From contig JAFYJN010000085.1 of assembly GCA_017538105.1 (NCBI GenBank), forward strand, positions 186,001 to 250,000: DNA of 64,000 nucleotides. The letters are read 5' to 3'. Source of the DNA: Prevotella sp. (GTDB lineage: Bacteria > Bacteroidota > Bacteroidia > Bacteroidales > Bacteroidaceae). The stretch's first letter is position 1, and every line of letters starts with the position of its first letter. The notes under the pieces are model-generated. The model was not told the DNA's origin. It ran no database searches and was given only the letters and a program-made list of their open reading frames with translations. Shown here piece after piece: positions 1 through 64,000 of this stretch. The position numbers were made by a program, and so were the translations under genes.

Positions 1-237
1 GTCGGTATCGCTGATGACCCCAATGCCCTGTGGTCCAATGAAATGATCCAGTTCATCCTCGAATTTCGACCTGAAGTAATTGCGTTCCAAGCTATGGATG
101 GAACGGAAGAACCCCATCTCCCGGTCGAAAGTCACCATACCCGCACGTTTCGTCCCGAGGTGCGAATTATAGTCAGTTCCGTAAAACAAATCGTTTACAC
201 AATCTTTTTTAGCGATGGTACCAAAGAAGCCGCCCAT
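1..237 (-). CDS. PurF-like amidophosphoribosyltransferase family protein, N-terminal part (truncated by window edge)
   Basis: Only the first 79 codons are present; the gene runs off the left edge. The product begins MGGFFGT and continues with LFYGTDYNSHLGT and SIHSLERNYFRSKFE, which I recognise as the start of the Bacteroidota PurF-like paralogue (class II glutamine amidotransferase fold followed by a phosphoribosyltransferase domain). True PurF catalyses the first committed step of purine synthesis and has Cys right after the start Met as its glutaminase nucleophile. Here that position is Gly, so glutamine hydrolysis by the usual mechanism looks impossible. A minus-strand promoter lies at 301-332. 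Family call is firm; the function of this Cys-less form is not known to me. Confidence 0.75.
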   Translation of the reverse strand, partial: MGGFFGTIAKKDCVNDLFYGTDYNSHLGTKRAGMVTFDREMGFFRSIHSLERNYFRSKFEDELDHFIGPQGIGVISDTD

Positions 238-300
238 AATTTAATGTAGAAATGACATGAAAATCAACACACCTATCCACAAGGAGTAGGATTGAGAGTG

Positions 301-332
301 CAAAATTACAGAATTTCCGAAGAATATGCAAG
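301..332 (-). promoter_or_regulatory. Promoter for the PurF-like gene
   Basis: Read on the minus strand there is a -7 box TAATTTTG (301-308) and, 20 nt upstream, CTTG (329-332) in place of TTTG. This fits the Bacteroidota -33/-7 pattern with one mismatch. Confidence 0.5.
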
Positions 333-375
333 AAGAACCGCATTGATTTACATCAAAAACTTTTCCTATTTTCCC

Positions 376-406
376 TTTGACGTTTCGGATAATTCGTGTA
401 AATTTG
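376..406 (+). promoter_or_regulatory. Promoter for the C10 protease gene
   Basis: TTTG at 376-379, a 19-nt spacer and TAAATTTG at 399-406 match the Bacteroidota consensus exactly. Transcription would start near 412, just ahead of the ATG at 434, which supports that start over the in-frame TTG at 377 that lies inside the promoter. Confidence 0.7.
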
Positions 407-433
407 CAAAAAAATACGATTGATCCACTTTTT

Positions 434-3400
434 ATGAAAAGAACAACAACCGTTTTGGCGCTTCTGCTCGTTGCCCTCACCATCGTGGCAGGTCCCATAA
501 CCCCCAAGAAAGCCGCGGCAACTGCCCAAGCGTTCATGAATACCCATCCACGAATTGAGGGTGATGCGGTGTTATCTTACCAATCGGCACGTGCTGAAGG
601 AAAAGGCAACTATTATTATATATACAGCACCCCTTCGTCGGAAGGGTTTGTCATCGTGTCGGGCGACGACCGCACAGAGAGCATTCTCGGCTATAGCGAC
701 GAAGGAACGTTTGACGCCAACCACATCCCTGCCAATATGGCCTTATGGCTACGCACCTACGAAGCGGCGATGGACAAGATGGACCGCGAGGAGACAGCTG
801 TCAGTCAGGCTTATACACCGCCGACAGAAGCCATCGCTCCCCTTCTGACGACAAAGTGGAACCAGGACTATCCATTCAATCTCTTATGCCCCAACAACTG
901 TCCGACAGGTTGCGTTGCCACAGCGATGGCCCAGATGATGTATTACCACCGTTGGCCCCAAGGACCGACGAGCGCCTTGCCAGGTTACACCACATATAGC
1001 AATAAGTATGAAAGGCCCGACCTTCCCGCCATCACATTCGAGTGGGACAAGATGCGGAACAATTACAACTACGGATCAACCGAGGAGAGCCGCGAGGCAG
1101 TGGCGCAGTTGATGTTATATGCGGGTCAAGCCGTGCAGATGGACTATACGCCGAGTGGCAGTGGCGCGCAGACATTTATTCTCCCTTGGATTATCAGCCA
1201 AGATTTCGGTTACAGCAATAGCGCTTGGGTGGCCGACCGCAGTGATTTCTCGATGGGCGAATGGGACGAGTTACTATTGAATGAGTTGAGAGCCCAACGT
1301 CCTGTACTCTATACTGGCTACACCTGCAATTGGGAAGGCCACGCCTTTGTATGTGATGGTTACGACGGTGCCGGCATGTATCACATCAATTGGGGCTGGG
1401 GAGGCTATTGCGATGGTTATTACCGCATCTCGTTGCTGGATCCCGATGGCAGCGGCATCGGCGGCAGCAGCACATCGGACCGTTTCAGCATCAGCCAGAG
1501 TGCCATCATCGGCTGGAGTGTCGACGAAGTGGAGACAAACCATCCCGACATACGCGTACTTAGCGCCCTTGAACGTCCCAGCGTGAAACAGGCGCATTTC
1601 ACCCGTTCCGACGCGAGCCAGGACTTCACCGGCATATCCATCCACCAATGGATAGCCAACAGCACAGGCCAAGGTTATAATTCCAACAGCGGATACGGAT
1701 TGTTCCAAGGCGACGAGATGATAGCCGTTCTTCACAGCCAGAGTGTGCACTTATGGCCCACTCAGAGTTTTGAGCAGGCCCCTACCCTTTCTTTTGGCGC
1801 CGGCTTGGCCAATGGCGACTATGAAATCTGTCCTATCAGCGCCAACATTGACAACAACCAATGGATGAAAGACCGTGGCGCAGACCGCCATTTCATCCGT
1901 GCACACATCGACGATAACGAGTTGGTACTAACACCCGTCCCCTTGGCCGATTTCGAAGTGAACGAGGTAAGTATCAATGGCAGCAAGATGACGATTAACT
2001 TAACCAACCCCCACGAAGAGTTCAACGGCACCGTGAGACTTTACACAGATGAAGAATACATCGCGGAAGAGCAGGTGGCCATTGCCGCCGGTGAGACCTG
2101 CAACATCTATTTATATCTTTCCAAAGACCATCCGCTTACCAATGCCGACATCTTCTACCTGAGTGTAGACCAGTATGACGACAACTATTTCTACAGCAAC
2201 GGCAGCAATGTTGGTGCTGAACTGGAAAACGAGATAGAGATACTAAACATGAAGGAGAGCGACGGTGATAACATCGCATATGGCGGCAAGCTCTTTTACA
2301 ACATCAACGTCAGCAATGTTGGCAGCGGCACTTATCATTATACCCTCGACATCAACCTACGCGACATCACACGCGACAAGACCAGCAACAACAAACGGTT
2401 CATCGCAGATATTGCCCCGGGCGAGACCCTCACCATTCCGATGCAGGCCATTATCACCAAAAACATGTTTGGCAAAATCTTCCAGATAGAGATAGCCCAC
2501 AAAGCAGGCAAGGAGACCGTGACGACCATTAGCCCATCTTTCAAATGCAGTAAGGGAGCCGTCTTATGGATGGAAAACGGTGAGATGAGCACCCTTGCCG
2601 CCTCATCGACCATCACTATTCCCGAAAATGTGGTGGCCGCAGAATTGAGCGCCGCTTACACGACAAACGTCATCGCCAACTCCAACCCCAACACCATCTA
2701 TTTGTTGGGCGAAGAAGTACCACCAGGTCTTGTCGGCCACAATGTGGTAAGCGCACAGGGCATGACTGGCAAGTTGGATTTATACGATGGTTATCCCTAT
2801 TTTGTGCCCACAGCCATCCAGACCGATGCCATCCATTACCATCGTACGGCGAGAGTGGAAGACAGCGGATGGTCGATGCTGATGTTGCCTTTCGCCCCAA
2901 CGGCAATTCGTACAGCTACAGGCGAGAGCGTGACCTGGCCCACTACGAGCCTTTCGGGCAACAGCGATTTCTATCTTTTCCAACCCAAGCAAGTGACACA
3001 GGAAGGGATTGTCCTTGATGCCGTCAGTGAGATGAACGGTGTACTTCCCTACTTTATATCGATTCGTGAAAAGTACCAAGGACAGGAATTGGTGTTTTCT
3101 CTTCAAGAAAAGAGTACACTCCCACCAACAGAAGAAACCAACTACCGCCATACTTTGGACGCGGGTTCTTCATTCCAAGGTACTTACATGGAAGAGCATC
3201 CAACAGAAGTATTTACGATGGAAGGCCTGCAGATGGTTTTCAGCAACGCCCCCGTCACGGTGCCGCCCTTCCGTTCCTACCTGAACGCCATTGTGGACCA
3301 AGAGACGCTGCCTCTGATTTTCCCCTTCAACGTAAATACCGGCATAGCCACAGTGGAGAACTGTGCAGCAAAAAACAACGGTTACATTTACAACATGCAG

Positions 3401-3484
3401 GGCCAACGCATGGGCGCCACATCCGACCTCCCAAGTATGCCCCACGGTATCTATATCATCAACGGAAAGAAAACAACCCATTAA
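434..3484 (+). CDS. Secreted C10 (streptopain-like) cysteine protease with C-terminal beta domains
   Basis: 1016 residues. A signal peptide (residues 1-20, ending near LTIVAG) is followed by a Spi-like propeptide (about 21-130) and a peptidase C10 domain. The catalytic Cys is C160 in TGCVATAMAQ and the catalytic His is H303 in EGHAFVCDGYD, followed by INWGWGG. The family is secreted as an inactive zymogen and cut to the active protease. About 500 further residues look like beta-rich Ig-type modules, and the end (YNMQGQRMG...GIYIINGKKTTH) resembles a shortened type A T9SS sorting signal. It is probably exported and cell-surface bound. A small secreted gene follows after 12 nt. Family confidence high; T9SS export is inferred. 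Confidence 0.9.
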   Translation: MKRTTTVLALLLVALTIVAGPITPKKAAATAQAFMNTHPRIEGDAVLSYQSARAEGKGNYYYIYSTPSSEGFVIVSGDDRTESILGYSDEGTFDANHIPANMALWLRTYEAAMDKMDREETAVSQAYTPPTEAIAPLLTTKWNQDYPFNLLCPNNCPTGCVATAMAQMMYYHRWPQGPTSALPGYTTYSNKYERPDLPAITFEWDKMRNNYNYGSTEESREAVAQLMLYAGQAVQMDYTPSGSGAQTFILPWIISQDFGYSNSAWVADRSDFSMGEWDELLLNELRAQRPVLYTGYTCNWEGHAFVCDGYDGAGMYHINWGWGGYCDGYYRISLLDPDGSGIGGSSTSDRFSISQSAIIGWSVDEVETNHPDIRVLSALERPSVKQAHFTRSDASQDFTGISIHQWIANSTGQGYNSNSGYGLFQGDEMIAVLHSQSVHLWPTQSFEQAPTLSFGAGLANGDYEICPISANIDNNQWMKDRGADRHFIRAHIDDNELVLTPVPLADFEVNEVSINGSKMTINLTNPHEEFNGTVRLYTDEEYIAEEQVAIAAGETCNIYLYLSKDHPLTNADIFYLSVDQYDDNYFYSNGSNVGAELENEIEILNMKESDGDNIAYGGKLFYNINVSNVGSGTYHYTLDINLRDITRDKTSNNKRFIADIAPGETLTIPMQAIITKNMFGKIFQIEIAHKAGKETVTTISPSFKCSKGAVLWMENGEMSTLAASSTITIPENVVAAELSAAYTTNVIANSNPNTIYLLGEEVPPGLVGHNVVSAQGMTGKLDLYDGYPYFVPTAIQTDAIHYHRTARVEDSGWSMLMLPFAPTAIRTATGESVTWPTTSLSGNSDFYLFQPKQVTQEGIVLDAVSEMNGVLPYFISIREKYQGQELVFSLQEKSTLPPTEETNYRHTLDAGSSFQGTYMEEHPTEVFTMEGLQMVFSNAPVTVPPFRSYLNAIVDQETLPLIFPFNVNTGIATVENCAAKNNGYIYNMQGQRMGATSDLPSMPHGIYIINGKKTTH

Positions 3485-3496
3485 GAAAACAAGGAT

Positions 3497-4009
3497 ATGA
3501 AACGATTCATCACCATGCTCGTGACGGTGTTGGCCGTCATGACGTTTTTCAGCCAAGAGAGCTCGGCCCAGCGGGCCATACGTCCCAACCCCATCGCTAG
3601 ACAGCGACTATCTTCGTATATCTATTGGGAGAAGAGCGACTCCACCACCGACCGCACCACCACGTATTACCACCTCACGCTTGACTATCTGGTGCGTCAA
3701 TCAGGCACCCGCTTCGACACCATACAGGTGGCTTCCAAAGTGGCTCAGGAGGTGAAGAACCGTATGGAGCACACCAACCTTTACCTGGCCGACTACCGCT
3801 ACCGCACACGCCGTTCTCTGCGTTTGGGCAGACAGAACAGGGGCAGTTGGTATCTCGAAGTGGAATGTGGGCGTACGCACACCTACGTCAGTCAAGGAGA
3901 CATGGATTTCTGGACCGATGACAAGGAAAGGTTGGAGGATTATGCCGCCTACCGAAAAGCCATGTACGAAATCAATAACTATCTCGATACGTTCTTCAAA
4001 CAAAATTGA
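3497..4009 (+). CDS. Small secreted protein of unknown function, partner of the C10 protease
   Basis: 170 residues with a clear signal peptide (MKRFITMLVTVLAVMTFFSQ, cleavage near SSAQ). The mature part is rich in Arg, Tyr and Thr with a mixed alpha/beta look, and I do not recognise a domain. It starts 12 nt after the C10 protease stop and must be co-transcribed with it. In other bacteria genes next to C10 proteases often encode Spi-type inhibitors, so an inhibitor or chaperone role is possible, but nothing in the sequence proves it. Confidence 0.7.
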   Translation: MKRFITMLVTVLAVMTFFSQESSAQRAIRPNPIARQRLSSYIYWEKSDSTTDRTTTYYHLTLDYLVRQSGTRFDTIQVASKVAQEVKNRMEHTNLYLADYRYRTRRSLRLGRQNRGSWYLEVECGRTHTYVSQGDMDFWTDDKERLEDYAAYRKAMYEINNYLDTFFKQN

Positions 4010-4031
4010 AGTTAAAATGGAGTTAAAAAGG

Positions 4032-4080
4032 AAGTTAAAATGGACGATAGCCTGTAACTAAGTATTGTCCATTTTAACTT
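4032..4080. terminator. Bidirectional hairpin between convergent genes
   Basis: An inverted repeat with 14 perfectly paired bases (AAGTTAAAATGGAC and its complement), extendable by four more with one wobble, encloses a 13-nt or longer loop. It sits between the convergent genes ending at 4009 and 4153, so it can stop transcription from both sides. The left arm also belongs to a run of three AGTTAAAAnGG direct repeats at 4008-4043. Confidence 0.6.
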
Positions 4081-4152
4081 CCCCTTTAATTCCCATGAGC
4101 GAAGCGAATTAACTACCCCTTCTCCCTATTCAACTCCTTATCTATCTCCCTA

Positions 4153-5130
4153 TTACAAGATGAAACGCAGGGTAGTTTGCGAACTGTTTATCTCAAGTTG
4201 CACCTGCGCCCCGACCATCATGGGGAAATTATTGAGGTGGGCATGACCAACTGGGAAATCGAAACATACCGGCAGGTCGGGGTATTTCTTCAGGAAAGTG
4301 CTGAGCATGTGATACATATCGTCGAACCCCTGATCGGGCTTTTTGTATTTCGCGAATTTCCCCACGATCAGTCCTTTGAGTCGTCCTAACACACCCCGAA
4401 GCTCCAACATGTGGAGCATGCGGGCTACGTGTGACATGTTTTCACCCGTATCTTCGATGAAAAGAATGATGTCATCGATGTCAAGGATATCGAAAGGCGA
4501 CCCAGCCAATCCACCATACACAGACATGTTGCCCCCCACGAGCGTCCCCGTGGCCACGCCCCTATGGTTGTGACTGTTCGCGGGCACCCGATAGACAGGC
4601 ATCTTTCCGAAGAGCATGTCATGGACAGCACGGCTCACCGTGTCTTCCGCCTGTTCATAACCCAGGGCCTCGCACATGCTTCCATGAATCGACATCACGC
4701 CTGCACGCGCCTCAGCACATAGCAGAGCCGTAACATCACTAAATCCGACAATCCACTTCGGATAGCGGACGAAAGAGTCGACAGGCAGTTCGGACAACAC
4801 CTGTGGTGCTCCGTCTCCGCCACGTGTTGCGATAATGGCCTTTACAGCGGGATTGCGCAAAGCCCAAAGCAAGTCGTCGCGCCGCTGTTGCGGTGTGCCT
4901 GCGTAGCCATGCCACGATTTTAGCACGTTAGGAGAGGCAACGGGTACCAGTCCCCATTTTCTCAAGGCACGGCTTCCCGCATCCACCATCTCTTGTGTGG
5001 CTTCGCTCGACGGTGAGATGATGGCCACCGTGTCGCCTGGCACAAGAAAAGGCGGAATGACGAATCCGTCAGCCGCCTGAATTATTGTTGTAATCCACGA
5101 TAAGAAACACAGGGAGAGCCATTTCTTCAT
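4153..5130 (-). CDS. LD-carboxypeptidase (peptidase S66 family, LdcA-like), exported
   Basis: 325 residues from the ATG at 5130; the reading frame stays open upstream but that part overlaps the preceding gene and lacks a signal. N-terminal hydrophobic signal (KKWLSLCFLSWITTIIQA). The S66 fold is visible: PGDTVAIISPSS, the nucleophile Ser about residue 130 in GFSDVTAL, Glu in FIEDTGEN, and His in FPVGHAHLNNFP. The family removes the terminal D-Ala from muropeptide tetrapeptides during murein recycling; with a signal peptide this copy would act in the periplasm. It starts 37 nt after the upstream gene and is likely in its operon. Confidence 0.87.
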   Translation of the reverse strand: MKKWLSLCFLSWITTIIQAADGFVIPPFLVPGDTVAIISPSSEATQEMVDAGSRALRKWGLVPVASPNVLKSWHGYAGTPQQRRDDLLWALRNPAVKAIIATRGGDGAPQVLSELPVDSFVRYPKWIVGFSDVTALLCAEARAGVMSIHGSMCEALGYEQAEDTVSRAVHDMLFGKMPVYRVPANSHNHRGVATGTLVGGNMSVYGGLAGSPFDILDIDDIILFIEDTGENMSHVARMLHMLELRGVLGRLKGLIVGKFAKYKKPDQGFDDMYHMLSTFLKKYPDLPVCFDFPVGHAHLNNFPMMVGAQVQLEINSSQTTLRFIL

Positions 5131-5167
5131 GAAAGATGGGTTTGAGAGTTTGGGGGTGTGTATGGGA

Positions 5168-5674
5168 TTACTGAACACGCTCATATAGGGCGGCAAGTTG
5201 GCGAGAGGCATCGCGATGGGCTGTGGCCTCCACATCCACGTCGAGCGACCGGCCTCCGGACATGCCGATACGCATACGGCGGGCATGGGCTATACGTTCC
5301 AATTCGGAACGTTCCACGCGGTATGTGCTATACGAATAATAAACCTTTCCTTGCTGCGAGAACTGCCCATTGGCCATCGCAGTGTATTTGAGGACATCCT
5401 TCTCTCCTACCTTGAGCAATAGTTTGTCGCCGGCATTCACCTGCGTGATGGGTTGTGTGCTCTTGATGCCCACGGTAAGGTAATAGGCTTTCTGCTTGCC
5501 CTCAATCTTCACCGAATAACCAATATATACCAGCGGGCTCTTTCCCTGCGGGGTGAGCACAGCCGATTTTGTTGACACCACCCTTTTGCCGTCGCGTTTC
5601 TCGTCGAGGAGTATCTGCGAGAAAGCGGCAACTGCCACGAACACCGTCAATATGGTAAGAATAAACCTTTTCAT
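5168..5674 (-). CDS. Secreted protein of unknown function
   Basis: 168 residues from MKRFILTILTVFV; an in-frame start 11 codons upstream would spoil the signal peptide. The signal peptide ends near AAFSQ. The mature protein alternates short beta-like stretches (PLVYIGYSVKIEG, AYYLTVGIKS) and ends in an Arg-rich helix. I do not recognise a domain. The LD-carboxypeptidase follows 37 nt downstream, suggesting a shared envelope role. Confidence 0.65.
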   Translation of the reverse strand: MKRFILTILTVFVAVAAFSQILLDEKRDGKRVVSTKSAVLTPQGKSPLVYIGYSVKIEGKQKAYYLTVGIKSTQPITQVNAGDKLLLKVGEKDVLKYTAMANGQFSQQGKVYYSYSTYRVERSELERIAHARRMRIGMSGGRSLDVDVEATAHRDASRQLAALYERVQ

Positions 5675-5803
5675 GTGTTTTTTACAACTCTTTTTCGTTA
5701 TAATCAAGGTTATAACGACGATAGGGGCGATTTATTGCCTTGATGATTCGTTAAATGGCGTTAAGGTTATATGAAAATTGATGGACTTCTCCCAAACTTG
5801 CAC

Positions 5804-5870
5804 TATCTTTGCTCTATAAAAATCGATTTCTTTATCGAACTGACATTTTATTCGTTAATTTCTATCTTTG
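5804..5870 (+). promoter_or_regulatory. Two -7 boxes ahead of the nitroreductase gene
   Basis: TATCTTTG occurs at 5804-5811 and again at 5863-5870. Each matches TAnnTTTG. Neither has a clear TTTG 19-20 nt upstream. The second lies only 13 nt before the ATG at 5884, so the first may be the main start, or the second may give an almost leaderless transcript. Confidence 0.45.
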
Positions 5871-5883
5871 CAAAAAAGGAACC

Positions 5884-6555
5884 ATGAATATTCTGGAGGC
5901 TATCGAGCGTCGGCACAGTGTCAGGCGTTATGAGGACAGGGACATCGAACCCGAAAAGATACGTGCGCTGCAGCAGTTGGTGAATGAATGTAACCACGAC
6001 ACGGGGATGCACATACAGATGGTTGTCAATGACCCGAAAGCTTTTGACAGTAGGTGGGTACACTATGGCCGTTTTTCGGGCGTACGCAACTATTTCGTGA
6101 TAGCTGGAAAGAAATCGAAAAAACTGGAGGAAAAAGGCGGCTACTACGGAGAACGGTTAGTGTTGGAAACCCAGATGATGGGCTTGAATACCTGTTGGGT
6201 GGCACTGACCTATCGAAAGAACCCTGAGGTGTACAATCTGGCAGAGGGGGAGAAAGTGGTATGCGTGATTGCCTTTGGCTATGGCAAGACACAAGGTGTG
6301 AGCCATAAAATTAAGCCTCGTGCCGAGGTAATGGAATGCGACGACATGCCCCCAGAGTGGTTCACCCGCGGCGTTGACGCCGCCCTTCTGGCTCCCACGG
6401 CGTTGAATCAACAAAAATTCCGTTTTATCCTGTGCAACGGCAACAAGGTGAGGCTGCGCAAAGGATTCGGATTTTGGACGAAAGTAGACCTTGGCATCGT
6501 GAAGTACCATTTCGAGGTGGCCGCCGGCAAAGAAAACTTCGAATGGACTCAATAA
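5884..6555 (+). CDS. Nitroreductase-fold protein (TM1586-type putative nitroreductase)
   Basis: 223 residues from the ATG at 5884; the frame is open upstream only through promoter sequence. It starts NILEAIERRHSVRRYEDRDI, the FMN-binding signature of the nitroreductase fold, and contains GERLVLETQMMGLNTCWVAL, with a second half-domain (GVDAALLAPTALNQQKFRF) that repeats the same motif, as in the TM1586 family where one chain carries two nitroreductase-like halves. Such proteins are FMN oxidoreductases using NAD(P)H; the substrate cannot be told. Cytoplasmic. Confidence 0.82.
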   Translation: MNILEAIERRHSVRRYEDRDIEPEKIRALQQLVNECNHDTGMHIQMVVNDPKAFDSRWVHYGRFSGVRNYFVIAGKKSKKLEEKGGYYGERLVLETQMMGLNTCWVALTYRKNPEVYNLAEGEKVVCVIAFGYGKTQGVSHKIKPRAEVMECDDMPPEWFTRGVDAALLAPTALNQQKFRFILCNGNKVRLRKGFGFWTKVDLGIVKYHFEVAAGKENFEWTQ

Positions 6556-6566
6556 ATGAGGTACAT

Positions 6567-6634
6567 ACAACAAATTACACGAATTTCACGTATGAGGGGC
6601 ACTCATAATTCGTGAAATTCGTGTAATTCGTTGT
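6567..6634. terminator. Long double hairpin, bidirectional terminator
   Basis: Arms 6567-6590 and 6611-6634 are 24 nt each and pair with one mismatch. A second perfect hairpin, TATGAG/CTCATA, sits in the loop. It separates the nitroreductase gene from convergent rny and is much longer than a termination stem needs to be. Confidence 0.6.
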
Positions 6635-6642
6635 AAGGTCTG

Positions 6643-8178
6643 TTACTTTGCGTAGGCCACGGAACGCGTTTCGCGGATGACGGTAATCTTCACCTGTCCT
6701 GGATAGGTCATTTCCGTTTGTATCTTATTGGCAATTTCGCCGGAGAGCGCCTCTGTCTGCTTGTCGTCCATCTTGTCTGCACCCACGATAACGCGCAATT
6801 CACGTCCGGCCTGGATGGCATAAGTCTTCGTAACACCCGGATAACTCATGGCGATGGCCTCCAAATCGTTGAGACGTTTGATGTATGCTTCGACAATTTC
6901 ACGACGGGCACCTGGTCGGGCTCCAGAGATGGCATCGCACACCTGGACAATTGGAGCAAGGAGCGTGTTCATCTCCATCTCATCGTGGTGAGCGCCGATA
7001 GCATTGCATATATCTGGTTTCTCCTTGAATTTCTCGGCGATCTTGGCTCCATAAAGGGCATGAGGCAGTTCACTCTCCTCGTCGGGCACCTTGCCGATGT
7101 CGTGAAGCAAGCCCGCACGTTTGGCCTTCTTGGGATTTAGTCCCAGTTCGGAAGCCATGACGGCACACAAGTTGGCCGTTTCACGTGCATGTTGCAGAAG
7201 GTTCTGTCCATACGAAGAGCGATATTTCATCTTGCCTACAATGCGGACCAACTCGGGGTGCAAGCCGTGGATACCCAAGTCGATGGCCGTGCGCTTACCC
7301 GTTTCCACCACCTCGTTTTCTATCTGCTTGCGAACCTTGGCCACCACCTCTTCAATACGTGCCGGGTGGATACGTCCGTCGGCCACCAACTGGTGTAATG
7401 CCAGGCGGCATATCTCACGGCGTATGGGGTCGAAGGCCGAGATGACGATGGCCTCCGGGGTATCATCGACGACGATTTCCACGCCTGTGGCCGCCTCAAG
7501 GGCACGTATGTTACGTCCTTCGCGCCCAATGATTCTTCCTTTCACCTCGTCGTTGTCGATATGGAACACCGACACGGAATTTTCTATGGCCGTCTCCGTG
7601 GCCACACGTTGGATGGTCTGGATGACAATTTTCTTCGCCTGGGCATTGGCGTTGAGTTTCGCCTCGTCCATGATTTCGTTGATATACGACGCTGCATCCA
7701 TTTTCGCCTCATCCTTGAGACTTTCCACAAGACGACTTTTGGCCTCCTCGGCGCTCAACCCAGACAACTCCTCCAGCTTCTCACGTTCCTTTATCTGCAT
7801 CTTGTCGAGCTCTTCCTTCTTCAGCTGAAGCACTTTCTTCTCGTTGTCGATACGCTGCTGCGCCTGTTCCACCTCCTGTTTCTTGCGGCCCAACTCTTCT
7901 TGACGTTGGTTCAGAGAGATTTCCCGTTGCTTGAGACGGTTTTCACCTTGCTGGATTTTCTGCGTGCGTTGCTGCACCTCTTTCTCCAGTTCAGCCTTTT
8001 TATTGAGGAATTTCTCCTTCACCTGTAGTTCCTTCTTTTCCTTAAGTACCTGGGCTTCCTTTTCGGCAGCCTCCATACGTTCGTTATATTGTCCTTTGAG
8101 GACATACCTGAATATGGAGTATCCAGCCAATCCTCCAATGAGGAGAGCCGCCACTGCCACAATAATAGATATTAGCAT
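6643..8178 (-). CDS. rny: Ribonuclease Y
   Basis: 511 residues, usual length. An N-terminal membrane anchor (residues 1-22) is followed by a long charged coiled coil (about 25-170), a KH domain with [17 protein letters not shown] (about 213-230), and an HD domain with [10 protein letters not shown] (His-Asp near 359-360). RNase Y is a membrane-tethered endoribonuclease that starts mRNA decay. It is last in an operon with zapA and a coiled-coil protein (38-nt gap). Confidence 0.96.
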
Positions 8179-8216
8179 TTGAAATTATAGTTTGATGATT
8201 AAAAATATTCTCTTTT

Positions 8217-8525
8217 TCACGACGATAGTGCTTCCTCTATCTCCTCGGTAATGTCGGCGAGAATATCTTTCAGGGAATCCACCTCCTTACGTTCGTGCTC
8301 GCGTTCGAATTTAATGGCGATGTCGAGCAAGGACATATAGAGAATGGTCTGCAAATCATAGCGTTGGTGGTATTTGTTGGCATAGGTATTCACCGTTTCG
8401 CTAATCATCTTTGCAGCACGTCTATACATCTCCTCCTCCTCGGGCATAATGATGACCGGGATTTCGGTGTTATAGACGTGCAGTCTTATTCTGATTTGCT
8501 TTTTTTCCTTTTGTTTTTCAGACAT
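8217..8525 (-). CDS. zapA: Cell division protein ZapA
   Basis: 102 residues. The N-terminal KQIRIRLHVYNTEIPVII and the following MYRRAAKMISETVNTYANKY match the ZapA globular head, followed by a C-terminal coiled coil (AIKFEREHERKEVDSLKDIL). ZapA crosslinks FtsZ filaments at the division site. It sits 8 nt after the upstream small coiled-coil gene and before rny, an order common in Bacteroidota. Confidence 0.92.
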   Translation of the reverse strand: MSEKQKEKKQIRIRLHVYNTEIPVIIMPEEEEMYRRAAKMISETVNTYANKYHQRYDLQTILYMSLLDIAIKFEREHERKEVDSLKDILADITEEIEEALSS

Positions 8526-8533
8526 GTCTCACC

Positions 8534-8827
8534 TCATTTCTCACTGAGTAGTGTGATACACTTGTTGACTTCCCGGATGAGTTTTGAGAGTCTTACTTTC
8601 GCGGCGTCCATGTCTCGTTCTGTTATCTCGAGCATTTTCGCCATTTTGAGGGAATTGAAGTCGTATTCGGCTTGCCTGAGCTTCGCCTCGAGCTCTTCTA
8701 TTGTATGTTGCTGTTTCAGCACTTCCTCTTTCAGTTCACTATTCTGCCGACGAACCTCCTGATAATGAAGAATCATCTGGCGAACTCTTGTGGTGAACAG
8801 TTTCAAGGGTTTGTCTTCAACAGCCAT
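8534..8827 (-). CDS. Short coiled-coil protein, putative ZapA partner
   Basis: 97 residues, almost all heptad-like helix (YQEVRRQNSELKEEV, TIEELEAKLRQAEYDF, KVRLSKLIREVNKCI). No catalytic motif. Its tight placement 8 nt ahead of zapA and its ZapB-like size suggest a division-ring coiled-coil partner; that is inference from context. Confidence 0.75.
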   Translation of the reverse strand: MAVEDKPLKLFTTRVRQMILHYQEVRRQNSELKEEVLKQQHTIEELEAKLRQAEYDFNSLKMAKMLEITERDMDAAKVRLSKLIREVNKCITLLSEK

Positions 8828-8843
8828 GTATTACAATTTGTTG

Positions 8844-8875
8844 CAAAATTACGTCAATATTCCGAGAAATGCAAA
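8844..8875 (-). promoter_or_regulatory. Promoter for the coiled coil-zapA-rny operon
   Basis: On the minus strand TTTG (8872-8875), a 20-nt spacer and TAATTTTG (8844-8851). The start of transcription would be only about 10 nt before the ATG at 8827. Confidence 0.65.
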
Positions 8876-8923
8876 TTATCGTCCGTTTTTTTGAACGACG
8901 AGTGTGTTAACCACGGTTGTCAG

Positions 8924-9559
8924 TTATGCTTTTGCCGTGTTATCCTCTTTGCTTCTCGGCTCTTTCTTGGCGAGCATGACCACCTGGTAAACGAAGTCAG
9001 TGACCCATTTCTGGGAGAACCCCAGACGCTGGTTGTACTGTCTGAGTGAGAGCACCGTCTTGACGACACCTGGGTCTTTAAAATCGTTCTTCACAAACAA
9101 GTCGTTGACCGTCTTCTCAGTCATGGCATACAAAGTTTTCTTGAACATCGACGGCATCCTAAGTTTGAACTTCATGAGGTTACCCATGAGCATCATCAAG
9201 TCTTGGGAAAAGCCTTGGAACTGTAACAAGTAAGGCTGAACATCGGTAATTCTTTTACAATTTTTCTTGATGCTGGCATCAATTTCGCCAAAGAAATCGT
9301 CATCTGTTTTGTAAATTTCTTTCATCATTTTCTTACACCGAATCTTTTCAGCCACACCCAATTTATTTCTTTCCGTGGCAATGCGCAGGGTAGTTTTGAA
9401 AGTTCTCAGGTCGGGCACCATTCGCATGTCGGTAATACCTATTTTTTCAGCTAAAGAAGATTGGAAATACACCCTGACCAGGGTCATATAATCTTCCATT
9501 CCACCTATCTTGGTTTCTCCGGCCTGTTTCTTCCCGAAGAGTTTAGAAAATAATCCCAT
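8924..9559 (-). CDS. Conserved cytoplasmic protein of unknown function
   Basis: 211 residues starting MGLFSKLFGKK, then a helix-rich body (YMTLVRVYFQSSLAEKIGI, FSQDLMMLMGNLMKFKLRMP, WVTDFVYQVVMLAKKEP). There is no signal peptide or membrane segment. I recognise no domain. A strong promoter precedes it and it appears to be a single-gene unit. Confidence 0.75.
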   Translation of the reverse strand: MGLFSKLFGKKQAGETKIGGMEDYMTLVRVYFQSSLAEKIGITDMRMVPDLRTFKTTLRIATERNKLGVAEKIRCKKMMKEIYKTDDDFFGEIDASIKKNCKRITDVQPYLLQFQGFSQDLMMLMGNLMKFKLRMPSMFKKTLYAMTEKTVNDLFVKNDFKDPGVVKTVLSLRQYNQRLGFSQKWVTDFVYQVVMLAKKEPRSKEDNTAKA

Positions 9560-9608
9560 AGTAAAAAATTTTCGTATAAAAATTGATATATATTATCAGT
9601 ATCGTCTG

Positions 9609-9639
9609 CAAAGTTACAAAGGAAAAATGGAAAGACAAA
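9609..9639 (-). promoter_or_regulatory. Promoter for the 8924-9559 gene
   Basis: Minus strand TTTG (9636-9639), 19-nt spacer, TAACTTTG (9609-9616): an exact match to the Bacteroidota consensus. Confidence 0.7.
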
Positions 9640-9806
9640 AGGAAAAGCCCAAAAAGTGGTTTCTCCAGACTGGTGTAAGGACTCTGTTGCCCCAAAGGCA
9701 CTTACTCTCTCCATTATTTGCATGTTGGAAAACAAAAAAAGTCAAAAATCTGCGCTGCAAGAGTGCTTTTTTAGCGCAATGTTTTTATTATTCCGCCAAA
9801 TATTTG

Positions 9807-9814
9807 TATCTTTG
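9807..9814 (+). promoter_or_regulatory. -7 box ahead of the polysaccharide locus
   Basis: TATCTTTG, 25 nt before the ATG at 9840. No exact TTTG at the right distance upstream. The 280-nt gap to the divergent gene otherwise holds only low-information AT-rich sequence and a weak TGCGCT/AGCGCA inverted pair. Confidence 0.5.
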
Positions 9815-9839
9815 CAGGCAATTTATACTATAAGTGGTA

Positions 9840-11249
9840 ATGGAAAGCTATTCGAGTGGCAGCAAACTAATTCGCAACTTGGTCATTTTAAGCGATTTCG
9901 TATTGCTTAATATGTTATTGTTGGCATTTCTGCAATTTTTTCCAGAGATTGTTCCCCATACGATAAAAGACACCCCTCGTTTCGATTTTTTCTTCGCCAA
10001 CCTGGCCTTGGCTGTGGCGGAATTCTTTTTCCATACCATCATCCATGAACGACGCGTTTCGTTCGACCAGATTGCCGTGAGGGGCTTGCAGTTGGTGCTC
10101 ACCCACGCAGGCATTTTCTTTGTTCTCTCCCGTATGTACGGTGAGAATGGTGGCTATTTCCGCTTTATTCTCATTTATACCCCTATTCTCTTTCTGCTGC
10201 TGTTGTTGATTCGCATCATTCAACTATACATATTAAGCAAATATCGCCAGATGGGCGGCAATACTCGTAGAGTGCTTTTTGTGGGCAGCGACCCCGCGAA
10301 TATGATGTTGTTCGAGGAATTCATGGCCGACCCCTCCACTGGTTACCAAGTGATAGGGTATTATTCGAATGAAAAGATAGAAGGCGCATCCGAACAACTG
10401 TCACTCCTTGGCTCGCTCGAAGAACTCGATGAGTTATGCTCCAACGATGAGCCACCGAGAAAGATTGATGAGTTGTTCTGTTGCCTTTCTCACGACGAAT
10501 CGGAACGCATCAGCCACATTATGCAGTTCTGCGACAAGAACGTGATACGATTCTACTACGTGCCACGCATGCAGGGCAATTTCCGTTTGAACCTCATTCC
10601 CGAGCGCTTCGGCACCATGACGTTGTTTACGAACTACGCCGAACCACTGACCAAGATAGGCAACAGGTTCGTTAAACGCACCTTCGACATTGTTTTCAGT
10701 CTGTGTGTATGCCTGTTTCTCGTGCCCTTGATTCCCATCATCGCATTGATTATCAAGATACAGAGCCCAGGGCCCATCTTCTTTGTTCAAAAGCGTACAG
10801 GATTAAACGGCAAGGAATTCAACTGTTATAAATTCCGTTCGATGCATGTGAACAAAGATGCCGACCTTCAACAAGCAACACTTGACGACCCACGCAAGTT
10901 CCCCTTCGGCAACTTCATGCGTAAGACAAATCTCGACGAATTCCCCCAGTTCTTCAACGTGCTAAAGGGCGATATGAGTATTGTGGGACCGCGCCCCCAT
11001 ATGTTGAAACATACTGAAATATACAGCGGACTCATCGACAAATATATGGTGCGCCACTTCTCCAAGCCCGGCATTACCGGTTGGGCACAAGTGTCGGGAT
11101 TTCGTGGTGAGACGAAAGAGTTGTGGCAGATGGAAGAGCGTATCAAGCGCGACATCTGGTATATTGAAAATTGGTCGTTCTGGCTCGACCTTCGTATCAT
11201 AGGCAGAACTTTCTTAAGCATCATTAAGCCTGATAAGAATGCCTATTGA
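9840..11249 (+). CDS. Polyprenyl glycosylphosphotransferase initiating exopolysaccharide synthesis
   Basis: 469 residues from ATG 9840 (a GTG two codons earlier is possible). Four N-terminal membrane helices, a CoA-binding-like middle domain (NTRRVLFVGSDPAN), a fifth helix (FDIVFSLCVCLFLVPLIPII) and the C-terminal bacterial sugar transferase domain with SPGPIFFVQKRTGLNGKEF, KFRSMHVN and DMSIVGPRPHM. The WbaP/WcaJ family moves a sugar-1-phosphate onto undecaprenyl phosphate at the inner membrane, the first step of repeat-unit assembly. The sugar (often glucose or galactose) cannot be read from sequence. It is followed by rfbA and a wzc-like gene. Confidence 0.93.
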   Translation: MESYSSGSKLIRNLVILSDFVLLNMLLLAFLQFFPEIVPHTIKDTPRFDFFFANLALAVAEFFFHTIIHERRVSFDQIAVRGLQLVLTHAGIFFVLSRMYGENGGYFRFILIYTPILFLLLLLIRIIQLYILSKYRQMGGNTRRVLFVGSDPANMMLFEEFMADPSTGYQVIGYYSNEKIEGASEQLSLLGSLEELDELCSNDEPPRKIDELFCCLSHDESERISHIMQFCDKNVIRFYYVPRMQGNFRLNLIPERFGTMTLFTNYAEPLTKIGNRFVKRTFDIVFSLCVCLFLVPLIPIIALIIKIQSPGPIFFVQKRTGLNGKEFNCYKFRSMHVNKDADLQQATLDDPRKFPFGNFMRKTNLDEFPQFFNVLKGDMSIVGPRPHMLKHTEIYSGLIDKYMVRHFSKPGITGWAQVSGFRGETKELWQMEERIKRDIWYIENWSFWLDLRIIGRTFLSIIKPDKNAY

Positions 11250-11326
11250 GTTACGGATGACGAGTTAAGTATTTGGAAGTTAGTTAGGAGTTACGTATTT
11301 CAAAAATATAAACATCATTAAAAAAG

Positions 11327-12202
11327 ATGAAAGGAATCGTACTGGCAGGCGGATCTGGAACCCGTCTCTATCCCATCACCAAAGGTATCAGCAAGCAAAT
11401 GATACCCATCTTCGACAAACCGATGATCTACTATCCTATATCGGTATTGTTGAGGGCGGGTATTCGTGAGATTCTGATTATCTCCACTCCCCACGACTTG
11501 CCCGGTTTCCAAAGACTTCTTGGCGATGGCAAGGATTATGGCGTGCGCTTTGACTATGCCGAGCAGCCCAGTCCCGATGGTTTGGCCCAAGCGTTCATCA
11601 TCGGCGAAGAATTCATCGGTGATGACGATGTTTGTCTGGTGTTGGGTGACAACATCTTCCATGGACCAGGATTCACCCGTATGCTGCGCTCCAGTGTAAC
11701 GAGAGCCAATGACGGCGAGGCCACGGTTTTCGGATATTATGTGAACGACCCCGAGCGTTATGGCGTTGTGGAATTCGACATGGACGGCCATTGTGTGAGC
11801 ATCGAGGAGAAACCCACCCAGCCGAAGAGCAACTACGCCGTCGTGGGATTGTATTTCTATCCGAACAGCGTGGTAGAGATCGCCAAGGGCATCAAACCAA
11901 GTGCCCGTGGTGAGTTGGAGATAACATCGGTGAACCAAGAGTACCTGCGCCGTGGCGAATTGCATGTGGAAACCTTGGAACGTGGTTTCGCATGGCTCGA
12001 CACAGGCACCCACGACAGCCTCTCCGAGGCGAGTACATTTATTGAGGTGATAGAGAAACGCCAAGGGCTGAAAGTGGCCTGTTTGGAAGAAATTGCCTTG
12101 AAGAACGGATGGATAGACAAAGCCACCCTGCGCCGTTTGGCCGAACCCATGGCCAAAAATGACTATGGACAGTATCTCTTAAAGTTGGCCTCAGACGAAT
12201 GA
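11327..12202 (+). CDS. rfbA: Glucose-1-phosphate thymidylyltransferase
   Basis: 291 residues, full length. Nucleotidyltransferase signature [19 protein letters not shown], substrate loop [10 protein letters not shown], metal site LGDNIFHG and [19 protein letters not shown]. It makes dTDP-glucose from dTTP and glucose-1-phosphate, feeding dTDP-rhamnose and related sugars. The usual rfbB, C and D genes are not in this window. Confidence 0.96.
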
Positions 12203-12276
12203 GACATCAAGAATTATCATCATTAGGAATCATTTTTCATAATAAATAAAGAAGAAACAACAATTTAATAATAGAA

Positions 12277-14796
12277 ATGGAAGAACAAAAAACAGTAGGA
12301 GCTGAAGCTGTCCAAGTAGAGGAAGGTCGTAAAGTGTTCAGTTTCGCGAACATCTATGCGACAATCATCCTAAATTGGAAGTGGTTTATCCTCTCATTGA
12401 TTATTTGTTTGGGGTTGGCCGCCATTTACCTGCGCTATGCCACTCCCCTGTATCAGTCATCGGCCAAGTTGCTCATCAAGGAAGAGAGTTCCGGCCGCAA
12501 AAGCAGTGTGCTTCAGAGTATGACAGCAGGTGTTATCTCCAACTCGCAAGGTATCGACAACGAAATGGAGATTATCTCATCACACTCAATAGCCACCGCT
12601 GCCGTACGCGATCTAAAATTGTATGCCACGTATACCAACCAAGGTCGTGTTAAGGACATTTTGCTTTACAAGAACCAGCCTGTGAGTGTTGATGTTGACG
12701 CTGACCACTTGGAGAATTTGGGTGGTCCCATCAATTTCACCATTGAGCGTGACGGCAACAATTACAAAGTATCGGGTACCTATTATGCCGTTGACGAAGA
12801 CGATTTGGTGTCGGGTCCTTATAGTATGAACAAGACGTTCACCACGTTGCCCCAAACCTTCCGCACGCGTGCAGGAGACATCACCTTCTCTCAGAACAGA
12901 CACTACAAAATGAGCGATGGACAAAAGATGTTCGTCAACATCATCACTCCGTACAATGCCGCATACAAATACCGTGGGGCATTGTCTGTTGCTCCCACCT
13001 CGAAATCGACGACCATCGCCCGCCTGGTGATGACCGATGAGATACCAGAGCGCGCACGCGACTATTTGAAGCAGTTGGCCATCTGTTACAACCGCGATGC
13101 CAACGATGACAAGAACATCGTGGCTCGCCGCACAGAAGAGTTCATCAACGATCGTCTGGAGAAGATCAACGCCGAGTTGGGTGAGACAGAAGGACAGTTA
13201 GAAGAATACAAACGCCGTCACCATATGGTGGAGCTTCGCATGAACGCCTCACAAGCTGTTTCCAGTGCAAATGACTACGAGCAAAAACTGGCTGACGCCA
13301 ACACGCAGGTGGCTTTGCTCAACAGCATCTCAGACTATATGAACGAGCCCGCCAACCGCTACCAAACACTGCCAACAAATGTTGGTCTTAGCGATGCCAC
13401 AGCTGCGGCACTCATCAACCGCTACAATGAGATTGTACTCCAACGCAACCGTTTGCTACAGTCGGCCAGCGAGGAGAGCCCCTCAGTACAACCGCTTACC
13501 GCACAGCTCGACGACTTGAGCAACAGCATTCGCCGTGCCATGACACAGAGCCGTAGGAACATGGAAATACGTCGTAGCGGCATGGCACAACAGTATGGAC
13601 GCTACTCTGGACAGATTTCCGCCACTCCCGAACAGGAACGCATGCTAACGCAAATTGGACGTGAGCAAGAAGTGCGAAGTGGACTGTACCTGATGCTTCT
13701 CCAAAAACGCGAGGAGAACTCCATCTCATTGGCAGCCACCGCCGACAAAGGAAAACTTATCGACGAGCCGCAGGGACAGACAAAAATCAGTCCCAAGTCA
13801 TCGAGCATCATGATGGGTGCTCTGCTGGCAGGCTTGCTCATACCTACTCTCATCCTGTTCCTCATCGAATTCTTCAGATACAAGATTGAAGGTCACGACG
13901 ATGTTGCCAAGCTGACGAACCTGCCCATCATCGCTGATGTGGCGGTGGCCAGTGAGACGGCAAAGACCAAGGCCGACATCGTGGTACACGAGAATCAGAA
14001 CAACCAGATGGAGGAAATCTTCCGATCCATGCGTACAAACTTGCAATTCATGATGGAGGAAGGACAGAAAGTGGTGATGTTTACTTCGAGTACGTCCGGT
14101 GAGGGTAAGACGTTCAACTGCGCCAACCTAGCCGTCAGCTTTGCCTTACTCGACAAAAAGGTGGTGTTGGTGGGTCTTGACATCCGTAAGCCCCGTCTGG
14201 CAGAGTTGTTCGAACTCGATGACCACAAACACGGTATCACACCACTTTTGTCGATGCACGACCCGAAGGCCGAAGATGTGAAAGCCAACATTCTTCCTTC
14301 TGGCATCAACGACAACCTAGACCTGCTGTTGGCTGGTCCAATTCCACCCAACCCGACGGAGTTGATGTCACGTCCGAGTCTCGACAAGGTGATCAATATC
14401 CTAAAAGAAAGCTACGACTACGTGCTTATCGATACCGCTCCTGTAGGTCTTGTTACCGATACACTGCAAATTGGTCGCGTGGCCGACGCTACGGTTTACA
14501 TGTGCCGTGCTGACTACACACCGCGTAGCAGCTTCGACTTGATCAACAGTCTGGCCTCCGAGAAGAAACTGCCCAATATGGCTATCGTCATCAATGGTAT
14601 CGATATGACCAAGAAGAAGTATGGCTATTACTACGGCTATGGCAAATATGGCAAGTACGGACGCTACGGACGCTATGGCACCTATGGCAAGTACGGACGT
14701 TACGGCAGTTATGGACGTTATGGCTCATATGGTTCCTATGGCAACTACAGCAATAGCCATTACGGCAGCAAGAGTGACAACTCTGTGAAGCACTAA
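12277..14796 (+). CDS. Wzc-like polysaccharide co-polymerase and tyrosine autokinase
   Basis: 839 residues. Wzz domain with one helix near the N-terminus (WKWFILSLIICLGLAAIYL), a long periplasmic coiled region, GNVR-like part, a second helix (SSIMMGALLAGLLIPTLILF, about 508-530), then a BY-kinase domain with Walker A TSSTSGEGKTFNCANLA, Walker A' VLVGLDIRKPRL and Walker B DYVLIDTAPVG. The C-terminus is a Tyr cluster with 18 Tyr in about 50 residues, mostly [KRST]YG triplets (14611-14767). These kinases control polymer length and export through cycles of Tyr-tail phosphorylation. No wza-type outer membrane exporter is adjacent. Confidence 0.95.
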   Translation: MEEQKTVGAEAVQVEEGRKVFSFANIYATIILNWKWFILSLIICLGLAAIYLRYATPLYQSSAKLLIKEESSGRKSSVLQSMTAGVISNSQGIDNEMEIISSHSIATAAVRDLKLYATYTNQGRVKDILLYKNQPVSVDVDADHLENLGGPINFTIERDGNNYKVSGTYYAVDEDDLVSGPYSMNKTFTTLPQTFRTRAGDITFSQNRHYKMSDGQKMFVNIITPYNAAYKYRGALSVAPTSKSTTIARLVMTDEIPERARDYLKQLAICYNRDANDDKNIVARRTEEFINDRLEKINAELGETEGQLEEYKRRHHMVELRMNASQAVSSANDYEQKLADANTQVALLNSISDYMNEPANRYQTLPTNVGLSDATAAALINRYNEIVLQRNRLLQSASEESPSVQPLTAQLDDLSNSIRRAMTQSRRNMEIRRSGMAQQYGRYSGQISATPEQERMLTQIGREQEVRSGLYLMLLQKREENSISLAATADKGKLIDEPQGQTKISPKSSSIMMGALLAGLLIPTLILFLIEFFRYKIEGHDDVAKLTNLPIIADVAVASETAKTKADIVVHENQNNQMEEIFRSMRTNLQFMMEEGQKVVMFTSSTSGEGKTFNCANLAVSFALLDKKVVLVGLDIRKPRLAELFELDDHKHGITPLLSMHDPKAEDVKANILPSGINDNLDLLLAGPIPPNPTELMSRPSLDKVINILKESYDYVLIDTAPVGLVTDTLQIGRVADATVYMCRADYTPRSSFDLINSLASEKKLPNMAIVINGIDMTKKKYGYYYGYGKYGKYGRYGRYGTYGKYGRYGSYGRYGSYGSYGNYSNSHYGSKSDNSVKH

Positions 14797-14813
14797 TTTC
14801 CAACTATTCTATC

Positions 14814-15248
14814 ATGACAATAGCAGTAGATTTTGACGGAACGATTGCCGAAGACAGATACCCTAAAATAGGCACTGAGATCCCTTTCGCGATAGACACC
14901 CTGAAGATGCTGATTGCTGATCACCACAAGGTTATACTCTGGAGTGTTCGTGAAGGTGAGCTCCTGGACGAAGCCGTGCAGTGGTGCCGTGAACGCGGTG
15001 TGGAATTTTACGCTGTGAACAAGGACTTTCCAGAGGAGAAGGAGCACCTAAACCAGAGTTTCTCCCGCAAGATCAAGGCAGACATCTTTATCGACGACCG
15101 CAACGTTGGCGGATTGCCCGACTGGGGAGTCATCTACCAGATAGTGAAAGAGAACCGCACTTATCATTCCATCCTCCGCGACAGGATGCGTCAAAGTCTC
15201 GAAGACCATGAGCCACCAAAGAAGAAGCATTGGTGGAGTAAGGGATAA
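14814..15248 (+). CDS. Small HAD-like hydrolase
   Basis: 144 residues. DFDGTIAEDRYP carries the HAD motif I Asp-x-Asp, LWSVREGELLDEAV matches motif II (Ser in the place of Ser/Thr), and IKADIFIDDRNVGG matches motif IV. No cap domain, so access for small substrates is open. It is 17 nt after the Wzc-like gene, suggesting a role linked to that locus (for example a sugar-phosphate phosphatase), which is inference. Confidence 0.8.
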   Translation: MTIAVDFDGTIAEDRYPKIGTEIPFAIDTLKMLIADHHKVILWSVREGELLDEAVQWCRERGVEFYAVNKDFPEEKEHLNQSFSRKIKADIFIDDRNVGGLPDWGVIYQIVKENRTYHSILRDRMRQSLEDHEPPKKKHWWSKG

Positions 15249-15259
15249 GAACAACGAAA

Positions 15260-15288
15260 GAAGCCGTCTAAGACGGCTTCTTTTTTTT
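15260..15288. terminator. Rho-independent terminator
   Basis: GAAGCCGTC/GACGGCTTC stem with a TAA loop, followed by eight T. It closes the polysaccharide locus on the plus strand and, read backwards, also lies just past the minus-strand gene ending at 15313. Confidence 0.88.
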
Positions 15289-15312
15289 ATTATACCATAG
15301 AATAGGTGATCC

Positions 15313-16203
15313 CTATTGGTTTGACGGCTCCACATGTACGGCAAGATGGGTAACCTGGTCGTATTTATCGTTGATGAGCTGTTTTATTTCTTTTACCCGC
15401 TGGTGAATCACATCGAGTGAATCTTCACCACTCATGGTTACATTGAGTTCGATGGCCATCTGGCCACCCACCTTACGGGTGAGCACGCCCGTCACAGCCT
15501 CCACGCCATCTACCCCCGCAGCCAACTTAGCCAGGTCAGCTTCAGTATCCTCGGGCAAACTCTTGTCAAGCAACTCATCGAGGGCATTGCGGAACAGCCG
15601 GCATGCCTCCAGCATGACGAAGAGACAGATGACCATAGCCGCCAATACATCAAGCACTTTCCATTTTCCAGCGACAATGACCACGGGCAGGAGTACGATA
15701 AAGGTGCCCAACGATGACCACATGTCGAAGTCGTAGCGATGGGCGGCACGCGTAAGGACATCTGAGTTCAGTTGTTGGGCATGACGCACGGCAAACCTTG
15801 ACAGAGCCAGCAACACAAAAACGCTGACTACAGCAGCGATAATGGCCGCAAAACGTACATTCACAGGAAAGACACCCTGCATGAACAGGATGAAATCACC
15901 GGCACATTTGAATCCCCAGAAAAAGGCGGCCACAAAAAGCACCAAACTTATCGCTAGACACATTACTGTGGCATAACGACCATAACCATAGTCATGACTG
16001 TCGTTCTTTGCCCGTTTGTTGAGCGCCATGAATGCGACAGCCAACCCATCGCCGAACAGATTGAACAGCGAATGGATGGCATCAGCCATCAATGCGGCTG
16101 AATGGGCACAAATGGCCACGTAGAACTTCATGACCAACAGCAACAGATTGGTTGAAGCCCCAGCCACCACGTATTTCTTTTCCTTATTATTCGTTGTGGA
16201 CAT
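15313..16203 (-). CDS. Cation diffusion facilitator family transporter with altered metal-site residues
   Basis: 296 residues with six membrane helices and the C-terminal cytoplasmic CDF domain (GGQMAIELNVTMSG, VTHLAVHVEP). CDF proteins export Zn, Fe, Mn or similar divalent ions in exchange for protons. The usual site-A motif HSLxD in helix 2 reads HSLFN, the usual HPYGHGRAE loop reads HDYGYGRYA, and the helix 5 HxxxD is HRYDFD with shifted spacing. So substrate or even transport activity may differ from standard CDFs. It follows the RsiV-like gene by 23 nt and is probably in one operon with it. Confidence 0.88.
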   Translation of the reverse strand: MSTTNNKEKKYVVAGASTNLLLLVMKFYVAICAHSAALMADAIHSLFNLFGDGLAVAFMALNKRAKNDSHDYGYGRYATVMCLAISLVLFVAAFFWGFKCAGDFILFMQGVFPVNVRFAAIIAAVVSVFVLLALSRFAVRHAQQLNSDVLTRAAHRYDFDMWSSLGTFIVLLPVVIVAGKWKVLDVLAAMVICLFVMLEACRLFRNALDELLDKSLPEDTEADLAKLAAGVDGVEAVTGVLTRKVGGQMAIELNVTMSGEDSLDVIHQRVKEIKQLINDKYDQVTHLAVHVEPSNQ

Positions 16204-16226
16204 ATCTTGTCAGTCTATATACGCGC

Positions 16227-17327
16227 TCAGCGCATGTATTTTTCCAGTTTTTCATAGGGCAAGACGAAATGGAACAAGCCATCTACGAAGGAACCAATCT
16301 GGTAAGGCTGGAAACTGAACACAACCCCCTCTTCCATCAAAGCTGCCTGTGGCACAGTATTCTTTCCTATGTAACGATCCTGCCTTTCCATCTCTTCTTC
16401 CAAAGCAGCCACTACTTTTGACATGGCGTTTTTCTTGAAGAGCGTTGTATTGTCAACTACCTCGCAACGTTCCATGTCGAACGTGACATATTTCTCGCCT
16501 GGATAATCGTGAGCCCCATAGGCGAAGAAATCAGTTGAGATAAACAGCGTGACGTAGCGTTCGCTCACATACCTTGGAGTGATGAATACCCTAAGGTAAC
16601 ACAACGGATAGCCAAAATCTTCGTTTTTCAGGTAATACACCTGCCTCATATACACATCACGGTAATGGTCGAGCACATCCTGTCCCACCGTATTGTCCTG
16701 GACGATGAATGCGGCCGGATTGTTCCTCTTTAGCACCGCCATGGGCAGCGAACTCTCGCTGATGTTCTGTTCCATGAACATATCGCCAAAATAGATGGCA
16801 TCCATATTGGTGAATGTATCCACATAATTCACTATCCACTGACGCATGAAATCCCATGCCTCACCTTCTGCCGTAGGATAGTCCACCAACAACTCGCAAC
16901 CGAAGTTATTGGTGTCACAGGCCCGGAAATTACAGGGGGATGTTGACTCACACCGTTCAAAGAGGTCGGGATAATCATTTTCCACGAACAAGCTGTCGTG
17001 CCTCAACTCGCTGAGCGGTTTCCGAAGCATCTCACATCCCAATCGGGCATATACATAGCCTTCCTTAAACACCGTGTCGGCAGGCACTGCCGGACCAATG
17101 GGAAAACGATCACCGTACTCACTAAGCAGCGAGATAAAATGCACGTCTTCGTAGTCCACATACAACATATAGTATCTCACCCCGTCGACCACCATCAACG
17201 AATCGGTCGTGGCATTGCGGTAATCGTCCATGAAGCCTGCATAACGCTGAGCCATGCTCTTCTGTGAGAACATGGCCACCAGAAAAAGGATGAGGTAGCC
17301 ACTGTGGAACCGTTTATTGTTGTGCAT
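16227..17327 (-). CDS. Exported DUF3298/RsiV-like protein
   Basis: 366 residues from ATG 17327 (upstream in-frame sequence is AT-rich promoter DNA). Signal peptide GYLILFLVAMFSQKSMAQ. The C-terminal third (VTFDMERCEVVDNTTLFKK...VVFSFQPYQIGSFVDG...VLPYEKLEKYMR) is the DUF3298 pattern found in RsiV-type anti-sigma/lysozyme-binding proteins and related periplasmic proteins. Two Cys-containing loops (ERCESTSPCNFRACD) might be disulfide bonded. Function unknown. Confidence 0.78.
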   Translation of the reverse strand: MHNNKRFHSGYLILFLVAMFSQKSMAQRYAGFMDDYRNATTDSLMVVDGVRYYMLYVDYEDVHFISLLSEYGDRFPIGPAVPADTVFKEGYVYARLGCEMLRKPLSELRHDSLFVENDYPDLFERCESTSPCNFRACDTNNFGCELLVDYPTAEGEAWDFMRQWIVNYVDTFTNMDAIYFGDMFMEQNISESSLPMAVLKRNNPAAFIVQDNTVGQDVLDHYRDVYMRQVYYLKNEDFGYPLCYLRVFITPRYVSERYVTLFISTDFFAYGAHDYPGEKYVTFDMERCEVVDNTTLFKKNAMSKVVAALEEEMERQDRYIGKNTVPQAALMEEGVVFSFQPYQIGSFVDGLFHFVLPYEKLEKYMR

Positions 17328-17358
17328 GATAATATAATATATGGTGCTGTCTATTATG

Positions 17359-17366
17359 CAAAGATA
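17359..17366 (-). promoter_or_regulatory. -7 box for the RsiV-like/CDF operon
   Basis: TATCTTTG on the minus strand, 31 nt before the ATG at 17327. No exact -33 at the usual distance. Confidence 0.5.
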
Positions 17367-17431
17367 CACAAAACAAATGACAAAACCTTTAAAAACAAAA
17401 ATAATTTTCAAAAAAAAGAGTTATAAAAGAG

Positions 17432-18508
17432 ATGAGAGATAAAATATTCCTTTTCCTGCTTCTCCTGCTTATGAGCTGCGCCACTAAAGCAGAGGTAGAT
17501 AGTCTAACGGTGGAATACCTTGAAGAGGTGGAACTGACAAGCATCATGGCCCGTACTGCAGGATTCCGAGAATACTGCACCGACTTCGCAGAAGCCTACA
17601 ACGAAGAGACGAGCATGTGGTTCACCCCCTTCGCTGACCATCCAGCCATTCATTTCCTTCAAGACTTACGCGACCGCTATCACGTCAGTCATGATGCGCT
17701 GGCTTCATTGGCTCTACACCTACAGAAGAACACTGATGGATATGTATTGCGCGACAACACGGAAGAGTTGTCGGCCCGATGGTCGGCTGTTGACAAGGAC
17801 AGTCTGCTTGATATGATCAATGCGTTTTACAAAGACAGTCATTTTCACGATTTCTTCGAGCAACATCAAACCTTCTATGAAGAACAGTGCCGACTGTTCG
17901 CCAATGCATTGGTTGATAGCATCGACACACGCTGGCTGGAACATTTCCACGGTGCTGTTGGCGACCATTTCCACATAGTGTTAGCCTTCACCAACGGACG
18001 TCACAACTACGGTCCATCACTTACTACTAAAAGTGAGAAGGAAAATTACGCCATTGCAGGCTACGTGACCCCCCGACTGATACGACTGAATGGTTTCACT
18101 CCTCATAACCTCTACGGCGACATGATCGTTCATGAATTCAACCACTCGTTCATCAACCCCTTGCTCCGCGACAGTTTGTTCCGCCAGTCCATGCGCCCAT
18201 TAGGCGAAGAGATGTTGCGACGTTCCTACCACACGATGACCAACATGCAGTATGGCCGGTGGGACATCGTGGTGAATGAGACGTTGGTGCGCGCCACCAC
18301 GCTTTTGTATAAGAAAGCCCATGGTTGTTCCCCCACTGAAACAGAACGTCTCATTCATGAAGAGGAGAGCCATGGCTTCCGATGGATGACCGATGTAGTA
18401 GCTTCATTGGAGTATTATGAGCAACATCGCTCCAACTACCCCACCCTACGCGACTATTATCCCAAATTGACCGATGATATCCGAAGGGCTTTATTCGTGG
18501 AGTTTTAA
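17432..18508 (+). CDS. DUF4932 lipoprotein, putative zinc metallopeptidase
   Basis: 358 residues. Lipoprotein signal MRDKIFLFLLLLLMSC with the Cys at residue 15 or so. A zinc-binding HEFNH (residues 234-238) is followed by SFINPLL, and a downstream Glu in VVNETLVRA could be the third ligand, the layout seen in DUF4932. The protein would sit on the membrane, probably on the periplasmic or surface side. Substrate unknown. Confidence 0.83.
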   Translation: MRDKIFLFLLLLLMSCATKAEVDSLTVEYLEEVELTSIMARTAGFREYCTDFAEAYNEETSMWFTPFADHPAIHFLQDLRDRYHVSHDALASLALHLQKNTDGYVLRDNTEELSARWSAVDKDSLLDMINAFYKDSHFHDFFEQHQTFYEEQCRLFANALVDSIDTRWLEHFHGAVGDHFHIVLAFTNGRHNYGPSLTTKSEKENYAIAGYVTPRLIRLNGFTPHNLYGDMIVHEFNHSFINPLLRDSLFRQSMRPLGEEMLRRSYHTMTNMQYGRWDIVVNETLVRATTLLYKKAHGCSPTETERLIHEEESHGFRWMTDVVASLEYYEQHRSNYPTLRDYYPKLTDDIRRALFVEF

Positions 18509-18622
18509 GGAATTAGTTACAAAGATGTTGCAAAGCAAGAAATAGTAATATCGATAGGTTTCAGCATACAGATATTTTCTTCATTTTGTAAAAGTTACTT
18601 GCACTCGAAAAGCTCAAATATA

Positions 18623-18654
18623 TTTGGCTTTTCTCTCGTTTATCCGTAACTTTG
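18623..18654 (+). promoter_or_regulatory. Promoter for the Ca2+-ATPase gene
   Basis: TTTG (18623-18626), 20-nt spacer, TAACTTTG (18647-18654). The spacer contains TTCTCTCG, close to the spacer of the repeated promoters at 52.6 kb. The remainder of the 198-nt gap shows nothing else. Confidence 0.7.
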
Positions 18655-18706
18655 CACCCACATAAGAAAAAAGGTTGTTTTTCAGTCTACATCAAGAGCT
18701 ATTTCC

Positions 18707-21475
18707 ATGTCTACCGATTTTCACGACACCTGTTTGAGCAATGATTCCCAGGCGGTACTTTCCGGGAAGGGTAAAAACATCATCCCCCCTCCACCAAAAG
18801 AGCCGTTATGGAAGCAATACCTTGAGAAGTTCAAGGATCCACTGATTATCGTTCTCTGTGTCGTGTTCACCTTTTCCCTTGCCGTATCCATTTATGAGTT
18901 TTTCTATGTGGGCAAGGGCAAGTCTGTACTCATCGAACCATTGGGCGTAGTGATAGCCCTGTTATTGGCCACCGGCATCGGTTTTATCTTTGAGGTAAAG
19001 GCCGCCAAGGAGTTCGACCTGCTGAGCACGGTCAAAAACAGTCGACCGGTGAAGGTTCTCCGACGTCCCCATGAGGGAAAGAAACCACAATACATGCAGA
19101 TTGAGAAACAGGATGTGGTGTGCGGCGACATCGTCCGTCTGGAGAATGGTGACGAGGTTCCCGCCGACGGCATTCTTTTGGAAGCACTCAACTTGTTGGT
19201 CGATGAATCGAATTTTACCGGTGAGCCATTCGCCGACAAGTCAACAGACCCGTCGGCACATAGTGACGACTGCACATACCCTCCAAACCAACTTTTGCGA
19301 GGATCGACCATCATCGAGGGCACCTGCATCTACCGCGTGACGGCCATCGGCATGGATACTGAAGAGGGAAAGGGCGCTGCCCGCGTGCAGGAAGGCACAC
19401 AGGTACAAACCCCGCTGAACCGCCAACTGTCGCAACTGGGACGGTGGATTTCCACGGCCAGTTTCATTATCGCCGCCCTCATCGTGGCGGGAAGGATGAT
19501 TTACTATTTCTTCTTCGACGGCAATGCTAGCAACAACACCGACGTTTTGAGTATCCTTGAGTTCACTCTCGGTTCTATCATGCTCGCCGTGACACTCATC
19601 GTTGTCGCCGTACCTGAAGGTCTGCCCATGAGTGTCACCATCAGCCTAGCCATCAGTATGCGGCGTATGCTGAAAGAAAACAACTTGGTGCGCAAGCTCC
19701 ATGCCTGCGAAACAATGGGTGCCGCCACCGTGATATGCACCGACAAAACAGGCACGCTCACGCAGAACAAAATGAGTGTGATGGACACCACGCTCATCGG
19801 CGACAGTCGCTCATCGGTCATCGCCAACCTCTGCGTGAATAGCACCGCCGAACTGGGCACGGACGAAAAAGGCAATCCCACTGTATTGGGTAACCCCACC
19901 GAAGGAGCCTTGCTGCGTTGGGCCGAGAAAGAGGGTGAAGACTACCGTCAGTATCGTCACAACCTGCATATTGTCAGCCAAATGCCATTCTCCACGGTCA
20001 GGAAATACATGGAAACCGTTGTCGACTATCCCGACGGGCGACGTGTCCGCTTCCTGAAGGGAGCCCCTGAATTGCTCGCATTAAAATGCGATATTCTCTC
20101 CCCATCAAACGAGTCATGGCAGAAAGCCAAGACAGCTTTGGACGAATACCAACGAAAAGCCATGCGCACCCTCGGTTTCGCCAGCCAGGACCTGACAGAC
20201 GGCAATGAGCATCCGCTGGTGTTCGAGGGTGTATTCGGCATTGCCGACCCTGTACGCGACGATGTGCGTGCCGCCATCGACCAATGTATGAACAAAGCCC
20301 ATGTACGCGTGATTATCGTCACGGGCGACACTCCTGGCACCGCCAATGAGATAGGTAGGCAGATTGGACTGCTCGATCCGGAGGAAGCGCCGCAGGACAT
20401 GACGGGTCCAATGTTTGCCTCGCTAAGTGACGAAGATGCCCTTCGCTTAATCACATCGCGCGATTTCAAAATTATTAGCCGTGCACGTCCCGACGACAAG
20501 GCGCGTCTGGTAACACTCTTGCAACAAGCAGGAGAGGTGGTGGCTGTGACGGGCGACGGTACCAACGATGCCCCCGCGCTGAGCAAGGCCCAAGTGGGGC
20601 TGTCTATGGGTGACGGCACATCACGTGCCAAGGAAGCCAGCGACATCACCATCATCGACAATTCCTTCTCGAGCATCAACAAAGCCATCTTGTGGGGTCG
20701 GTCACTCTACCAGAACATCCGCCGTTTCATCCTTTTCCAGATGACCATCAATATCTGCGCCTGTCTCATCGTGCTACTGGGTGCCTTTCTCGGCCTCGAC
20801 TCTCCACTCAACGTCACGCAGATGTTATGGGTGAACCTCATCATGGACACTTTTGCCGCCATGGCCATGTCATCACTGCCGCCTAGCCGTAGTGTACTCT
20901 ATGAACATCCCCGCTCACCCAACAGCCATATCATCGACCGACACATGGGTTTGCAGATGCTTATCGTGGGGTTGCTGTTCTTCCTGCTGCTCTTTGGCAT
21001 GTGGCAGTATCTATGGCATAACGACCTCACCTACGACGAGGGTATCGCCAGTCACCTTAACATGACCGACTTGAAAGCGTATGTCGCCGGTCTCATGGAT
21101 TTCAGCAAGAAAAAGCCACATATACAAGAATATGAATTAGGAGTGTTTTTCACTTTCTTCGTAATGTTGCAATTTTGGAATCTCTTCAATGTCCGTTATT
21201 TTCATACCTACCGTTCGCTTGTCACAGACATCATCAGTTTCTTCCGCGGCAAGCGCAAGATAGGCGACGTGTTCAGCAAGAGTTTTCTTTTCATAGCCGT
21301 CTGCATACTTGCCGGACAGTTCCTCATCGTGAACTATGCCAGTTCTTTCTTCCATGTCTCACCGCTGAGCGGCAACGACTGGCTCATGCTAATCCTCGTC
21401 ACCTGTCCTGTTTTGGTGGTAGGTGAAATCATCCGTATTGTGAGGATGGCAAGGCACGGGATGTTATTCAACTAG
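18707..21475 (+). CDS. Calcium-translocating P-type ATPase, PMCA type
   Basis: 922 residues. Actuator-domain motif DESNFTGEP, helix 4 VAVPEGLPMSVT, phosphorylation site CTDKTGTLTQNK (Asp about residue 346), and hinge TGDGTNDAPAL. Ten membrane helices are predicted by eye with the C-terminal six after about residue 660. The PEGL in helix 4 and overall length fit the PMCA-type IIB group, which pumps Ca2+ out of the cytoplasm. No N- or C-terminal calmodulin-like extension. Confidence 0.93.
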   Translation: MSTDFHDTCLSNDSQAVLSGKGKNIIPPPPKEPLWKQYLEKFKDPLIIVLCVVFTFSLAVSIYEFFYVGKGKSVLIEPLGVVIALLLATGIGFIFEVKAAKEFDLLSTVKNSRPVKVLRRPHEGKKPQYMQIEKQDVVCGDIVRLENGDEVPADGILLEALNLLVDESNFTGEPFADKSTDPSAHSDDCTYPPNQLLRGSTIIEGTCIYRVTAIGMDTEEGKGAARVQEGTQVQTPLNRQLSQLGRWISTASFIIAALIVAGRMIYYFFFDGNASNNTDVLSILEFTLGSIMLAVTLIVVAVPEGLPMSVTISLAISMRRMLKENNLVRKLHACETMGAATVICTDKTGTLTQNKMSVMDTTLIGDSRSSVIANLCVNSTAELGTDEKGNPTVLGNPTEGALLRWAEKEGEDYRQYRHNLHIVSQMPFSTVRKYMETVVDYPDGRRVRFLKGAPELLALKCDILSPSNESWQKAKTALDEYQRKAMRTLGFASQDLTDGNEHPLVFEGVFGIADPVRDDVRAAIDQCMNKAHVRVIIVTGDTPGTANEIGRQIGLLDPEEAPQDMTGPMFASLSDEDALRLITSRDFKIISRARPDDKARLVTLLQQAGEVVAVTGDGTNDAPALSKAQVGLSMGDGTSRAKEASDITIIDNSFSSINKAILWGRSLYQNIRRFILFQMTINICACLIVLLGAFLGLDSPLNVTQMLWVNLIMDTFAAMAMSSLPPSRSVLYEHPRSPNSHIIDRHMGLQMLIVGLLFFLLLFGMWQYLWHNDLTYDEGIASHLNMTDLKAYVAGLMDFSKKKPHIQEYELGVFFTFFVMLQFWNLFNVRYFHTYRSLVTDIISFFRGKRKIGDVFSKSFLFIAVCILAGQFLIVNYASSFFHVSPLSGNDWLMLILVTCPVLVVGEIIRIVRMARHGMLFN

Positions 21476-21488
21476 CCGTCGCTTGCAT

Positions 21489-22613
21489 TTAACTTGTGAC
21501 CTCGGCCTCACGGATGGCCCGCGCCACTTTCTTGCGCAATATGCGTTTGTAGACAAGGTGCCACCAACGCGCCAAAGGTCTTCCGAAAATGGTTTCCGAC
21601 GGAAAAAGCCAAGCAAAATGAAGGTTACGCCAAATCTCCACAAAATATTGAGCGTAGACTGACTTCCCCTTGAATGCATAGCGCGTCTCATGATGACCGA
21701 AATTACCCGCCTCAAGAGCCTCACTAAGCAACAACCTACCAATCTTCTCATTAGGTTTTGCCAGCAGCATTTCATCCTCCAATCCAAAAGTGTCTTTCAT
21801 TATCCACATCATACCCTGCGTAAACTTCCTCATGCTCAAGTGTTTGATGGTCTTCCAGTCCCCGAGCCGCTGTTCTTCCGTACAACCTTTCTTGAGCAGG
21901 TAATAATAGTCAATCATCTGACGCAGTCCCAGTCCCTCAAAAAAGAAATGATGCATCATGTGCGACATCTGAAAGATACGGTTGAAAGAATCGGTAGGCA
22001 CGCATATACGTCCTGCCCCATCGGGTAGGGTTACGATATTTTTGAACTGCTCGTTACGCACCTTCTTGAAGTATTTTTTGAGCCGCCATTCGTAGAACAA
22101 GTTACCCATAAACGAGGGTGACATGTGTATTTCTGCCGCTGTCTGTTCCAGAACGGGGAAGTCGACATGGTGGTATTCGATTCCGGCATCGGGAACCATC
22201 TTTTTCACAAAGGTAAGCATCTCGATGTCGTCTTTATCTGTCCATAAATCCACATCGCCCGACATCCTCATATACGGGTCAGGATACATCAAGGCATTGC
22301 CCTGACCTTTGAGCACACAGCTTTTCATGCCCCCCTTCTTGTAGAGCAAATAAGTGAGTCGTGCCGAATCGCGGTTTACCGTCTCATTCTCAGTCTTTAT
22401 AGCGTTATAATACGAGAGCCACTCTATGATCTTCCGTTTCTCTGGGCGAGGGTCACTCGCCTCCAACTTGTTGATGCCATGGAACACGACACCAACAATT
22501 GACTGTTTTTCTGCGAACTGCATCAGTCCGTCCCAGTCCATAGATTTCAGGCAAGAAGGTTTTTCCGCCTTCTCGTCGATACAGAATTTAAGGAAGTCGA
22601 GGTAATCGTTCAC
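21489..22613 (-). CDS. Nucleotidyltransferase-fold protein of polysaccharide loci (NTP_transf_5 family)
   Basis: 374 residues. VLKGQGNALMYPDPYMRMSGDVDLWTD includes the GD(V/I)D metal motif of the family, preceded by the helix MQFAEKQSIVGVVFHGINKL. Such proteins occur in capsule and LPS loci in Bacteroidota; the transferred group is not known. The start overlaps the end of the upstream dehydratase gene by 4 nt, so translation is probably coupled. Confidence 0.83.
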   Translation of the reverse strand: MNDYLDFLKFCIDEKAEKPSCLKSMDWDGLMQFAEKQSIVGVVFHGINKLEASDPRPEKRKIIEWLSYYNAIKTENETVNRDSARLTYLLYKKGGMKSCVLKGQGNALMYPDPYMRMSGDVDLWTDKDDIEMLTFVKKMVPDAGIEYHHVDFPVLEQTAAEIHMSPSFMGNLFYEWRLKKYFKKVRNEQFKNIVTLPDGAGRICVPTDSFNRIFQMSHMMHHFFFEGLGLRQMIDYYYLLKKGCTEEQRLGDWKTIKHLSMRKFTQGMMWIMKDTFGLEDEMLLAKPNEKIGRLLLSEALEAGNFGHHETRYAFKGKSVYAQYFVEIWRNLHFAWLFPSETIFGRPLARWWHLVYKRILRKKVARAIREAEVTS

Positions 22614-24541
22614 GTTTTCTCTGGTTTGTCAAGTGAGGCAAACACCGAATTGTTGGATACGTATTCCGGCACCATTTCTTTCATCTTTGCCACGATGGCC
22701 ATGTCATCATATGTATTTGCGATATTGATAAGTTCATCAACATCTTCCTCCACCTGACTGTAATCATATTCGCGCACACAGGCGATACGTATCTTTTCGT
22801 GGAAACTCGGTTTGGTGTTCTCTTCATTCGAAAGCACCTCTTCATAAAGTTTCTCACCTGGGCGCAGTCCCGTATATTTAATTTCAATGTTCTTCGCCCC
22901 ACTCAGGCGTATCATTTTCTTCGCCAGGTCGGCAATGCGCACAGGTTTTCCCATGTCGAAGATAAATATCTCGCCACCACGACCATGCGTCCCAGCCTCG
23001 AGCACCAACTTGCAAGCCTCTGGAATGAGCATGAAGAAACGTATAATGTTTGGGTCGGTAACGGTAACGGGACCTCCCGCCTTGATTTGGCGTTCAAAGA
23101 GTGGGATAACCGACCCATTCGACCCTAGCACATTGCCGAATCGGGTGGTAACGAATTGTGTTACGCCTGGTACCTTTCCGTCCTTGATGGCCTTGTCGAG
23201 GCTTTGCACATATATCTCGCAAATACGTTTGGAGCACCCCATGACATTCGTTGGGTTGACGGCCTTGTCTGTGGAGAGCATGACGAATTTTTTCACTCCG
23301 TATTTCACAGATAGGTCGGCAATGACTTTGGTGCCATAGACATTGTTCTGTATGCTTTCGCTGGGGTTGTTCTCCATCATGGGTACATGCTTGTAGGCAG
23401 CAGCATGGAACACATAGTCGGGTTGGAAACGCTGGAATATTATTTCCATCCTCTTCTTGTTGGCGATGCTTCCCACAATGGTTGTCGTCTTGATTTCAGG
23501 CCATTTTCGTTGCATCATGAGGCGGATGTCATGTTGCGGAGTCTCGGCGATATCGATAAGCATCAGTTCCTTGGGTCGATAGTCGGAAATCTGCCTTAAG
23601 ATCTCGCTGCCGATGGAGCCGGCCGAACCAGTGAGGAGGATTTTCTTGCCTGTAAGCATATCACCCACCTTCTGCATATCCACCTCGATGGCGTTGCGGG
23701 GCAACAAGTCTTCGATGCTGATTTCCTTCAGCTGCGCGCTATCGAAATCGCCATCCTGTGACCACTCCTTCGTCTCGGTCGACATGTATATCTTCACGCC
23801 GGCCTCAATGAGCATGTCTTGCAGTTCCTGGTTGTCGCGGAACACTTCGTTTTGCAGCGGGGAGACGAGCACCGCTCCGATGTTCATCTCTTTGAGTGTT
23901 ACCAAGAGGCGTTCGTTCACATCGTGGACTTTCACGCCCATGAGAATCTTGCCCCGCAGGCTATTGTCATGGCTGATAAAGCCTTTGAGTTGGAATTTCG
24001 AGTTTTTGTCGTTGCGGATGTTCTTAGCCAGACCCACACCACCATCTTTCACGCCATAAATGAACGTGCGAACCCCTTTGTCGGAACTGAACACCACGTC
24101 ATACAAGGTCTTCACCAACACCCTCATGGCCCACATAAGAATAGTGGCCACCACATACATGGCAATGATTTGCCTTCCTTGCAGTCTGACAAACCTCAAG
24201 TTGAGGTAATAGATGGGATAATGGACAATGAGCGCTATAATGCAGGACAACCCCATAGCAAGACCCACTCTTTGAAGGTCAACAAAAGAGGAATAGCGCA
24301 ACACCCCCGAATAGGTATGGAATACCCTGAATCCGATGATGTTAAAAATCATGTATACGAAGATGGTCTTCGACAAAAGCACTATGTTGCCCAATGTCAC
24401 CGCTCCATTGTAATAGAGCCAGAACACAAATAATCCTGATAGATAACAAATAAGGCAATCCATGATGAATACCAGCCAATAAGGCAAGGCATTCTTCGAG
24501 AAATACCAATTGAGCAATTTGTTGAGCCAATTCTTGACCAT
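22610..24541 (-). CDS. Membrane-bound nucleotide-sugar 4,6-dehydratase (FlaA1/PglF/CapD type)
   Basis: 643 residues, the long form. Four N-terminal membrane helices (about 15-115), a CoA-binding-like domain, then an SDR domain with NAD-binding TGSAGSIGSEIL (about 306), YVFHAAAYKHVPMME, and STDKAVNPTNVMGCSKR, where Met replaces the catalytic Tyr of the YxxxK pair as is normal for this group. These enzymes convert UDP-GlcNAc to a 4-keto-6-deoxy sugar. The upstream aminotransferase is the natural next step, as in the bacillosamine pathway. Confidence 0.92.
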   Translation of the reverse strand: MVKNWLNKLLNWYFSKNALPYWLVFIMDCLICYLSGLFVFWLYYNGAVTLGNIVLLSKTIFVYMIFNIIGFRVFHTYSGVLRYSSFVDLQRVGLAMGLSCIIALIVHYPIYYLNLRFVRLQGRQIIAMYVVATILMWAMRVLVKTLYDVVFSSDKGVRTFIYGVKDGGVGLAKNIRNDKNSKFQLKGFISHDNSLRGKILMGVKVHDVNERLLVTLKEMNIGAVLVSPLQNEVFRDNQELQDMLIEAGVKIYMSTETKEWSQDGDFDSAQLKEISIEDLLPRNAIEVDMQKVGDMLTGKKILLTGSAGSIGSEILRQISDYRPKELMLIDIAETPQHDIRLMMQRKWPEIKTTTIVGSIANKKRMEIIFQRFQPDYVFHAAAYKHVPMMENNPSESIQNNVYGTKVIADLSVKYGVKKFVMLSTDKAVNPTNVMGCSKRICEIYVQSLDKAIKDGKVPGVTQFVTTRFGNVLGSNGSVIPLFERQIKAGGPVTVTDPNIIRFFMLIPEACKLVLEAGTHGRGGEIFIFDMGKPVRIADLAKKMIRLSGAKNIEIKYTGLRPGEKLYEEVLSNEENTKPSFHEKIRIACVREYDYSQVEEDVDELINIANTYDDMAIVAKMKEMVPEYVSNNSVFASLDKPEKT

Positions 24542-24562
24542 TGTCTCTTTTTAATTACATCA

Positions 24563-25690
24563 TTATTCTTTGATCGCTCTCACTACCCGTTGGAAGGCCT
24601 CGTCGTCAACCATGGGTCCAGAAGGCAGGCATAATCCCTGTGCGAACAATTTTTCCGACACGCCGTTAACGTACGCCGGAGCATCTTTGTATACCGGCTG
24701 CGAGTGCATAGGTTTCCACAACGGACGGCTCTCGATACCTTTTGCTTCAAGTTTCAGCCTGAGGTCTTCATATGAGTATCCCGTTTTTTTCTCATCCACG
24801 ATGATGGTATTCAGCCAATAATTCGACTCCATATAGTCTTCGGGAGCGAGGTGAACCGTAATACCTTCAATGTCGGCCAGTTCCCTCTGGTAAGCCTTTG
24901 CCAGTCGTTGGTGATGCCTTATATGCTCTTCGGCCACTGTCATTTGCCCGCGCCCGATACCGGCACAAATATTACTCATACGGTAGTTGTAACCTATCTC
25001 CTTGTGCAGGTAGAATGGCATAGGCTCACGCGCTTGGGTGGCATAGAACATTATTTTCTTTTTCACCTCCTCGTCAGGACAAATGAGCGCCCCGCCGCCA
25101 CTGGTGGTAATCATCTTATTACCATTGAAACTCATGATACCGAACTCGCCGAAGGTACCACAAATTCGCCCCTTGTATTTCGAGCCGAAGCCCTCGGCAG
25201 CATCCTCCACCACAGGGATGTCATAGTGTCGGGCCACCTCCATAATCTCATCGACATAAGCCGGCATGCCATAGAGGTAAACAGGGACGATGGCCTTGGG
25301 TTTCTTTCCCGTTATCTTAATACGGTCCTTAATGGCATCTTCCAGCAAGTTGGGATCCATGTTCCACGTTGCTTCTTCGGAGTCGACGAACACAGGAGTG
25401 GCGCCTTGGTAGACTATGGGGTTGCACGAGGCGGCGAAAGTGAACGACTGGCATATTACCTCGTCTCCAGGCTTGATGCCCAAATATACCATGGACAGAT
25501 GTACAGCAGCGGTGCCGGCCGAAAGAGCCACCACCTTTTTGTCTTCTCCCACGAACTGTTCAAGATCGTCTTCAAAGCCATTGACATTCGGTCCCAAAGG
25601 CACTACCCAGTTGGTGTCAAAAGCCTCTTGGATATACTTCATCTCATTGCCGCTCATGTGAGCCAGACATAAATAGATACGGTCTGCCAT
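24563..25690 (-). CDS. DegT/DnrJ/EryC1-type sugar aminotransferase (PglE-like)
   Basis: 375 residues. YLCLAHMSGNEMKYIQEAFD and VPLGPNVNGFEDDLEQFVG match PglE-type enzymes; PLP-binding Lys about residue 192 in SFNGNKMITTSGGG; VVEDAAEGFGSKYKGR is also typical. It probably transfers an amino group to C4 of the keto sugar made by the dehydratase encoded 21 nt downstream. First gene of a three-gene operon. No acetyltransferase or downstream glycosyltransferase is adjacent. Confidence 0.92.
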   Translation of the reverse strand: MADRIYLCLAHMSGNEMKYIQEAFDTNWVVPLGPNVNGFEDDLEQFVGEDKKVVALSAGTAAVHLSMVYLGIKPGDEVICQSFTFAASCNPIVYQGATPVFVDSEEATWNMDPNLLEDAIKDRIKITGKKPKAIVPVYLYGMPAYVDEIMEVARHYDIPVVEDAAEGFGSKYKGRICGTFGEFGIMSFNGNKMITTSGGGALICPDEEVKKKIMFYATQAREPMPFYLHKEIGYNYRMSNICAGIGRGQMTVAEEHIRHHQRLAKAYQRELADIEGITVHLAPEDYMESNYWLNTIIVDEKKTGYSYEDLRLKLEAKGIESRPLWKPMHSQPVYKDAPAYVNGVSEKLFAQGLCLPSGPMVDDEAFQRVVRAIKE

Positions 25691-25757
25691 GATCTGTCAC
25701 TTTTTAAAAAGGAGTTGTTCTTCCAAAAATAATACAAAGATGTATTTTATCAGTCTG

Positions 25758-25788
25758 CAAAAGTACTACTTTTTTCGGTAGCCTCAAA
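25758..25788 (-). promoter_or_regulatory. Promoter for the aminotransferase-dehydratase-nucleotidyltransferase operon
   Basis: Minus strand TTTG (25785-25788), 19-nt spacer, TACTTTTG (25758-25765), an exact consensus match. Confidence 0.72.
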
Positions 25789-25797
25789 GAAAAACCT

Positions 25798-27234
25798 TCA
25801 ATTATTATCCTCTTGCTGGTTACCATCAATCTCTTCGCCACGTTTGAGTCGTTCCACGAACTCGTCTATCTTGTGCAACTCGCGCGGTATACGTATGTTC
25901 TGCGGGCAGTGAGGCTCACATTGTCCACAGCCGATGCAGTGGTCTGCCTGACGGAGGCGAGGTACGGACCGATCGAGTCCAATGAGATATTGACGTCGAT
26001 ATTTGTCGTAATTTTCATCACGATTATCATTGGGTAGCGTACCTTCGTTCTTGCATTTGTTGTAATGCACGAAGATGGCCGGGATGTCGATGCCATAGGG
26101 ACAAGGCATGCAATACTTACAGTCGTTGCAAGGAATGGTTTCCACACCAACTATTTTTCTGGCTATCTCGTACAGGAAATCCTCATCCTCCTTGCTGACA
26201 GGTTGAAGAGGACAATAAGAGAGCAGGTTGTCCTTGAGATGTTCCATGTACGTCATGCCGCTGAGTACAGTGAGTACGCCTGCGGGAGTGCCGGCATAAC
26301 GAAAAGCCCAAGAAGCTGCGCTGTGCTCAGGGTCACGCGTTTTCAATTCCTTGACAAGGAACTGGGGCAGGTTCGACAACCGCCCACCGAGCAGTGGTTC
26401 CATGATGACCGCCGGTATTCCTCGTTTTTCCAGTTCACCATAAAGGTAACGAGCATCGGTATTGCTGTCATTTATCTCATTGGCGTAATCCCAATCCAAA
26501 TAATTCAGTTCTATCTGCACGAAGTCCCATTTATATTTGTCGTGTTGTGACAGCAGGTAGTCGAAAACCTCTATGGCCCCGTGGTATGAGAATCCAAGGT
26601 TTCTTATTTTCCCCTTTTTCCGTTCCTCTACCAGGAAGTCGAGCATACCGTTATCTATGTAACGACGATTGAGGTCATCCATCCCACTCCCCCCTATGGC
26701 ATGAAGGAGATAGTAATCAATATAGTCGACCTGTAGTTCCTTGAAGGAGTTGTGGTACAACTCCATCGCTCCTTCGCGAGTATGCGTTGCTGGGTCGAAA
26801 TTGGATAGTTTGGTCGCCACAAAGTACTTGTCGCGCGGGTGGCGGTGAAGGGCGATACCTGTTGATTTCTCCGACTGGCCCTGACAGTAAGCCGGTGACG
26901 TGTCGAAATAATTAACCCCGTGTTCTATCGCATAGTCAACGAGGCGGTTCACCTGTTCTTGGTCGATTTCCTCCTTACCTTCTCGTGCCGAGGCACCCCC
27001 CATTGTGGGAAGGCGCATCATGCCATAGCCCAGGAGCGACACTTTGTCGCCCGTTGTCGGGTTTGTGCGGAAGGTCATCTTTCCCAGAGGAGGTTCCACC
27101 TGGTTGACATATTCATTGCCTATGGCCCCTTCCGTTTTCTTGTCTTTGCATGCCACCAGCAATGCCGACGAGGCCACTGTACCTGTCCCTAACATTTGGA
27201 GGAAACGGCGCCGGTTGATATTTTTTTTGTTCAT
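25798..27234 (-). CDS. Tat-type lipoprotein aldo/keto reductase with C-terminal 2x[4Fe-4S] domain
   Basis: 478 residues. The N-terminus NRRRFLQMLGTGTVASSALLVAC combines a twin-arginine motif (residues 8-13) with a lipobox whose Cys is C29. The AKR barrel has the tetrad D111, Y116, K142 and H178 (FDTSPAY, VATKL, YYLLHAIGG). Near the C-terminus are CNDCKYCMPCPYGIDIP and CIGCGQCEPHCPQNIRIP, two Fe-S cluster sets. It is the last gene of the tatA-tatC-FeS operon. Export of a nucleotide-dependent AKR already folded with cofactors would explain the need for Tat; the electron donor is inferred to be the neighbouring Fe-S protein. Confidence 0.9.
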   Translation of the reverse strand: MNKKNINRRRFLQMLGTGTVASSALLVACKDKKTEGAIGNEYVNQVEPPLGKMTFRTNPTTGDKVSLLGYGMMRLPTMGGASAREGKEEIDQEQVNRLVDYAIEHGVNYFDTSPAYCQGQSEKSTGIALHRHPRDKYFVATKLSNFDPATHTREGAMELYHNSFKELQVDYIDYYLLHAIGGSGMDDLNRRYIDNGMLDFLVEERKKGKIRNLGFSYHGAIEVFDYLLSQHDKYKWDFVQIELNYLDWDYANEINDSNTDARYLYGELEKRGIPAVIMEPLLGGRLSNLPQFLVKELKTRDPEHSAASWAFRYAGTPAGVLTVLSGMTYMEHLKDNLLSYCPLQPVSKEDEDFLYEIARKIVGVETIPCNDCKYCMPCPYGIDIPAIFVHYNKCKNEGTLPNDNRDENYDKYRRQYLIGLDRSVPRLRQADHCIGCGQCEPHCPQNIRIPRELHKIDEFVERLKRGEEIDGNQQEDNN

Positions 27235-27279
27235 AGATGTTCAATGTTAATCGTGTTGTTTTTGGGTATCCATCCTTGA

Positions 27280-27299
27280 CACCCTCCCATGAGAGGGTG
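27280..27299. other. Small intergenic hairpin inside the tat operon
   Basis: CACCCTC and GAGGGTG pair around a 6-nt loop in the 74-nt gap between the Fe-S membrane protein gene and the AKR gene. There is no T-run in the direction of transcription, so it is more likely an mRNA stability or attenuation element than a full terminator. Similar G/C-rich hairpins lie at 47833-47859 and near 54405-54423. Confidence 0.4.
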
Positions 27300-27308
27300 G
27301 AATTGGTA

Positions 27309-28814
27309 CTAAATAGTTCTATGTGCCTCGTGCCCTTCTACGAATATCGCAGAGAAAGGACGAGCCGGACACAAGTTTTCACAAGCACCGCATCCGATGC
27401 ATTTCTCCTCATTTACTACAGGTACCGTCACCGATTCCTCGTCTTCGGGATCGGAAGGCACCATCTCAATAGCTCCCGTGGGACAATGTCGAGCACAGTT
27501 TCCGCAGTCAACACCGTCGGTGATGGCTACGCAGTTCTTATGGATGGGAACGGCATGTCCTATCTGAATGGCCGATTTCTCCGCCTGGGTGATGGGCTGT
27601 ATGGCGCCCGTTGGACAAACCTCGGAACATGTCACGCACTCTGGCCGGCAGTATCCGCGCTCATATGACATAACGGGTTGCATAAGTGTCGACAATTCCG
27701 ACGAAGGACGCAGCACCTGATTAGGGCATTTCGACACACAGAGCTGGCATGCCGTGCATCGGCGAGCCATATTGTTGGCACTCCAAGATCCCGGTGGCGT
27801 GATAGGAGTCTGACGTTCGGGAGCCACTTTCTCCTCGATGACCGCCAGGCCACCGTCCACCTTCTTTTTCTCTTGCGCCAACACCGTTGTGGCTGCTGCA
27901 GCCGTAGCCAAGAGGAAGGCTCGTCGACCCTCGCCTACTCCATCATCCTGTTTTAACTCGGCGGCAACATCTTCCTTTTTCTTTTTGGTTGTCACCATGG
28001 GACCTGGAGCATAAGTCAATGCACCGAACGAGCATTTGTCGACACAATTACCACACACCACGCATCTGGAATAGTCGACCGTCATCGTCTTGTAGTCAAT
28101 ACATGCAGCCTTGCAATTCTTTGAGCACAAACCACATTGCTTGCATTTATCATCATTGAACCTCACCTTGAACCAAGAGAATCGGGCGAAGAATCCCAAC
28201 ACCGTACCTACCGGACAGATAGTGTTGCACCATGTGCGTCCATGTCTCCATGCCAGGTAGCCTATAATCAGGAACGATGCTATCGCAATGACGAAGGTTG
28301 TGATACTCTTTATCCACACATCGACATGATAAAAGGTATAGCTATCCATGCGTTCTGCTATACCCGCAAGTATGTTGTTTCCCAGCATCCACAACGGCTG
28401 CAGCAGGTTCTGCGCTATCCTGCCGAAAGTGCTGTAAGGCGCCAACAGAGCCACCAGTGCACCAATGCCTACAATGATGGCGACGACCATAACCGCCAGC
28501 ATCAGATATCGCAACCATGAGACGGCAGGCGAATAGGAAAACCTGTTTTTCTTTCTCTTGCCATGAACCCAAGATACTATATCCTGGAACACACCCAGCG
28601 GACAAATGACAGAACAATAAATCCTACCGAACACCAAAGAGAGCAGGACAAGTATGGCTATCACCACCACATTCACGGCCAGCACAGCAGGCAAGAATTG
28701 CACCTTAGCCATCCATCCAAGCCACGTATGTAGCGTCCCAGTAAAATCAAGCAGCATGAGTGTAATCAACGCGAAAAACACCACCGCCAAAAATCTTCTT
28801 GTTTTCTTTAACAT
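27309..28814 (-). CDS. Polytopic 4Fe-4S membrane protein (NapH-like) fused to an exported multi-cluster ferredoxin domain
   Basis: 501 residues. Residues 1-210 hold about five membrane helices with CSVICPLG (C67/C71) and CNTICPVG (C196/C200), the NapH/CcoG-like pattern. Two ferredoxin motifs follow (CKQCGLCSKNC, CVVCGNCVDKC, 224-261). Then comes a twin-arginine stretch GRRAFLLATAAAATTVLAQ (296-314) and a second half with four more clusters of Cys motifs (353-363, 389-400, 428-444, 472-482) resembling NapG/MauM. The protein probably passes electrons from the membrane to the periplasm. It lies between tatC (34-nt gap) and the Tat-lipoprotein AKR. Confidence 0.88.
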   Translation of the reverse strand: MLKKTRRFLAVVFFALITLMLLDFTGTLHTWLGWMAKVQFLPAVLAVNVVVIAILVLLSLVFGRIYCSVICPLGVFQDIVSWVHGKRKKNRFSYSPAVSWLRYLMLAVMVVAIIVGIGALVALLAPYSTFGRIAQNLLQPLWMLGNNILAGIAERMDSYTFYHVDVWIKSITTFVIAIASFLIIGYLAWRHGRTWCNTICPVGTVLGFFARFSWFKVRFNDDKCKQCGLCSKNCKAACIDYKTMTVDYSRCVVCGNCVDKCSFGALTYAPGPMVTTKKKKEDVAAELKQDDGVGEGRRAFLLATAAAATTVLAQEKKKVDGGLAVIEEKVAPERQTPITPPGSWSANNMARRCTACQLCVSKCPNQVLRPSSELSTLMQPVMSYERGYCRPECVTCSEVCPTGAIQPITQAEKSAIQIGHAVPIHKNCVAITDGVDCGNCARHCPTGAIEMVPSDPEDEESVTVPVVNEEKCIGCGACENLCPARPFSAIFVEGHEAHRTI

Positions 28815-28848
28815 AAAGTAATAGGTTTTATTAGAGCGTAACTATTTA

Positions 28849-29589
28849 TCACTTCACCACAAAGATGCTCAGTTCGTAGAGCAACCAGATGGGCAGCGAA
28901 ACAACGATGAGGGTAAACATGTCGACCGTAGGCGTAATAATCGCAGCCGCTATGAGTATTGCCACAATGGCGTGTCTTCGGTATTGTCTCATCATCTGCG
29001 CTGTAAGAACTCCCATTTTCCCAAGGCAGGCACAGAGCACGGGCAGTTCAAACACCAACCCCAGCACGATGGCCATCATGAAGAAAGCATCCATATACGA
29101 CTGTAGGGTGAGCATGTTGGCCACCTCTTCGCTCACTTGGTAAGTACCCAAAAAACGTACGGTGAGAGGAAACACCACAAAGTAGTTTACCAATGAGCCT
29201 ATGATGAACATCACATATGTCCATCCCAACGCTCTGACCACATATCGACGCTCTTTATCATAAAGCGCAGGAGCCACAAAGCCGAAGAGTTGATACAACA
29301 CATAAGGAGAGGTCACCACGAAACCGGCATAAAAAGCTGTCTTGAGGTGGGTCATGAACTGTTCGGCCAGTTGGGTATTCACCAATTGCAAAGAGAATGG
29401 TTCAGCCCCCATCCACCGATAGGTGATGAAATCACTCTTTGTAGGAGCGAGAACTACGGAAAACAATCCCTCTTTCCACAGAAAAGCCACACATGCCATG
29501 ACTGCCACGGCACCCACAATTCTGATAATCACCCATCTCAGCACTTCAAGGTGATCCCAGAAAGAGCCCACTGGGCTTTTTCCGTCCAT
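28849..29589 (-). CDS. tatC: Sec-independent protein translocase TatC
   Basis: 246 residues. The cytoplasmic N-terminus has FWDHLEVLRWVIIR (the conserved HLxELR region), six helices follow, and the Glu-Pro-FxL region reads GAEPFSLQLVN. FELPVLCACLGKMG marks the conserved helix 5 segment. TatC binds twin-arginine signals in the inner membrane. It starts 3 nt after tatA. Confidence 0.95.
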   Translation of the reverse strand: MDGKSPVGSFWDHLEVLRWVIIRIVGAVAVMACVAFLWKEGLFSVVLAPTKSDFITYRWMGAEPFSLQLVNTQLAEQFMTHLKTAFYAGFVVTSPYVLYQLFGFVAPALYDKERRYVVRALGWTYVMFIIGSLVNYFVVFPLTVRFLGTYQVSEEVANMLTLQSYMDAFFMMAIVLGLVFELPVLCACLGKMGVLTAQMMRQYRRHAIVAILIAAAIITPTVDMFTLIVVSLPIWLLYELSIFVVK

Positions 29590-29592
29590 CGG

Positions 29593-29817
29593 TCAGCTTT
29601 CTTTTTTTTCTTGTTCGGCATCTTCCTTGCCCTTTGAGGAAGGTTGCTCGTCCACGGAATCCAATTCGTTCATTCCTTCCTTGAAACTTTTCACACCCTT
29701 ACCCAACCCTTTCATCATCTCGGGAATTTTCTTTCCCCCAAAAAGGAGAAGAACAACCAGTGCGATGAGGACTATTTCGGGCATTCCCAATGAAAACAGC
29801 AGCATATTGTAAATCAT
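29593..29817 (-). CDS. tatA: Twin-arginine translocase subunit TatA
   Basis: 74 residues from [11 protein letters not shown]; Met4 of this form (29805) is an alternative start, and the frame further upstream is promoter DNA. One membrane helix ([23 protein letters not shown]), the FGxKKxPE hinge, an amphipathic helix ([19 protein letters not shown]) and an acidic tail. It forms the pore of the Tat system. No separate tatB is present, as is usual in minimal TatA-TatC systems. Confidence 0.93.
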
Positions 29818-29839
29818 GATGTAAAAATATGTTTGTTTG

Positions 29840-29871
29840 CAAAAATAATTAAAATATACATTTTCTCCAAA
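29840..29871 (-). promoter_or_regulatory. Promoter for the tatA-tatC-FeS-AKR operon
   Basis: Minus strand TTTG (29868-29871), 20-nt spacer, TATTTTTG (29840-29847). Confidence 0.65.
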
Positions 29872-30005
29872 TGAAAGTAAAAAAAACTCAAGATAATTCA
29901 ACACTTAGGAATAATTTGTGTACCTTAGCCGACGCTTTGAGAAAGACAAGCAGCCTCATCGACTCGTTTATTTAGTCAACAAAACAACAATTTGTCAACT
30001 TACCA

Positions 30006-30647
30006 ATGAGCATCAACTATACCCATAGGGAAGAGATTTGGAACACTTGGTCGCATGCCTTGGGTATTGCAGGCGGGATGGTTTTCGGCATCATCTTTAT
30101 CTACAAAGCCATCGACAAGAGCGATGCTTTGGGTGTGTTCAGCATCATTCTCTACCTCTTGGGTATGATGGGGTCATATGTCACCTCCACCACCTATCAT
30201 GCGCTGTCGTCCAATTCCAAACGGAAGGAGCCATGGCGACGATGGGACCATGCCGCCATCTATTGGCATATTGCTGGCAGCTACTCGCCGGTGACGCTGA
30301 TAGCCCTGCGCGACCATTCATTCTGGGGATGGGGACTCTTCATTTTTGTATGGCTTTGCGCCATTGTAGGCACATCGCTTAGCCTGTGGCGACTGAAGGA
30401 GCACTCCAATCTGGAAACCTGTTGTTTTGTAGGTATGGGCCTGAGTGTTTTGGTGGCTTTTAAGCCATTGGTAGAAGCCGTAAACACCGCCACCTTGTGG
30501 TGGATTATCGCTGAAGGCATCTTCTACATCTCTGGAGCCGTGTTCTACACCTTCCGCCGTAAGCGCAACGCCCACACCGTGTTCCATTTCTTCGTTCTTG
30601 CCGGTACGGCCTGCCACATCGTGGCGGTATGGAAGATTCTAGGGTGA
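30006..30647 (+). CDS. Hemolysin III family (PAQR) membrane protein
   Basis: 213 residues, seven membrane helices. Starts YTHREEIWNTWSHALGI with the conserved Glu and His; STTYHALSS, RRWDHAAIYWHIAGSYSPV and FHFFVLAGTACH give the three His/Ser/Asp groups that bind zinc in PAQR proteins. Family members are predicted membrane hydrolases; the name comes from a Bacillus hemolysin. The role here is unknown. Confidence 0.92.
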   Translation: MSINYTHREEIWNTWSHALGIAGGMVFGIIFIYKAIDKSDALGVFSIILYLLGMMGSYVTSTTYHALSSNSKRKEPWRRWDHAAIYWHIAGSYSPVTLIALRDHSFWGWGLFIFVWLCAIVGTSLSLWRLKEHSNLETCCFVGMGLSVLVAFKPLVEAVNTATLWWIIAEGIFYISGAVFYTFRRKRNAHTVFHFFVLAGTACHIVAVWKILG

Positions 30648-30791
30648 CACGCCGTTTAATAACTTTGTTTTTTTATTGCATCTTCAAATCAGGTAGTCAA
30701 AACAATTCTACTTTTTTCAAGCAAACACGCTTGGTTTCAATAATTCTTTGTACCTTCGCAGCATGAAAGCATGAATTGCTATTCTTAGACT

Positions 30792-31967
30792 ATGAGAAGA
30801 CGATTTAATGACCGTCAGGTCACATACATAGGCATCATCCTAGGCATTCTCATCACCGGTGGTATCGGTGGATTGTGGTACGCCGTCCGTCAGGTGAGCG
30901 ACAACCAGGCCCAGGAGGTTTTTGAGAAGGATTCACTGCGTGAAGCGAGCAAATTGCGCATGGTGGCCGAATATGCTGCTGAACAAGCCTTGCAGGATTC
31001 CATCGTGGAGTTTGAACGCACCCACTCATCACAGGCCATAGCCCACAGAATGCAGGTGATAGTGAGCCAAGAACTAAAGAAGAGCAGCATCAAACCTTAC
31101 GACCCACGTTACCGCACCGCTTCATTTCAGGAGTTGCTACAACAGTGCAAGACATTCGACCGCGACAGCGCGAAGAAAGGATGGCATTTCTACGACATCC
31201 CTTTCTATGAATATATCCCCAAAAAGGAGATTATTGGCTGTGAAATATCGCGTGTGTATTACGTAACAAACACCACAGCCTCCGCCGACGTGCGCTATGA
31301 CCTAAACAACGACAGTATCCCTTCGAAAAGTGCCGTCTACCGATTAGTATACGTGAATGACGAATGGTTGGTGGACGACTGTATCATCGATCAGGAGTCG
31401 GAACGTGAGAGCCTTCGTTGGTACATGGATGGCTACTACTTCATAGAACGCCCTGACACCACACAGGTGGACAGCACCATGAACGATGAGCGACGAGTTA
31501 CGGGCGATGAGCGAAAAACAAAGGGCACAGAGGAACCAACTAAGAAGACAGAAAGTAAGGGGCAAGGAACAGGGAGCAAGGAGCAAGCAAGTAAAAAAAC
31601 CGACACCAAAAAGGCGGAAACTAAGAAGTCCGACAGCAAACCCAAGACTGAAAGTAAGGGGCAAGGAGCAGGGAGCAAGGAGCAAGGAAGCAAAAAGTCC
31701 GAAACAAAAAAGGCGGAGACTAAGAAGTCGGACAGCAAACCCAAGACGGAAAGCAAGGGACAAGGAGCAGGGAGCAAGGAGCAAGGAAGCAAAAAGTCCG
31801 AAACAAAAAAGGCGGAGACTAAGAAGTCGGACAGCAAACCCAAGACGGAAAGCAAGGGACAAGGAACTGGGAGCAAGGAGCAAACAAGTAAAAAGTCCGA
31901 CAACAAGCCAAAGACCGAAACCAAGAAATCCGACAACAAGCCAAAGACAACCACCAAGAAACAATGA
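30792..31967 (+). CDS. Single-pass membrane protein with a tandem-repeat Lys-rich tail
   Basis: 391 residues. One N-terminal helix (YIGIILGILITGGIGGLWYA) after a basic start, a coiled region (35-100), then a folded domain (about 105-215) rich in Tyr and Asp. From about residue 230 to the end the protein is low-complexity Lys/Ser/Thr/Glu with a 33-residue repeat. The DNA at 31483-31530 that opens the tail resembles intergenic repeats elsewhere in the window. I recognise no domain. The last codon overlaps the next gene (ATGA at 31964). Confidence 0.8.
   Translation: MRRRFNDRQVTYIGIILGILITGGIGGLWYAVRQVSDNQAQEVFEKDSLREASKLRMVAEYAAEQALQDSIVEFERTHSSQAIAHRMQVIVSQELKKSSIKPYDPRYRTASFQELLQQCKTFDRDSAKKGWHFYDIPFYEYIPKKEIIGCEISRVYYVTNTTASADVRYDLNNDSIPSKSAVYRLVYVNDEWLVDDCIIDQESERESLRWYMDGYYFIERPDTTQVDSTMNDERRVTGDERKTKGTEEPTKKTESKGQGTGSKEQASKKTDTKKAETKKSDSKPKTESKGQGAGSKEQGSKKSETKKAETKKSDSKPKTESKGQGAGSKEQGSKKSETKKAETKKSDSKPKTESKGQGTGSKEQTSKKSDNKPKTETKKSDNKPKTTTKKQ
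31551..31947 (+). repeat. 99-bp tandem repeat inside a coding region
   Basis: Copies start at 31551, 31650, 31749 and 31848, exactly 99 bp apart; the last is partial and diverged. Copies 2 and 3 are almost identical. Each encodes 33 residues in frame, so copy-number change would alter only tail length. Confidence 0.9.
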
Positions 31968-32515
31968 AGCACCACCATCTACTTAACAATGGAATCCCCA
32001 TCTTCCTACTTGCCATCCTCCTATTCGTGGGATGTAAAGGGCATTCGGACAAAAAAGGTGGAAAACATGCCAAGCCGTGGGCAGATGCCGACTCCACGGC
32101 ACAACTGGAGGCAGACAGTAGCGCGCTGGAATCTGCCGACACGCTGGCGCTCGCTGATAGCACGCATCAAACTGACAGCACGAAGGAAGCAACACGCGAC
32201 ACCATTGCCACGAGCCGTGGTCCCATCTCAGGAAACCAATACCTGGAAGGCATCGTTGGCCGTCACACCATTGCCATGAGTTTCAGTACCATCAGTGGAA
32301 ATGACTTCTTGGGAAATGCCACCATTGACGGACAGCGCCATGAGATAACAGGCCGCTATACCACCGATGACCGCAGCCGGTTGATTATAGATGAAGCTGT
32401 AAGACAACGAGACACCACACCATTCCATATAGAACTTCATGCCGCAAAAGATGGTTACGAGGGAACTTTCACGACAGCAGAAGAACGGTTGGCGATATCG
32501 TTAACAAGGAAATAA
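31964..32515 (+). CDS. Lipoprotein of unknown function
   Basis: 183 residues. Lipobox LLFVGC (Cys about 24). A linker rich in Ala, Asp, Ser and Thr (DSTAQLEADSSALESADT) leads to a compact C-terminal beta domain (GNQYLEGIVGRHTIAMSF, GRYTTDDRSRLIIDEAV, GYEGTFTTAEERLAISLTRK). No known domain recognised. Translation is coupled to the upstream repeat-tail gene by an ATGA overlap, so the two may work together in the envelope. Confidence 0.75.
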   Translation: MKHHHLLNNGIPIFLLAILLFVGCKGHSDKKGGKHAKPWADADSTAQLEADSSALESADTLALADSTHQTDSTKEATRDTIATSRGPISGNQYLEGIVGRHTIAMSFSTISGNDFLGNATIDGQRHEITGRYTTDDRSRLIIDEAVRQRDTTPFHIELHAAKDGYEGTFTTAEERLAISLTRK

Positions 32516-32524
32516 GTGAGAGAG

Positions 32525-32731
32525 TCAGGATTCCCGACGGTTGCCTGACTTGCGGAAATTGTTCCCTATAAGGAATAGCAGGACGCCAAGCCCCAGCCAC
32601 AGGATGAGATAGAGAATAAAGTAATGTACTTTGCTGCCGTCGGTGAGCAAATACATAACACTCAGTGCCGAACCAGAAATGGCGATGATGGCTCCGAGAA
32701 TCATATTGATAATGCCTATTGTCTTTCTCAT
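32525..32731 (-). CDS. Small two-helix membrane protein
   Basis: 68 residues: helix 1 IGIINMILGAIIAISGSALSVMYLL, a short loop, helix 2 YFILYLILWLGLGVLLFLIG, and a basic tail FRKSGNRRES. No family recognised. It has its own promoter, which supports it being a real gene despite its size. Confidence 0.7.
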   Translation of the reverse strand: MRKTIGIINMILGAIIAISGSALSVMYLLTDGSKVHYFILYLILWLGLGVLLFLIGNNFRKSGNRRES

Positions 32732-32759
32732 GACATAAAAGATGAATGGTTTCTGGTTA

Positions 32760-32790
32760 CAAAAGTAAGTATTTATTTCGAAAAAACAAT
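32760..32790 (-). promoter_or_regulatory. Promoter for the small membrane protein
   Basis: Minus strand ATTG (32787-32790, one mismatch), 19-nt spacer, TACTTTTG (32760-32767). Confidence 0.5.
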
Positions 32791-32808
32791 AAAAACAAAA
32801 AAATAATC

Positions 32809-34116
32809 ATGAAGAAAACGTTTTTAGTCTGCTTTTTGGCCTGTATGGGTCTGTTGGGCATGGCCCAAGGCATGGATGACGACCCCGACAGCCGCTACGC
32901 CACCGACCTGCTCAAGCCTGGCACTGTAGCGCCCGACTTCCAGATGAAAGCCCTGGACGGAAAGAAGTTCAAACTCAGTAAATTGCGTGGCCATTACGTG
33001 GTTCTCGATTTCTGGGCATCCTGGTGCCCCGACTGTCGCAAGGACATTCCCAACCTATTGCGCATGTACAACCGTTTCCATAGCAAGGGTGTGGAATTCG
33101 TGGGTGTATCGTTCGATGATAATGCCACAGCATGGCAAGAGGCAGTGCAAAAATACAACATCCCCTACACCCAGGTGAGCGAACTGAAGAAATGGAAAGA
33201 AACTGCCATCTCACCCCTCTATGGTGTGAAATGGATACCTTCATTGTACCTCATCGACCCTGAGGGGAAGGTCGTTCTGTCGACAGTGGTTTCCGACAAA
33301 GTAGAAGCCCGGTTGTATGAACTGACATCATCCGCATCCTCACCCATCGGCACAAAGGAGAGCATCTGGATTGACGGCAGCAAGGGACGCCTCAAGGCCG
33401 TGATACAAAAGCCTGAACTGACACAAGGCCAGCAATGTCCAATGGTGATGTTCTGTCATGGTTTCGGCGGAACGAAAGAAGGGCCGTTATTTGAAATTAC
33501 CGCCGACAGTCTATGTGCCCATGGCATCGCCTCCATCCGCTTCGACTTCAATGGCCATGGCGAGAGTGATGGTGACTTCCAAGAGATGACCGTTCCCAAT
33601 GAGATAGAAGATGCGAAAAAAGTATATGAATACGTTCGTGACCTGCGCTTTGTCAGCGATGTGGCCATAGCAGGCCATTCACAAGGCGGTGTGGTGGCAG
33701 CCATGACCGCCGGCGAACTGGGAAACGATGCTTTCAAGGCTGTTGTGCTGTTGGCTCCCGCAGCCGTATTGCGCGACGATGCCATTCGTGGCAACACGAT
33801 GGGCAAGATGTACAACCCACTCGACCCACCAGACTATGTAGAATTGTGGGGCGGCAAGCGCCTGGGGCGCGAATACATCAAAAGCGCCTTCTATCTACCT
33901 ATCTACGAAACGGCAGCCAAATACCAAGGTCCGGCACTCATCATCCACGGCACAGCCGACCGCGTGGTGCCCTATACCTATGGCGAGCGGTTCCACCAAC
34001 TATGGTCTGGCAGCCAATGGGAACTTCTTGACGGTCTGGACCATGGCTTCGGTCCCAATGTGTACCGCGCCGACCAACTGATGACCGATTTCCTTGTGAA
34101 AGAATTCAAGAGGTGA
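32809..34116 (+). CDS. Exported thioredoxin (TlpA-like) domain fused to an alpha/beta hydrolase
   Basis: 435 residues from ATG 32809. Signal peptide (KTFLVCFLACMGLLGMAQG), then a TlpA/AhpC-like thioredoxin fold (about 35-175) with active site C73-P-D-C76 in WASWCPDC and cis-Pro region VKWIPSLYLID. From about 185 an alpha/beta hydrolase follows with Ser291 in GHSQGG, Asp in HGTADRVVP and His in LDHGFGP; it resembles cinnamoyl/feruloyl esterase-like hydrolases. There is no start codon context between the halves, so the fusion is real. The next gene is another secreted esterase. Confidence 0.88.
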   Translation: MKKTFLVCFLACMGLLGMAQGMDDDPDSRYATDLLKPGTVAPDFQMKALDGKKFKLSKLRGHYVVLDFWASWCPDCRKDIPNLLRMYNRFHSKGVEFVGVSFDDNATAWQEAVQKYNIPYTQVSELKKWKETAISPLYGVKWIPSLYLIDPEGKVVLSTVVSDKVEARLYELTSSASSPIGTKESIWIDGSKGRLKAVIQKPELTQGQQCPMVMFCHGFGGTKEGPLFEITADSLCAHGIASIRFDFNGHGESDGDFQEMTVPNEIEDAKKVYEYVRDLRFVSDVAIAGHSQGGVVAAMTAGELGNDAFKAVVLLAPAAVLRDDAIRGNTMGKMYNPLDPPDYVELWGGKRLGREYIKSAFYLPIYETAAKYQGPALIIHGTADRVVPYTYGERFHQLWSGSQWELLDGLDHGFGPNVYRADQLMTDFLVKEFKR

Positions 34117-34208
34117 GAGGTGAGGAGTGAGAGGTGAGAGAACACCCACAGGTTATTTTTCCACTCCCTGTAACATCCAAATATATAAAATTCCAAAAAC
34201 ATATAATA

Positions 34209-35174
34209 ATGAAACGACTTATATTATCATTAGCCATATTGATGGGCGCATTAACATCATGTGCCTTGGACAAAGGAAAACAACAATCCTCAGAAGCCAC
34301 GGCCAACGACAGCATCGAGCAGGAAACTGTCAGCACAGTACCACAGGCTAAGAAAACGCTGAAAGAAGGCAAGAGCCGTATCGTGAATGCCACATATCAC
34401 AGCAAGATCTTAGGAGCAGACCGAACCTACACCGTCTACCTACCCAAAAGCTACGATGTGGAGCCCGATCGTCAATACCCCATTCTCTATCTGCTCCATG
34501 GCATGCTCGACGACAACTACTGCTGGACCACCCGTGGACACCTGAAAGAAGTGATGGACACTCTGGTGGCGCAGGGCAAGGCTACCGAGATGGTTATAGT
34601 CACTCCCTGTGCTGGAGGCGAGGCCAACAAAGATTGGAACGGCTATTTCAACATGCGCGGTTGGAACTATGAAGATTTCTTCTTCAAAGAGTTCGTGCCG
34701 TTCATAGAAAAGGAATACCGCATCCTTACTGACCGTGGCCACCGCGCCGCCGCCGGCCTGTCGATGGGTGGAGGGGCCGCCACAAGCTTCTGCCAGCGCT
34801 ATCCCGACATGTTCTGTGCGTGCTATGCCATGAGTGCGCTGATGGACATTGTTCCTCTACCCGGCCATAAGGCTGGCCCCAACAGCAAGGTGGGCATCAT
34901 GAGTGCCAAGGTGGGTGAGTTAAGCTGCTCGAAATTCATCCGTCAGGCTAATGCCGCCACCATCGCCAAGATGAAGACCATCCGCTGGTACGTCGATTGC
35001 GGCGACCGCGACTTCCTGCTAAAGAAAAACCAAGAGTTCATGGCCGCCATGGACCGTGCTGGCATCCCTTATAAGAAACAGATACGCAAAGGTACCCATT
35101 CTTGGCAATACTGGCATTCCGGTCTGTTCATCTGCCTGCCCTTCATCAGCGAGAGTTTCGCACCGATTCCCTAA
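34209..35174 (+). CDS. Lipoprotein esterase (esterase D/feruloyl-acetylxylan esterase family)
   Basis: 321 residues from ATG 34209. Lipoprotein signal ending LTSC. The PF00756 fold is visible: YTVYLPKSYD, LLHGMLDDNYCW, nucleophile Ser185 in GLSMGGG, Asp in DCGDRDFL, and His in KGTHSWQYWHSGL. Such enzymes release acyl or feruloyl groups from plant polysaccharides or act on similar esters. The 92-nt gap upstream is made of GAGGTGAG-type low-complexity repeats. Confidence 0.88.
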   Translation: MKRLILSLAILMGALTSCALDKGKQQSSEATANDSIEQETVSTVPQAKKTLKEGKSRIVNATYHSKILGADRTYTVYLPKSYDVEPDRQYPILYLLHGMLDDNYCWTTRGHLKEVMDTLVAQGKATEMVIVTPCAGGEANKDWNGYFNMRGWNYEDFFFKEFVPFIEKEYRILTDRGHRAAAGLSMGGGAATSFCQRYPDMFCACYAMSALMDIVPLPGHKAGPNSKVGIMSAKVGELSCSKFIRQANAATIAKMKTIRWYVDCGDRDFLLKKNQEFMAAMDRAGIPYKKQIRKGTHSWQYWHSGLFICLPFISESFAPIP

Positions 35175-35197
35175 TCCCACGAAACGCTATACGGTAT

Positions 35198-35238
35198 GAA
35201 AACATTGGGGGCGGTCGATGACCGCCCCCAATGTTTTC
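35198..35238. terminator. Bidirectional hairpin terminator
   Basis: A perfect 19-bp stem (35198-35216 with 35220-35238) and a 3-nt loop, with A-rich left and T-rich right ends. It lies between convergent genes and is perfectly placed to serve both. Confidence 0.85.
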
Positions 35239-35259
35239 CAAAATACCAATACTGATTGT

Positions 35260-35706
35260 TCAACGATAGACCACCACTTCAGCCAGTCGAATCACATGGT
35301 CGCCACGTATGTACCCGTCTTTCTTGATAGACACGATGGAACCCGACTTCTGCGATGAGTCTCGTTCCGTTCCCACTACATTGCAGAAACGCTCATCATA
35401 CATATTGTCGGGAAATTCTATCTTCTTTACCCCATGACGCTCAAGTACCGCCAATGTCTTTGTCTTGGCGGCAAGCAGTCGGGTGATAGCCTTGGTGGAT
35501 ATCTGGCTCTGATCCAATCCACGCTGTTTGATGGTTTCTTCCGCCCAATCAAAAGTGTCGACTACTTCAAGAAAGTCGGCAAGCATCTCATTGATCTTAT
35601 CTTCATTTTGCTTGCTTTGCCGCTCATTGCGGTGGATGAGCGCAAGATTCTCATTTTGGAGTCTGGCCACCAAGCCAGCTATCTCGGTGATTGTGCTAAA
35701 TCCCAT
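35260..35706 (-). CDS. GrpE-like nucleotide exchange factor (non-canonical locus)
   Basis: 148 residues from MGFSTITEIAGL (35706); a start at 35739 would overlap the upstream gene. An N-terminal coiled coil (VARLQNENLALIHRNERQ) leads to a GrpE beta domain ending ERHGVKKIEFPDNMYDE, SIVSIKKDGYIRGDHVIRLAEVVVYR, close to the GrpE pattern GY...RVLRPAxVxV. There is no dnaK or dnaJ nearby, so this is likely a second, specialised GrpE-like protein and not the housekeeping one. It is downstream of the LysM gene. Confidence 0.75.
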   Translation of the reverse strand: MGFSTITEIAGLVARLQNENLALIHRNERQSKQNEDKINEMLADFLEVVDTFDWAEETIKQRGLDQSQISTKAITRLLAAKTKTLAVLERHGVKKIEFPDNMYDERFCNVVGTERDSSQKSGSIVSIKKDGYIRGDHVIRLAEVVVYR

Positions 35707-35728
35707 ATTGTTAAGAGGAATTAAAGGG

Positions 35729-36349
35729 TTACGGTTCATAGACGATGAGTGAATCGCCCACGGAGAGGTTGCTCGATTTCTTCCCTCCGTTGAGTTTGGC
35801 GATTTCGTCTATATGATTGGCATTGCCATAAAGCTTGATACTGATTCTCGAGAAATTATCACCTTTCTGAATGACATAATATTTTTTACCTTTCGGTGCC
35901 GTAGGAGCAGGATTCGACTGAGTCTGTTGTGCCGGTTGTTCTGTAGTCGCGGGCTTTTGTGCCGATTCCGCTGGAGCAGGCACCGACGCCTTGGCATCTT
36001 CAGCACCTGGCGTTACTGGAGCCTTGAGCGCCGGATTGAGTTGCCGCTGCAGGTCGTTGACATTCTCCTGAAGGCTCTTAATGGAGTCGCGCAGTTGTGC
36101 CACCAGTTTGTTCTCTGCCGCTTTGCCGCCGCCCGACGCGCTGAGGAGCGCAAAGAGTACAGCAGCCACAATAGCGATGATCGCTATGGGTTTCCAAATA
36201 TTGCGCTTGGCCACCTGTTCCTCCCTCAGGTCGTCGAGCAGTTGGTATATTTTCAGTTCGCTCCCGCAATTAGGGCATTTGGGGTCGTTCTCATCGGCGA
36301 AATTCTCGATGTCTTTGCCACACACGGGACATGTGAAATGTTGTCTCAT
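35729..36349 (-). CDS. Zinc-ribbon, single-pass membrane protein with C-terminal LysM domain
   Basis: 206 residues. N-terminal zinc ribbon (CPVCGKD...PKCPNCGSEL), one helix (IAIIAIVAAVLFALLS, about 53-70), a coiled stretch (LVAQLRDSIKSLQENVNDL), a Pro/Ala/Thr/Gln linker and a LysM domain (YYVIQKGDNFSRISIKLYG...SVGDSLIVYEP). The zinc ribbon would be cytoplasmic and LysM periplasmic, touching peptidoglycan. It forms an operon with the GrpE-like gene and is divergent from the SPFH gene. Confidence 0.85.
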   Translation of the reverse strand: MRQHFTCPVCGKDIENFADENDPKCPNCGSELKIYQLLDDLREEQVAKRNIWKPIAIIAIVAAVLFALLSASGGGKAAENKLVAQLRDSIKSLQENVNDLQRQLNPALKAPVTPGAEDAKASVPAPAESAQKPATTEQPAQQTQSNPAPTAPKGKKYYVIQKGDNFSRISIKLYGNANHIDEIAKLNGGKKSSNLSVGDSLIVYEP

Positions 36350-36424
36350 AAAGATTTGGCTTGTTAATACACTTTTTGTAGCCCCACATACTTACTGTGC
36401 AGCCACCTGTTCATTTTTCCGCTG

Positions 36425-36453
36425 CAAAGTTAATAAAAAAATCCTCATGCAAA
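36425..36453 (-). promoter_or_regulatory. Promoter for the LysM/GrpE-like operon
   Basis: Minus strand TAACTTTG (36425-36432) with TTTG 17 nt upstream (36450-36453), slightly tighter than the usual 19-20. Confidence 0.5.
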
Positions 36454-36496
36454 TAAATATTTTATTGAAATATATAAAAAAGAACGAAATAATTTG

Positions 36497-36504
36497 TACT
36501 TTTG
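36497..36504 (+). promoter_or_regulatory. -7 box for the SPFH operon
   Basis: TACTTTTG, about 110 nt before the ATG at 36615. The 265-nt divergent region also contains a GTGACGAACGA...ATGAACGATGA low-complexity repeat at 36521-36555. Confidence 0.5.
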
Positions 36505-36614
36505 CACTTAATAAAGGGAGTGACGAACGACAAGCATCGAGCAATGAACGATGAACTATTATTTGCGTTTCAGAACTCCTTTACTCCTAAATCAATAACT
36601 AAAAGAACAAGACA

Positions 36615-37949
36615 ATGGGATTATTCCGCAATCCGAATGAATCGGCTTATCAAGGTGGCAAGAAACATATTCTCGAGTCGCTGAAAAATACTTCTCCCGC
36701 CGGCGTGCTCATCTGGAAGCAGCCCGAAGAAGATTTCAATACCCACTCCGTGCTGACCGTCAACCCTGGTGAGGAAGCCATCTTTGTGAAGGATGGTGAA
36801 GTGGTGGCTGTTTTTCAGAACGGTCGTCACGTGCTGAAGACTGAGAACTACGTGTTTCTCTCCCGCCTGCGCAATATGCTTAGCGGTGGCATCAGCACCT
36901 TCAACTGTTTCGTCTATTTCGTGCGCAAGGCCACGACGATGGAATTGTTGTGGGGTACATCTTCCCCCATCCAATTGCGTGACCCCGTGCAGGGCATTGC
37001 CACGAGCATCAAAGCACGAGGTAGTTACAAAGTGAAGATTGACGACAGCGTGAAATTTCTCACCACACTCATGGGTAGCAACGTGAGCAAGTTCGAACCT
37101 AACGACATCGAGCGGTATTTCAGCAATGAGTTCCAGCAGAAAATCAAGTCGACGATTGCCAAGGGTCTGAAAGCGCAGAACGAAGAGTTATTGGGCGTAT
37201 GCGCCGAGATGGACGCGTTTGCCACGCAGATAACACCTGCCATACAAGAGATGTTGGCAGAATATGGTATCGGACTGGCTCAGTTCACCATCGCCGCCAT
37301 GGATATACCCGAGGACGATCCTAACCGTCTGTTGCTGGAACAGGCATACGCCAAGAAGCGCGAATTCGACCTTATGGGTCAGGACTACCGTACCATCAAG
37401 GGTATGGACATTATGGCCGACATGGCACATGGTGTGAGCACCCAGGGCGGCGACAGTGCCGTAGGCAGCATGATGGGCGTGGGCATGGGTCTGAGCATGG
37501 GCATGGCCACTGGTGGTGCCTTTGGACAGATGGCCCAGAACGCCTTCCAAGGGGTACAGGGACAACCCGGGCAACAATATCCGCCCCAACAGGGTCAACC
37601 ACAAGGCTATCCACAATATCCACCACAGGGACAGCAATATCCTCCTCAGCAAGGACAACCACAAGGCTACCAGCAGTATCCACCACAAGGACAGCAATAT
37701 CCTCCTCAGCAAGGACAGCCACAAGGCTATCAGCAATACCCGCCCCAAGGACAACCTCAAGGTTATCCGCCCCAAGGACAACAGGGCTACCAACAGTACC
37801 CACCACAAGGACAGCCTCAGGCGCCCCAACCCGCAGCTGAAGACCCGATGGCACGTCTCACCAAACTCAAGCAGATGCTTGACGCCGGCCTCATCCAACA
37901 AAGCGAATACGATGCCGTGAAAAATGAAATACTCAGTAAAATGATTTAA
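36615..37949 (+). CDS. SPFH-domain (virion core-like) protein with PQ-rich repeats and C-terminal SHOCT domain
   Basis: 444 residues. The N-terminal half is the bacterial SPFH/virion-core type (VNPGEEAIFVKDGEVVAVF, SIKARGSYKVKIDD, QFTIAAMDIPEDDP). A Gly/Met-rich stretch (about 275-315) is followed by three and a half 20-residue QGQQYPPQ repeats (about 319-404), and the chain ends with a SHOCT motif (MARLTKLKQMLDAGLIQQSEYDAVKNEIL, quoted in part: LDAGLIQQSEYDAVK). SPFH proteins build oligomeric scaffolds. Zinc-ribbon proteins directly downstream are usual neighbours of this type. Confidence 0.87.
   Translation: MGLFRNPNESAYQGGKKHILESLKNTSPAGVLIWKQPEEDFNTHSVLTVNPGEEAIFVKDGEVVAVFQNGRHVLKTENYVFLSRLRNMLSGGISTFNCFVYFVRKATTMELLWGTSSPIQLRDPVQGIATSIKARGSYKVKIDDSVKFLTTLMGSNVSKFEPNDIERYFSNEFQQKIKSTIAKGLKAQNEELLGVCAEMDAFATQITPAIQEMLAEYGIGLAQFTIAAMDIPEDDPNRLLLEQAYAKKREFDLMGQDYRTIKGMDIMADMAHGVSTQGGDSAVGSMMGVGMGLSMGMATGGAFGQMAQNAFQGVQGQPGQQYPPQQGQPQGYPQYPPQGQQYPPQQGQPQGYQQYPPQGQQYPPQQGQPQGYQQYPPQGQPQGYPPQGQQGYQQYPPQGQPQAPQPAAEDPMARLTKLKQMLDAGLIQQSEYDAVKNEILSKMI
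37570..37826 (+). repeat. 60-bp in-frame repeat in the SPFH gene
   Basis: Units of exactly 60 bp encode QQYPPQQGQPQGYQQYPPQG-like segments; three full copies and shortened ones follow. Copies 2 and 3 differ by only a few bases. Confidence 0.88.
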
Positions 37950-37953
37950 CCCT

Positions 37954-39015
37954 ATGGCAACAATAGAACTACAACAAGTAAGATGCCCCAACTGTGGAGC
38001 CAATATCAGCCAGTTTAACCGTTTCAAGCAGACCGTAGAGTGTCCATATTGCCACACCGTGCTGCAGAATCCTGCAGCAATGGCCGTACAGCGTAATATG
38101 CCTACGCCTGAAAGAATCATCCCCTTCCAGACTCAGGACTACGATTTCGGACAGCAGTTATTGAAAGCACTCATCAAGCGCAACTATGTGCCTCGTGACA
38201 TCTTCGATTACATGAAGACTGACAACGTAATGAAGGCATATCTGCCTATGTACCTGTTCGAGGGAGTTTACCAAGCTAACTGGAACGGCAAGGTGACCGA
38301 ACGCTATCAAGATAACGGCGAGACGAAATCAAGGGAACGATTCGTCAACGGTATGGCAGGAGGCAACTTCTCGTTCTACTGTCTGGCCTATGAGGGGAAC
38401 GACATACCACCTGAGTTGCAAGACTTTGCCCGTGTGATTACCTTCAACCAGAATTTCACGCAGGGTTTCGACTTCAGCATACTCGGCGCCGAGAATGCCG
38501 ATTACATCACCATGGAAGCCAACACCGACAAGAACGCCATGTGGCAACGCTACGGTAGCCAGGAGGTGCACCGGCAGGCTGAGGAAGGGGTAAAGGATGC
38601 AGCCGGCAGCAGTGTCCACGATCTGAACTGGAGTGTCTTCCCACAATTGATGAACCAAGGCCAATTGGTGCTCGTGCCTTTCTGGTTCATCTACTATTTC
38701 TACCGCGACACACAGTATTATTTCATGATGGACGGTCTGGGCACCAGACACAACCTGACAGCACCCGTCGACCAAGGTGAAAAAGACGAGGTGAACAAAT
38801 ACAACTGGTCCATGTGGTTGTCTTTAGCCGTTCTTTTGATTGGCCTCATCCTTCTGGCAGCCAAGGTAAGTATTGCATCTGTCGTGGCTGCAGTGGGTGG
38901 TATTGCATCACTGGCCACCATCATCTTCTATTTCGTACGACGCAGTCAAATATTGAAAGCCTCGCGCTCCTTCCGCGACCAAGCGGCACAACGCTTTATG
39001 CAGCAGCAACAGTAG
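37954..39015 (+). CDS. Zinc-ribbon membrane protein (TFIIB-type ribbon)
   Basis: 353 residues. N-terminal ribbon CPNCGAN...ECPYCHT (residues about 9-30), a large unknown domain (about 50-270) with YLPMYLFEGVYQANWNGKV and FYCLAYEGNDIP, and two C-terminal helices (WLSLAVLLIGLILLAAKVSI, VVAAVGGIASLATIIFYFV). It begins 4 nt after the SPFH gene. The family is a regular neighbour of SPFH/virion-core proteins, so it probably recruits or anchors that scaffold. Confidence 0.82.
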   Translation: MATIELQQVRCPNCGANISQFNRFKQTVECPYCHTVLQNPAAMAVQRNMPTPERIIPFQTQDYDFGQQLLKALIKRNYVPRDIFDYMKTDNVMKAYLPMYLFEGVYQANWNGKVTERYQDNGETKSRERFVNGMAGGNFSFYCLAYEGNDIPPELQDFARVITFNQNFTQGFDFSILGAENADYITMEANTDKNAMWQRYGSQEVHRQAEEGVKDAAGSSVHDLNWSVFPQLMNQGQLVLVPFWFIYYFYRDTQYYFMMDGLGTRHNLTAPVDQGEKDEVNKYNWSMWLSLAVLLIGLILLAAKVSIASVVAAVGGIASLATIIFYFVRRSQILKASRSFRDQAAQRFMQQQQ

Positions 39016-39483
39016 ATGAAATGCCCCTATTGCCATAAGACGGTGGCTAAAGGCTCCGACTATTGTGACAAGTGCGGTGCCTCGCTCAGTGACGTTCACT
39101 ACTGTGAGCGTTGCGGCACTATCAGGCAACGAGGCATTCTGAAATGTCCGGTATGCGGTACTCCTTATCCCAAAGGGCAAGGGGCAAGGGGCAAGGGGCA
39201 AGGAGCAGCCGCTTACGGCATGAAGAAAGGCCCGGCTTCACTTTGGAAACCGGGCATCATCATATTATTACTCTCCGTCCTCGTGGGTACCTTCGCTTTC
39301 ATGAAACGAGCTAACAACCAGCAATATGCCAAGGCTTTGGAGCGCGAATATGCCGCATGGAACGCAGCACAGGCAGAAGCCGCCCAAGCCAAGGCGAAGA
39401 AAGCGAAGAGCACCACAAAGGGAACGAAGAAGAGTACGAAGAAAAGTTCTTCAAGCAGTAGTAAGAAAAAAGGAACTAACTAA
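39016..39483 (+). CDS. Double zinc-ribbon, single-pass membrane protein
   Basis: 155 residues. Two ribbons (CPYCHKTV...CDKCGAS and CERCGTI...CPVCGTP), a short KGQGARGKGQGA stretch, one helix (IIILLLSVLVGTFAFM), an Ala-rich helix and a Lys/Ser tail (KKSSSSSSKKKGTN). It starts on the base after the previous stop. The KGQG stretch is encoded by GGGCAAG repeats like those in the 31.5-kb gene. Function unknown; third member of the SPFH operon. Confidence 0.8.
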   Translation: MKCPYCHKTVAKGSDYCDKCGASLSDVHYCERCGTIRQRGILKCPVCGTPYPKGQGARGKGQGAAAYGMKKGPASLWKPGIIILLLSVLVGTFAFMKRANNQQYAKALEREYAAWNAAQAEAAQAKAKKAKSTTKGTKKSTKKSSSSSSKKKGTN

Positions 39484-39491
39484 TAGAATAG

Positions 39492-41351
39492 TCAACCTTT
39501 CTTCAGTACTACTTTCTGTGCGTATGCCAAAGCAGCTGAGCGGAAAAACGCACGGAATTCACTGTAACTGCTGGCAGGGAATAATCCATTGTGTATTACG
39601 ATGTGGTGCATAACCCGTAAATGTCCATCCACGGCATTTACCTCAAACGAAGACGAGCCGAAAGGTGAATCCACTTTCATGGGCATGGGGGCAGACTCAA
39701 CCACATATCCTTCAGGCAAGACGATGTCCATCTCCATCTCGAAAGAACGTCCCATTTCCACCTCGATGGCAATATCACGGTTACCGTCAGGCAGGTTTGG
39801 GAACGACATATCCAGAGGAGCCAGTTGCAGGAACAAACGTTGTCCTGTGACCGAAGCCATCCTATCCACCTTGGCCTTGCATTGCGCTTTCAAGAGAGGA
39901 TGACGACCATCTACACACCGTTCCTCTATCCTCAATTCTTCTATCAAGCATTGATTGACTTTCATGAGCCCTTTCACCTTTGCCTTGCGCTCATTATCGT
40001 CTGCCATTACTAATGGCAGGAAACGTTCATACATCCCACAGGCTGCAGAAAAAGTCCAATCTACATCTGCACTACCATCAGGATGCATGGCTGTTACCAT
40101 ATATGTGTGTACCACATTGTCACGTTCATCATATTGTGGAAGTCGAACCAATTCTCCTCCCTGCGATGTGATGGCCAGCGCATCATGACCAGCAATAAGA
40201 CTATGAATGTAACCTAATGGAATGTGCTGGTTGGTACATTCAAGCCATAAGGTGTCACCATCAATAGATGCCATGGCTATGGCATGATTGAACTGATTGG
40301 CATTGGAAAAGTCAGGAAAAAGCCGCCGCTGGTCGGTCCCGATAATGACATATTGAGCAGGCACTCCCACTTCCTTCAGCATGGCAACCATGAGATTGGA
40401 GAGCCCCTTACAATCACCAAAGCCTGTGCGCCATACCTCCTCGGCAGAAAAGGGCTGGTAGCCGCCGACTCCCAACTGAATACTTACATAGCGGGTGTTT
40501 TGCTGAAGCAGTCGATATGCCACGTTGATTTTCGACAACATGGAACGGCAGGTATCTGTCGCTTGACGAAGTTGTTCTTTCAAGTTTTCGGGAAGGGTCT
40601 GCCTGCCCTCCAACAGGCTGCTATGCCATTGGCCAAAAGACCGCCAAGAAGACATATCACCTTTCCATTTATCAAAAGCGAAAGTAATCGGGGCAAAATA
40701 AACAGTCGGTAGTATGCTTTCAAGATCAGGGGCGAAGTCCAAATCTGCAATCGGCTCCACGTTGTCACAAGCAATGGTATACACTTTCCTCCCTTTCTCG
40801 TCAATACGCTCCTCCACCTTGTTGTCCATATTCACCACATGCCAACGGCAAGATTGAGTAGCAGGAAGTGTAAGGGTATAATCAGCGTGTACCAAAGACA
40901 TCTTTGGACGTGTAAGCGGCTGAAACGGTGGATAAGACAAAACACCGTCGTTACGGCGAATGGTGAAGGTGTAAGTCACCACACAAGGATAGACGGGCGG
41001 TGTGACATCAGCATACATCGTGGTGACATCATCAGCCAGCCCGGCTGAGAGTTGTGTCGACTTCAGGTCTCCCTTCTTTAGTTTCCGAAGCACATTGCCA
41101 TCGCCATCGGTCACCACACCCGAGAAGTCGATCAGACGGGTGTTATTGTCCACACCGACACCCCAGTCGGCACCCCATGAACCACGTGCATTCATCAGTT
41201 TATACGACTGCGTCTGCCGCCATTCCATGCCCCCTTTGTCATCAACCATCACCGATGCGGTCTGGTTGAGCACGACCACATCAGCCTGCTGTGCCAAGGC
41301 TGACAGACCCGACAACACAGCCACCACGTAAGCAATAATGTACCGTTTCAT
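39492..41351 (-). CDS. Exported DUF3857/transglutaminase-like protein with intact Cys-His
   Basis: 619 residues. Signal peptide ending SALAQQ. DUF3857 beta domain (about 25-250) precedes a transglutaminase-like core with Cys in GFGDCKGLSNL and His in QFNHAIAMASI; the third site reads LECTNQ in place of the usual Asp-Pro. A C-terminal DUF3858-like domain follows. Enzymes of this fold are proteases or amidases; the true substrate is unknown. It is 16 nt downstream of a longer paralogue and in the same operon. Confidence 0.87.
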   Translation of the reverse strand: MKRYIIAYVVAVLSGLSALAQQADVVVLNQTASVMVDDKGGMEWRQTQSYKLMNARGSWGADWGVGVDNNTRLIDFSGVVTDGDGNVLRKLKKGDLKSTQLSAGLADDVTTMYADVTPPVYPCVVTYTFTIRRNDGVLSYPPFQPLTRPKMSLVHADYTLTLPATQSCRWHVVNMDNKVEERIDEKGRKVYTIACDNVEPIADLDFAPDLESILPTVYFAPITFAFDKWKGDMSSWRSFGQWHSSLLEGRQTLPENLKEQLRQATDTCRSMLSKINVAYRLLQQNTRYVSIQLGVGGYQPFSAEEVWRTGFGDCKGLSNLMVAMLKEVGVPAQYVIIGTDQRRLFPDFSNANQFNHAIAMASIDGDTLWLECTNQHIPLGYIHSLIAGHDALAITSQGGELVRLPQYDERDNVVHTYMVTAMHPDGSADVDWTFSAACGMYERFLPLVMADDNERKAKVKGLMKVNQCLIEELRIEERCVDGRHPLLKAQCKAKVDRMASVTGQRLFLQLAPLDMSFPNLPDGNRDIAIEVEMGRSFEMEMDIVLPEGYVVESAPMPMKVDSPFGSSSFEVNAVDGHLRVMHHIVIHNGLFPASSYSEFRAFFRSAALAYAQKVVLKKG

Positions 41352-41367
41352 CTTCTCCTACAAATTA

Positions 41368-43359
41368 TCAGTTCTTCTTCAAGACCAACATTTCCGAGAA
41401 TTTCGCAGCCATATTCTCGAAGAACGTCTTAATATCAGGATAATCAAGTTGAGAATAGAGAAGGTTGTTGATGTTGAACGTAAACTTCACGGCCACAGCC
41501 TGGGGCGATGGGTTCAGTCTTACCGAATAAGCCAACCCACCATCTTTTGTTGTCATCGAAGCACCCTGAGGCATCTCTTCCACTGTATAGCCGTCGGGCA
41601 ATTGGAGCAGAAGGCTGACAGTGACCTGTTGCTTGAATGGGAATTCTATAGGCAGGATACGCTTCTCAGCCTTGAAGAGTGCATCCTCCACAGGGCGGAA
41701 CAGGAAGGGGTTGACATAAATATGGTCGGCGGTGGCATCGCCATTACCACTATAGGTGATACTCTCCTCCACTGTAGGCAGGAAATCATCCCTGCCTATC
41801 TGTGAATAACTGTCCACCTGTGCTCCCACATTCTTTGCCAACGCACGGATATAGGCACTGCTGTCGGCCGCCTCACGGTATTCCTCACGCATCTTTAACG
41901 CCGCTGACCGCTCGTATTTGATTTTCGCATTTCCCGTGAACGACCCGTCGGCGGACAGTTTCACCATGGCCCTGATAGAGGTTTCTGCTCCTGGCAACTG
42001 CTGAAGGTTCACCCAGAAGCCTTCGCCTTTGGGAGTGATTACCCTAGCCTGCTCCACTAACAGTTTAGCGGGCAGCACATTTATATATCCCTGTTCTGCC
42101 GAGGCATCGATGAAACTCATGGTTGAGTCGGTTTCCATCACTCCCACAATAAAGGTGTTCAGATTCTTGATGGTAGGATGGGTCAAAGGTATCCGCCCGT
42201 GATTGCGCGTGCTCATCACAACGGGACAGGCCGTCACACCCACATCTGAAAGCATATTGATCAAGATGAAGTTGAAGTCGGCATTGCTGGCCGTTCCCTC
42301 CTTGAGCACCTGTGAGGCAGATTTTCCCCAAATGGCATATTTGTCATTCCACGACAACCTTTGTCGCAGCAGCGCAAAGGCGGCGGTCACCTTCTCCCTC
42401 ACATCACCCATCGCTGCAATACCCGCAGCCTGCATCTCCTGCTTGAGGGGGTTGCTCCTTTTGCAACATCCGCCAAATTCGCTGTCACCCATCAGTTCCT
42501 TGTCAATGTCGCTCCATGATGACGTGTAGTCTTCGTAGACAGAGCCGGGGATTTCCAAACTACGGAATTCAGCCTCTACCTTATTGCTGAAATCTGAGGC
42601 GCACCATACGAATTTGTCATCTTTGAGAGCCGGTAAATTCCGTGCTATGAATCGGTATTCATCGGTGGCACAATGCAACAGTGAACCGCTGACATTCAAG
42701 TTCACTGCTCCACTCTCTATTTTCCTCTCCATAGGAGAGGCTCCCGTCTCTTCCACGTTGAACTTAAAATATTCGGGGATGACCAGTTCATATGATGCAT
42801 ACGCCACAGGGATGGAATACTGGGCATGCCAAGTGTCGATATGATAGTAAAAATCACTTTCTTTGGTGTACTGGTATTCGATGACCGAACCCACCTTGGC
42901 TTGCGGCACGGTAAATTTCAACAGTTTGAGACCTTTCTCGTACTTCTCGCGGAAAACCATGTCGTTGGTTATCTTCGACTTTGTCACCGTACCGTTTTCC
43001 GTGTTATAGGCGGTGGCCTTGACACCCGTGACCACTTCCTTCAACCTCCTTCCCGACTCCATCTCCTGATAGGGAACAGTAACGTTGGCGTAATCCAAGC
43101 CCTCCTCTTTGAGGATTTTAATTCGTGTCTTGACATCGGTAATCACCTTGAAACTATTGTTACGCACTTCATAGAATATTTTCGTCATGTAGCAGAGCAC
43201 CACGGCAGGAGCATCGGGGTCGAGTTCATACACTGTCATCGCCATTTCCTGATCGGTAGGTTTGCCGAATTTCAGGTTAGGTTCTATTGACTGTGCCATT
43301 GCAGGAATGCTTGACAGGCAAAAACATGCCCATACAATAAATAATCTTTTTGTTCTCAT
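41368..43359 (-). CDS. Exported DUF3857/transglutaminase-like protein lacking the catalytic Cys
   Basis: 663 residues. Signal peptide ending IPAMAQS. DUF3857 region (about 55-270), transglutaminase-like core and DUF3858-like end (about 560-663). At the place of the nucleophile the chain reads EGTASNADFNFILINML, with Ser and no Cys, and the later His region reads NLNTFIVGV. It is probably a non-catalytic paralogue that partners the next gene. First gene of the pair. Confidence 0.85.
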   Translation of the reverse strand: MRTKRLFIVWACFCLSSIPAMAQSIEPNLKFGKPTDQEMAMTVYELDPDAPAVVLCYMTKIFYEVRNNSFKVITDVKTRIKILKEEGLDYANVTVPYQEMESGRRLKEVVTGVKATAYNTENGTVTKSKITNDMVFREKYEKGLKLLKFTVPQAKVGSVIEYQYTKESDFYYHIDTWHAQYSIPVAYASYELVIPEYFKFNVEETGASPMERKIESGAVNLNVSGSLLHCATDEYRFIARNLPALKDDKFVWCASDFSNKVEAEFRSLEIPGSVYEDYTSSWSDIDKELMGDSEFGGCCKRSNPLKQEMQAAGIAAMGDVREKVTAAFALLRQRLSWNDKYAIWGKSASQVLKEGTASNADFNFILINMLSDVGVTACPVVMSTRNHGRIPLTHPTIKNLNTFIVGVMETDSTMSFIDASAEQGYINVLPAKLLVEQARVITPKGEGFWVNLQQLPGAETSIRAMVKLSADGSFTGNAKIKYERSAALKMREEYREAADSSAYIRALAKNVGAQVDSYSQIGRDDFLPTVEESITYSGNGDATADHIYVNPFLFRPVEDALFKAEKRILPIEFPFKQQVTVSLLLQLPDGYTVEEMPQGASMTTKDGGLAYSVRLNPSPQAVAVKFTFNINNLLYSQLDYPDIKTFFENMAAKFSEMLVLKKN

Positions 43360-43502
43360 CTTTGATTGATATTATTAGTTAATTCAAGTTTCTAAGATTA
43401 TCACTTCACTTTGGGAGTTAAGGAGAAGTACTCTGCTTCGCTTGGAAGTTAAAAGGACAATAACCCTGATGTAATAGAGGGGAGTTTGTCTATATTTTGC
43501 TA

Positions 43503-43534
43503 CAAATATATGAAAAGAAAAACAAAATTCCAAA
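43503..43534 (-). promoter_or_regulatory. Promoter for the DUF3857 pair
   Basis: Minus strand TTTG (43531-43534), 20-nt spacer, TATATTTG (43503-43510). The leader to the ATG at 43359 is about 135 nt and carries GGGAGTTAAGGAG-type repeats. Confidence 0.65.
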
Positions 43535-43592
43535 TAATAATTTAGGATTATTTCTTGATATTTACCCATAACCCTCTGTAAAACAGCGAATA

Positions 43593-43644
43593 GTACGTTT
43601 TTTACATATTTTACATAACACACCATTTTTGTACGTTTTTTACA
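43593..43644. repeat. Two direct 14-nt repeats in a 356-nt gene-free stretch
   Basis: GTACGTTTTTTACA is present at 43593-43606 and 43631-43644. They lie in the gap 43360-43714, which otherwise holds only the promoter at 43503-43534 and AT-rich sequence. They sit upstream of the DUF3857 promoter and downstream of the AT-rich lipoprotein gene. Confidence 0.7.
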
Positions 43645-43714
43645 CCGTTTCTCCTTGTTTCATATGTAGGGACTGTCTTTCTTTCTATTCTATAGTTTCA
43701 TTTTCCCATTCTCC

Positions 43715-44377
43715 CTAAATATATACGTTCTCATCCTTTTTTAATCTCAAATATTTCTCTTTTTCCCAAGGTAATCGCTCTGTATCTATAGATATAACAA
43801 TTGGTTTGAAATTTCTATTAAACCTGACATCACCCTCCTTCTTCACTTTATATGAATTAGAATTATTAATATTCCTCAAATAATAAGCATCAATGGAATC
43901 AAACATGCATCTAATATCAGTTTCTCTTGAAATTCCAACCTCAGCCAATGATTTTTCATATAATTCAACCTCAAAAAACAAAGTGTCTTTAGCTGGAAAA
44001 ATACCATTTTTCACATAGTCAAAATCATACCACTTATAATGATTCTTGAAACGGAAAGATTGCATTGTCTTCAATTCTTTTCCTTTATAATAGAAGCGGA
44101 AAGCTGGCTCACTTCGTTTATCTTGAGAAAGATATAAAGGGAACCGTAAATCCTCGTCCATTAAGTTTACACACCTGAACAAAAGTATATAAATTCTTGG
44201 ATAATAACCTACAGAGTCTTGGGTTTCCCTATTCTCATAATAATTAGTGTAAACATATTGTAAAATACAATCAATGTTTCTGTTGTCACTTTTGCAACAC
44301 ATGAAACAAAAACCAATGGCAAGAATCATCAATCTGGTTGCCTCCTTGCTGATTCTTTGACATAATAGCTTTTTCAT
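43715..44377 (-). CDS. AT-rich orphan lipoprotein of unknown function
   Basis: 220 residues from MKKLLCQRIS (44377; ATG at 44383 also possible). The hydrophobic segment LMILAIGFCFMCC ends in a likely lipobox Cys. The mature protein is Tyr/Asn/Lys rich (YVYTNYYENRETQDSVGYYP), with no domain I know. Base composition is clearly more AT-rich than the neighbours (about one third G+C by eye) and codon use is different, suggesting recent transfer or a fast-evolving gene. Confidence 0.7.
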   Translation of the reverse strand: MKKLLCQRISKEATRLMILAIGFCFMCCKSDNRNIDCILQYVYTNYYENRETQDSVGYYPRIYILLFRCVNLMDEDLRFPLYLSQDKRSEPAFRFYYKGKELKTMQSFRFKNHYKWYDFDYVKNGIFPAKDTLFFEVELYEKSLAEVGISRETDIRCMFDSIDAYYLRNINNSNSYKVKKEGDVRFNRNFKPIVISIDTERLPWEKEKYLRLKKDENVYI

Positions 44378-44445
44378 GAACATTGTATTTTCCTTCAACT
44401 GTTTCAAGTGGACAAGGGAATAAATTTCTTGTTTCATCTTTTTTG

Positions 44446-44477
44446 CAAAGATAACCATAAAACCCGTCTATTGCAAT
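44446..44477 (-). promoter_or_regulatory. Promoter for the AT-rich lipoprotein
   Basis: Minus strand ATTG (44474-44477, one mismatch), 20-nt spacer, TATCTTTG (44446-44453). It argues for the starts at 44383/44377 and against longer upstream frames. Confidence 0.55.
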
Positions 44478-44568
44478 ACCATCTTCATTATTGAAACGCT
44501 TGAAAATCATAATATTCTATATTACAGAACATTATAAAAATGCAAACATACTCATTGACACAAAAAGG

Positions 44569-45291
44569 TCACTCTCCATTCAGCAGATTCACCAATTGGG
44601 TGATATGTTCCAACTCGGCCAAGCGTTCGTGGCGGAACGTTGGTGCGTGTTCCAATTCCCATGTCACGTGAAACGGTATATGTACAGCATACCCTCCTAT
44701 TTCCAGCACTGGCTGAATATCACTTTTGAATGAGTTGCCCACCATTAGCAATTCATTGGGTTTACATCCGCAGTCACGGCATAAGTTGCGGTATTCTTCC
44801 TTCGTTTTATCGCTGACGATGACTGTTCGCGAGAAGAAATGAGCCAGACATGAGCGAGAGAGTTTACTCTCTTGGTCAAGCAGTTCACCTTTCGTAAATA
44901 ACACCATATCAAAGCGATGTAAGCCCTCGATATACTGTAATGTTTCCGTCACCCCGTCGAGTGGCGTGGCAGGCAGGTGAAGCAATCCGCGGCCCAACTC
45001 AAGGATGCGCCCCACGTCTTCGGCAGGCACCTTGCCCTTCGACACCTTGACGGCATTCTCGACCAACGATAGAGTAAACGCCTTGGTGCCGAAACCCAAG
45101 TCGGGCATGTTTTTCGTCTCAGTCTTGAAGAGTGAAGCTCTGACCGTCTCGGCATCAGCAAAAGGAGCCAGAATATCACAATAGCGGTCAGTGGCCTCTT
45201 CAAAATGCCCCTGACAATCCCACAGCGTGTCATCGGCATCAAAGGCCACCACGCTCACCTCGGAAAGATCCATTTTTGGGTGGACGCTCAT
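44569..45291 (-). CDS. HAD-family hydrolase (subfamily IA type)
   Basis: 240 residues. Motif I AFDADDTLWDCQ, cap region (30-110), motif II FTKGE, motif III with SDKTKEEY and motif IV MVGNSFKSDIQPVLE. Probably a phosphatase acting on a small phosphorylated metabolite. Its start overlaps the upstream kinase stop (ATGA at 45288-45291), so it may be a nucleotidase that balances the deoxynucleoside kinases; that role is inferred. Confidence 0.87.
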   Translation of the reverse strand: MSVHPKMDLSEVSVVAFDADDTLWDCQGHFEEATDRYCDILAPFADAETVRASLFKTETKNMPDLGFGTKAFTLSLVENAVKVSKGKVPAEDVGRILELGRGLLHLPATPLDGVTETLQYIEGLHRFDMVLFTKGELLDQESKLSRSCLAHFFSRTVIVSDKTKEEYRNLCRDCGCKPNELLMVGNSFKSDIQPVLEIGGYAVHIPFHVTWELEHAPTFRHERLAELEHITQLVNLLNGE

Positions 45292-45920
45292 TTCTTGTCT
45301 CCCTCCATCGGAAAGAGGCCGTAGAGGCGCGAATCTATCTGGTCGGTGATGGTTTGGAAATCGGCAGGACTAGCCTCAAACTTCACGTTGTCGCCATCAA
45401 CAATAATCAGGTTGCCCTTGAACGTTTCTATCCACTCCTCATAACGTTTGTTTAGTCCTTCGAGATAATCAATTCGGATTGACTGCTCATAATCTCGTCC
45501 ACGCTTGGCAATCTGCGCCACAAGGTTGGGCACCGATGAACGGATATAGATCATAAGGTCTGGCAATTTTACCAACGACATCATCAAGTCGAAGAGGTCT
45601 GTGTAATTATCGAAATCTCGGTCACTCATAAATCCGCCATCGTGGAGGTTGGGTGCAAAAATTTTTGCATCCTCGAAGATGGTGCGGTCCTGGATGATAT
45701 AATCAGAGGATTTGGATATCTCCACCACCTCTCGGAAACGTTTGTTGAGGAAATAAATCTGCAGGTTGAACGACCAACGCGACATGTCGGCGTAAAAATC
45801 CGACAGGTAAGGGTTGTTGTCAACCGGTTCGAACCTAGGTGTCCACCCATATCTATGGGCGAGCATCTTGGTGAGTGTGGTCTTGCCACTGCCAATGTTT
45901 CCTGCTACAGCTATATGCAT
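45288..45920 (-). CDS. Deoxynucleoside kinase 1
   Basis: 210 residues. P-loop AGNIGSGKTTL, substrate pocket EPVDNNPYLSDFYAD, DRTIFED with the DRS/DRT motif, and the LID RGRDYEQSIRIDYLEGLN. These dNK-family enzymes phosphorylate deoxyadenosine/deoxyguanosine or related nucleosides for salvage. The specificity is not readable. It lies between a paralogue upstream and the HAD gene. Confidence 0.92.
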   Translation of the reverse strand: MHIAVAGNIGSGKTTLTKMLAHRYGWTPRFEPVDNNPYLSDFYADMSRWSFNLQIYFLNKRFREVVEISKSSDYIIQDRTIFEDAKIFAPNLHDGGFMSDRDFDNYTDLFDLMMSLVKLPDLMIYIRSSVPNLVAQIAKRGRDYEQSIRIDYLEGLNKRYEEWIETFKGNLIIVDGDNVKFEASPADFQTITDQIDSRLYGLFPMEGDKK

Positions 45921-46011
45921 ATTGATTGATATTGAGTATTGTAAAAAGAATACTGAGAATGAGATAAGACGATGGGTTATTCTCTAGCTCTTCGCCACTT
46001 GTTCCCACCCT

Positions 46012-46635
46012 TTATTCCTGACTAAACAGGCCGAAGAGGTTGACATCGATGCGGTCGGTGATGGATGCGAAATCTCTTGGATTATGTTCGAAGTCGAGTT
46101 CATCTACCTCTACGATGAGTACCTCACCTTTGTATTTGTTGAGGATGAAATCCTCATACCGATTGTTCAGGTTGGTGAGATATTCCAGTTGGATAGCCTG
46201 TTCGTAATCGCGACCGCGTTTCTGGATGTTTTGCACTAGATGGGGCACTGAAGCACGCAGGTAGATCATCAGCTTGGGATAGCGTACCGCCGTCATCATC
46301 GACTCAAACAATTCCATATATGTTTCGAAATCGCGCTCGGAGAGGTTCCCCATAGCATAATTATTGGCCGCGAACACATACACCCCTTCAAAGATGCTGC
46401 GGTCCTGAATGATGTCATTGTCCGACTGTGCTATTTCCAGCAGATCACGGAACCGCTGTTTCAAAAAATACACTTCCAGGTTAAAAGCCCATCTGGGTAT
46501 GTCGCCGTAATAGTCGTCAAGATATGGGTTATAGTCCACTGCTTCGAACTGGGGGGTCCATCCGTAGTGGCTCGCCAACATATTGGTGAGCGTGGTTTTT
46601 CCACTTCCCATATTTCCCGCAACTACGATATGCAT
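46012..46635 (-). CDS. Deoxynucleoside kinase 2
   Basis: 207 residues, paralogue of the next gene. P-loop AGNMGSGKTTL, EAVDYNPYLDDYYGD, DRSIFEGVYVF and LID RGRDYEQAIQLEYLTNLN. In some bacteria such pairs form a heterodimer with different specificities; here the two differ in the pocket (EAVDYNPYLDDYYGD against EPVDNNPYLSDFYAD), so they may divide substrates. The 91-nt gap between them holds no clear element. Confidence 0.92.
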   Translation of the reverse strand: MHIVVAGNMGSGKTTLTNMLASHYGWTPQFEAVDYNPYLDDYYGDIPRWAFNLEVYFLKQRFRDLLEIAQSDNDIIQDRSIFEGVYVFAANNYAMGNLSERDFETYMELFESMMTAVRYPKLMIYLRASVPHLVQNIQKRGRDYEQAIQLEYLTNLNNRYEDFILNKYKGEVLIVEVDELDFEHNPRDFASITDRIDVNLFGLFSQE

Positions 46636-46654
46636 TTTATCAACTATTGGTTTG

Positions 46655-46662
46655 CAAATATA
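46655..46662 (-). promoter_or_regulatory. -7 box for the deoxynucleoside kinase operon
   Basis: TATATTTG on the minus strand, 19 nt before the ATG at 46635. No exact -33. Confidence 0.45.
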
Positions 46663-46695
46663 ATAAAAAATAACGACAATATGCCGTTTTTTTCG

Positions 46696-46703
46696 TAATT
46701 TTG
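46696..46703 (+). promoter_or_regulatory. -7 box for the nitroreductase lipoprotein
   Basis: TAATTTTG, 24 nt before the ATG at 46728, in the short divergent gap. Confidence 0.45.
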
Positions 46704-46727
46704 CAACATCACCGAAAAAAAAGAGAA

Positions 46728-47324
46728 ATGAAAAAGTTTTTGTTCTTTACATTATTTGCCACCGTTTTGATAAGCTGCGGCAAGAAGAATTCCACGATGG
46801 GCAGCAACGACCCTGTGATGGACAACATCCTCACTCGCACGAGTATCCGCTCCTATACCGACCAACCAGTTGAGGACACCAAGATTGAGAAGATGCTGCG
46901 CGCCGCCATGGCAGCACCCACGGCTGTGAACAAGCAGCCATGGCACTTCATCGTAGTGACCAGCAAAGAGGTGCTCAAGAGTCTCTCCGAAACCAATCCC
47001 CATGGAGGCATGATTGCCAAAGCGCCATTGGCTATCGTTGTCTGCGGCGATATGAACAAAGCCTTGGAAGGCAATGGCCGTGACTTTTGGATACAAGACT
47101 GTTCCGCCGCCTCGGAGAACCTGCTGTTGGCCGCCCACAGCATGGGATTAGGAGCAGTATGGACCGCGGTTTATCCCGACAGCGAGCGCATCGCCAGTGT
47201 AAGCAAGGTGTTGGAACTGCCCAGCACGCTCATTCCCCTGAACACTATTGTCATCGGCTATCCTGCCGAGACTCCTCAGCCCAAGGACAAATGGAACGAG
47301 GCCAATATTACTTATAAGAAGTAA
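46728..47324 (+). CDS. Nitroreductase family lipoprotein
   Basis: 198 residues from ATG 46728. The signal KFLFFTLFATVLISC places a lipid on Cys16 or near. The rest is a classical nitroreductase: ILTRTSIRSYTDQPVED, MLRAAMAAPTAVNKQPWHF, SAASENLLLAAHSMGLGAVW and IGYPAETPQPKDKW. The enzymes bind FMN and use NAD(P)H, which is unusual for an exported protein. Its 3' end overlaps the convergent MaoC gene by 13 nt. Confidence 0.9.
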   Translation: MKKFLFFTLFATVLISCGKKNSTMGSNDPVMDNILTRTSIRSYTDQPVEDTKIEKMLRAAMAAPTAVNKQPWHFIVVTSKEVLKSLSETNPHGGMIAKAPLAIVVCGDMNKALEGNGRDFWIQDCSAASENLLLAAHSMGLGAVWTAVYPDSERIASVSKVLELPSTLIPLNTIVIGYPAETPQPKDKWNEANITYKK

Positions 47325-47776
47325 TACAGGAACGACGCTATTCCTTCGAGGGCTGGCTTGCGCTGGCCCTCGATTTCTATTTTAAAGGCTATCTCCGCCT
47401 TACATATACCTCGCAAGTTGGCAATATTGTGGAGAGTGGTGACGAGGCGCACCCGACTGCCCGTGATGACAGGCTGACCAAAACGCATCTTGTCCATGCC
47501 GTAGTTGACCAGCATTTTGATATTGTTCACTTCGATAATCTGGTCCCACATATATGGAAGGAGCGACAACGTGAGGTATCCATGGGCTATCGTACTCTTA
47601 TACTGGCTCTCTTTCTGTGCCCTTTCCACATCTACATGAATCCACTGATGGTCGAGCGTGGCATCCGCGAATAGGTTGATACGCTCCTGGTCCACCAACA
47701 GCCATTCAGAACATCCCAGCTGTTCTCCGAGATGCGATGCAAATTCCTCATAGGAATTGACGACAAGTTTTGACAT
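47312..47776 (-). CDS. MaoC-like (R)-specific enoyl-CoA hydratase/dehydratase
   Basis: 154 residues. Hot-dog fold with VDQERINLFADATLDHQWIHVD, where Asp and His form the hydratase pair, and AHGYLTLSLLPYM. It hydrates trans-2-enoyl thioesters or dehydrates 3-hydroxyacyl ones. It sits 87 nt after a phosphate butyryltransferase-like gene, so a short-chain acyl-CoA role is plausible. Confidence 0.9.
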   Translation of the reverse strand: MSKLVVNSYEEFASHLGEQLGCSEWLLVDQERINLFADATLDHQWIHVDVERAQKESQYKSTIAHGYLTLSLLPYMWDQIIEVNNIKMLVNYGMDKMRFGQPVITGSRVRLVTTLHNIANLRGICKAEIAFKIEIEGQRKPALEGIASFLYYFL

Positions 47777-47863
47777 ATTTAGGTTGACAAGTTAACAAGT
47801 TATTTGTTAGTTTACGAATTGACAAACTTTTGCACCCTCCCTTTGGGGAGAGACGGGTGGGTA

Positions 47864-48772
47864 TTATCCAATTATCGCCGCAGCGGCCAAAGAATAGAAC
47901 TTCGACTGTATGCTGTCGCCCCGCGAGGCCAACACCACGGGAGCCTTTGCCCCTTGCAGCATACCTGCGGTACTGGCTCCAGCAAAGAGGGTGATGGTCT
48001 TGTAGAACACGTTTCCCGCCTGTATGTCGGGGAAGATCAGCACATCGGCTTCACCGTTCAACGGCGAATGCAACCCTTTCTTCTCCAATGCATGTCGATC
48101 GAGCGACGTCTTCAGGTCGAGCGGACCGTCGACGACGCATGGCCCGTAAGTACCTTTTTCCGCTTCGTCGATAATATCCTTGTAACCAACAGTGAAAGGA
48201 AATGCTTTCTCGCTCACCTTCTCCGAACAATTGATGAGTGCCACCTTGGGTTGTTCTATGCCGAAGGAACGGCAGATATGGGTGGTATATTTCAGTTGCT
48301 CCACACGTTGTTCCTGTGTGGGGTAAGGAATGACCGCCGGGTCGGTGAAAAAGAGGAGCCGGGGATAATTGGGCACTTCGGCCACGGTGACATGTGTGAG
48401 CACTCTTCCCTTTGGTAATATGCCCCATTCCTTGTTGAGTACGGCACGGAGCAGGTTGTCCGTATTGATCAGTCCTTTCATGAGCACATCCGCCCCACCC
48501 TCTCTGACCAGTCTAACAGCCTTTCCCGCTGCATCATCAGGGTCTTCAGCATCAATCATGGTGATATGATTCTTTTGTTCCATTAATGCACTGTTGGCTT
48601 CCACCTCCTGTCGGCATCCCACAAAAATGGCGTCTATGATACCTGCCTGCAAGGCTTTGAGTACGGCACCTTGTGTCGATTCGTCGGCGGCACACACCAC
48701 AGCCACCTTTTTCCTTTGGCCCAGATCGGCCAAATGAGCGATTAGTTCACTGAAATTCTTTATGGTTTTCAT
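47864..48772 (-). CDS. Phosphate acyltransferase (phosphate butyryltransferase-like)
   Basis: 302 residues, Pta/Ptb fold. Visible blocks are LMKGLINTDNLLRAVLNKEWG, HVTVAEVPNYPRLLFFTDPAVIPYP, and the C-terminal PDIQAGNVFYKTITLFAGASTAGML, which binds CoA/phosphate. Ptb swaps CoA and phosphate on butyryl or similar groups. The usual partner butyrate kinase is not adjacent; MaoC follows. So the exact acyl group stays open. Confidence 0.86.
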   Translation of the reverse strand: MKTIKNFSELIAHLADLGQRKKVAVVCAADESTQGAVLKALQAGIIDAIFVGCRQEVEANSALMEQKNHITMIDAEDPDDAAGKAVRLVREGGADVLMKGLINTDNLLRAVLNKEWGILPKGRVLTHVTVAEVPNYPRLLFFTDPAVIPYPTQEQRVEQLKYTTHICRSFGIEQPKVALINCSEKVSEKAFPFTVGYKDIIDEAEKGTYGPCVVDGPLDLKTSLDRHALEKKGLHSPLNGEADVLIFPDIQAGNVFYKTITLFAGASTAGMLQGAKAPVVLASRGDSIQSKFYSLAAAAIIG

Positions 48773-48833
48773 TTCTTAGGGTTTAGTAATAAGCGTCGAG
48801 AGTGATAACTCATCAACTCATTCACTTAATCAA

Positions 48834-49250
48834 TTAAAATCTGAAGAAGAAGAAATAGGCCGCAGCCCAATCCGTCCTTACCCCACGCGCCTCTCCTATG
48901 TACGAGCCCGAACTGTTGTAGACACGGCCACTGCTCTCTATACGTCCCAAGTACGAACCCGAGCTGTTGTAGACACGACCGCCACTCTCAACACGTCCTA
49001 TGTAGGACCCCGAACTGTTGTACACATGACCGCTACTCTCAACACGTCCTATGTAGGAACCCGAGCTGTTGTACACCCTGTCGCCATCGAAGCGTCCAGA
49101 ATATGAACCTGAACTATTGTACACCCGGCCACTGCTCTCAATCTTTCCAATATATGAACCTGATGAATTACGAATGTCCTGTGCTTGGCTGGGGATTGCG
49201 ACAAACAAGAAAGCCAGCAAAGAAATGAAGTGAATAATTTTACGTTTCAT
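48834..49250 (-). CDS. Small secreted NSSGSY-repeat protein
   Basis: 138 residues. Signal peptide ending IPSQAQ. The mature chain is six copies of a 16-17 residue unit NSSGSYIGRVESSGRVY, then a short tail ending WAAAYFFFFRF. The unit has alternating small and beta-branched residues typical of beta-turn repeats; it resembles the small beta-flower repeat proteins reported from Bacteroidales, though I cannot confirm the match. The aromatic end may tie it to the outer membrane. Function unknown. Confidence 0.85.
   Translation of the reverse strand: MKRKIIHFISLLAFLFVAIPSQAQDIRNSSGSYIGKIESSGRVYNSSGSYSGRFDGDRVYNSSGSYIGRVESSGHVYNSSGSYIGRVESGGRVYNSSGSYLGRIESSGRVYNSSGSYIGEARGVRTDWAAAYFFFFRF
48893..49169 (-). 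repeat. Roughly 51-bp tandem repeat encoding NSSGSY units
   Basis: Six in-frame copies with the core peptide NSSGSY; copies 3 to 5 are nearly identical at DNA level. Confidence 0.88.
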
Positions 49251-49293
49251 AGCGTTATGTTTTAAGTTTTACATTCCATGTTTCCTTCATGTG

Positions 49294-49321
49294 CAAAGAT
49301 ACTTATATTCGATAAACCAAA
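49294..49321 (-). promoter_or_regulatory. Promoter region for the NSSGSY protein
   Basis: Minus strand TATCTTTG (49294-49301) with TTTG at 49318-49321 (16 nt) or CTTG starting at 20 nt distance (49322-49325). Confidence 0.5.
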
Positions 49322-49376
49322 CAAGGGGAAAAACCCTATTTTCGGTGCCGAAAATCCTATTTTTGCATTAGGGTTA

Positions 49377-50189
49377 CTACCTCTTTCCTTGCATCATGAT
49401 GGCCGTGAGAATCCGACCAGAATGTATTCCCAACCTACGGGCGGAAAAGAAACGTTCCACTTGGTCGTAAGTGCAAATGGCGCTGTCATGTATGTTCGCC
49501 GTGCTCACCCCGCAGTCTTGCAGTTGCATGACATTGCACAGTGGCAAGTCAATGTGCCATTTCTCTTGCCGACATGCGATGTCAGCCATCTTGAAACCAG
49601 CCGACTCGAATTGCTCATACACCTCATCACCCACCTCGAAATGAGTTAGGGAGATGCCTGGTCCGACAATGGCGTAAAGGTCGCGGGGGCAAGTATGCAT
49701 CGTTTCACGCAAATGCCGCACCGTCTTTTCCACAATTCGGGCCACGGTCCCCCTCCAGCCAGCGTGGATGGCCGCCGTGACATGATGTGTGGGGTCGTAA
49801 AGCAATATGGGGATACAGTCGGCCGTAGACACACCCAAACAGACACCACCCACATTCGTGACGAGAGCATCGACGCCATCGAGAGCCACCGTCTGCTCTT
49901 CCCATGACATACCGAGGAAGGATTCGTCTACCTGACATATTTCGGTGCCATGTACCTGATGGGGGAAAAGAAGGTGCCGCACTGGTATGTCTAGTTCCTT
50001 ACACAATCCCGCCTTGTTGGCAGCTATCACATCGGGGTTGTCGCCACAATAATCGTTGACATTGAATTCGCCATACGGACCCTCGCCAACTCCACCTTGG
50101 CGGGTGGTGCTGAAAGCCACCACCCCGTCGGGCATATCATAGTGGAGCAAGTGTGGCACACACGACTCATCGTGACAACTCTTCGTCAT
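49377..50189 (-). CDS. pgeF: Peptidoglycan editing factor PgeF / laccase-domain purine nucleosidase (YfiH family)
   Basis: 270 residues from [11 protein letters not shown] (50189), overlapping the obg 3' end by 23 nt. Metal-site residues are visible in [21 protein letters not shown] and IHAGWRGTV. Members have been described as purine nucleoside phosphorylases/adenosine deaminases and as factors that prevent misincorporation in peptidoglycan. Last gene in the hpt/adk-obg-pgeF operon. Confidence 0.91.
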
Positions 50190-51342
50190 CGTCTTCGTAT
50201 TCAAAATCGTCGAGGTCGTCAATATCCTCCACATCCACATATTCTATCTCCCCGTCCTCGCCTTCAGCCATCATCTCCGCTTGGAATCGGCTCATGTCCT
50301 TGTCGCGATGAACGAGCGTGTCCTCCGACATGATGCTCTGCAGTTTGTTGCTCTCGCTGTTCAATTCACGCCACAGCACATCCTTCAGGTCATCAAGTCC
50401 CTGTCCCGTAACAGCAGAGATAAACACCACAGGCACGTCTGGCGGTATGGTGTCGCGAAGCATCTCTATCAGTTCATCATCGAGCAAGTCGCATTTCGTC
50501 ACAGCCAACACGCGGTGTTTGTCAAGCATGTCAGGGTTGAAGTTCTGCAACTCACGAAGCAGCAATTCATACTCACGACGTATGTCATCTGTATCCCCGG
50601 GCACCATGAACAGCAGCAGCGAGTTGCGTTCGATATGCCGCAGGAAACGCAGTCCGAGACCTTTGCCTTCTGAGGCTCCCTCGATGATACCTGGAATATC
50701 AGCCATGACGAACGATTGTCGCTCATGATAGGCCACGATACCCAGCGAAGGTTCAAGTGTTGTGAAAGGATAATTGGCGATTTTCGGTTTGGCGCTCGAC
50801 AAGGCAGACAGCAGGGTGCTCTTTCCAGCGTTAGGAAGTCCCACCAGTCCCACATCGGCCAAAAGTTTGAGTTCGAGGATGATGGTCATCTCCTCCATCG
50901 GTTCTCCTGGCTGTGCATAGCGTGGAGCCTGGTTGGTTGCTGAACGGAACTGGAAATTTCCCAATCCGCCACGTCCGCCACGGAGCAACATCACCTCCTG
51001 TCCATCCTCCGTCACATCGCAGATGTACTTTCCCGTTTCGGCATTGTAGACTACCGTGCCACAAGGCACATCGATATATTCATCCTTACCGTTGGTGCCA
51101 TGTTTTTTGTCACGGCCTCCATTACCTCCATGCCCCGCGAACACATGCCGTTGATACTTCAGGTGAAGCAAGGTCCAGTAATTGTGGTTTCCACGCAGAT
51201 AAACATGGCCACCCCTTCCGCCATCGCCACCGTCAGGACCACCATTGGGTTGGTATTTCACATGGCGCAGATGCATAGAACCCTTACCGCCCTTACCAGA
51301 GCGGCAACTGATTTTCACATAATCGACAAAATTAGACTCCAT
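50167..51342 (-). CDS. obg: GTPase Obg (ObgE/CgtA)
   Basis: 391 residues. Gly-rich Obg domain ([35 protein letters not shown]), then the G domain with P-loop [10 protein letters not shown] (about 168), switch-[22 protein letters not shown] and [11 protein letters not shown]. The tail is very acidic (about 355-391: [20 protein letters not shown]). Obg is an essential GTPase in 50S ribosome assembly and stress control. It follows the HPRT-Adk gene by 63 nt filled with GACGAATTACGAG-type repeats. Confidence 0.95.
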
Positions 51343-51405
51343 TCGTCACTCATCATTCGTCATCACGTCAGCGACCATTCACAATTCGTCGCTCGTAATT
51401 CGTCA

Positions 51406-52521
51406 CTAAACAGCTTCCACCACTTCGCAGATGTCGGTAAAGATACGGTCGAGGTCGCCCAAGCCGTTAATATGCCTGCGCAACCCTTCCTTCTCATACC
51501 AGTCGATGAGTGGCGATGTCTGGTTGTGGTATACACTCAGACGCTGGCGGATGGTCTCCTCGTTGTCGTCGGAACGTCCACTCTGCTGACCACGGAGGAT
51601 GAGGCGCTTCATCAACTCATCTTCAGGAACATCAAGCTCAATCATCGCCGCCACCTCATGACCGCGCTTGGCCAACATCTCCTTCAGAGCTTCAGCCTGG
51701 GGAATGGTACGGGGAAAACCATCGAAGATAACACCGGCATGATCAGCGCCGAAGCTATCATACACGCTGGCCAATATGTCTATCATCAACTCGTCGGGTA
51801 TGAGCTGTCCCTGGTCGATGTAAGCCTTGGCCGTCTTGCCCAATTCCGTTCCTTGTTTTATCTCACTACGAAGCACATCACCCGTGGAGATGTGGTTGAG
51901 GCCGAATTTCTTGATGAGCAGTTCGCTCTGGGTGCCCTTGCCTGATCCTGGCGCACCAAAAATAACAATGTTTTTCATTTTTTTCTCTTCCACTAAAGTA
52001 TAAATATCTTTGAGACCACGTCCTTGCTGGTCATAGTCGAGTCCATATCCGAGGATGAAGTCGCTGGGAATTTCCATGGCCACATATTCGATGTTGAGAT
52101 CCACCTTCAGTTCCTTGGGTTTGAGCAACAACGTGCAGATATGCACCGACTCGGGGTTGCGTGTGCCCAGGGTCTCTATCATTTTCTGCATTGTCAACCC
52201 CGACTCCACGATGTCCTCAACGATGATGATGGTTCGTCCCGACAGGTCTTCATTGATGCCAATCACTTCGGTCACCTTGCCAGTGGAAGTCGTACCCTGG
52301 TAGGAAGCCAGTTTCACGAAGGAAATCTCACAAGGTATGGTCAGTCGCCGCATTAGGTCGGAAGCGAAGATAAACGACCCATTCAGAACGGCCAAAAGCA
52401 GAGGGTTTTTGCCCGCCATGTCATGATTGATACGGTCGGCAACTTCTTGGATGTGTTGTAGGATTTCCGCCTCTGGAATGGAAATGCGGAATGTCTTGTC
52501 CTTGATTTTTACAGTACTCAT
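51406..52521 (-). CDS. Hypoxanthine phosphoribosyltransferase fused in frame to adenylate kinase
   Basis: 371 residues in one frame. Residues 1-181 are HPRT (LLAVLNGSFIFASDL, PRPP loop IIIVEDIVESGLTM); from Met182 the sequence is adenylate kinase (MKNIVIFGAPGSGKGTQ, HISTGDVLR, FDGFPRTIPQA, short LID). HPRT makes IMP/GMP from bases and PRPP; Adk equilibrates AMP, ADP and ATP. The junction is GAG AAA AAA ATG AAA: with one A fewer HPRT would stop at TGA overlapping the Adk ATG. So it is either a true fusion or a one-base error/slippage site between two normal genes. Confidence 0.9.
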   Translation of the reverse strand: MSTVKIKDKTFRISIPEAEILQHIQEVADRINHDMAGKNPLLLAVLNGSFIFASDLMRRLTIPCEISFVKLASYQGTTSTGKVTEVIGINEDLSGRTIIIVEDIVESGLTMQKMIETLGTRNPESVHICTLLLKPKELKVDLNIEYVAMEIPSDFILGYGLDYDQQGRGLKDIYTLVEEKKMKNIVIFGAPGSGKGTQSELLIKKFGLNHISTGDVLRSEIKQGTELGKTAKAYIDQGQLIPDELMIDILASVYDSFGADHAGVIFDGFPRTIPQAEALKEMLAKRGHEVAAMIELDVPEDELMKRLILRGQQSGRSDDNEETIRQRLSVYHNQTSPLIDWYEKEGLRRHINGLGDLDRIFTDICEVVEAV

Positions 52522-52575
52522 TGGAAAATTATTTAAGGCTCTATGGATAAAAGGCTATGTTTAGAAAATTTTCAG

Positions 52576-52606
52576 CAAATTTACGAAAAATCGAGAGCAG
52601 AACAAA
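52576..52606 (-). promoter_or_regulatory. Proximal promoter P1 of the HPRT-Adk/obg/pgeF operon
   Basis: Minus strand TTTG (52603-52606), 19-nt spacer with TTCTGCTCTCG, TAAATTTG (52576-52583). Exact consensus. Confidence 0.75.
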
Positions 52607-52646
52607 ATAAACGATTATTTTTTATGCTGAGATGGAGTAAATTATC

Positions 52647-52678
52647 TAAATTTACGACAAAATCGAGAGCAGAACAAA
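52647..52678 (-). promoter_or_regulatory. Distal promoter copy P2 of the same operon
   Basis: Minus strand TTTG (52675-52678), 20-nt spacer, TAAATTTA (52647-52654), one mismatch at the last -7 base. Same spacer motif TTCTGCTCTCG as P1. Confidence 0.55.
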
Positions 52679-52772
52679 ATAAACACGTTTATTTTTTATG
52701 CCGAGATGAAGTAAATTATCGAAATTTGCGAAAAATATGTCGTACTATACCCATCAGTTGCCATTTATTTTG

Positions 52773-52780
52773 TAATTTTG
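52773..52780 (+). promoter_or_regulatory. -7 box for nnr
   Basis: TAATTTTG, 7 nt before the ATG at 52788, so the transcript would be nearly leaderless. Confidence 0.45.
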
Positions 52781-52787
52781 CCGCCGT

Positions 52788-54302
52788 ATGAAAATATTTA
52801 CCAGTATACAGCTGCATGAGCTGGACCAATATACGATTGAGCACGAGCCCGTGAAGTCCATCGACCTGATGGAACGGGCCGCCAAGGCACTCACCCGCGC
52901 CATCAGCGAACGATGGAACGTGCGCACACCCGTGGTCACCTTTGCAGGACCGGGCAACAACGGTGGCGATGCGCTGGCCGTATCGCGCATGTTGGCAGAA
53001 CAGGGTTACAACGTAACGGTCTACCTGTTCAACACCAAGGACCACCTGTCAGAGGACTGCGCCATCAACCGCGACCGTCTCACTTCGCGGGTAGCCAAAT
53101 TCACCGAGGTGACGAAAGGAGAGTTCGAACTGCCCCAGTTGACCGCTGAGACGCTGGTCATCGATGGTCTTTTCGGCATCGGCCTGGCTAAACCACTCTC
53201 TGGCGGCTTTGCCTCATTGGTAAAATTCATCAACCAGACCCCCTCGACGGTGGTGAGCATCGACATCCCCTCCGGACTGTTGTGCGAAGACAACAGCAAC
53301 AATATCCAACCCAACATCATTCGGGCCGACGTCACGCTGACACTCCACCAGAAGAAACTGGCTTTCCTCTTTGCCGACAACCAGCAATACTTAGGCAAGG
53401 TGAAGGTTCTCGACATCGGTCTGTCAAAGGAATACATTGAGAACACGCCCTCCGAATACACCATCCTCGAAGAGCAAGATATTCGCCGTATCATGCAGCC
53501 GCGCGATGACTTTGCCCACAAAGGCAGCATGGGCAGCGCTCTACTTATCGCCGGCAGCTACGGCATGGCAGGTGCCGCCATCCTCGCCGCCCGTGCCTGC
53601 ACGCGCAGCGGTGTGGGTAAAGTGACGGTGCAGACGCCATCGAACAATTACGCGGTGATGCAAATGGCCGTTCCCGAGGCGTTGGTTCGTATCGGCAGCG
53701 ACCCTAATTATTTCGCTGAGTCGGTGGACTCCGAACCTTTCGATGCCTTGGGCATTGGTCCGGGGTTGGGACAAAACGAGAACACGGCCATTGCCCTCAT
53801 CGGTCAGTTGCGCCGCACCCGTTCGTCCATCGTTGTCGATGCCGACGGATTGAACATTTTGGCCAGCCACCGCGCATGGATGCAACAACTGCCTAAGGAG
53901 ATTATCATGACACCCCACCCCAAGGAAATGGAACGTCTCGATGGCAACCGCTATAACACCGACTTCGAACTCTTTGCCAAAACACGTGAGTTGTCGGCTT
54001 ACCTCAAGGCTTATATCATCCTGAAAGGCCATTATAGCGCACTTTGCATGCCCGACGGCAACGTGGTGTTCAACAGCACCGGCAATTCAGGCATGGCCAC
54101 AGCAGGATGTGGTGACGTGCTTACGGGTCTGATCACAGGTCTTTTGGCTCGTGGCTACAGCCAGGCCGACGCCTGCAAGGTAGGTATGTACCTGCATGGT
54201 TTGGCCGGCGATCTGGCCATCGCCGATATCGGCAAGGAGAGTCTCGTGGCGGGCGACTTAATCACTTACTTACCCACCGCCTTCAAGATGCTGGGAGGAT
54301 GA
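52788..54302 (+). CDS. nnr: Bifunctional NAD(P)H-hydrate epimerase / ADP-dependent NAD(P)H-hydrate dehydratase
   Basis: 504 residues. N-terminal YjeF epimerase domain (about 1-215: GPGNNGGDALAVSRML, VIDGLFGIGL, SIDIPSGL) and C-terminal ribokinase-like dehydratase domain (about 225-500: KGSMGSALLIAGSYGMAGAA, GIGPGLGQ, VVDADGLNIL, TAGCGDVLTGLITGLL). It repairs hydrated nicotinamide nucleotides. Full-length and intact. Confidence 0.95.
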   Translation: MKIFTSIQLHELDQYTIEHEPVKSIDLMERAAKALTRAISERWNVRTPVVTFAGPGNNGGDALAVSRMLAEQGYNVTVYLFNTKDHLSEDCAINRDRLTSRVAKFTEVTKGEFELPQLTAETLVIDGLFGIGLAKPLSGGFASLVKFINQTPSTVVSIDIPSGLLCEDNSNNIQPNIIRADVTLTLHQKKLAFLFADNQQYLGKVKVLDIGLSKEYIENTPSEYTILEEQDIRRIMQPRDDFAHKGSMGSALLIAGSYGMAGAAILAARACTRSGVGKVTVQTPSNNYAVMQMAVPEALVRIGSDPNYFAESVDSEPFDALGIGPGLGQNENTAIALIGQLRRTRSSIVVDADGLNILASHRAWMQQLPKEIIMTPHPKEMERLDGNRYNTDFELFAKTRELSAYLKAYIILKGHYSALCMPDGNVVFNSTGNSGMATAGCGDVLTGLITGLLARGYSQADACKVGMYLHGLAGDLAIADIGKESLVAGDLITYLPTAFKMLGG

Positions 54303-54332
54303 ACCAAGCTATGAAGGAAGTGATGAGCTAGT

Positions 54333-54373
54333 CAATGACGGCCGCCGAGAAAAGATCTCGGCGGCCGTCATTG
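54333..54373. terminator. Terminator after nnr
   Basis: A perfect 18-bp GC-rich stem with AAAGA loop. No T-run follows, but stem strength and place between convergent genes fit a bidirectional terminator. A second small hairpin (TCCCC/GGGGA) follows at about 54407-54421. Confidence 0.75.
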
Positions 54374-54426
54374 ATAATGTTCAGCTGTTAGTCTAAATCA
54401 TCCCATTCCCCCTAAGGGGAGGGTTC

Positions 54427-55542
54427 TTACTGTCTCTGCATCTCTATCGACACAGTGTCACCATTCTGACCAGTAAAGAGGAACACGAGTGAACTTTCTT
54501 CGGGGAACTCGTTGGTATTGATGTTCACCGTTTTCTTGCCGTTACACTCAATGGTCTTCAGCACCTGTCCCGAATAGCTCACGATGTCAACTTTCTTCAG
54601 CGGCTCAGTGGCCTGTGCAAAGAGCATGCCCTTGTCGTCGGTGGCTGCATTCACGTCCATCGTCGGTCCTTGGGGAACGATAGTACTTGAATAGCTCTTG
54701 TGCTCCGACAGTTCGAAGCCCATGGCCTGAATCATCTTGGTGCCATAACGCTGACCCATCACACGGCAGCCCTCGGCATTGAAGTGCAGCCTATCGGCAG
54801 CGGCGGGAGCACCTTTGGATGAAATGACGTAAGCCTCTTGGAATCCGCGGGTTATCTGGTTGATGGTCTGGTTGGCACGGGCGCACACACCATTCTGGTC
54901 TTCGCCCACCACTTCACCTACCAGGAGCGACACCTTGTTGCGTTCGAGGTCAAGGTCACGGATGATGTCATTGTAAATTTTGCGCACCTTCTGCAACCAA
55001 CGGGCATCGTATGCATCTGTCTCACCCTGGTGAATCAAGATGCCGCGAATCTCACCCTCATCCATGGCCTGCTCGGCCAGTTGGATAAGCAGTCCGTAAG
55101 GATTGTTGTCATAAGCGGCAATCTCACGCTTCTTCCAGTCTTCCGTCACACCGGCGATATAGCTGCGGTAGGCATCTTTGTCGAACAGGTCGATGCCACA
55201 GCCGTCAACGGCAATATGTATCACACCCACGCGGGCATTCTTGGGCAGGTTGTCGAGCAAAGTACGTCCGAAATAGTCGACGAGCGACAGCTTGGTATCT
55301 TGGCGGCAGAGTGGTGGCACGGCCTTGCGCCATTGTCCACGTTTACGGTCCTTGCCGTCAACAGCCGATAGACTCAAGAAACGGTCGCTCACCTGCATGT
55401 CGGCATCGGAAATCTCGCCCTGTCCCACCATGTTCGACTGTCCTATGCACAGGAAGATGTAGAAATTCTCGTCTTGGGCACTCATGGTAGCGGGTAATGC
55501 AGCCAGTCCCATCATCATCAATAGTTTTTTCAGGATTTTCAT
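54427..55542 (-). CDS. Secreted SGNH esterase (sialate O-acetylesterase/CE6-like)
   Basis: 371 residues. Signal peptide ending ATMSAQ. Block I IFLCIGQSNMVGQG with the nucleophile Ser, then VDGCGIDLF, IHQGETDAYDARW and the C-terminal catalytic Asp-His in DRLHFNAEGCR. The last 90 residues form an extra beta domain. Related enzymes remove acetyl groups from sialic acid or xylan. A likely -7 box (TATTTTTG) lies at 55587-55594. Confidence 0.87.
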   Translation of the reverse strand: MKILKKLLMMMGLAALPATMSAQDENFYIFLCIGQSNMVGQGEISDADMQVSDRFLSLSAVDGKDRKRGQWRKAVPPLCRQDTKLSLVDYFGRTLLDNLPKNARVGVIHIAVDGCGIDLFDKDAYRSYIAGVTEDWKKREIAAYDNNPYGLLIQLAEQAMDEGEIRGILIHQGETDAYDARWLQKVRKIYNDIIRDLDLERNKVSLLVGEVVGEDQNGVCARANQTINQITRGFQEAYVISSKGAPAAADRLHFNAEGCRVMGQRYGTKMIQAMGFELSEHKSYSSTIVPQGPTMDVNAATDDKGMLFAQATEPLKKVDIVSYSGQVLKTIECNGKKTVNINTNEFPEESSLVFLFTGQNGDTVSIEMQRQ

Positions 55543-55586
55543 ATCGTTTAGTGTTTGGTTTTTACGAAAATATTCTTTTCATGCTG

Positions 55587-55594
55587 CAAAAATA
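55587..55594 (-). promoter_or_regulatory. -7 box for the SGNH esterase
   Basis: TATTTTTG on the minus strand, 44 nt before the ATG. No exact -33. Confidence 0.4.
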
Positions 55595-55709
55595 GGGAAA
55601 AAAATCAATAATCCCACTATTTCGCAAAAAAAACTTCTCAACCTATTGTCTGGCATGGAAAGAAAAGGCGACGTCGAGACATAAATGGATTATGTCACGA
55701 AGAGTAAAG

Positions 55710-55746
55710 AAAGCGAGTGACATCACACCAGGATGCCACTCGCTTT
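55710..55746. terminator. Terminator downstream of the aldolase gene
   Basis: 15-bp stem (AAAGCGAGTGACATC against its complement, one mismatch) with a 7-nt loop. On the minus strand it lies 37 nt past the aldolase stop. Confidence 0.65.
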
Positions 55747-55782
55747 GTTACTAATTCAATTATAATGACTTAACGCTTTCGC

Positions 55783-56787
55783 TTATTCAGCCAATTTGTT
55801 GTCGGAACCGAGCACCTCAACAATCTTGTGCTTGTACATCTTCTCCATCTCGTCGCGAGCGGGTCCGCAGAACTTACGCGGGTCGAACTCACCGGGTTTC
55901 TCCACGAGCACTTTGCGCACAGCGGCGGTGAAGGCAAGACGTGAGTCGGAGTCAATGTTAATCTTGCACACAGCGCTCTTCGAAGCCTTGCGCAGTTGCT
56001 CCTCGGGAATACCCACTGCATCGGGCAGTTTGCCACCATACTCATTGATGATGTCAACATATTCCTGGGGAACTGACGACGAACCATGGAGCACGATGGG
56101 GAAACCAGGCAGTTTTTCCATCACAGCGTCGAGCACGTCGAATGCCAATGGTGGGGGAACGAGTTTGCCCGTCTTCGGGTCACGTGTACACTGCTCGGGA
56201 GTGAACTTGTAAGCGCCATGGCTGGTACCGATGGAGATGGCGAGAGAGTCGCAGCCAGTACGGGTAGCGAAGTCAATCACCTCCTCGGGTTTGGTATAGT
56301 GCGATTCAGCGGCCACCACGTCGTCTTCCACACCGGCGAGCACACCGAGTTCAGCCTCAACGGTCACGTCGAACTGATGGGCATATTCCACCACTTTCTT
56401 GGTCAGGGCGATGTTCTCCTCATAAGGCAGCGCGCTACCGTCAATCATCACGCTCGAGAAGCCAGAGTCGATGCAGCTCTTGCAGGTCTCGAAGCTATCG
56501 CCATGGTCGAGGTGCAGGGCAATCTCAGGATGCTCGCATCCCAATTCCTTGGCATACTCCACGGCACCCTGTGCCATGTAACGCAGCAGTGTGGCGTTGG
56601 CATAGTTGCGTGCGCCTTTCGACACTTGCAGGATAACCGGCGAGCGCATTTCCGATGAGGCCTTGATGATAGCCTGGAGCTGCTCCATGTTGTTGAAGTT
56701 GAAAGCGGGGATGGCATATCCACCGTTGATGGCGCGGGCGAACATTTCTTTGGTGTTCACCAAGCCGAGGGTTTTGTAATCTACCAT
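55783..56787 (-). CDS. fba: Fructose-bisphosphate aldolase, class II
   Basis: 334 residues. Zinc-site LHLDHGDSFETCKSCI, VEAELGVLAGVEDDV, AISIGTSHGAYKF and VLHGSSSVPQEYV are the class II signatures. It interconverts fructose-1,6-bisphosphate with DHAP and glyceraldehyde-3-phosphate. Single-gene unit with its own strong promoter and terminator, as expected for a highly expressed glycolytic gene. Confidence 0.95.
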   Translation of the reverse strand: MVDYKTLGLVNTKEMFARAINGGYAIPAFNFNNMEQLQAIIKASSEMRSPVILQVSKGARNYANATLLRYMAQGAVEYAKELGCEHPEIALHLDHGDSFETCKSCIDSGFSSVMIDGSALPYEENIALTKKVVEYAHQFDVTVEAELGVLAGVEDDVVAAESHYTKPEEVIDFATRTGCDSLAISIGTSHGAYKFTPEQCTRDPKTGKLVPPPLAFDVLDAVMEKLPGFPIVLHGSSSVPQEYVDIINEYGGKLPDAVGIPEEQLRKASKSAVCKINIDSDSRLAFTAAVRKVLVEKPGEFDPRKFCGPARDEMEKMYKHKIVEVLGSDNKLAE

Positions 56788-56838
56788 AATAATTAAATAT
56801 TTAAAAATCTGAGTGTTTCTTTACTATATTAACGAGCG

Positions 56839-56869
56839 CAAAATTACAAAAAAACTTCCGACAGACAAA
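56839..56869 (-). promoter_or_regulatory. Promoter of the aldolase gene
   Basis: Minus strand TTTG (56866-56869), 19-nt spacer, TAATTTTG (56839-56846). Exact consensus. Confidence 0.72.
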
Positions 56870-56969
56870 ATTATCGTCTCCTTTTTCGTGGTTAAATAAC
56901 GCAAAAAACATCACCGCCCTATCCTCCTGACAGAAAGGGAGCCCAATTGACAAGTGGGTTTGACAAAAG

Positions 56970-57230
56970 TCACTCCACATACCATTCCGCATCCACAGCA
57001 TCACGCCAAGCGGTCTGTCCAAAACGCATGTCGGGAAGTGTGGCTAACGTGGGGTCGAGGGTGAGAGCCTCTTCCAAGGAAACGCAATCGAGGTCATCGC
57101 TATCAGTGATGCCAAAAGCCAGCCAGTCGCCCTCCTCGTCAAGGGTCACCTGCATGATAGGCTCTTTACCCTCAATCACTGCCATGGGCGCAATGAGCGG
57201 TTTCCAAGAATCGTCGTCAATAAGTTTCAT
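56970..57230 (-). CDS. Small acidic protein of unknown function
   Basis: 86 residues from MKLIDDDSWKPLIAP (57230). Very acidic (DSDDLDCVSLEEAL) with a likely alpha/beta fold and a Trp-rich end (TAWRDAVDAEWYVE). No signal or membrane segment. It follows the PBP4-type gene by 39 nt and is probably the last gene of that operon. Confidence 0.65.
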   Translation of the reverse strand: MKLIDDDSWKPLIAPMAVIEGKEPIMQVTLDEEGDWLAFGITDSDDLDCVSLEEALTLDPTLATLPDMRFGQTAWRDAVDAEWYVE

Positions 57231-57269
57231 TTTTCTAACTTCTCCTAACTTCAATTAGTGAACGTTTTA

Positions 57270-58523
57270 TCATTTACACAACAATTCGCACACCTTATTC
57301 TGGAACTCACGGCCATCGGAGGCTTTCAAGATGCCTTGGTTAACAATCGAGAAACAAATTTTATGGCCGTTGGATGCGGTGCAATATCCAGCCAAGGCAC
57401 TCACGCTGGTCACGGTGCCGGTCTTGGCATGTACATTACCTCCGGCACGGGTGCCCTGCATTCGGTTTTTCAAAGTTCCGTCAACCCCGGCGATGGGCAA
57501 CACAGGATAGAGGTGGTCGTATATCTCCCGTTGCGCAAAGGCATGGCGCAACAAGCGCACCATGAGTTCGGGTGTCACATAGTTGTAAAGCGACAGTCCG
57601 CTGCCATCGGCCACGGCATACATACCCGCTGGCAGTCCCAACCTACTGATGAGCCTTTTCACAGCAGTAGTGCCTTTCTTCGCCGTGGCCGGTTTACCCT
57701 CGCCGGCAGCTACTTGGTAAAACACTGCCTCGGCATAGAGATTGTCACTGTTTTTCATCATGCGTTTAAGCACCGTGTCGATGGAGGTAAGATGTTCCTG
57801 CACGATGGTCACCCCCTGTGGCGTGCGGCCTTGACCGGCACCTCCCGTCACCGTCACCCCGCGCTGACGCAACATCTGAAGCAGCCTTTCGGCAAAGTTA
57901 TCCTTGCCCTCAACGAGCAACGCTGAAAGTGTTGGGTTGTCGTCATCCCAACACCATCCCTCACCCCATTTCTCACCGCTGTACATCCCCTTGTCGGCCA
58001 CCACACTGCCCTCCACACGGGTGATGCCCTCATTCTTGACAGCATCGGCAAAGGTAGCCAAATCTTCGGCCGAGAAAGTCGGATCCATCGTGCCCATACA
58101 ATAGAGATTGCCATAAAGGACACCCTCGCGCACCTCACCGTTGCGGAAGAGTGAGGTACGGAATCGGTAGTTGCCGCCTAGCATGTCGAGAGCGGTGATG
58201 GCACTCACCAGTTTCATGGTCGATGCCGGACGCATACGCTGCCGTTCGTTGTGAAGATATACCACCGTCTGGTCGGTCAAGTCGTAAACCATCAGTCCCA
58301 GTTGCGAGATTTTCAACAGGTCGTCGCGCAACATCCGGTCCAACCCCTCACGTATCCGTTCCGCCCACGCCGTACCAGAGAGTTGGGTATACTCAGAAGG
58401 GGCGGAAGCATAAACCGTGTCGGCGGCATATCTATCCAGTTCTTCTTCAGTGAGCTGGGCCGACACAGGCAAGGCCATGGCACATGCCACGGCCAGGAAA
58501 CAGAGGAATTTTCTTGTTTTCAT
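57270..58523 (-). CDS. dacB: D-alanyl-D-alanine carboxypeptidase/endopeptidase (PBP4/DacB type, S13)
   Basis: 417 residues. Signal peptide ending LPVSAQ. The three active-site motifs are SxxK in RPASTMKLV (Ser about 100), SxN in MKNSDNLYAE and KTG in HAKTGTVTS. S13 enzymes trim D-Ala from peptidoglycan and cut crosslinks in the periplasm. The inserted domain between the SxxK and SxN motifs is shorter than in E. coli DacB. It starts 11 nt after the PH-domain gene. Confidence 0.92.
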   Translation of the reverse strand: MKTRKFLCFLAVACAMALPVSAQLTEEELDRYAADTVYASAPSEYTQLSGTAWAERIREGLDRMLRDDLLKISQLGLMVYDLTDQTVVYLHNERQRMRPASTMKLVSAITALDMLGGNYRFRTSLFRNGEVREGVLYGNLYCMGTMDPTFSAEDLATFADAVKNEGITRVEGSVVADKGMYSGEKWGEGWCWDDDNPTLSALLVEGKDNFAERLLQMLRQRGVTVTGGAGQGRTPQGVTIVQEHLTSIDTVLKRMMKNSDNLYAEAVFYQVAAGEGKPATAKKGTTAVKRLISRLGLPAGMYAVADGSGLSLYNYVTPELMVRLLRHAFAQREIYDHLYPVLPIAGVDGTLKNRMQGTRAGGNVHAKTGTVTSVSALAGYCTASNGHKICFSIVNQGILKASDGREFQNKVCELLCK

Positions 58524-58534
58524 ATTTTGTCTTT

Positions 58535-58948
58535 TTATTCGTTATCCAGATGATTGTATTTTGCTTGCCTTTTGGCCATCTCCTCGATAAACGCATCGGC
58601 ATTGGCGGGTTGCAAGGCAACATGATGGTTGGCTCCATAGGAAACGAGAACATACTTCACAAAGCCAAACATCGCCCCCTCCTCTTTCACCCCGGTGATA
58701 TCGGTCAACGGGATGCTTTTCACCGCTGTCCACCGACCGCGGCGAACCATCAGGTGGCCATCCTCGGTAAATTCGTACTCGGTGTGCACCAACCTCTCCA
58801 CCACCATAGCGGTGAGTGCGAAGAGCACCATGCCCAACAATGCTGTCACGCCTGTCCGCTGCCAAAAGAAAAACAACGCCAAGGCTGCCATGACAACCAC
58901 CGTCAATATAGCCGGAATGCTTATTCGTGAGTGAAAAGTTCGGTTCAC
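58535..58948 (-). CDS. Membrane protein with bacterial PH-like domain
   Basis: 137 residues. Two helices (ISIPAILTVVVMAALALFFFW, GVTALLGMVLFALTAMVV) and a cytoplasmic PH-like domain (YEFTEDGHLMVRRGRWTAVKSIPLTDITGVKE, in part). The role is unknown; it is the first gene ahead of dacB. A -7 box TACATTTG is at 58966-58973. Confidence 0.78.
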   Translation of the reverse strand: MNRTFHSRISIPAILTVVVMAALALFFFWQRTGVTALLGMVLFALTAMVVERLVHTEYEFTEDGHLMVRRGRWTAVKSIPLTDITGVKEEGAMFGFVKYVLVSYGANHHVALQPANADAFIEEMAKRQAKYNHLDNE

Positions 58949-58965
58949 TGCCCTTCAATTTTTTG

Positions 58966-58973
58966 CAAATGTA
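58966..58973 (-). promoter_or_regulatory. -7 box for the PH-domain/dacB operon
   Basis: TACATTTG on the minus strand, 17 nt before the ATG at 58948. No exact -33. Confidence 0.45.
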
Positions 58974-59047
58974 CGAAAAATGTATGAAAAAAAAGGTGAA
59001 ATGCAAAAAATCCTGCCTCGCTATTCTCCAAATCCCGAAATAATGAC

Positions 59048-59055
59048 TACTTTTG
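59048..59055 (+). promoter_or_regulatory. -7 box for nadB
   Basis: TACTTTTG, 28 nt before the ATG at 59084. No exact -33 in the AT-rich sequence upstream. Confidence 0.5.
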
Positions 59056-59083
59056 CACATATACTAACCTCATCATTATTCCT

Positions 59084-60676
59084 ATGATTTACAAGTACGA
59101 CTTTCTCATTATCGGTGCCGGCGTGGCCGGCATGAGTTACGCCTTGAAGATAGCCCGCGCAAAGAAAGGCAAAGTATGCATGATCTGCAAGACTTCGCTC
59201 GATGAAGCCAACACTTCATTTGCCCAAGGCGGCGTGGCCAGCGTAACCAACCTGAAAGTGGACAATTTCGACAAACATATCGAGGACACGATGATAGCCG
59301 GCGACTACATCAGTGACCGTGCCGCTGTGGAGCAGGTGGTGCGCAATGCCCCCTCACAAATTGAAGAATTGGTGCGTTGGGGCGTGAACTTCGACCGCAA
59401 CGACGACGGCGAGTTCGACCTGCACCGCGAGGGCGGGCACTCCGAGTTCCGCATCCTCCACCATGCCGACGACACTGGCGCCGAGATACAACGTGGACTG
59501 ATGGCCGCCGTCAGAGCCTGCCCCGACATCATCGTCAAAGAGAACCATTTCGCCGTGGAAATCATCACACAGCACCACCTCGGTGCACGTGTCACACGAC
59601 GCACGCCCTACATCAACTGCTACGGTGCTTATGTACTCAACCCCGACACGCAGAAGGTGGATACCTACCTGAGCAAAGTAACACTGATGTGTACCGGCGG
59701 TTGCGGTGCCGTGTACCAGACCACCTCCAACCCCGTCATCGCCACGGGCGACGGCATCGCCATGGTTTACCGCGCCAAGGGAACGGTGGCCGACATGGAA
59801 TTTGTGCAGTTCCACCCCACTGTTCTCCACTCCCCCACCGAGACGCATCCCGCCTTCCTCATCACCGAAGCCATGCGCGGCTATGGCGGCATATTGCGCC
59901 TACCCAACGGACAGTCGTTCATGGAGAAATACGACGAACGCCTGTCGCTGGCACCGCGCGACATCGTGGCACGCGCCATCGACAAAGAGATGAAGATTCA
60001 CGGTCTGGACCACGTGTGTCTCGACGTGACACACAAAGATGCCGAGGAGACCAAGCACCACTTCCCCAACATCTACCAGAAATGCAAGACGATGGGCATC
60101 GACATCACCGCCGATTACATCCCCGTTCGCCCGGCAGCGCATTACATGTGTGGCGGCATCAAGGTCGACCTCAACGGTTGTTCGAGCATCGAACGGCTCT
60201 ATGCCATCGGCGAATGCTCTTGCACGGGTCTGCACGGCGGCAACCGCTTGGCCTCGAACTCACTCATCGAGGCGGTGGTCTATGCCGACGCCGCAGCCAA
60301 ACATTCTCTGGAACATGTGGACCTTTACGACTTCAACGATAAAGTGCCGGAGTGGAACGATGAGGGTACCATGTCAAATGAGGAGAAGGTGCTCATCACC
60401 CAAAGCGTGAAAGAGGTGGGCGAAATCATGTCGAACTATGTGGGTATCGTGCGCTCCGACCTACGTCTGAAACGAGCCTGGGACCGTCTCGACATGCTCT
60501 ATGAAGAGACAGAGAACCTATTCAAGCGTGTCAAGGCCAGCAAAGACATCTGCGAACTGCGCAACATGATTAACGTGGGCTACCTCATCACCCGTTGGGC
60601 CATCGAGCGCAAGGAGTGTCGCGGTCTCCACTTCACCATCGACTACCCCGTACACGCCTACGACGAAAAGAAATAA
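59084..60676 (+). CDS. nadB: L-aspartate oxidase
   Basis: 530 residues. FAD-binding DFLIIGAGVAGMSYA at the start, SFAQGGVASV, REGGHSEFRILHHADDTG, FVQFHPTVLH, and the C-terminal YAIGECSCTGLHGGNRLASNSL. It oxidises L-aspartate to iminoaspartate, the first step of de novo NAD synthesis. The nadA and nadC genes are not in the window. The SGExxxTGxHGxNRLASNS signature separates NadB from fumarate reductase-like flavoproteins. Confidence 0.96.
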   Translation: MIYKYDFLIIGAGVAGMSYALKIARAKKGKVCMICKTSLDEANTSFAQGGVASVTNLKVDNFDKHIEDTMIAGDYISDRAAVEQVVRNAPSQIEELVRWGVNFDRNDDGEFDLHREGGHSEFRILHHADDTGAEIQRGLMAAVRACPDIIVKENHFAVEIITQHHLGARVTRRTPYINCYGAYVLNPDTQKVDTYLSKVTLMCTGGCGAVYQTTSNPVIATGDGIAMVYRAKGTVADMEFVQFHPTVLHSPTETHPAFLITEAMRGYGGILRLPNGQSFMEKYDERLSLAPRDIVARAIDKEMKIHGLDHVCLDVTHKDAEETKHHFPNIYQKCKTMGIDITADYIPVRPAAHYMCGGIKVDLNGCSSIERLYAIGECSCTGLHGGNRLASNSLIEAVVYADAAAKHSLEHVDLYDFNDKVPEWNDEGTMSNEEKVLITQSVKEVGEIMSNYVGIVRSDLRLKRAWDRLDMLYEETENLFKRVKASKDICELRNMINVGYLITRWAIERKECRGLHFTIDYPVHAYDEKK

Positions 60677-60688
60677 AGCTTGTTGCCG

Positions 60689-61504
60689 TCAAGGGTCTAC
60701 CTTACGGCCCAACATCCTGTTCAGATGCTTTTCCAGGATATGGAAGCTCGGTTCTACCATGCTTCCATGTCCATGGCCGTCAATTTCGTAGAGATAGGTC
60801 TGCTCATGTCCCACCAGTTTCATCATCCGTGCCAGGTATTGGTTCTCGTCGTAACGGCCAAATAGTTCCAGTTCCCTATCACCACAGATGAGCACCAAGG
60901 GCGGACAGTCTTTGCGCACCCAGTATATGGGCGCAAATTCGTCTATGGTCACCTGCAGCGGAGTCAGTCCCTGCATCTTCCTCACATTGTAATGCGTCAC
61001 CGCCTGTCCACTGAACGGCACATACATCATCACGCTGTCGGCATCGACGCCATAGGCACCGAGCCACGCCTTGTTCAGGCAGAGGAGCATGGTTATATAT
61101 CCACCGGCTGAGTGACCCGATACAACGATTTTATTTGGATCACCCCCATATTCGGCGATATGGCGGAACACCCATGCCACGGCTTCAGCCGAATCATCTA
61201 GCGTTTCCCTGATTGTCACCTTGGGCAACAGGCGATAGTTCACGCCCACCACCACGATGCCTTTTCCTTTCAATTTCTCGGGAATTTCCTTGTTGCCCGC
61301 CTCAAGTCCACCACCATGGAACCAAACCACCACGGGGCAGTCGTGGACGCGTTCGGGATAATAGACATCCAGCTTCAACCGTTCCTGGGCGTAACCATCC
61401 GTCTTCGTCGTGTAAGGGATGTCATTCTTCTGCTTGTAATCCTGAGCACAGACAGCCAGACAGACAACGCAGAACAGCAGCAAAAGGTAAAATTTCTTGT
61501 TCAT
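60689..61504 (-). CDS. Secreted alpha/beta hydrolase (carboxylesterase, HGGG type)
   Basis: 271 residues from ATG 61504. Signal peptide ending CLAVCAQ. Oxyanion motif VVWFHGGGLEAG, nucleophile Ser in VVSGHSAGGYI, Asp in LICGDRELE and His in DGHGHGSMV. The fold matches BD-FAE/esterase-lipase proteins that cleave small esters. It converges with nadB with only 12 nt between stops. Confidence 0.87.
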   Translation of the reverse strand: MNKKFYLLLLFCVVCLAVCAQDYKQKNDIPYTTKTDGYAQERLKLDVYYPERVHDCPVVVWFHGGGLEAGNKEIPEKLKGKGIVVVGVNYRLLPKVTIRETLDDSAEAVAWVFRHIAEYGGDPNKIVVSGHSAGGYITMLLCLNKAWLGAYGVDADSVMMYVPFSGQAVTHYNVRKMQGLTPLQVTIDEFAPIYWVRKDCPPLVLICGDRELELFGRYDENQYLARMMKLVGHEQTYLYEIDGHGHGSMVEPSFHILEKHLNRMLGRKVDP

Positions 61505-61589
61505 ATTCTCCAAATTATTAAACCTAGGGCAAAAATACGAATTATTACGGAATTTTCACTATATTAGTGGCATAATTTGGAGAACCAAT

Positions 61590-62384
61590 CTATTTCAGCA
61601 AGGGCATTATCTTCTCATTGATGTCTTCACCAACCATGAAGCATTGCTGCGAGTCAATCATGGCGAGGTTGCCAAAAGCAATCATATCTTCGTAGCGCCC
61701 ATCCAAACGCGTATGACCAAACACTTGGAACACCTTGTCCAAGCCATACGCCTTGGGAGCATCTGGAATGGAATGCTCGCGTATGTCCGCCCAAAGCACG
61801 CCGCCAGTTTTTTCGCCGAACCATGAACGGAGACTCCCCACGACAGAGAGCAAGTCTTGTCCTTGCCCATCATCATCCAGGAGGTTAATACGTTCTACAA
61901 TCTCAGGGTCGGAAACGGAGACCTCACTGTCGACCAAATGCCACAATTCCGTATTCACTTTGTTGAGCCAAAAGGCGGTTAATCCTGCGTGGGTGAAGAC
62001 ATAAGGAGTGTCATTTACCTGCTCTAAGTGAGCCAGTTGGAACAAATCTTTGAAGTCGTTGAAGACTTTATGGTACTTATCCCAATTGAGACTATCCTGC
62101 CGCGTTCCACCTGCCAGTTCGTTGAAACGTTCCGAAGCATAATGCTGGTCGTGATTGCCTTTGAGCAATACCACTTTTTCTTTGTTGTCCTGCTTCAACA
62201 GAATGATTTCCATTAAGTTCTCATACACACCTTCTGGCGTGTATTCAATGCCTTCATCCTGATAGGGGTCGAGGTAATCGCCCAAGAAAACGACCTTGTT
62301 TACTTGATTCAAATATTGGTGCACCGGCTTCTTCCAAAAAGTCCGTCCATGCACATCTGGAACGACCAAAATTCTTTTCACCAT
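61590..62384 (-). CDS. Calcineurin-like metallophosphoesterase
   Basis: 264 residues. Metal motifs in order: VVPDVHG, FLGDYLDPYQD, LLKGNHDQHY, FTHAGLTAF and VFGHTRLDGRY. These are the five blocks of a PPP/ApaH-like phosphatase. The substrate may be phosphoproteins or dinucleotides. It lies beside the truncated helicase at the AT-richer right edge. Confidence 0.87.
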   Translation of the reverse strand: MVKRILVVPDVHGRTFWKKPVHQYLNQVNKVVFLGDYLDPYQDEGIEYTPEGVYENLMEIILLKQDNKEKVVLLKGNHDQHYASERFNELAGGTRQDSLNWDKYHKVFNDFKDLFQLAHLEQVNDTPYVFTHAGLTAFWLNKVNTELWHLVDSEVSVSDPEIVERINLLDDDGQGQDLLSVVGSLRSWFGEKTGGVLWADIREHSIPDAPKAYGLDKVFQVFGHTRLDGRYEDMIAFGNLAMIDSQQCFMVGEDINEKIMPLLK

Positions 62385-62506
62385 TCGCTTGAACTATAAT
62401 AATACAATGCCTTTATAATTTTATAATAATATCACTTCATACGCAAAGGTATTATTATTTTACCACAATGAGGAGCATATTATACCTATAATTTCAAATG
62501 GACAAA

Positions 62507-62665
62507 CTATTCACACAGAGAGAAGCTCTTTTTCTTACCATCAACGACAAGAACCCTTGGTTCATACCGCATATTCATTACATCATCGAGTAGAGAGCCG
62601 TTTGAGAAGATGATGCAATCTTCTTCCTTGATGCTATTCGCCTCATGGGCCCTGACGTTTACACG
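62507..62665 (-). pseudogene. Decayed coding remnant without start codon
   Basis: 52 codons stay open between the stop at 62507-62509 and an in-frame TGA at 62666-62668 and look like real protein (VRAHEANSIKEEDCIIFSNG, then MRYEPRVLVVDGKKKSF). The first in-frame ATG leaves only 22 residues. Just upstream, another frame reads PDAGDV, as if a frameshift had broken the gene. I cannot name the family. The rest of the 62385-62771 gap shows nothing. Confidence 0.45.
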
Positions 62666-62771
62666 TCACCAGCATCAGGTATGCAAAATCAGCAATATAT
62701 GGCACTCAGTCAACATCGGCATACTGGGCATTGCCTCAGTTTGCGCTCTAGATTGAGAATTCTCGGAAGCT

Positions 62772-64000
62772 CTAACATATTATCCCTTCTAAAGTGTTTA
62801 CTATTTTGTCTTTCTCACCACTACCAATAGTAGATAGACGAAGCAAGGGCAGACCATACATTTCGAGTATATGGTTCTTCATCTCATCACGTCGATGCTG
62901 GTCTGTTCCTTCATTATGGAAATAAAAACCATCGGTCTCAATTGCCAGTACAGGCTTTTTGGTAACTTGGTTTACTATGAGGAAGTCGAGGTGAGTCGCA
63001 TAGTGAGAGACGTATTTACGCTCTTCATCATTGAGTAGCGACCAGTCTCTCACAACTGTTCTAAGCGGAGTGTGGCAGAACACGCCCAAGTGAGAATATT
63101 CTGGGTACTCATGTAGGATGTTCTCAATCAATGAGAATGTTAGGTTCTCAGAGTCGTATTCCGAAATATTGCGATGATTGGCAAGAAATGCCATGCGTTC
63201 ATTAGTGTATTGGCTATAAAGATAATCAAAGACGGAGCATATTTTGCTCTCCGTAACTGTCAAGTTGTTATATTCAATATAGTCGATCAAATCACTGATG
63301 TTGCCTTTTCGTTCTTGTTCATTACCCGTTACGACCAGACAAAAGCGTTTTTTTGCTCTTGATATAGCCACATTGATAAGGTTGGCATCATCACTAAATT
63401 CCGTTATCTGGTCATCCACCACACTCATGATGATCGTGTCCTTTTCTCTTCCCTGGTATTTATGGATGGTGGCAGCTGTCAAAGAAGGTATTTGTCGGTT
63501 GAATTCATACACTTGATTATTGTATGGAGTTATGATGCCAACATCTTCTACTTGTTCGAGTTTAGGCAAGACTTCATTCTTAACCACATCTATTTCCCTC
63601 TGGTTGAAATGACCACGCGTATGATGCCCGGGAACTGTCTTTATCGCCATCATTACATCTTTCTCATTATGGTCTTCAGTCATAATAAGGAGATTGCCAC
63701 CATAAAAACGCTGGTTGCAAAAATTGATGATGGTAGGATGACATCGGTAATGTTCACGGAGAAGTGTCTGTTCTACTTTGGGGAGGACGGTGCAAACTGA
63801 ATGTAGGAAACTATAATCCGCACAGTTATATCCACGAGCAACTTTATATTCGTCAAAAATGCCATTGAGTTTGAGTCTGTCCTCATCTGTCACCACATTC
63901 GGCAACTGCATGGTGTCTCCCACAATCACGGCATTTTTGGCACATGTCAAGGCCAAAGCACCAGTCTCAATAGAAACTTGTGATGCTTCGTCCATAATGA
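62772..64000 (-). CDS. SF1 (DNA2/NAM7-type) helicase with C-terminal DUF2726-like domain, truncated by window edge
   Basis: The last 409 or so codons are present; the N-terminus is beyond the right edge. Visible helicase motifs are II (IMDEASQ), III (VGDTMQLPNVV), IV (LREHYRCHPTIINFCNQ), V (TIHKYQGREKDTII) and VI (INVAISRAKKRFCLV). The C-terminus (FLIVNQVTKKPVLAIETDG, MYGLPLLRLST) matches DUF2726, a PD-(D/E)xK-like fold with Asp-Phe...Glu-Thr-Asp. Such helicase-nuclease proteins are typical of mobile and defence regions. The rest of the protein cannot be judged here. Confidence 0.87.
   Translation of the reverse strand, partial: IMDEASQVSIETGALALTCAKNAVIVGDTMQLPNVVTDEDRLKLNGIFDEYKVARGYNCADYSFLHSVCTVLPKVEQTLLREHYRCHPTIINFCNQRFYGGNLLIMTEDHNEKDVMMAIKTVPGHHTRGHFNQREIDVVKNEVLPKLEQVEDVGIITPYNNQVYEFNRQIPSLTAATIHKYQGREKDTIIMSVVDDQITEFSDDANLINVAISRAKKRFCLVVTGNEQERKGNISDLIDYIEYNNLTVTESKICSVFDYLYSQYTNERMAFLANHRNISEYDSENLTFSLIENILHEYPEYSHLGVFCHTPLRTVVRDWSLLNDEERKYVSHYATHLDFLIVNQVTKKPVLAIETDGFYFHNEGTDQHRRDEMKNHILEMYGLPLLRLSTIGSGEKDKIVNTLEGIIC

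Follow-up and report, generated by a model that had tools for sequence, protein, structure and literature searches.

Bacteroidota polyferredoxins with a conserved internal twin-arginine motif: probable Sec-plus-Tat insertion and Tat-type partner proteins

Polyferredoxins of the NapH-NapG type and the Prevotella locus

A family of polytopic polyferredoxins was found by sequence by Tooke et al. in 2017 (PMC5449189), who called the protein from MLMS-1 a fusion of NapH with NapG and gave it as carrying three plus four clusters. According to that paper, fusions to MBP and AmiA demonstrated that this protein requires its twin arginines and the Tat system and that it is inserted into the membrane even without Tat, the hand-over being driven by a fifth segment of low hydrophobicity and by the charges behind it. 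The entries in the polyferredoxin table of the same paper come from Latescibacteria, Nitrospirae, Caldithrix, Thermoplasmatales, Anaerolinea, Anaeroarcus, and MLMS-1, with none from Bacteroidetes. A Sec-plus-Tat route is therefore already known for a NapH-NapG fusion: the mechanism proposed in the earlier note on the gene described here was right in kind, and its remark that the dual route was not known for such a fusion was wrong.

A gene for a polyferredoxin (PFD) of this type is found in Prevotella sp., in the stretch of 64,000 nucleotides that was analyzed (referred to as the window). The features of the locus, in window coordinates, are as follows:

29593..29817, minus strand: tatA, 74 aa counted from the ATG (profile matches)
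28849..29589, minus strand: tatC, 246 aa (PF00902, 219.6 bits; TIGR00945 above the cut-off)
27309..28814, minus strand: PFD, NapH-NapG-type fusion, 501 aa (translation, Pfam, NCBIfam)
27990..28814, minus strand: NapH-like half and start of the linker, residues 1-275
27921..27926, minus strand: twin-arginine codons, R297 and R298 (translation and homolog alignment)
27876..27920, minus strand: weakly hydrophobic h-region, residues 299-313, inside a stretch of pLDDT <50
27873..27878, minus strand: A313-Q314, candidate signal peptidase I site (motif counts and Q-rule paper)
27312..27875, minus strand: NapG-like half, residues 314-501, with 16 invariant Cys residues corresponding to four clusters
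25798..27234, minus strand: aldo/keto reductase-ferredoxin (AKR), with the Tat motif NRRRFL and the lipobox LVAC29

The four genes form a same-strand run, tatA-tatC-PFD-AKR, with gaps of 3 nt (tatA/tatC), 34 nt (tatC/PFD), and 74 nt (PFD/AKR); tatA and tatC are thus directly upstream, as the earlier note had stated. Its description of the protein (NapH-like helices, ferredoxin motifs, an RR within residues 296-314, and a four-cluster second half) is likewise borne out by the translation and by the Pfam and NCBIfam alignments. The NapH-like half contains four hydrophobic helices (residues ∼8-26, 44-62, 106-124, and 166-184), CX3CP motifs at C67/C71 and C196/C200, and two ferredoxin clusters (C224-C261); the linker holds the motif GRRAFLL, residues 296-314 being GRRAFLLATAAAATTVLAQ. 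Pfam recognizes two Fer4_5 (NapH-type) stretches and several Fer4 families. The NCBIfam models of NapH and NapG align with residues 49-267 (74.9 bits, below the cut-off of 213.05) and 293-490 (74.5 bits, below the cut-off of 269), respectively, so the PFD is NapH-NapG-like and a member of neither equivalog. Across 112 full-length homologs, each of the 12 cluster Cys residues before the RR and the 16 behind it is conserved in all sequences or all but one, and a further Cys, C238, in 103; as judged from the sequences, these 12 + 16 residues would suffice for three plus four clusters. No further nap genes were recognized by eye in the ORF list for the 22-34 kb region of the window. A separate ORF, at 30792-31967, carries four copies of a 99-bp tandem repeat (31545-31948) coding for a Lys/Ser/Glu-rich tail.

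Homologs were collected from 121 genomes of the window's family and from 296 genomes of the phylum, and 120 stretches were fetched from these two samples, including 22 of the 25 long PFD matches found outside the family. They were supplemented by the best 80 of 436 confirmed relatives (the named loci), a set that leans toward close relatives and comes from Prevotella, Bacteroides, Phocaeicola, Parabacteroides, Odoribacter, Muribaculum, Dysgonomonas, and other genera. The pooled motif set consists of the 112 full-length proteins and the 80 named loci, i.e., 192 sequences, 185 of them distinct, in which organisms overlap and relatives are counted singly; the motif counts were made without fragments of <430 aa (10 of 122 rows). 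Linker and signal columns were removed before the FastTree tree was computed.

The twin-arginine motif and the segment behind it

The earlier note had staked its proposal of Sec plus Tat insertion beforehand on the conservation of the RR pair. In the corresponding column, the 185 distinct homologs carry RR in 135 cases, KR in 46, and LR in 4, i.e., [RK]R in 181, which, from the alignments, is more conservation than chance would give; the second Arg is invariant in an alignment of 43 sequences. The RR/KR state requires 20 changes on the tree. Among the 150 AKR-type pairs (here and in the locus counts, this means those that are not DUF362-type; see below), the motifs of PFD and partner are RR/RR in 118, KR/RR in 27, and LR/RR in 3, with the partner unparsed in 2. 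The 30 DUF362-type pairs comprise 18 of KR/RR, 10 of RR/RR, one of RR with an unparsed partner, and one scored by the script as RR/KR; the partner motif in locus L143 reads RK. The free partner in the PFD loci keeps RR, while the tethered PFD varies between RR and KR. As reported in PMC1182353, SufI is exported, at a slower rate, with Lys in place of either Arg, and TtrB has a natural Lys. KR in the PFD could be tolerated because a substrate already tethered at the membrane might get by with a weaker signal. Tethering may thus relax the Tat signal, and the drift in the PFD, set against the fixed RR of its free partner, offers a natural test of this effect on Tat recognition. The four LR variants (L094, L097, L099, and L201) have an otherwise intact signal; the first three come from one genus, in genomes with TatC.

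Two other arrangements were encountered in the fetched loci. Five of these (L123-L125, L127, and L128) encode proteins of ∼280-330 aa with two hydrophobic stretches, as seen by eye, followed by an RR and a NapG-like half; in their helix arrangement these match the actinobacterial Rieske protein, and, judged by sequence, they are candidate Sec/Tat proteins. In L123, the gene for this protein is followed by AKR, tatA, and tatC. In another locus (L114:6001-7514, minus strand), the PFD is encoded in two overlapping frames split at the linker, which could be genuine or due to an error in the sequence.

The stretch behind the RR has a mean Kyte-Doolittle value of 0.97, compared with 2.3-2.7 for the four PFD helices (a Hessa scale was used as well). 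It comprises a median of 15 uncharged residues (n = 112), which is short for a membrane span, and is followed within 14 residues by at least one Lys or Arg in 109 of the 112 proteins. A weakly hydrophobic fifth segment with charges after it is what Tooke et al. describe for their polyferredoxins. Because this weak hydrophobicity and these charges are conserved together with [RK]R and the cluster Cys residues, and by analogy with the relative for which the route has been shown in print (PMC5449189), the PFD of the window is probably inserted by Sec and Tat. In this respect the proposal of the earlier note fits the evidence; that the last hydrophobic stretch remains as a helix is doubtful.

There is nearly an even chance that, along this same Sec-plus-Tat route, the RR stretch serves as a cleavable internal Tat signal, with signal peptidase I cutting between A313 and Q314; a soluble or partner-bound NapG-like ferredoxin would then be freed from the NapH-like membrane part, and one gene would give two proteins. 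The shortness of the uncharged stretch argues for this, as does the AlphaFold2 model (43-sequence alignment; mean pLDDT 83.9, pTM 0.78), in which pLDDT is ≥70 over the greater part of each half and drops below 50 at residues 275-283 and 285-321. The homology to NapG starts at residue 293, so the fusion retained the NapG-type signal. At A313-Q314, where the h-region ends, Gln is preceded by a small residue, as is the rule among substrates of signal peptidase I in Bacteroidetes; >60% of the substrates predicted in Porphyromonas gingivalis have Gln after the site (PMC5837995). Ala-Gln is found 12-22 residues behind the second Arg in 156 of the 185 homologs, whereas 500 shuffles, which ignore kinship (Ala-Gln requires 18 changes on the tree), averaged 20.9 such cases and reached no more than 35; it is present in 15 of the 30 DUF362-type PFDs despite their different linkers. 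However, the KKVDGG motif behind Ala-Gln is also conserved within the AKR clade, so shared descent explains part of this sharing. Furthermore, the searched text of the two papers on the Gln rule does not mention Tat, the two Tat-type AKR paralogs of the window's genome lack Gln at the site, and the 30 DUF362 partners have Ala-Gln in 1 case and Ser/Thr-Gln in 5 within the stretch looked at. The MLMS-1 fusion, joined at residue 364, past the predicted TMD5 (338-359), is reported to have migrated near full size (PMC5449189). Should the signal be cut, the PFD would be a natural case of a polytopic protein that is inserted by Sec, passed to Tat, and then split.

Partner proteins and TatC

Nearly all Bacteroidota PFD genes adjoin a gene for one of two Tat-type partners, an AKR-ferredoxin lipoprotein or a DUF362 protein. 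A same-strand AKR-ferredoxin gene lies within 400 nt of the PFD gene in 80 of the 84 non-DUF362 family loci (window included); of the four that fail this test, two (L052 and L114) have AKR, one (L103) ends with the contig, and one (L082) has none. AKR-ferredoxin is also present in 78 of the 80 named loci (the best 80 of 436). In the 30 DUF362-type loci (8 from the family and 22 from other families of the phylum), the DUF362 protein is encoded beside the PFD in every case and almost always carries an RR-type signal at its N terminus; Pfam confirmed DUF362 in all five partners scanned. A single change on the tree (support 87) divides the AKR type from the DUF362 type, and the same two pairings appear in the public annotation of two plasmid records. 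Three loci with a complete PFD (L082, L186, and L202) have neither partner within the fetched stretch.

The signal of the AKR partner contains RR in 156 of 161 cases, and the lipobox Cys (Cys29) is found in 155 of 159 sequences, an RR followed by a lipobox Cys being the mark of a Tat-exported lipoprotein. The catalytic Asp, Tyr, Lys, and His residues (D111, Y116, K142, and H178 in the window) are kept in all 159, the eight ferredoxin Cys residues, likewise present in the window protein, in 158-159, and four residues of a putative NADP-site motif in 157-159 of 159. A literature search brought up no paper on the AKR-ferredoxin partner. In the window's genome, TIGR01409 has four matches above its cut-off: the AKR of the window, two AKR-ferredoxin paralogs, and a GldH-like lipoprotein. 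The paralogs (G000 contig C5:130137-131468, L233, and C56:4787-6115, L232) have RR signals with ends that resemble signal peptidase I sites rather than a lipobox. The GldH-like protein (L231:3200-3937, minus strand) scores as a Tat signal through TTRRRVLAAL, which is probably a chance match.

Among the 121 family genomes, 88 have both PFD and TatC, 1 has PFD without TatC, 13 have TatC without PFD, and 19 have neither (Fisher p = 8.8e-13, kinship ignored; the PFD-positive class was read by hand from the search table and includes fragments). The sole PFD-positive genome without detected TatC is 84% complete, and its PFD bears RR. A whole-genome search of the 32 PFD-negative genomes found AKR-ferredoxin (E ≤ 1e-20) in two, both TatC-positive; 11 of the 13 TatC-positive PFD-negative genomes are without it. 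In the phylum sample, TatC is present in 295 of the 296 genomes and PFD in 32 (E ≤ 1e-12; some matches are weak or partial, and the search, which scored five candidates per genome, may miss some). With TatC nearly general and PFD in about one genome in ten, TatC does not predict PFD outside the family. Linkage of PFD to tat, to which the earlier note also pointed, is common and always on the same strand in the non-DUF362 family loci, but it is not general: tatC lies within the stretch in 40 of these 84 loci (13 upstream, 27 downstream), and in 2 of the 30 DUF362-type loci. Such linkage is found in 38 of the 80 named loci (the best 80 of 436). The other 44 family loci have tatC outside the stretch; 29 of the 83 fetched stretches of this type are shortened by contig ends. 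In several loci, genes for DUF1893 and a 170-aa membrane protein lie between AKR and tatA.

The anatomy of the PFD and its conservation, the pairing with Tat-type partners, and the co-occurrence with TatC are best explained, and in our judgment quite likely so, if the PFD is a Sec-then-Tat membrane polyferredoxin feeding a Tat-exported AKR-ferredoxin, which would act outside the cytoplasm as the reductase of a carbonyl compound. Insertion by Sec would place the four NapH-like helices in the membrane and keep the RR signal on its cytoplasmic side, together with two ferredoxin clusters. On this side the NapG-like half would load its four clusters; the neighboring TatAC would then transport it across the membrane. 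Electrons, most likely from menaquinol, would pass from the NapH-like clusters to the periplasmic NapG-like ones and on to those of the AKR lipoprotein, itself exported by Tat with NADP pre-bound. The quinol donor and the carbonyl substrate are suggested by analogy; we also infer the direction of electron flow and the NADP bound to AKR. The LR variants (three in TatC-bearing genomes), the three loci without either partner, the RR-bearing PFD in a genome without TatC, the 44 loci with tatC outside the stretch, and the scores below both NCBIfam cut-offs speak against this explanation. A bolder version, which we advance tentatively, is that the Bacteroidota PFD is a polyprotein with a Sec-anchored NapH part and an internal, relaxed [RK]R Tat signal that the tethered substrate presents to TatC, whose folded NapG part is exported and released by the Ala|Gln cut of signal peptidase I, and that the two resulting subunits form, with the AKR-ferredoxin, a carbonyl reductase that is driven by quinol, loaded with its cofactor, and located outside the cytoplasm.

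It is unlikely that the linkage with tat and AKR merely reflects a neighborhood shared by descent and that the PFD serves another periplasmic enzyme. The two additional AKR-ferredoxin paralogs elsewhere in the same genome would agree with this, as would the loci with tatC outside the stretch or with neither partner, but tatC is on the same strand whether upstream or downstream, AKR-ferredoxin is missing from 30 of the 32 PFD-negative genomes, and the DUF362 clade has the same kind of pairing with a different Tat-type partner. A cytosolic NapG-like half, with the RR arising by chance in a flexible linker and the PFD serving a cytosolic AKR, could accommodate ferredoxin clusters in both halves and the LR variants in TatC-bearing genomes, but is very unlikely given the joint conservation of [RK]R, the weak hydrophobic stretch, and the following charges, the Tat signal and lipobox of the AKR itself, and the co-occurrence of PFD with TatC. 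For the Sec-then-Tat polyferredoxin paired with AKR, the pairing leads to a hypothesis on the purpose of Tat in gut Bacteroidales, namely, the export of AKR-ferredoxins, which, in the window's genome, make up all the TIGR01409 matches above the cut-off besides the GldH-like protein.

Comparison with known systems

The closest described protein is the MLMS-1 polyferredoxin (Q1NSB0) with its homologs, which, going by the published description (PMC5449189), shares with the Bacteroidota PFD the NapH-NapG fusion, the Sec-inserted helices, the twin arginines ahead of a weak fifth segment with charges after it, and the three plus four clusters. Unlike in that description, the fifth segment of the Bacteroidota PFD is ∼15 uncharged residues followed by Ala-Gln, and KR is frequent; the pairing with AKR-ferredoxin or DUF362 has no counterpart in that account, of which partners are not a topic. 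Separate NapH and NapG, the quinol dehydrogenase of nitrate respiration, show these two parts and this order as well, with the RR on the NapG part, whereas the PFD is a single polypeptide that scores below both NCBIfam cut-offs. The actinobacterial Rieske protein (Sco2149) likewise has Sec helices first, an RR before a last weak segment, and an exported Fe-S domain, but its cofactor domain is unrelated and its helices are arranged as 2 + 1. FbcH, the cytochrome b/c1 polyprotein of Bradyrhizobium, is cut at an internal signal peptide to give two respiratory proteins, and its route is that of Sec and cytochrome c. The PFD, if cleaved, would resemble FbcH in having an internal signal peptide and two products, except that FbcH is not known to involve Tat. 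What the 185 distinct Bacteroidota homologs appear to add to these systems is the RR/KR drift, the Tat-type partners, the co-occurrence with TatC, and a possible cleavage site.
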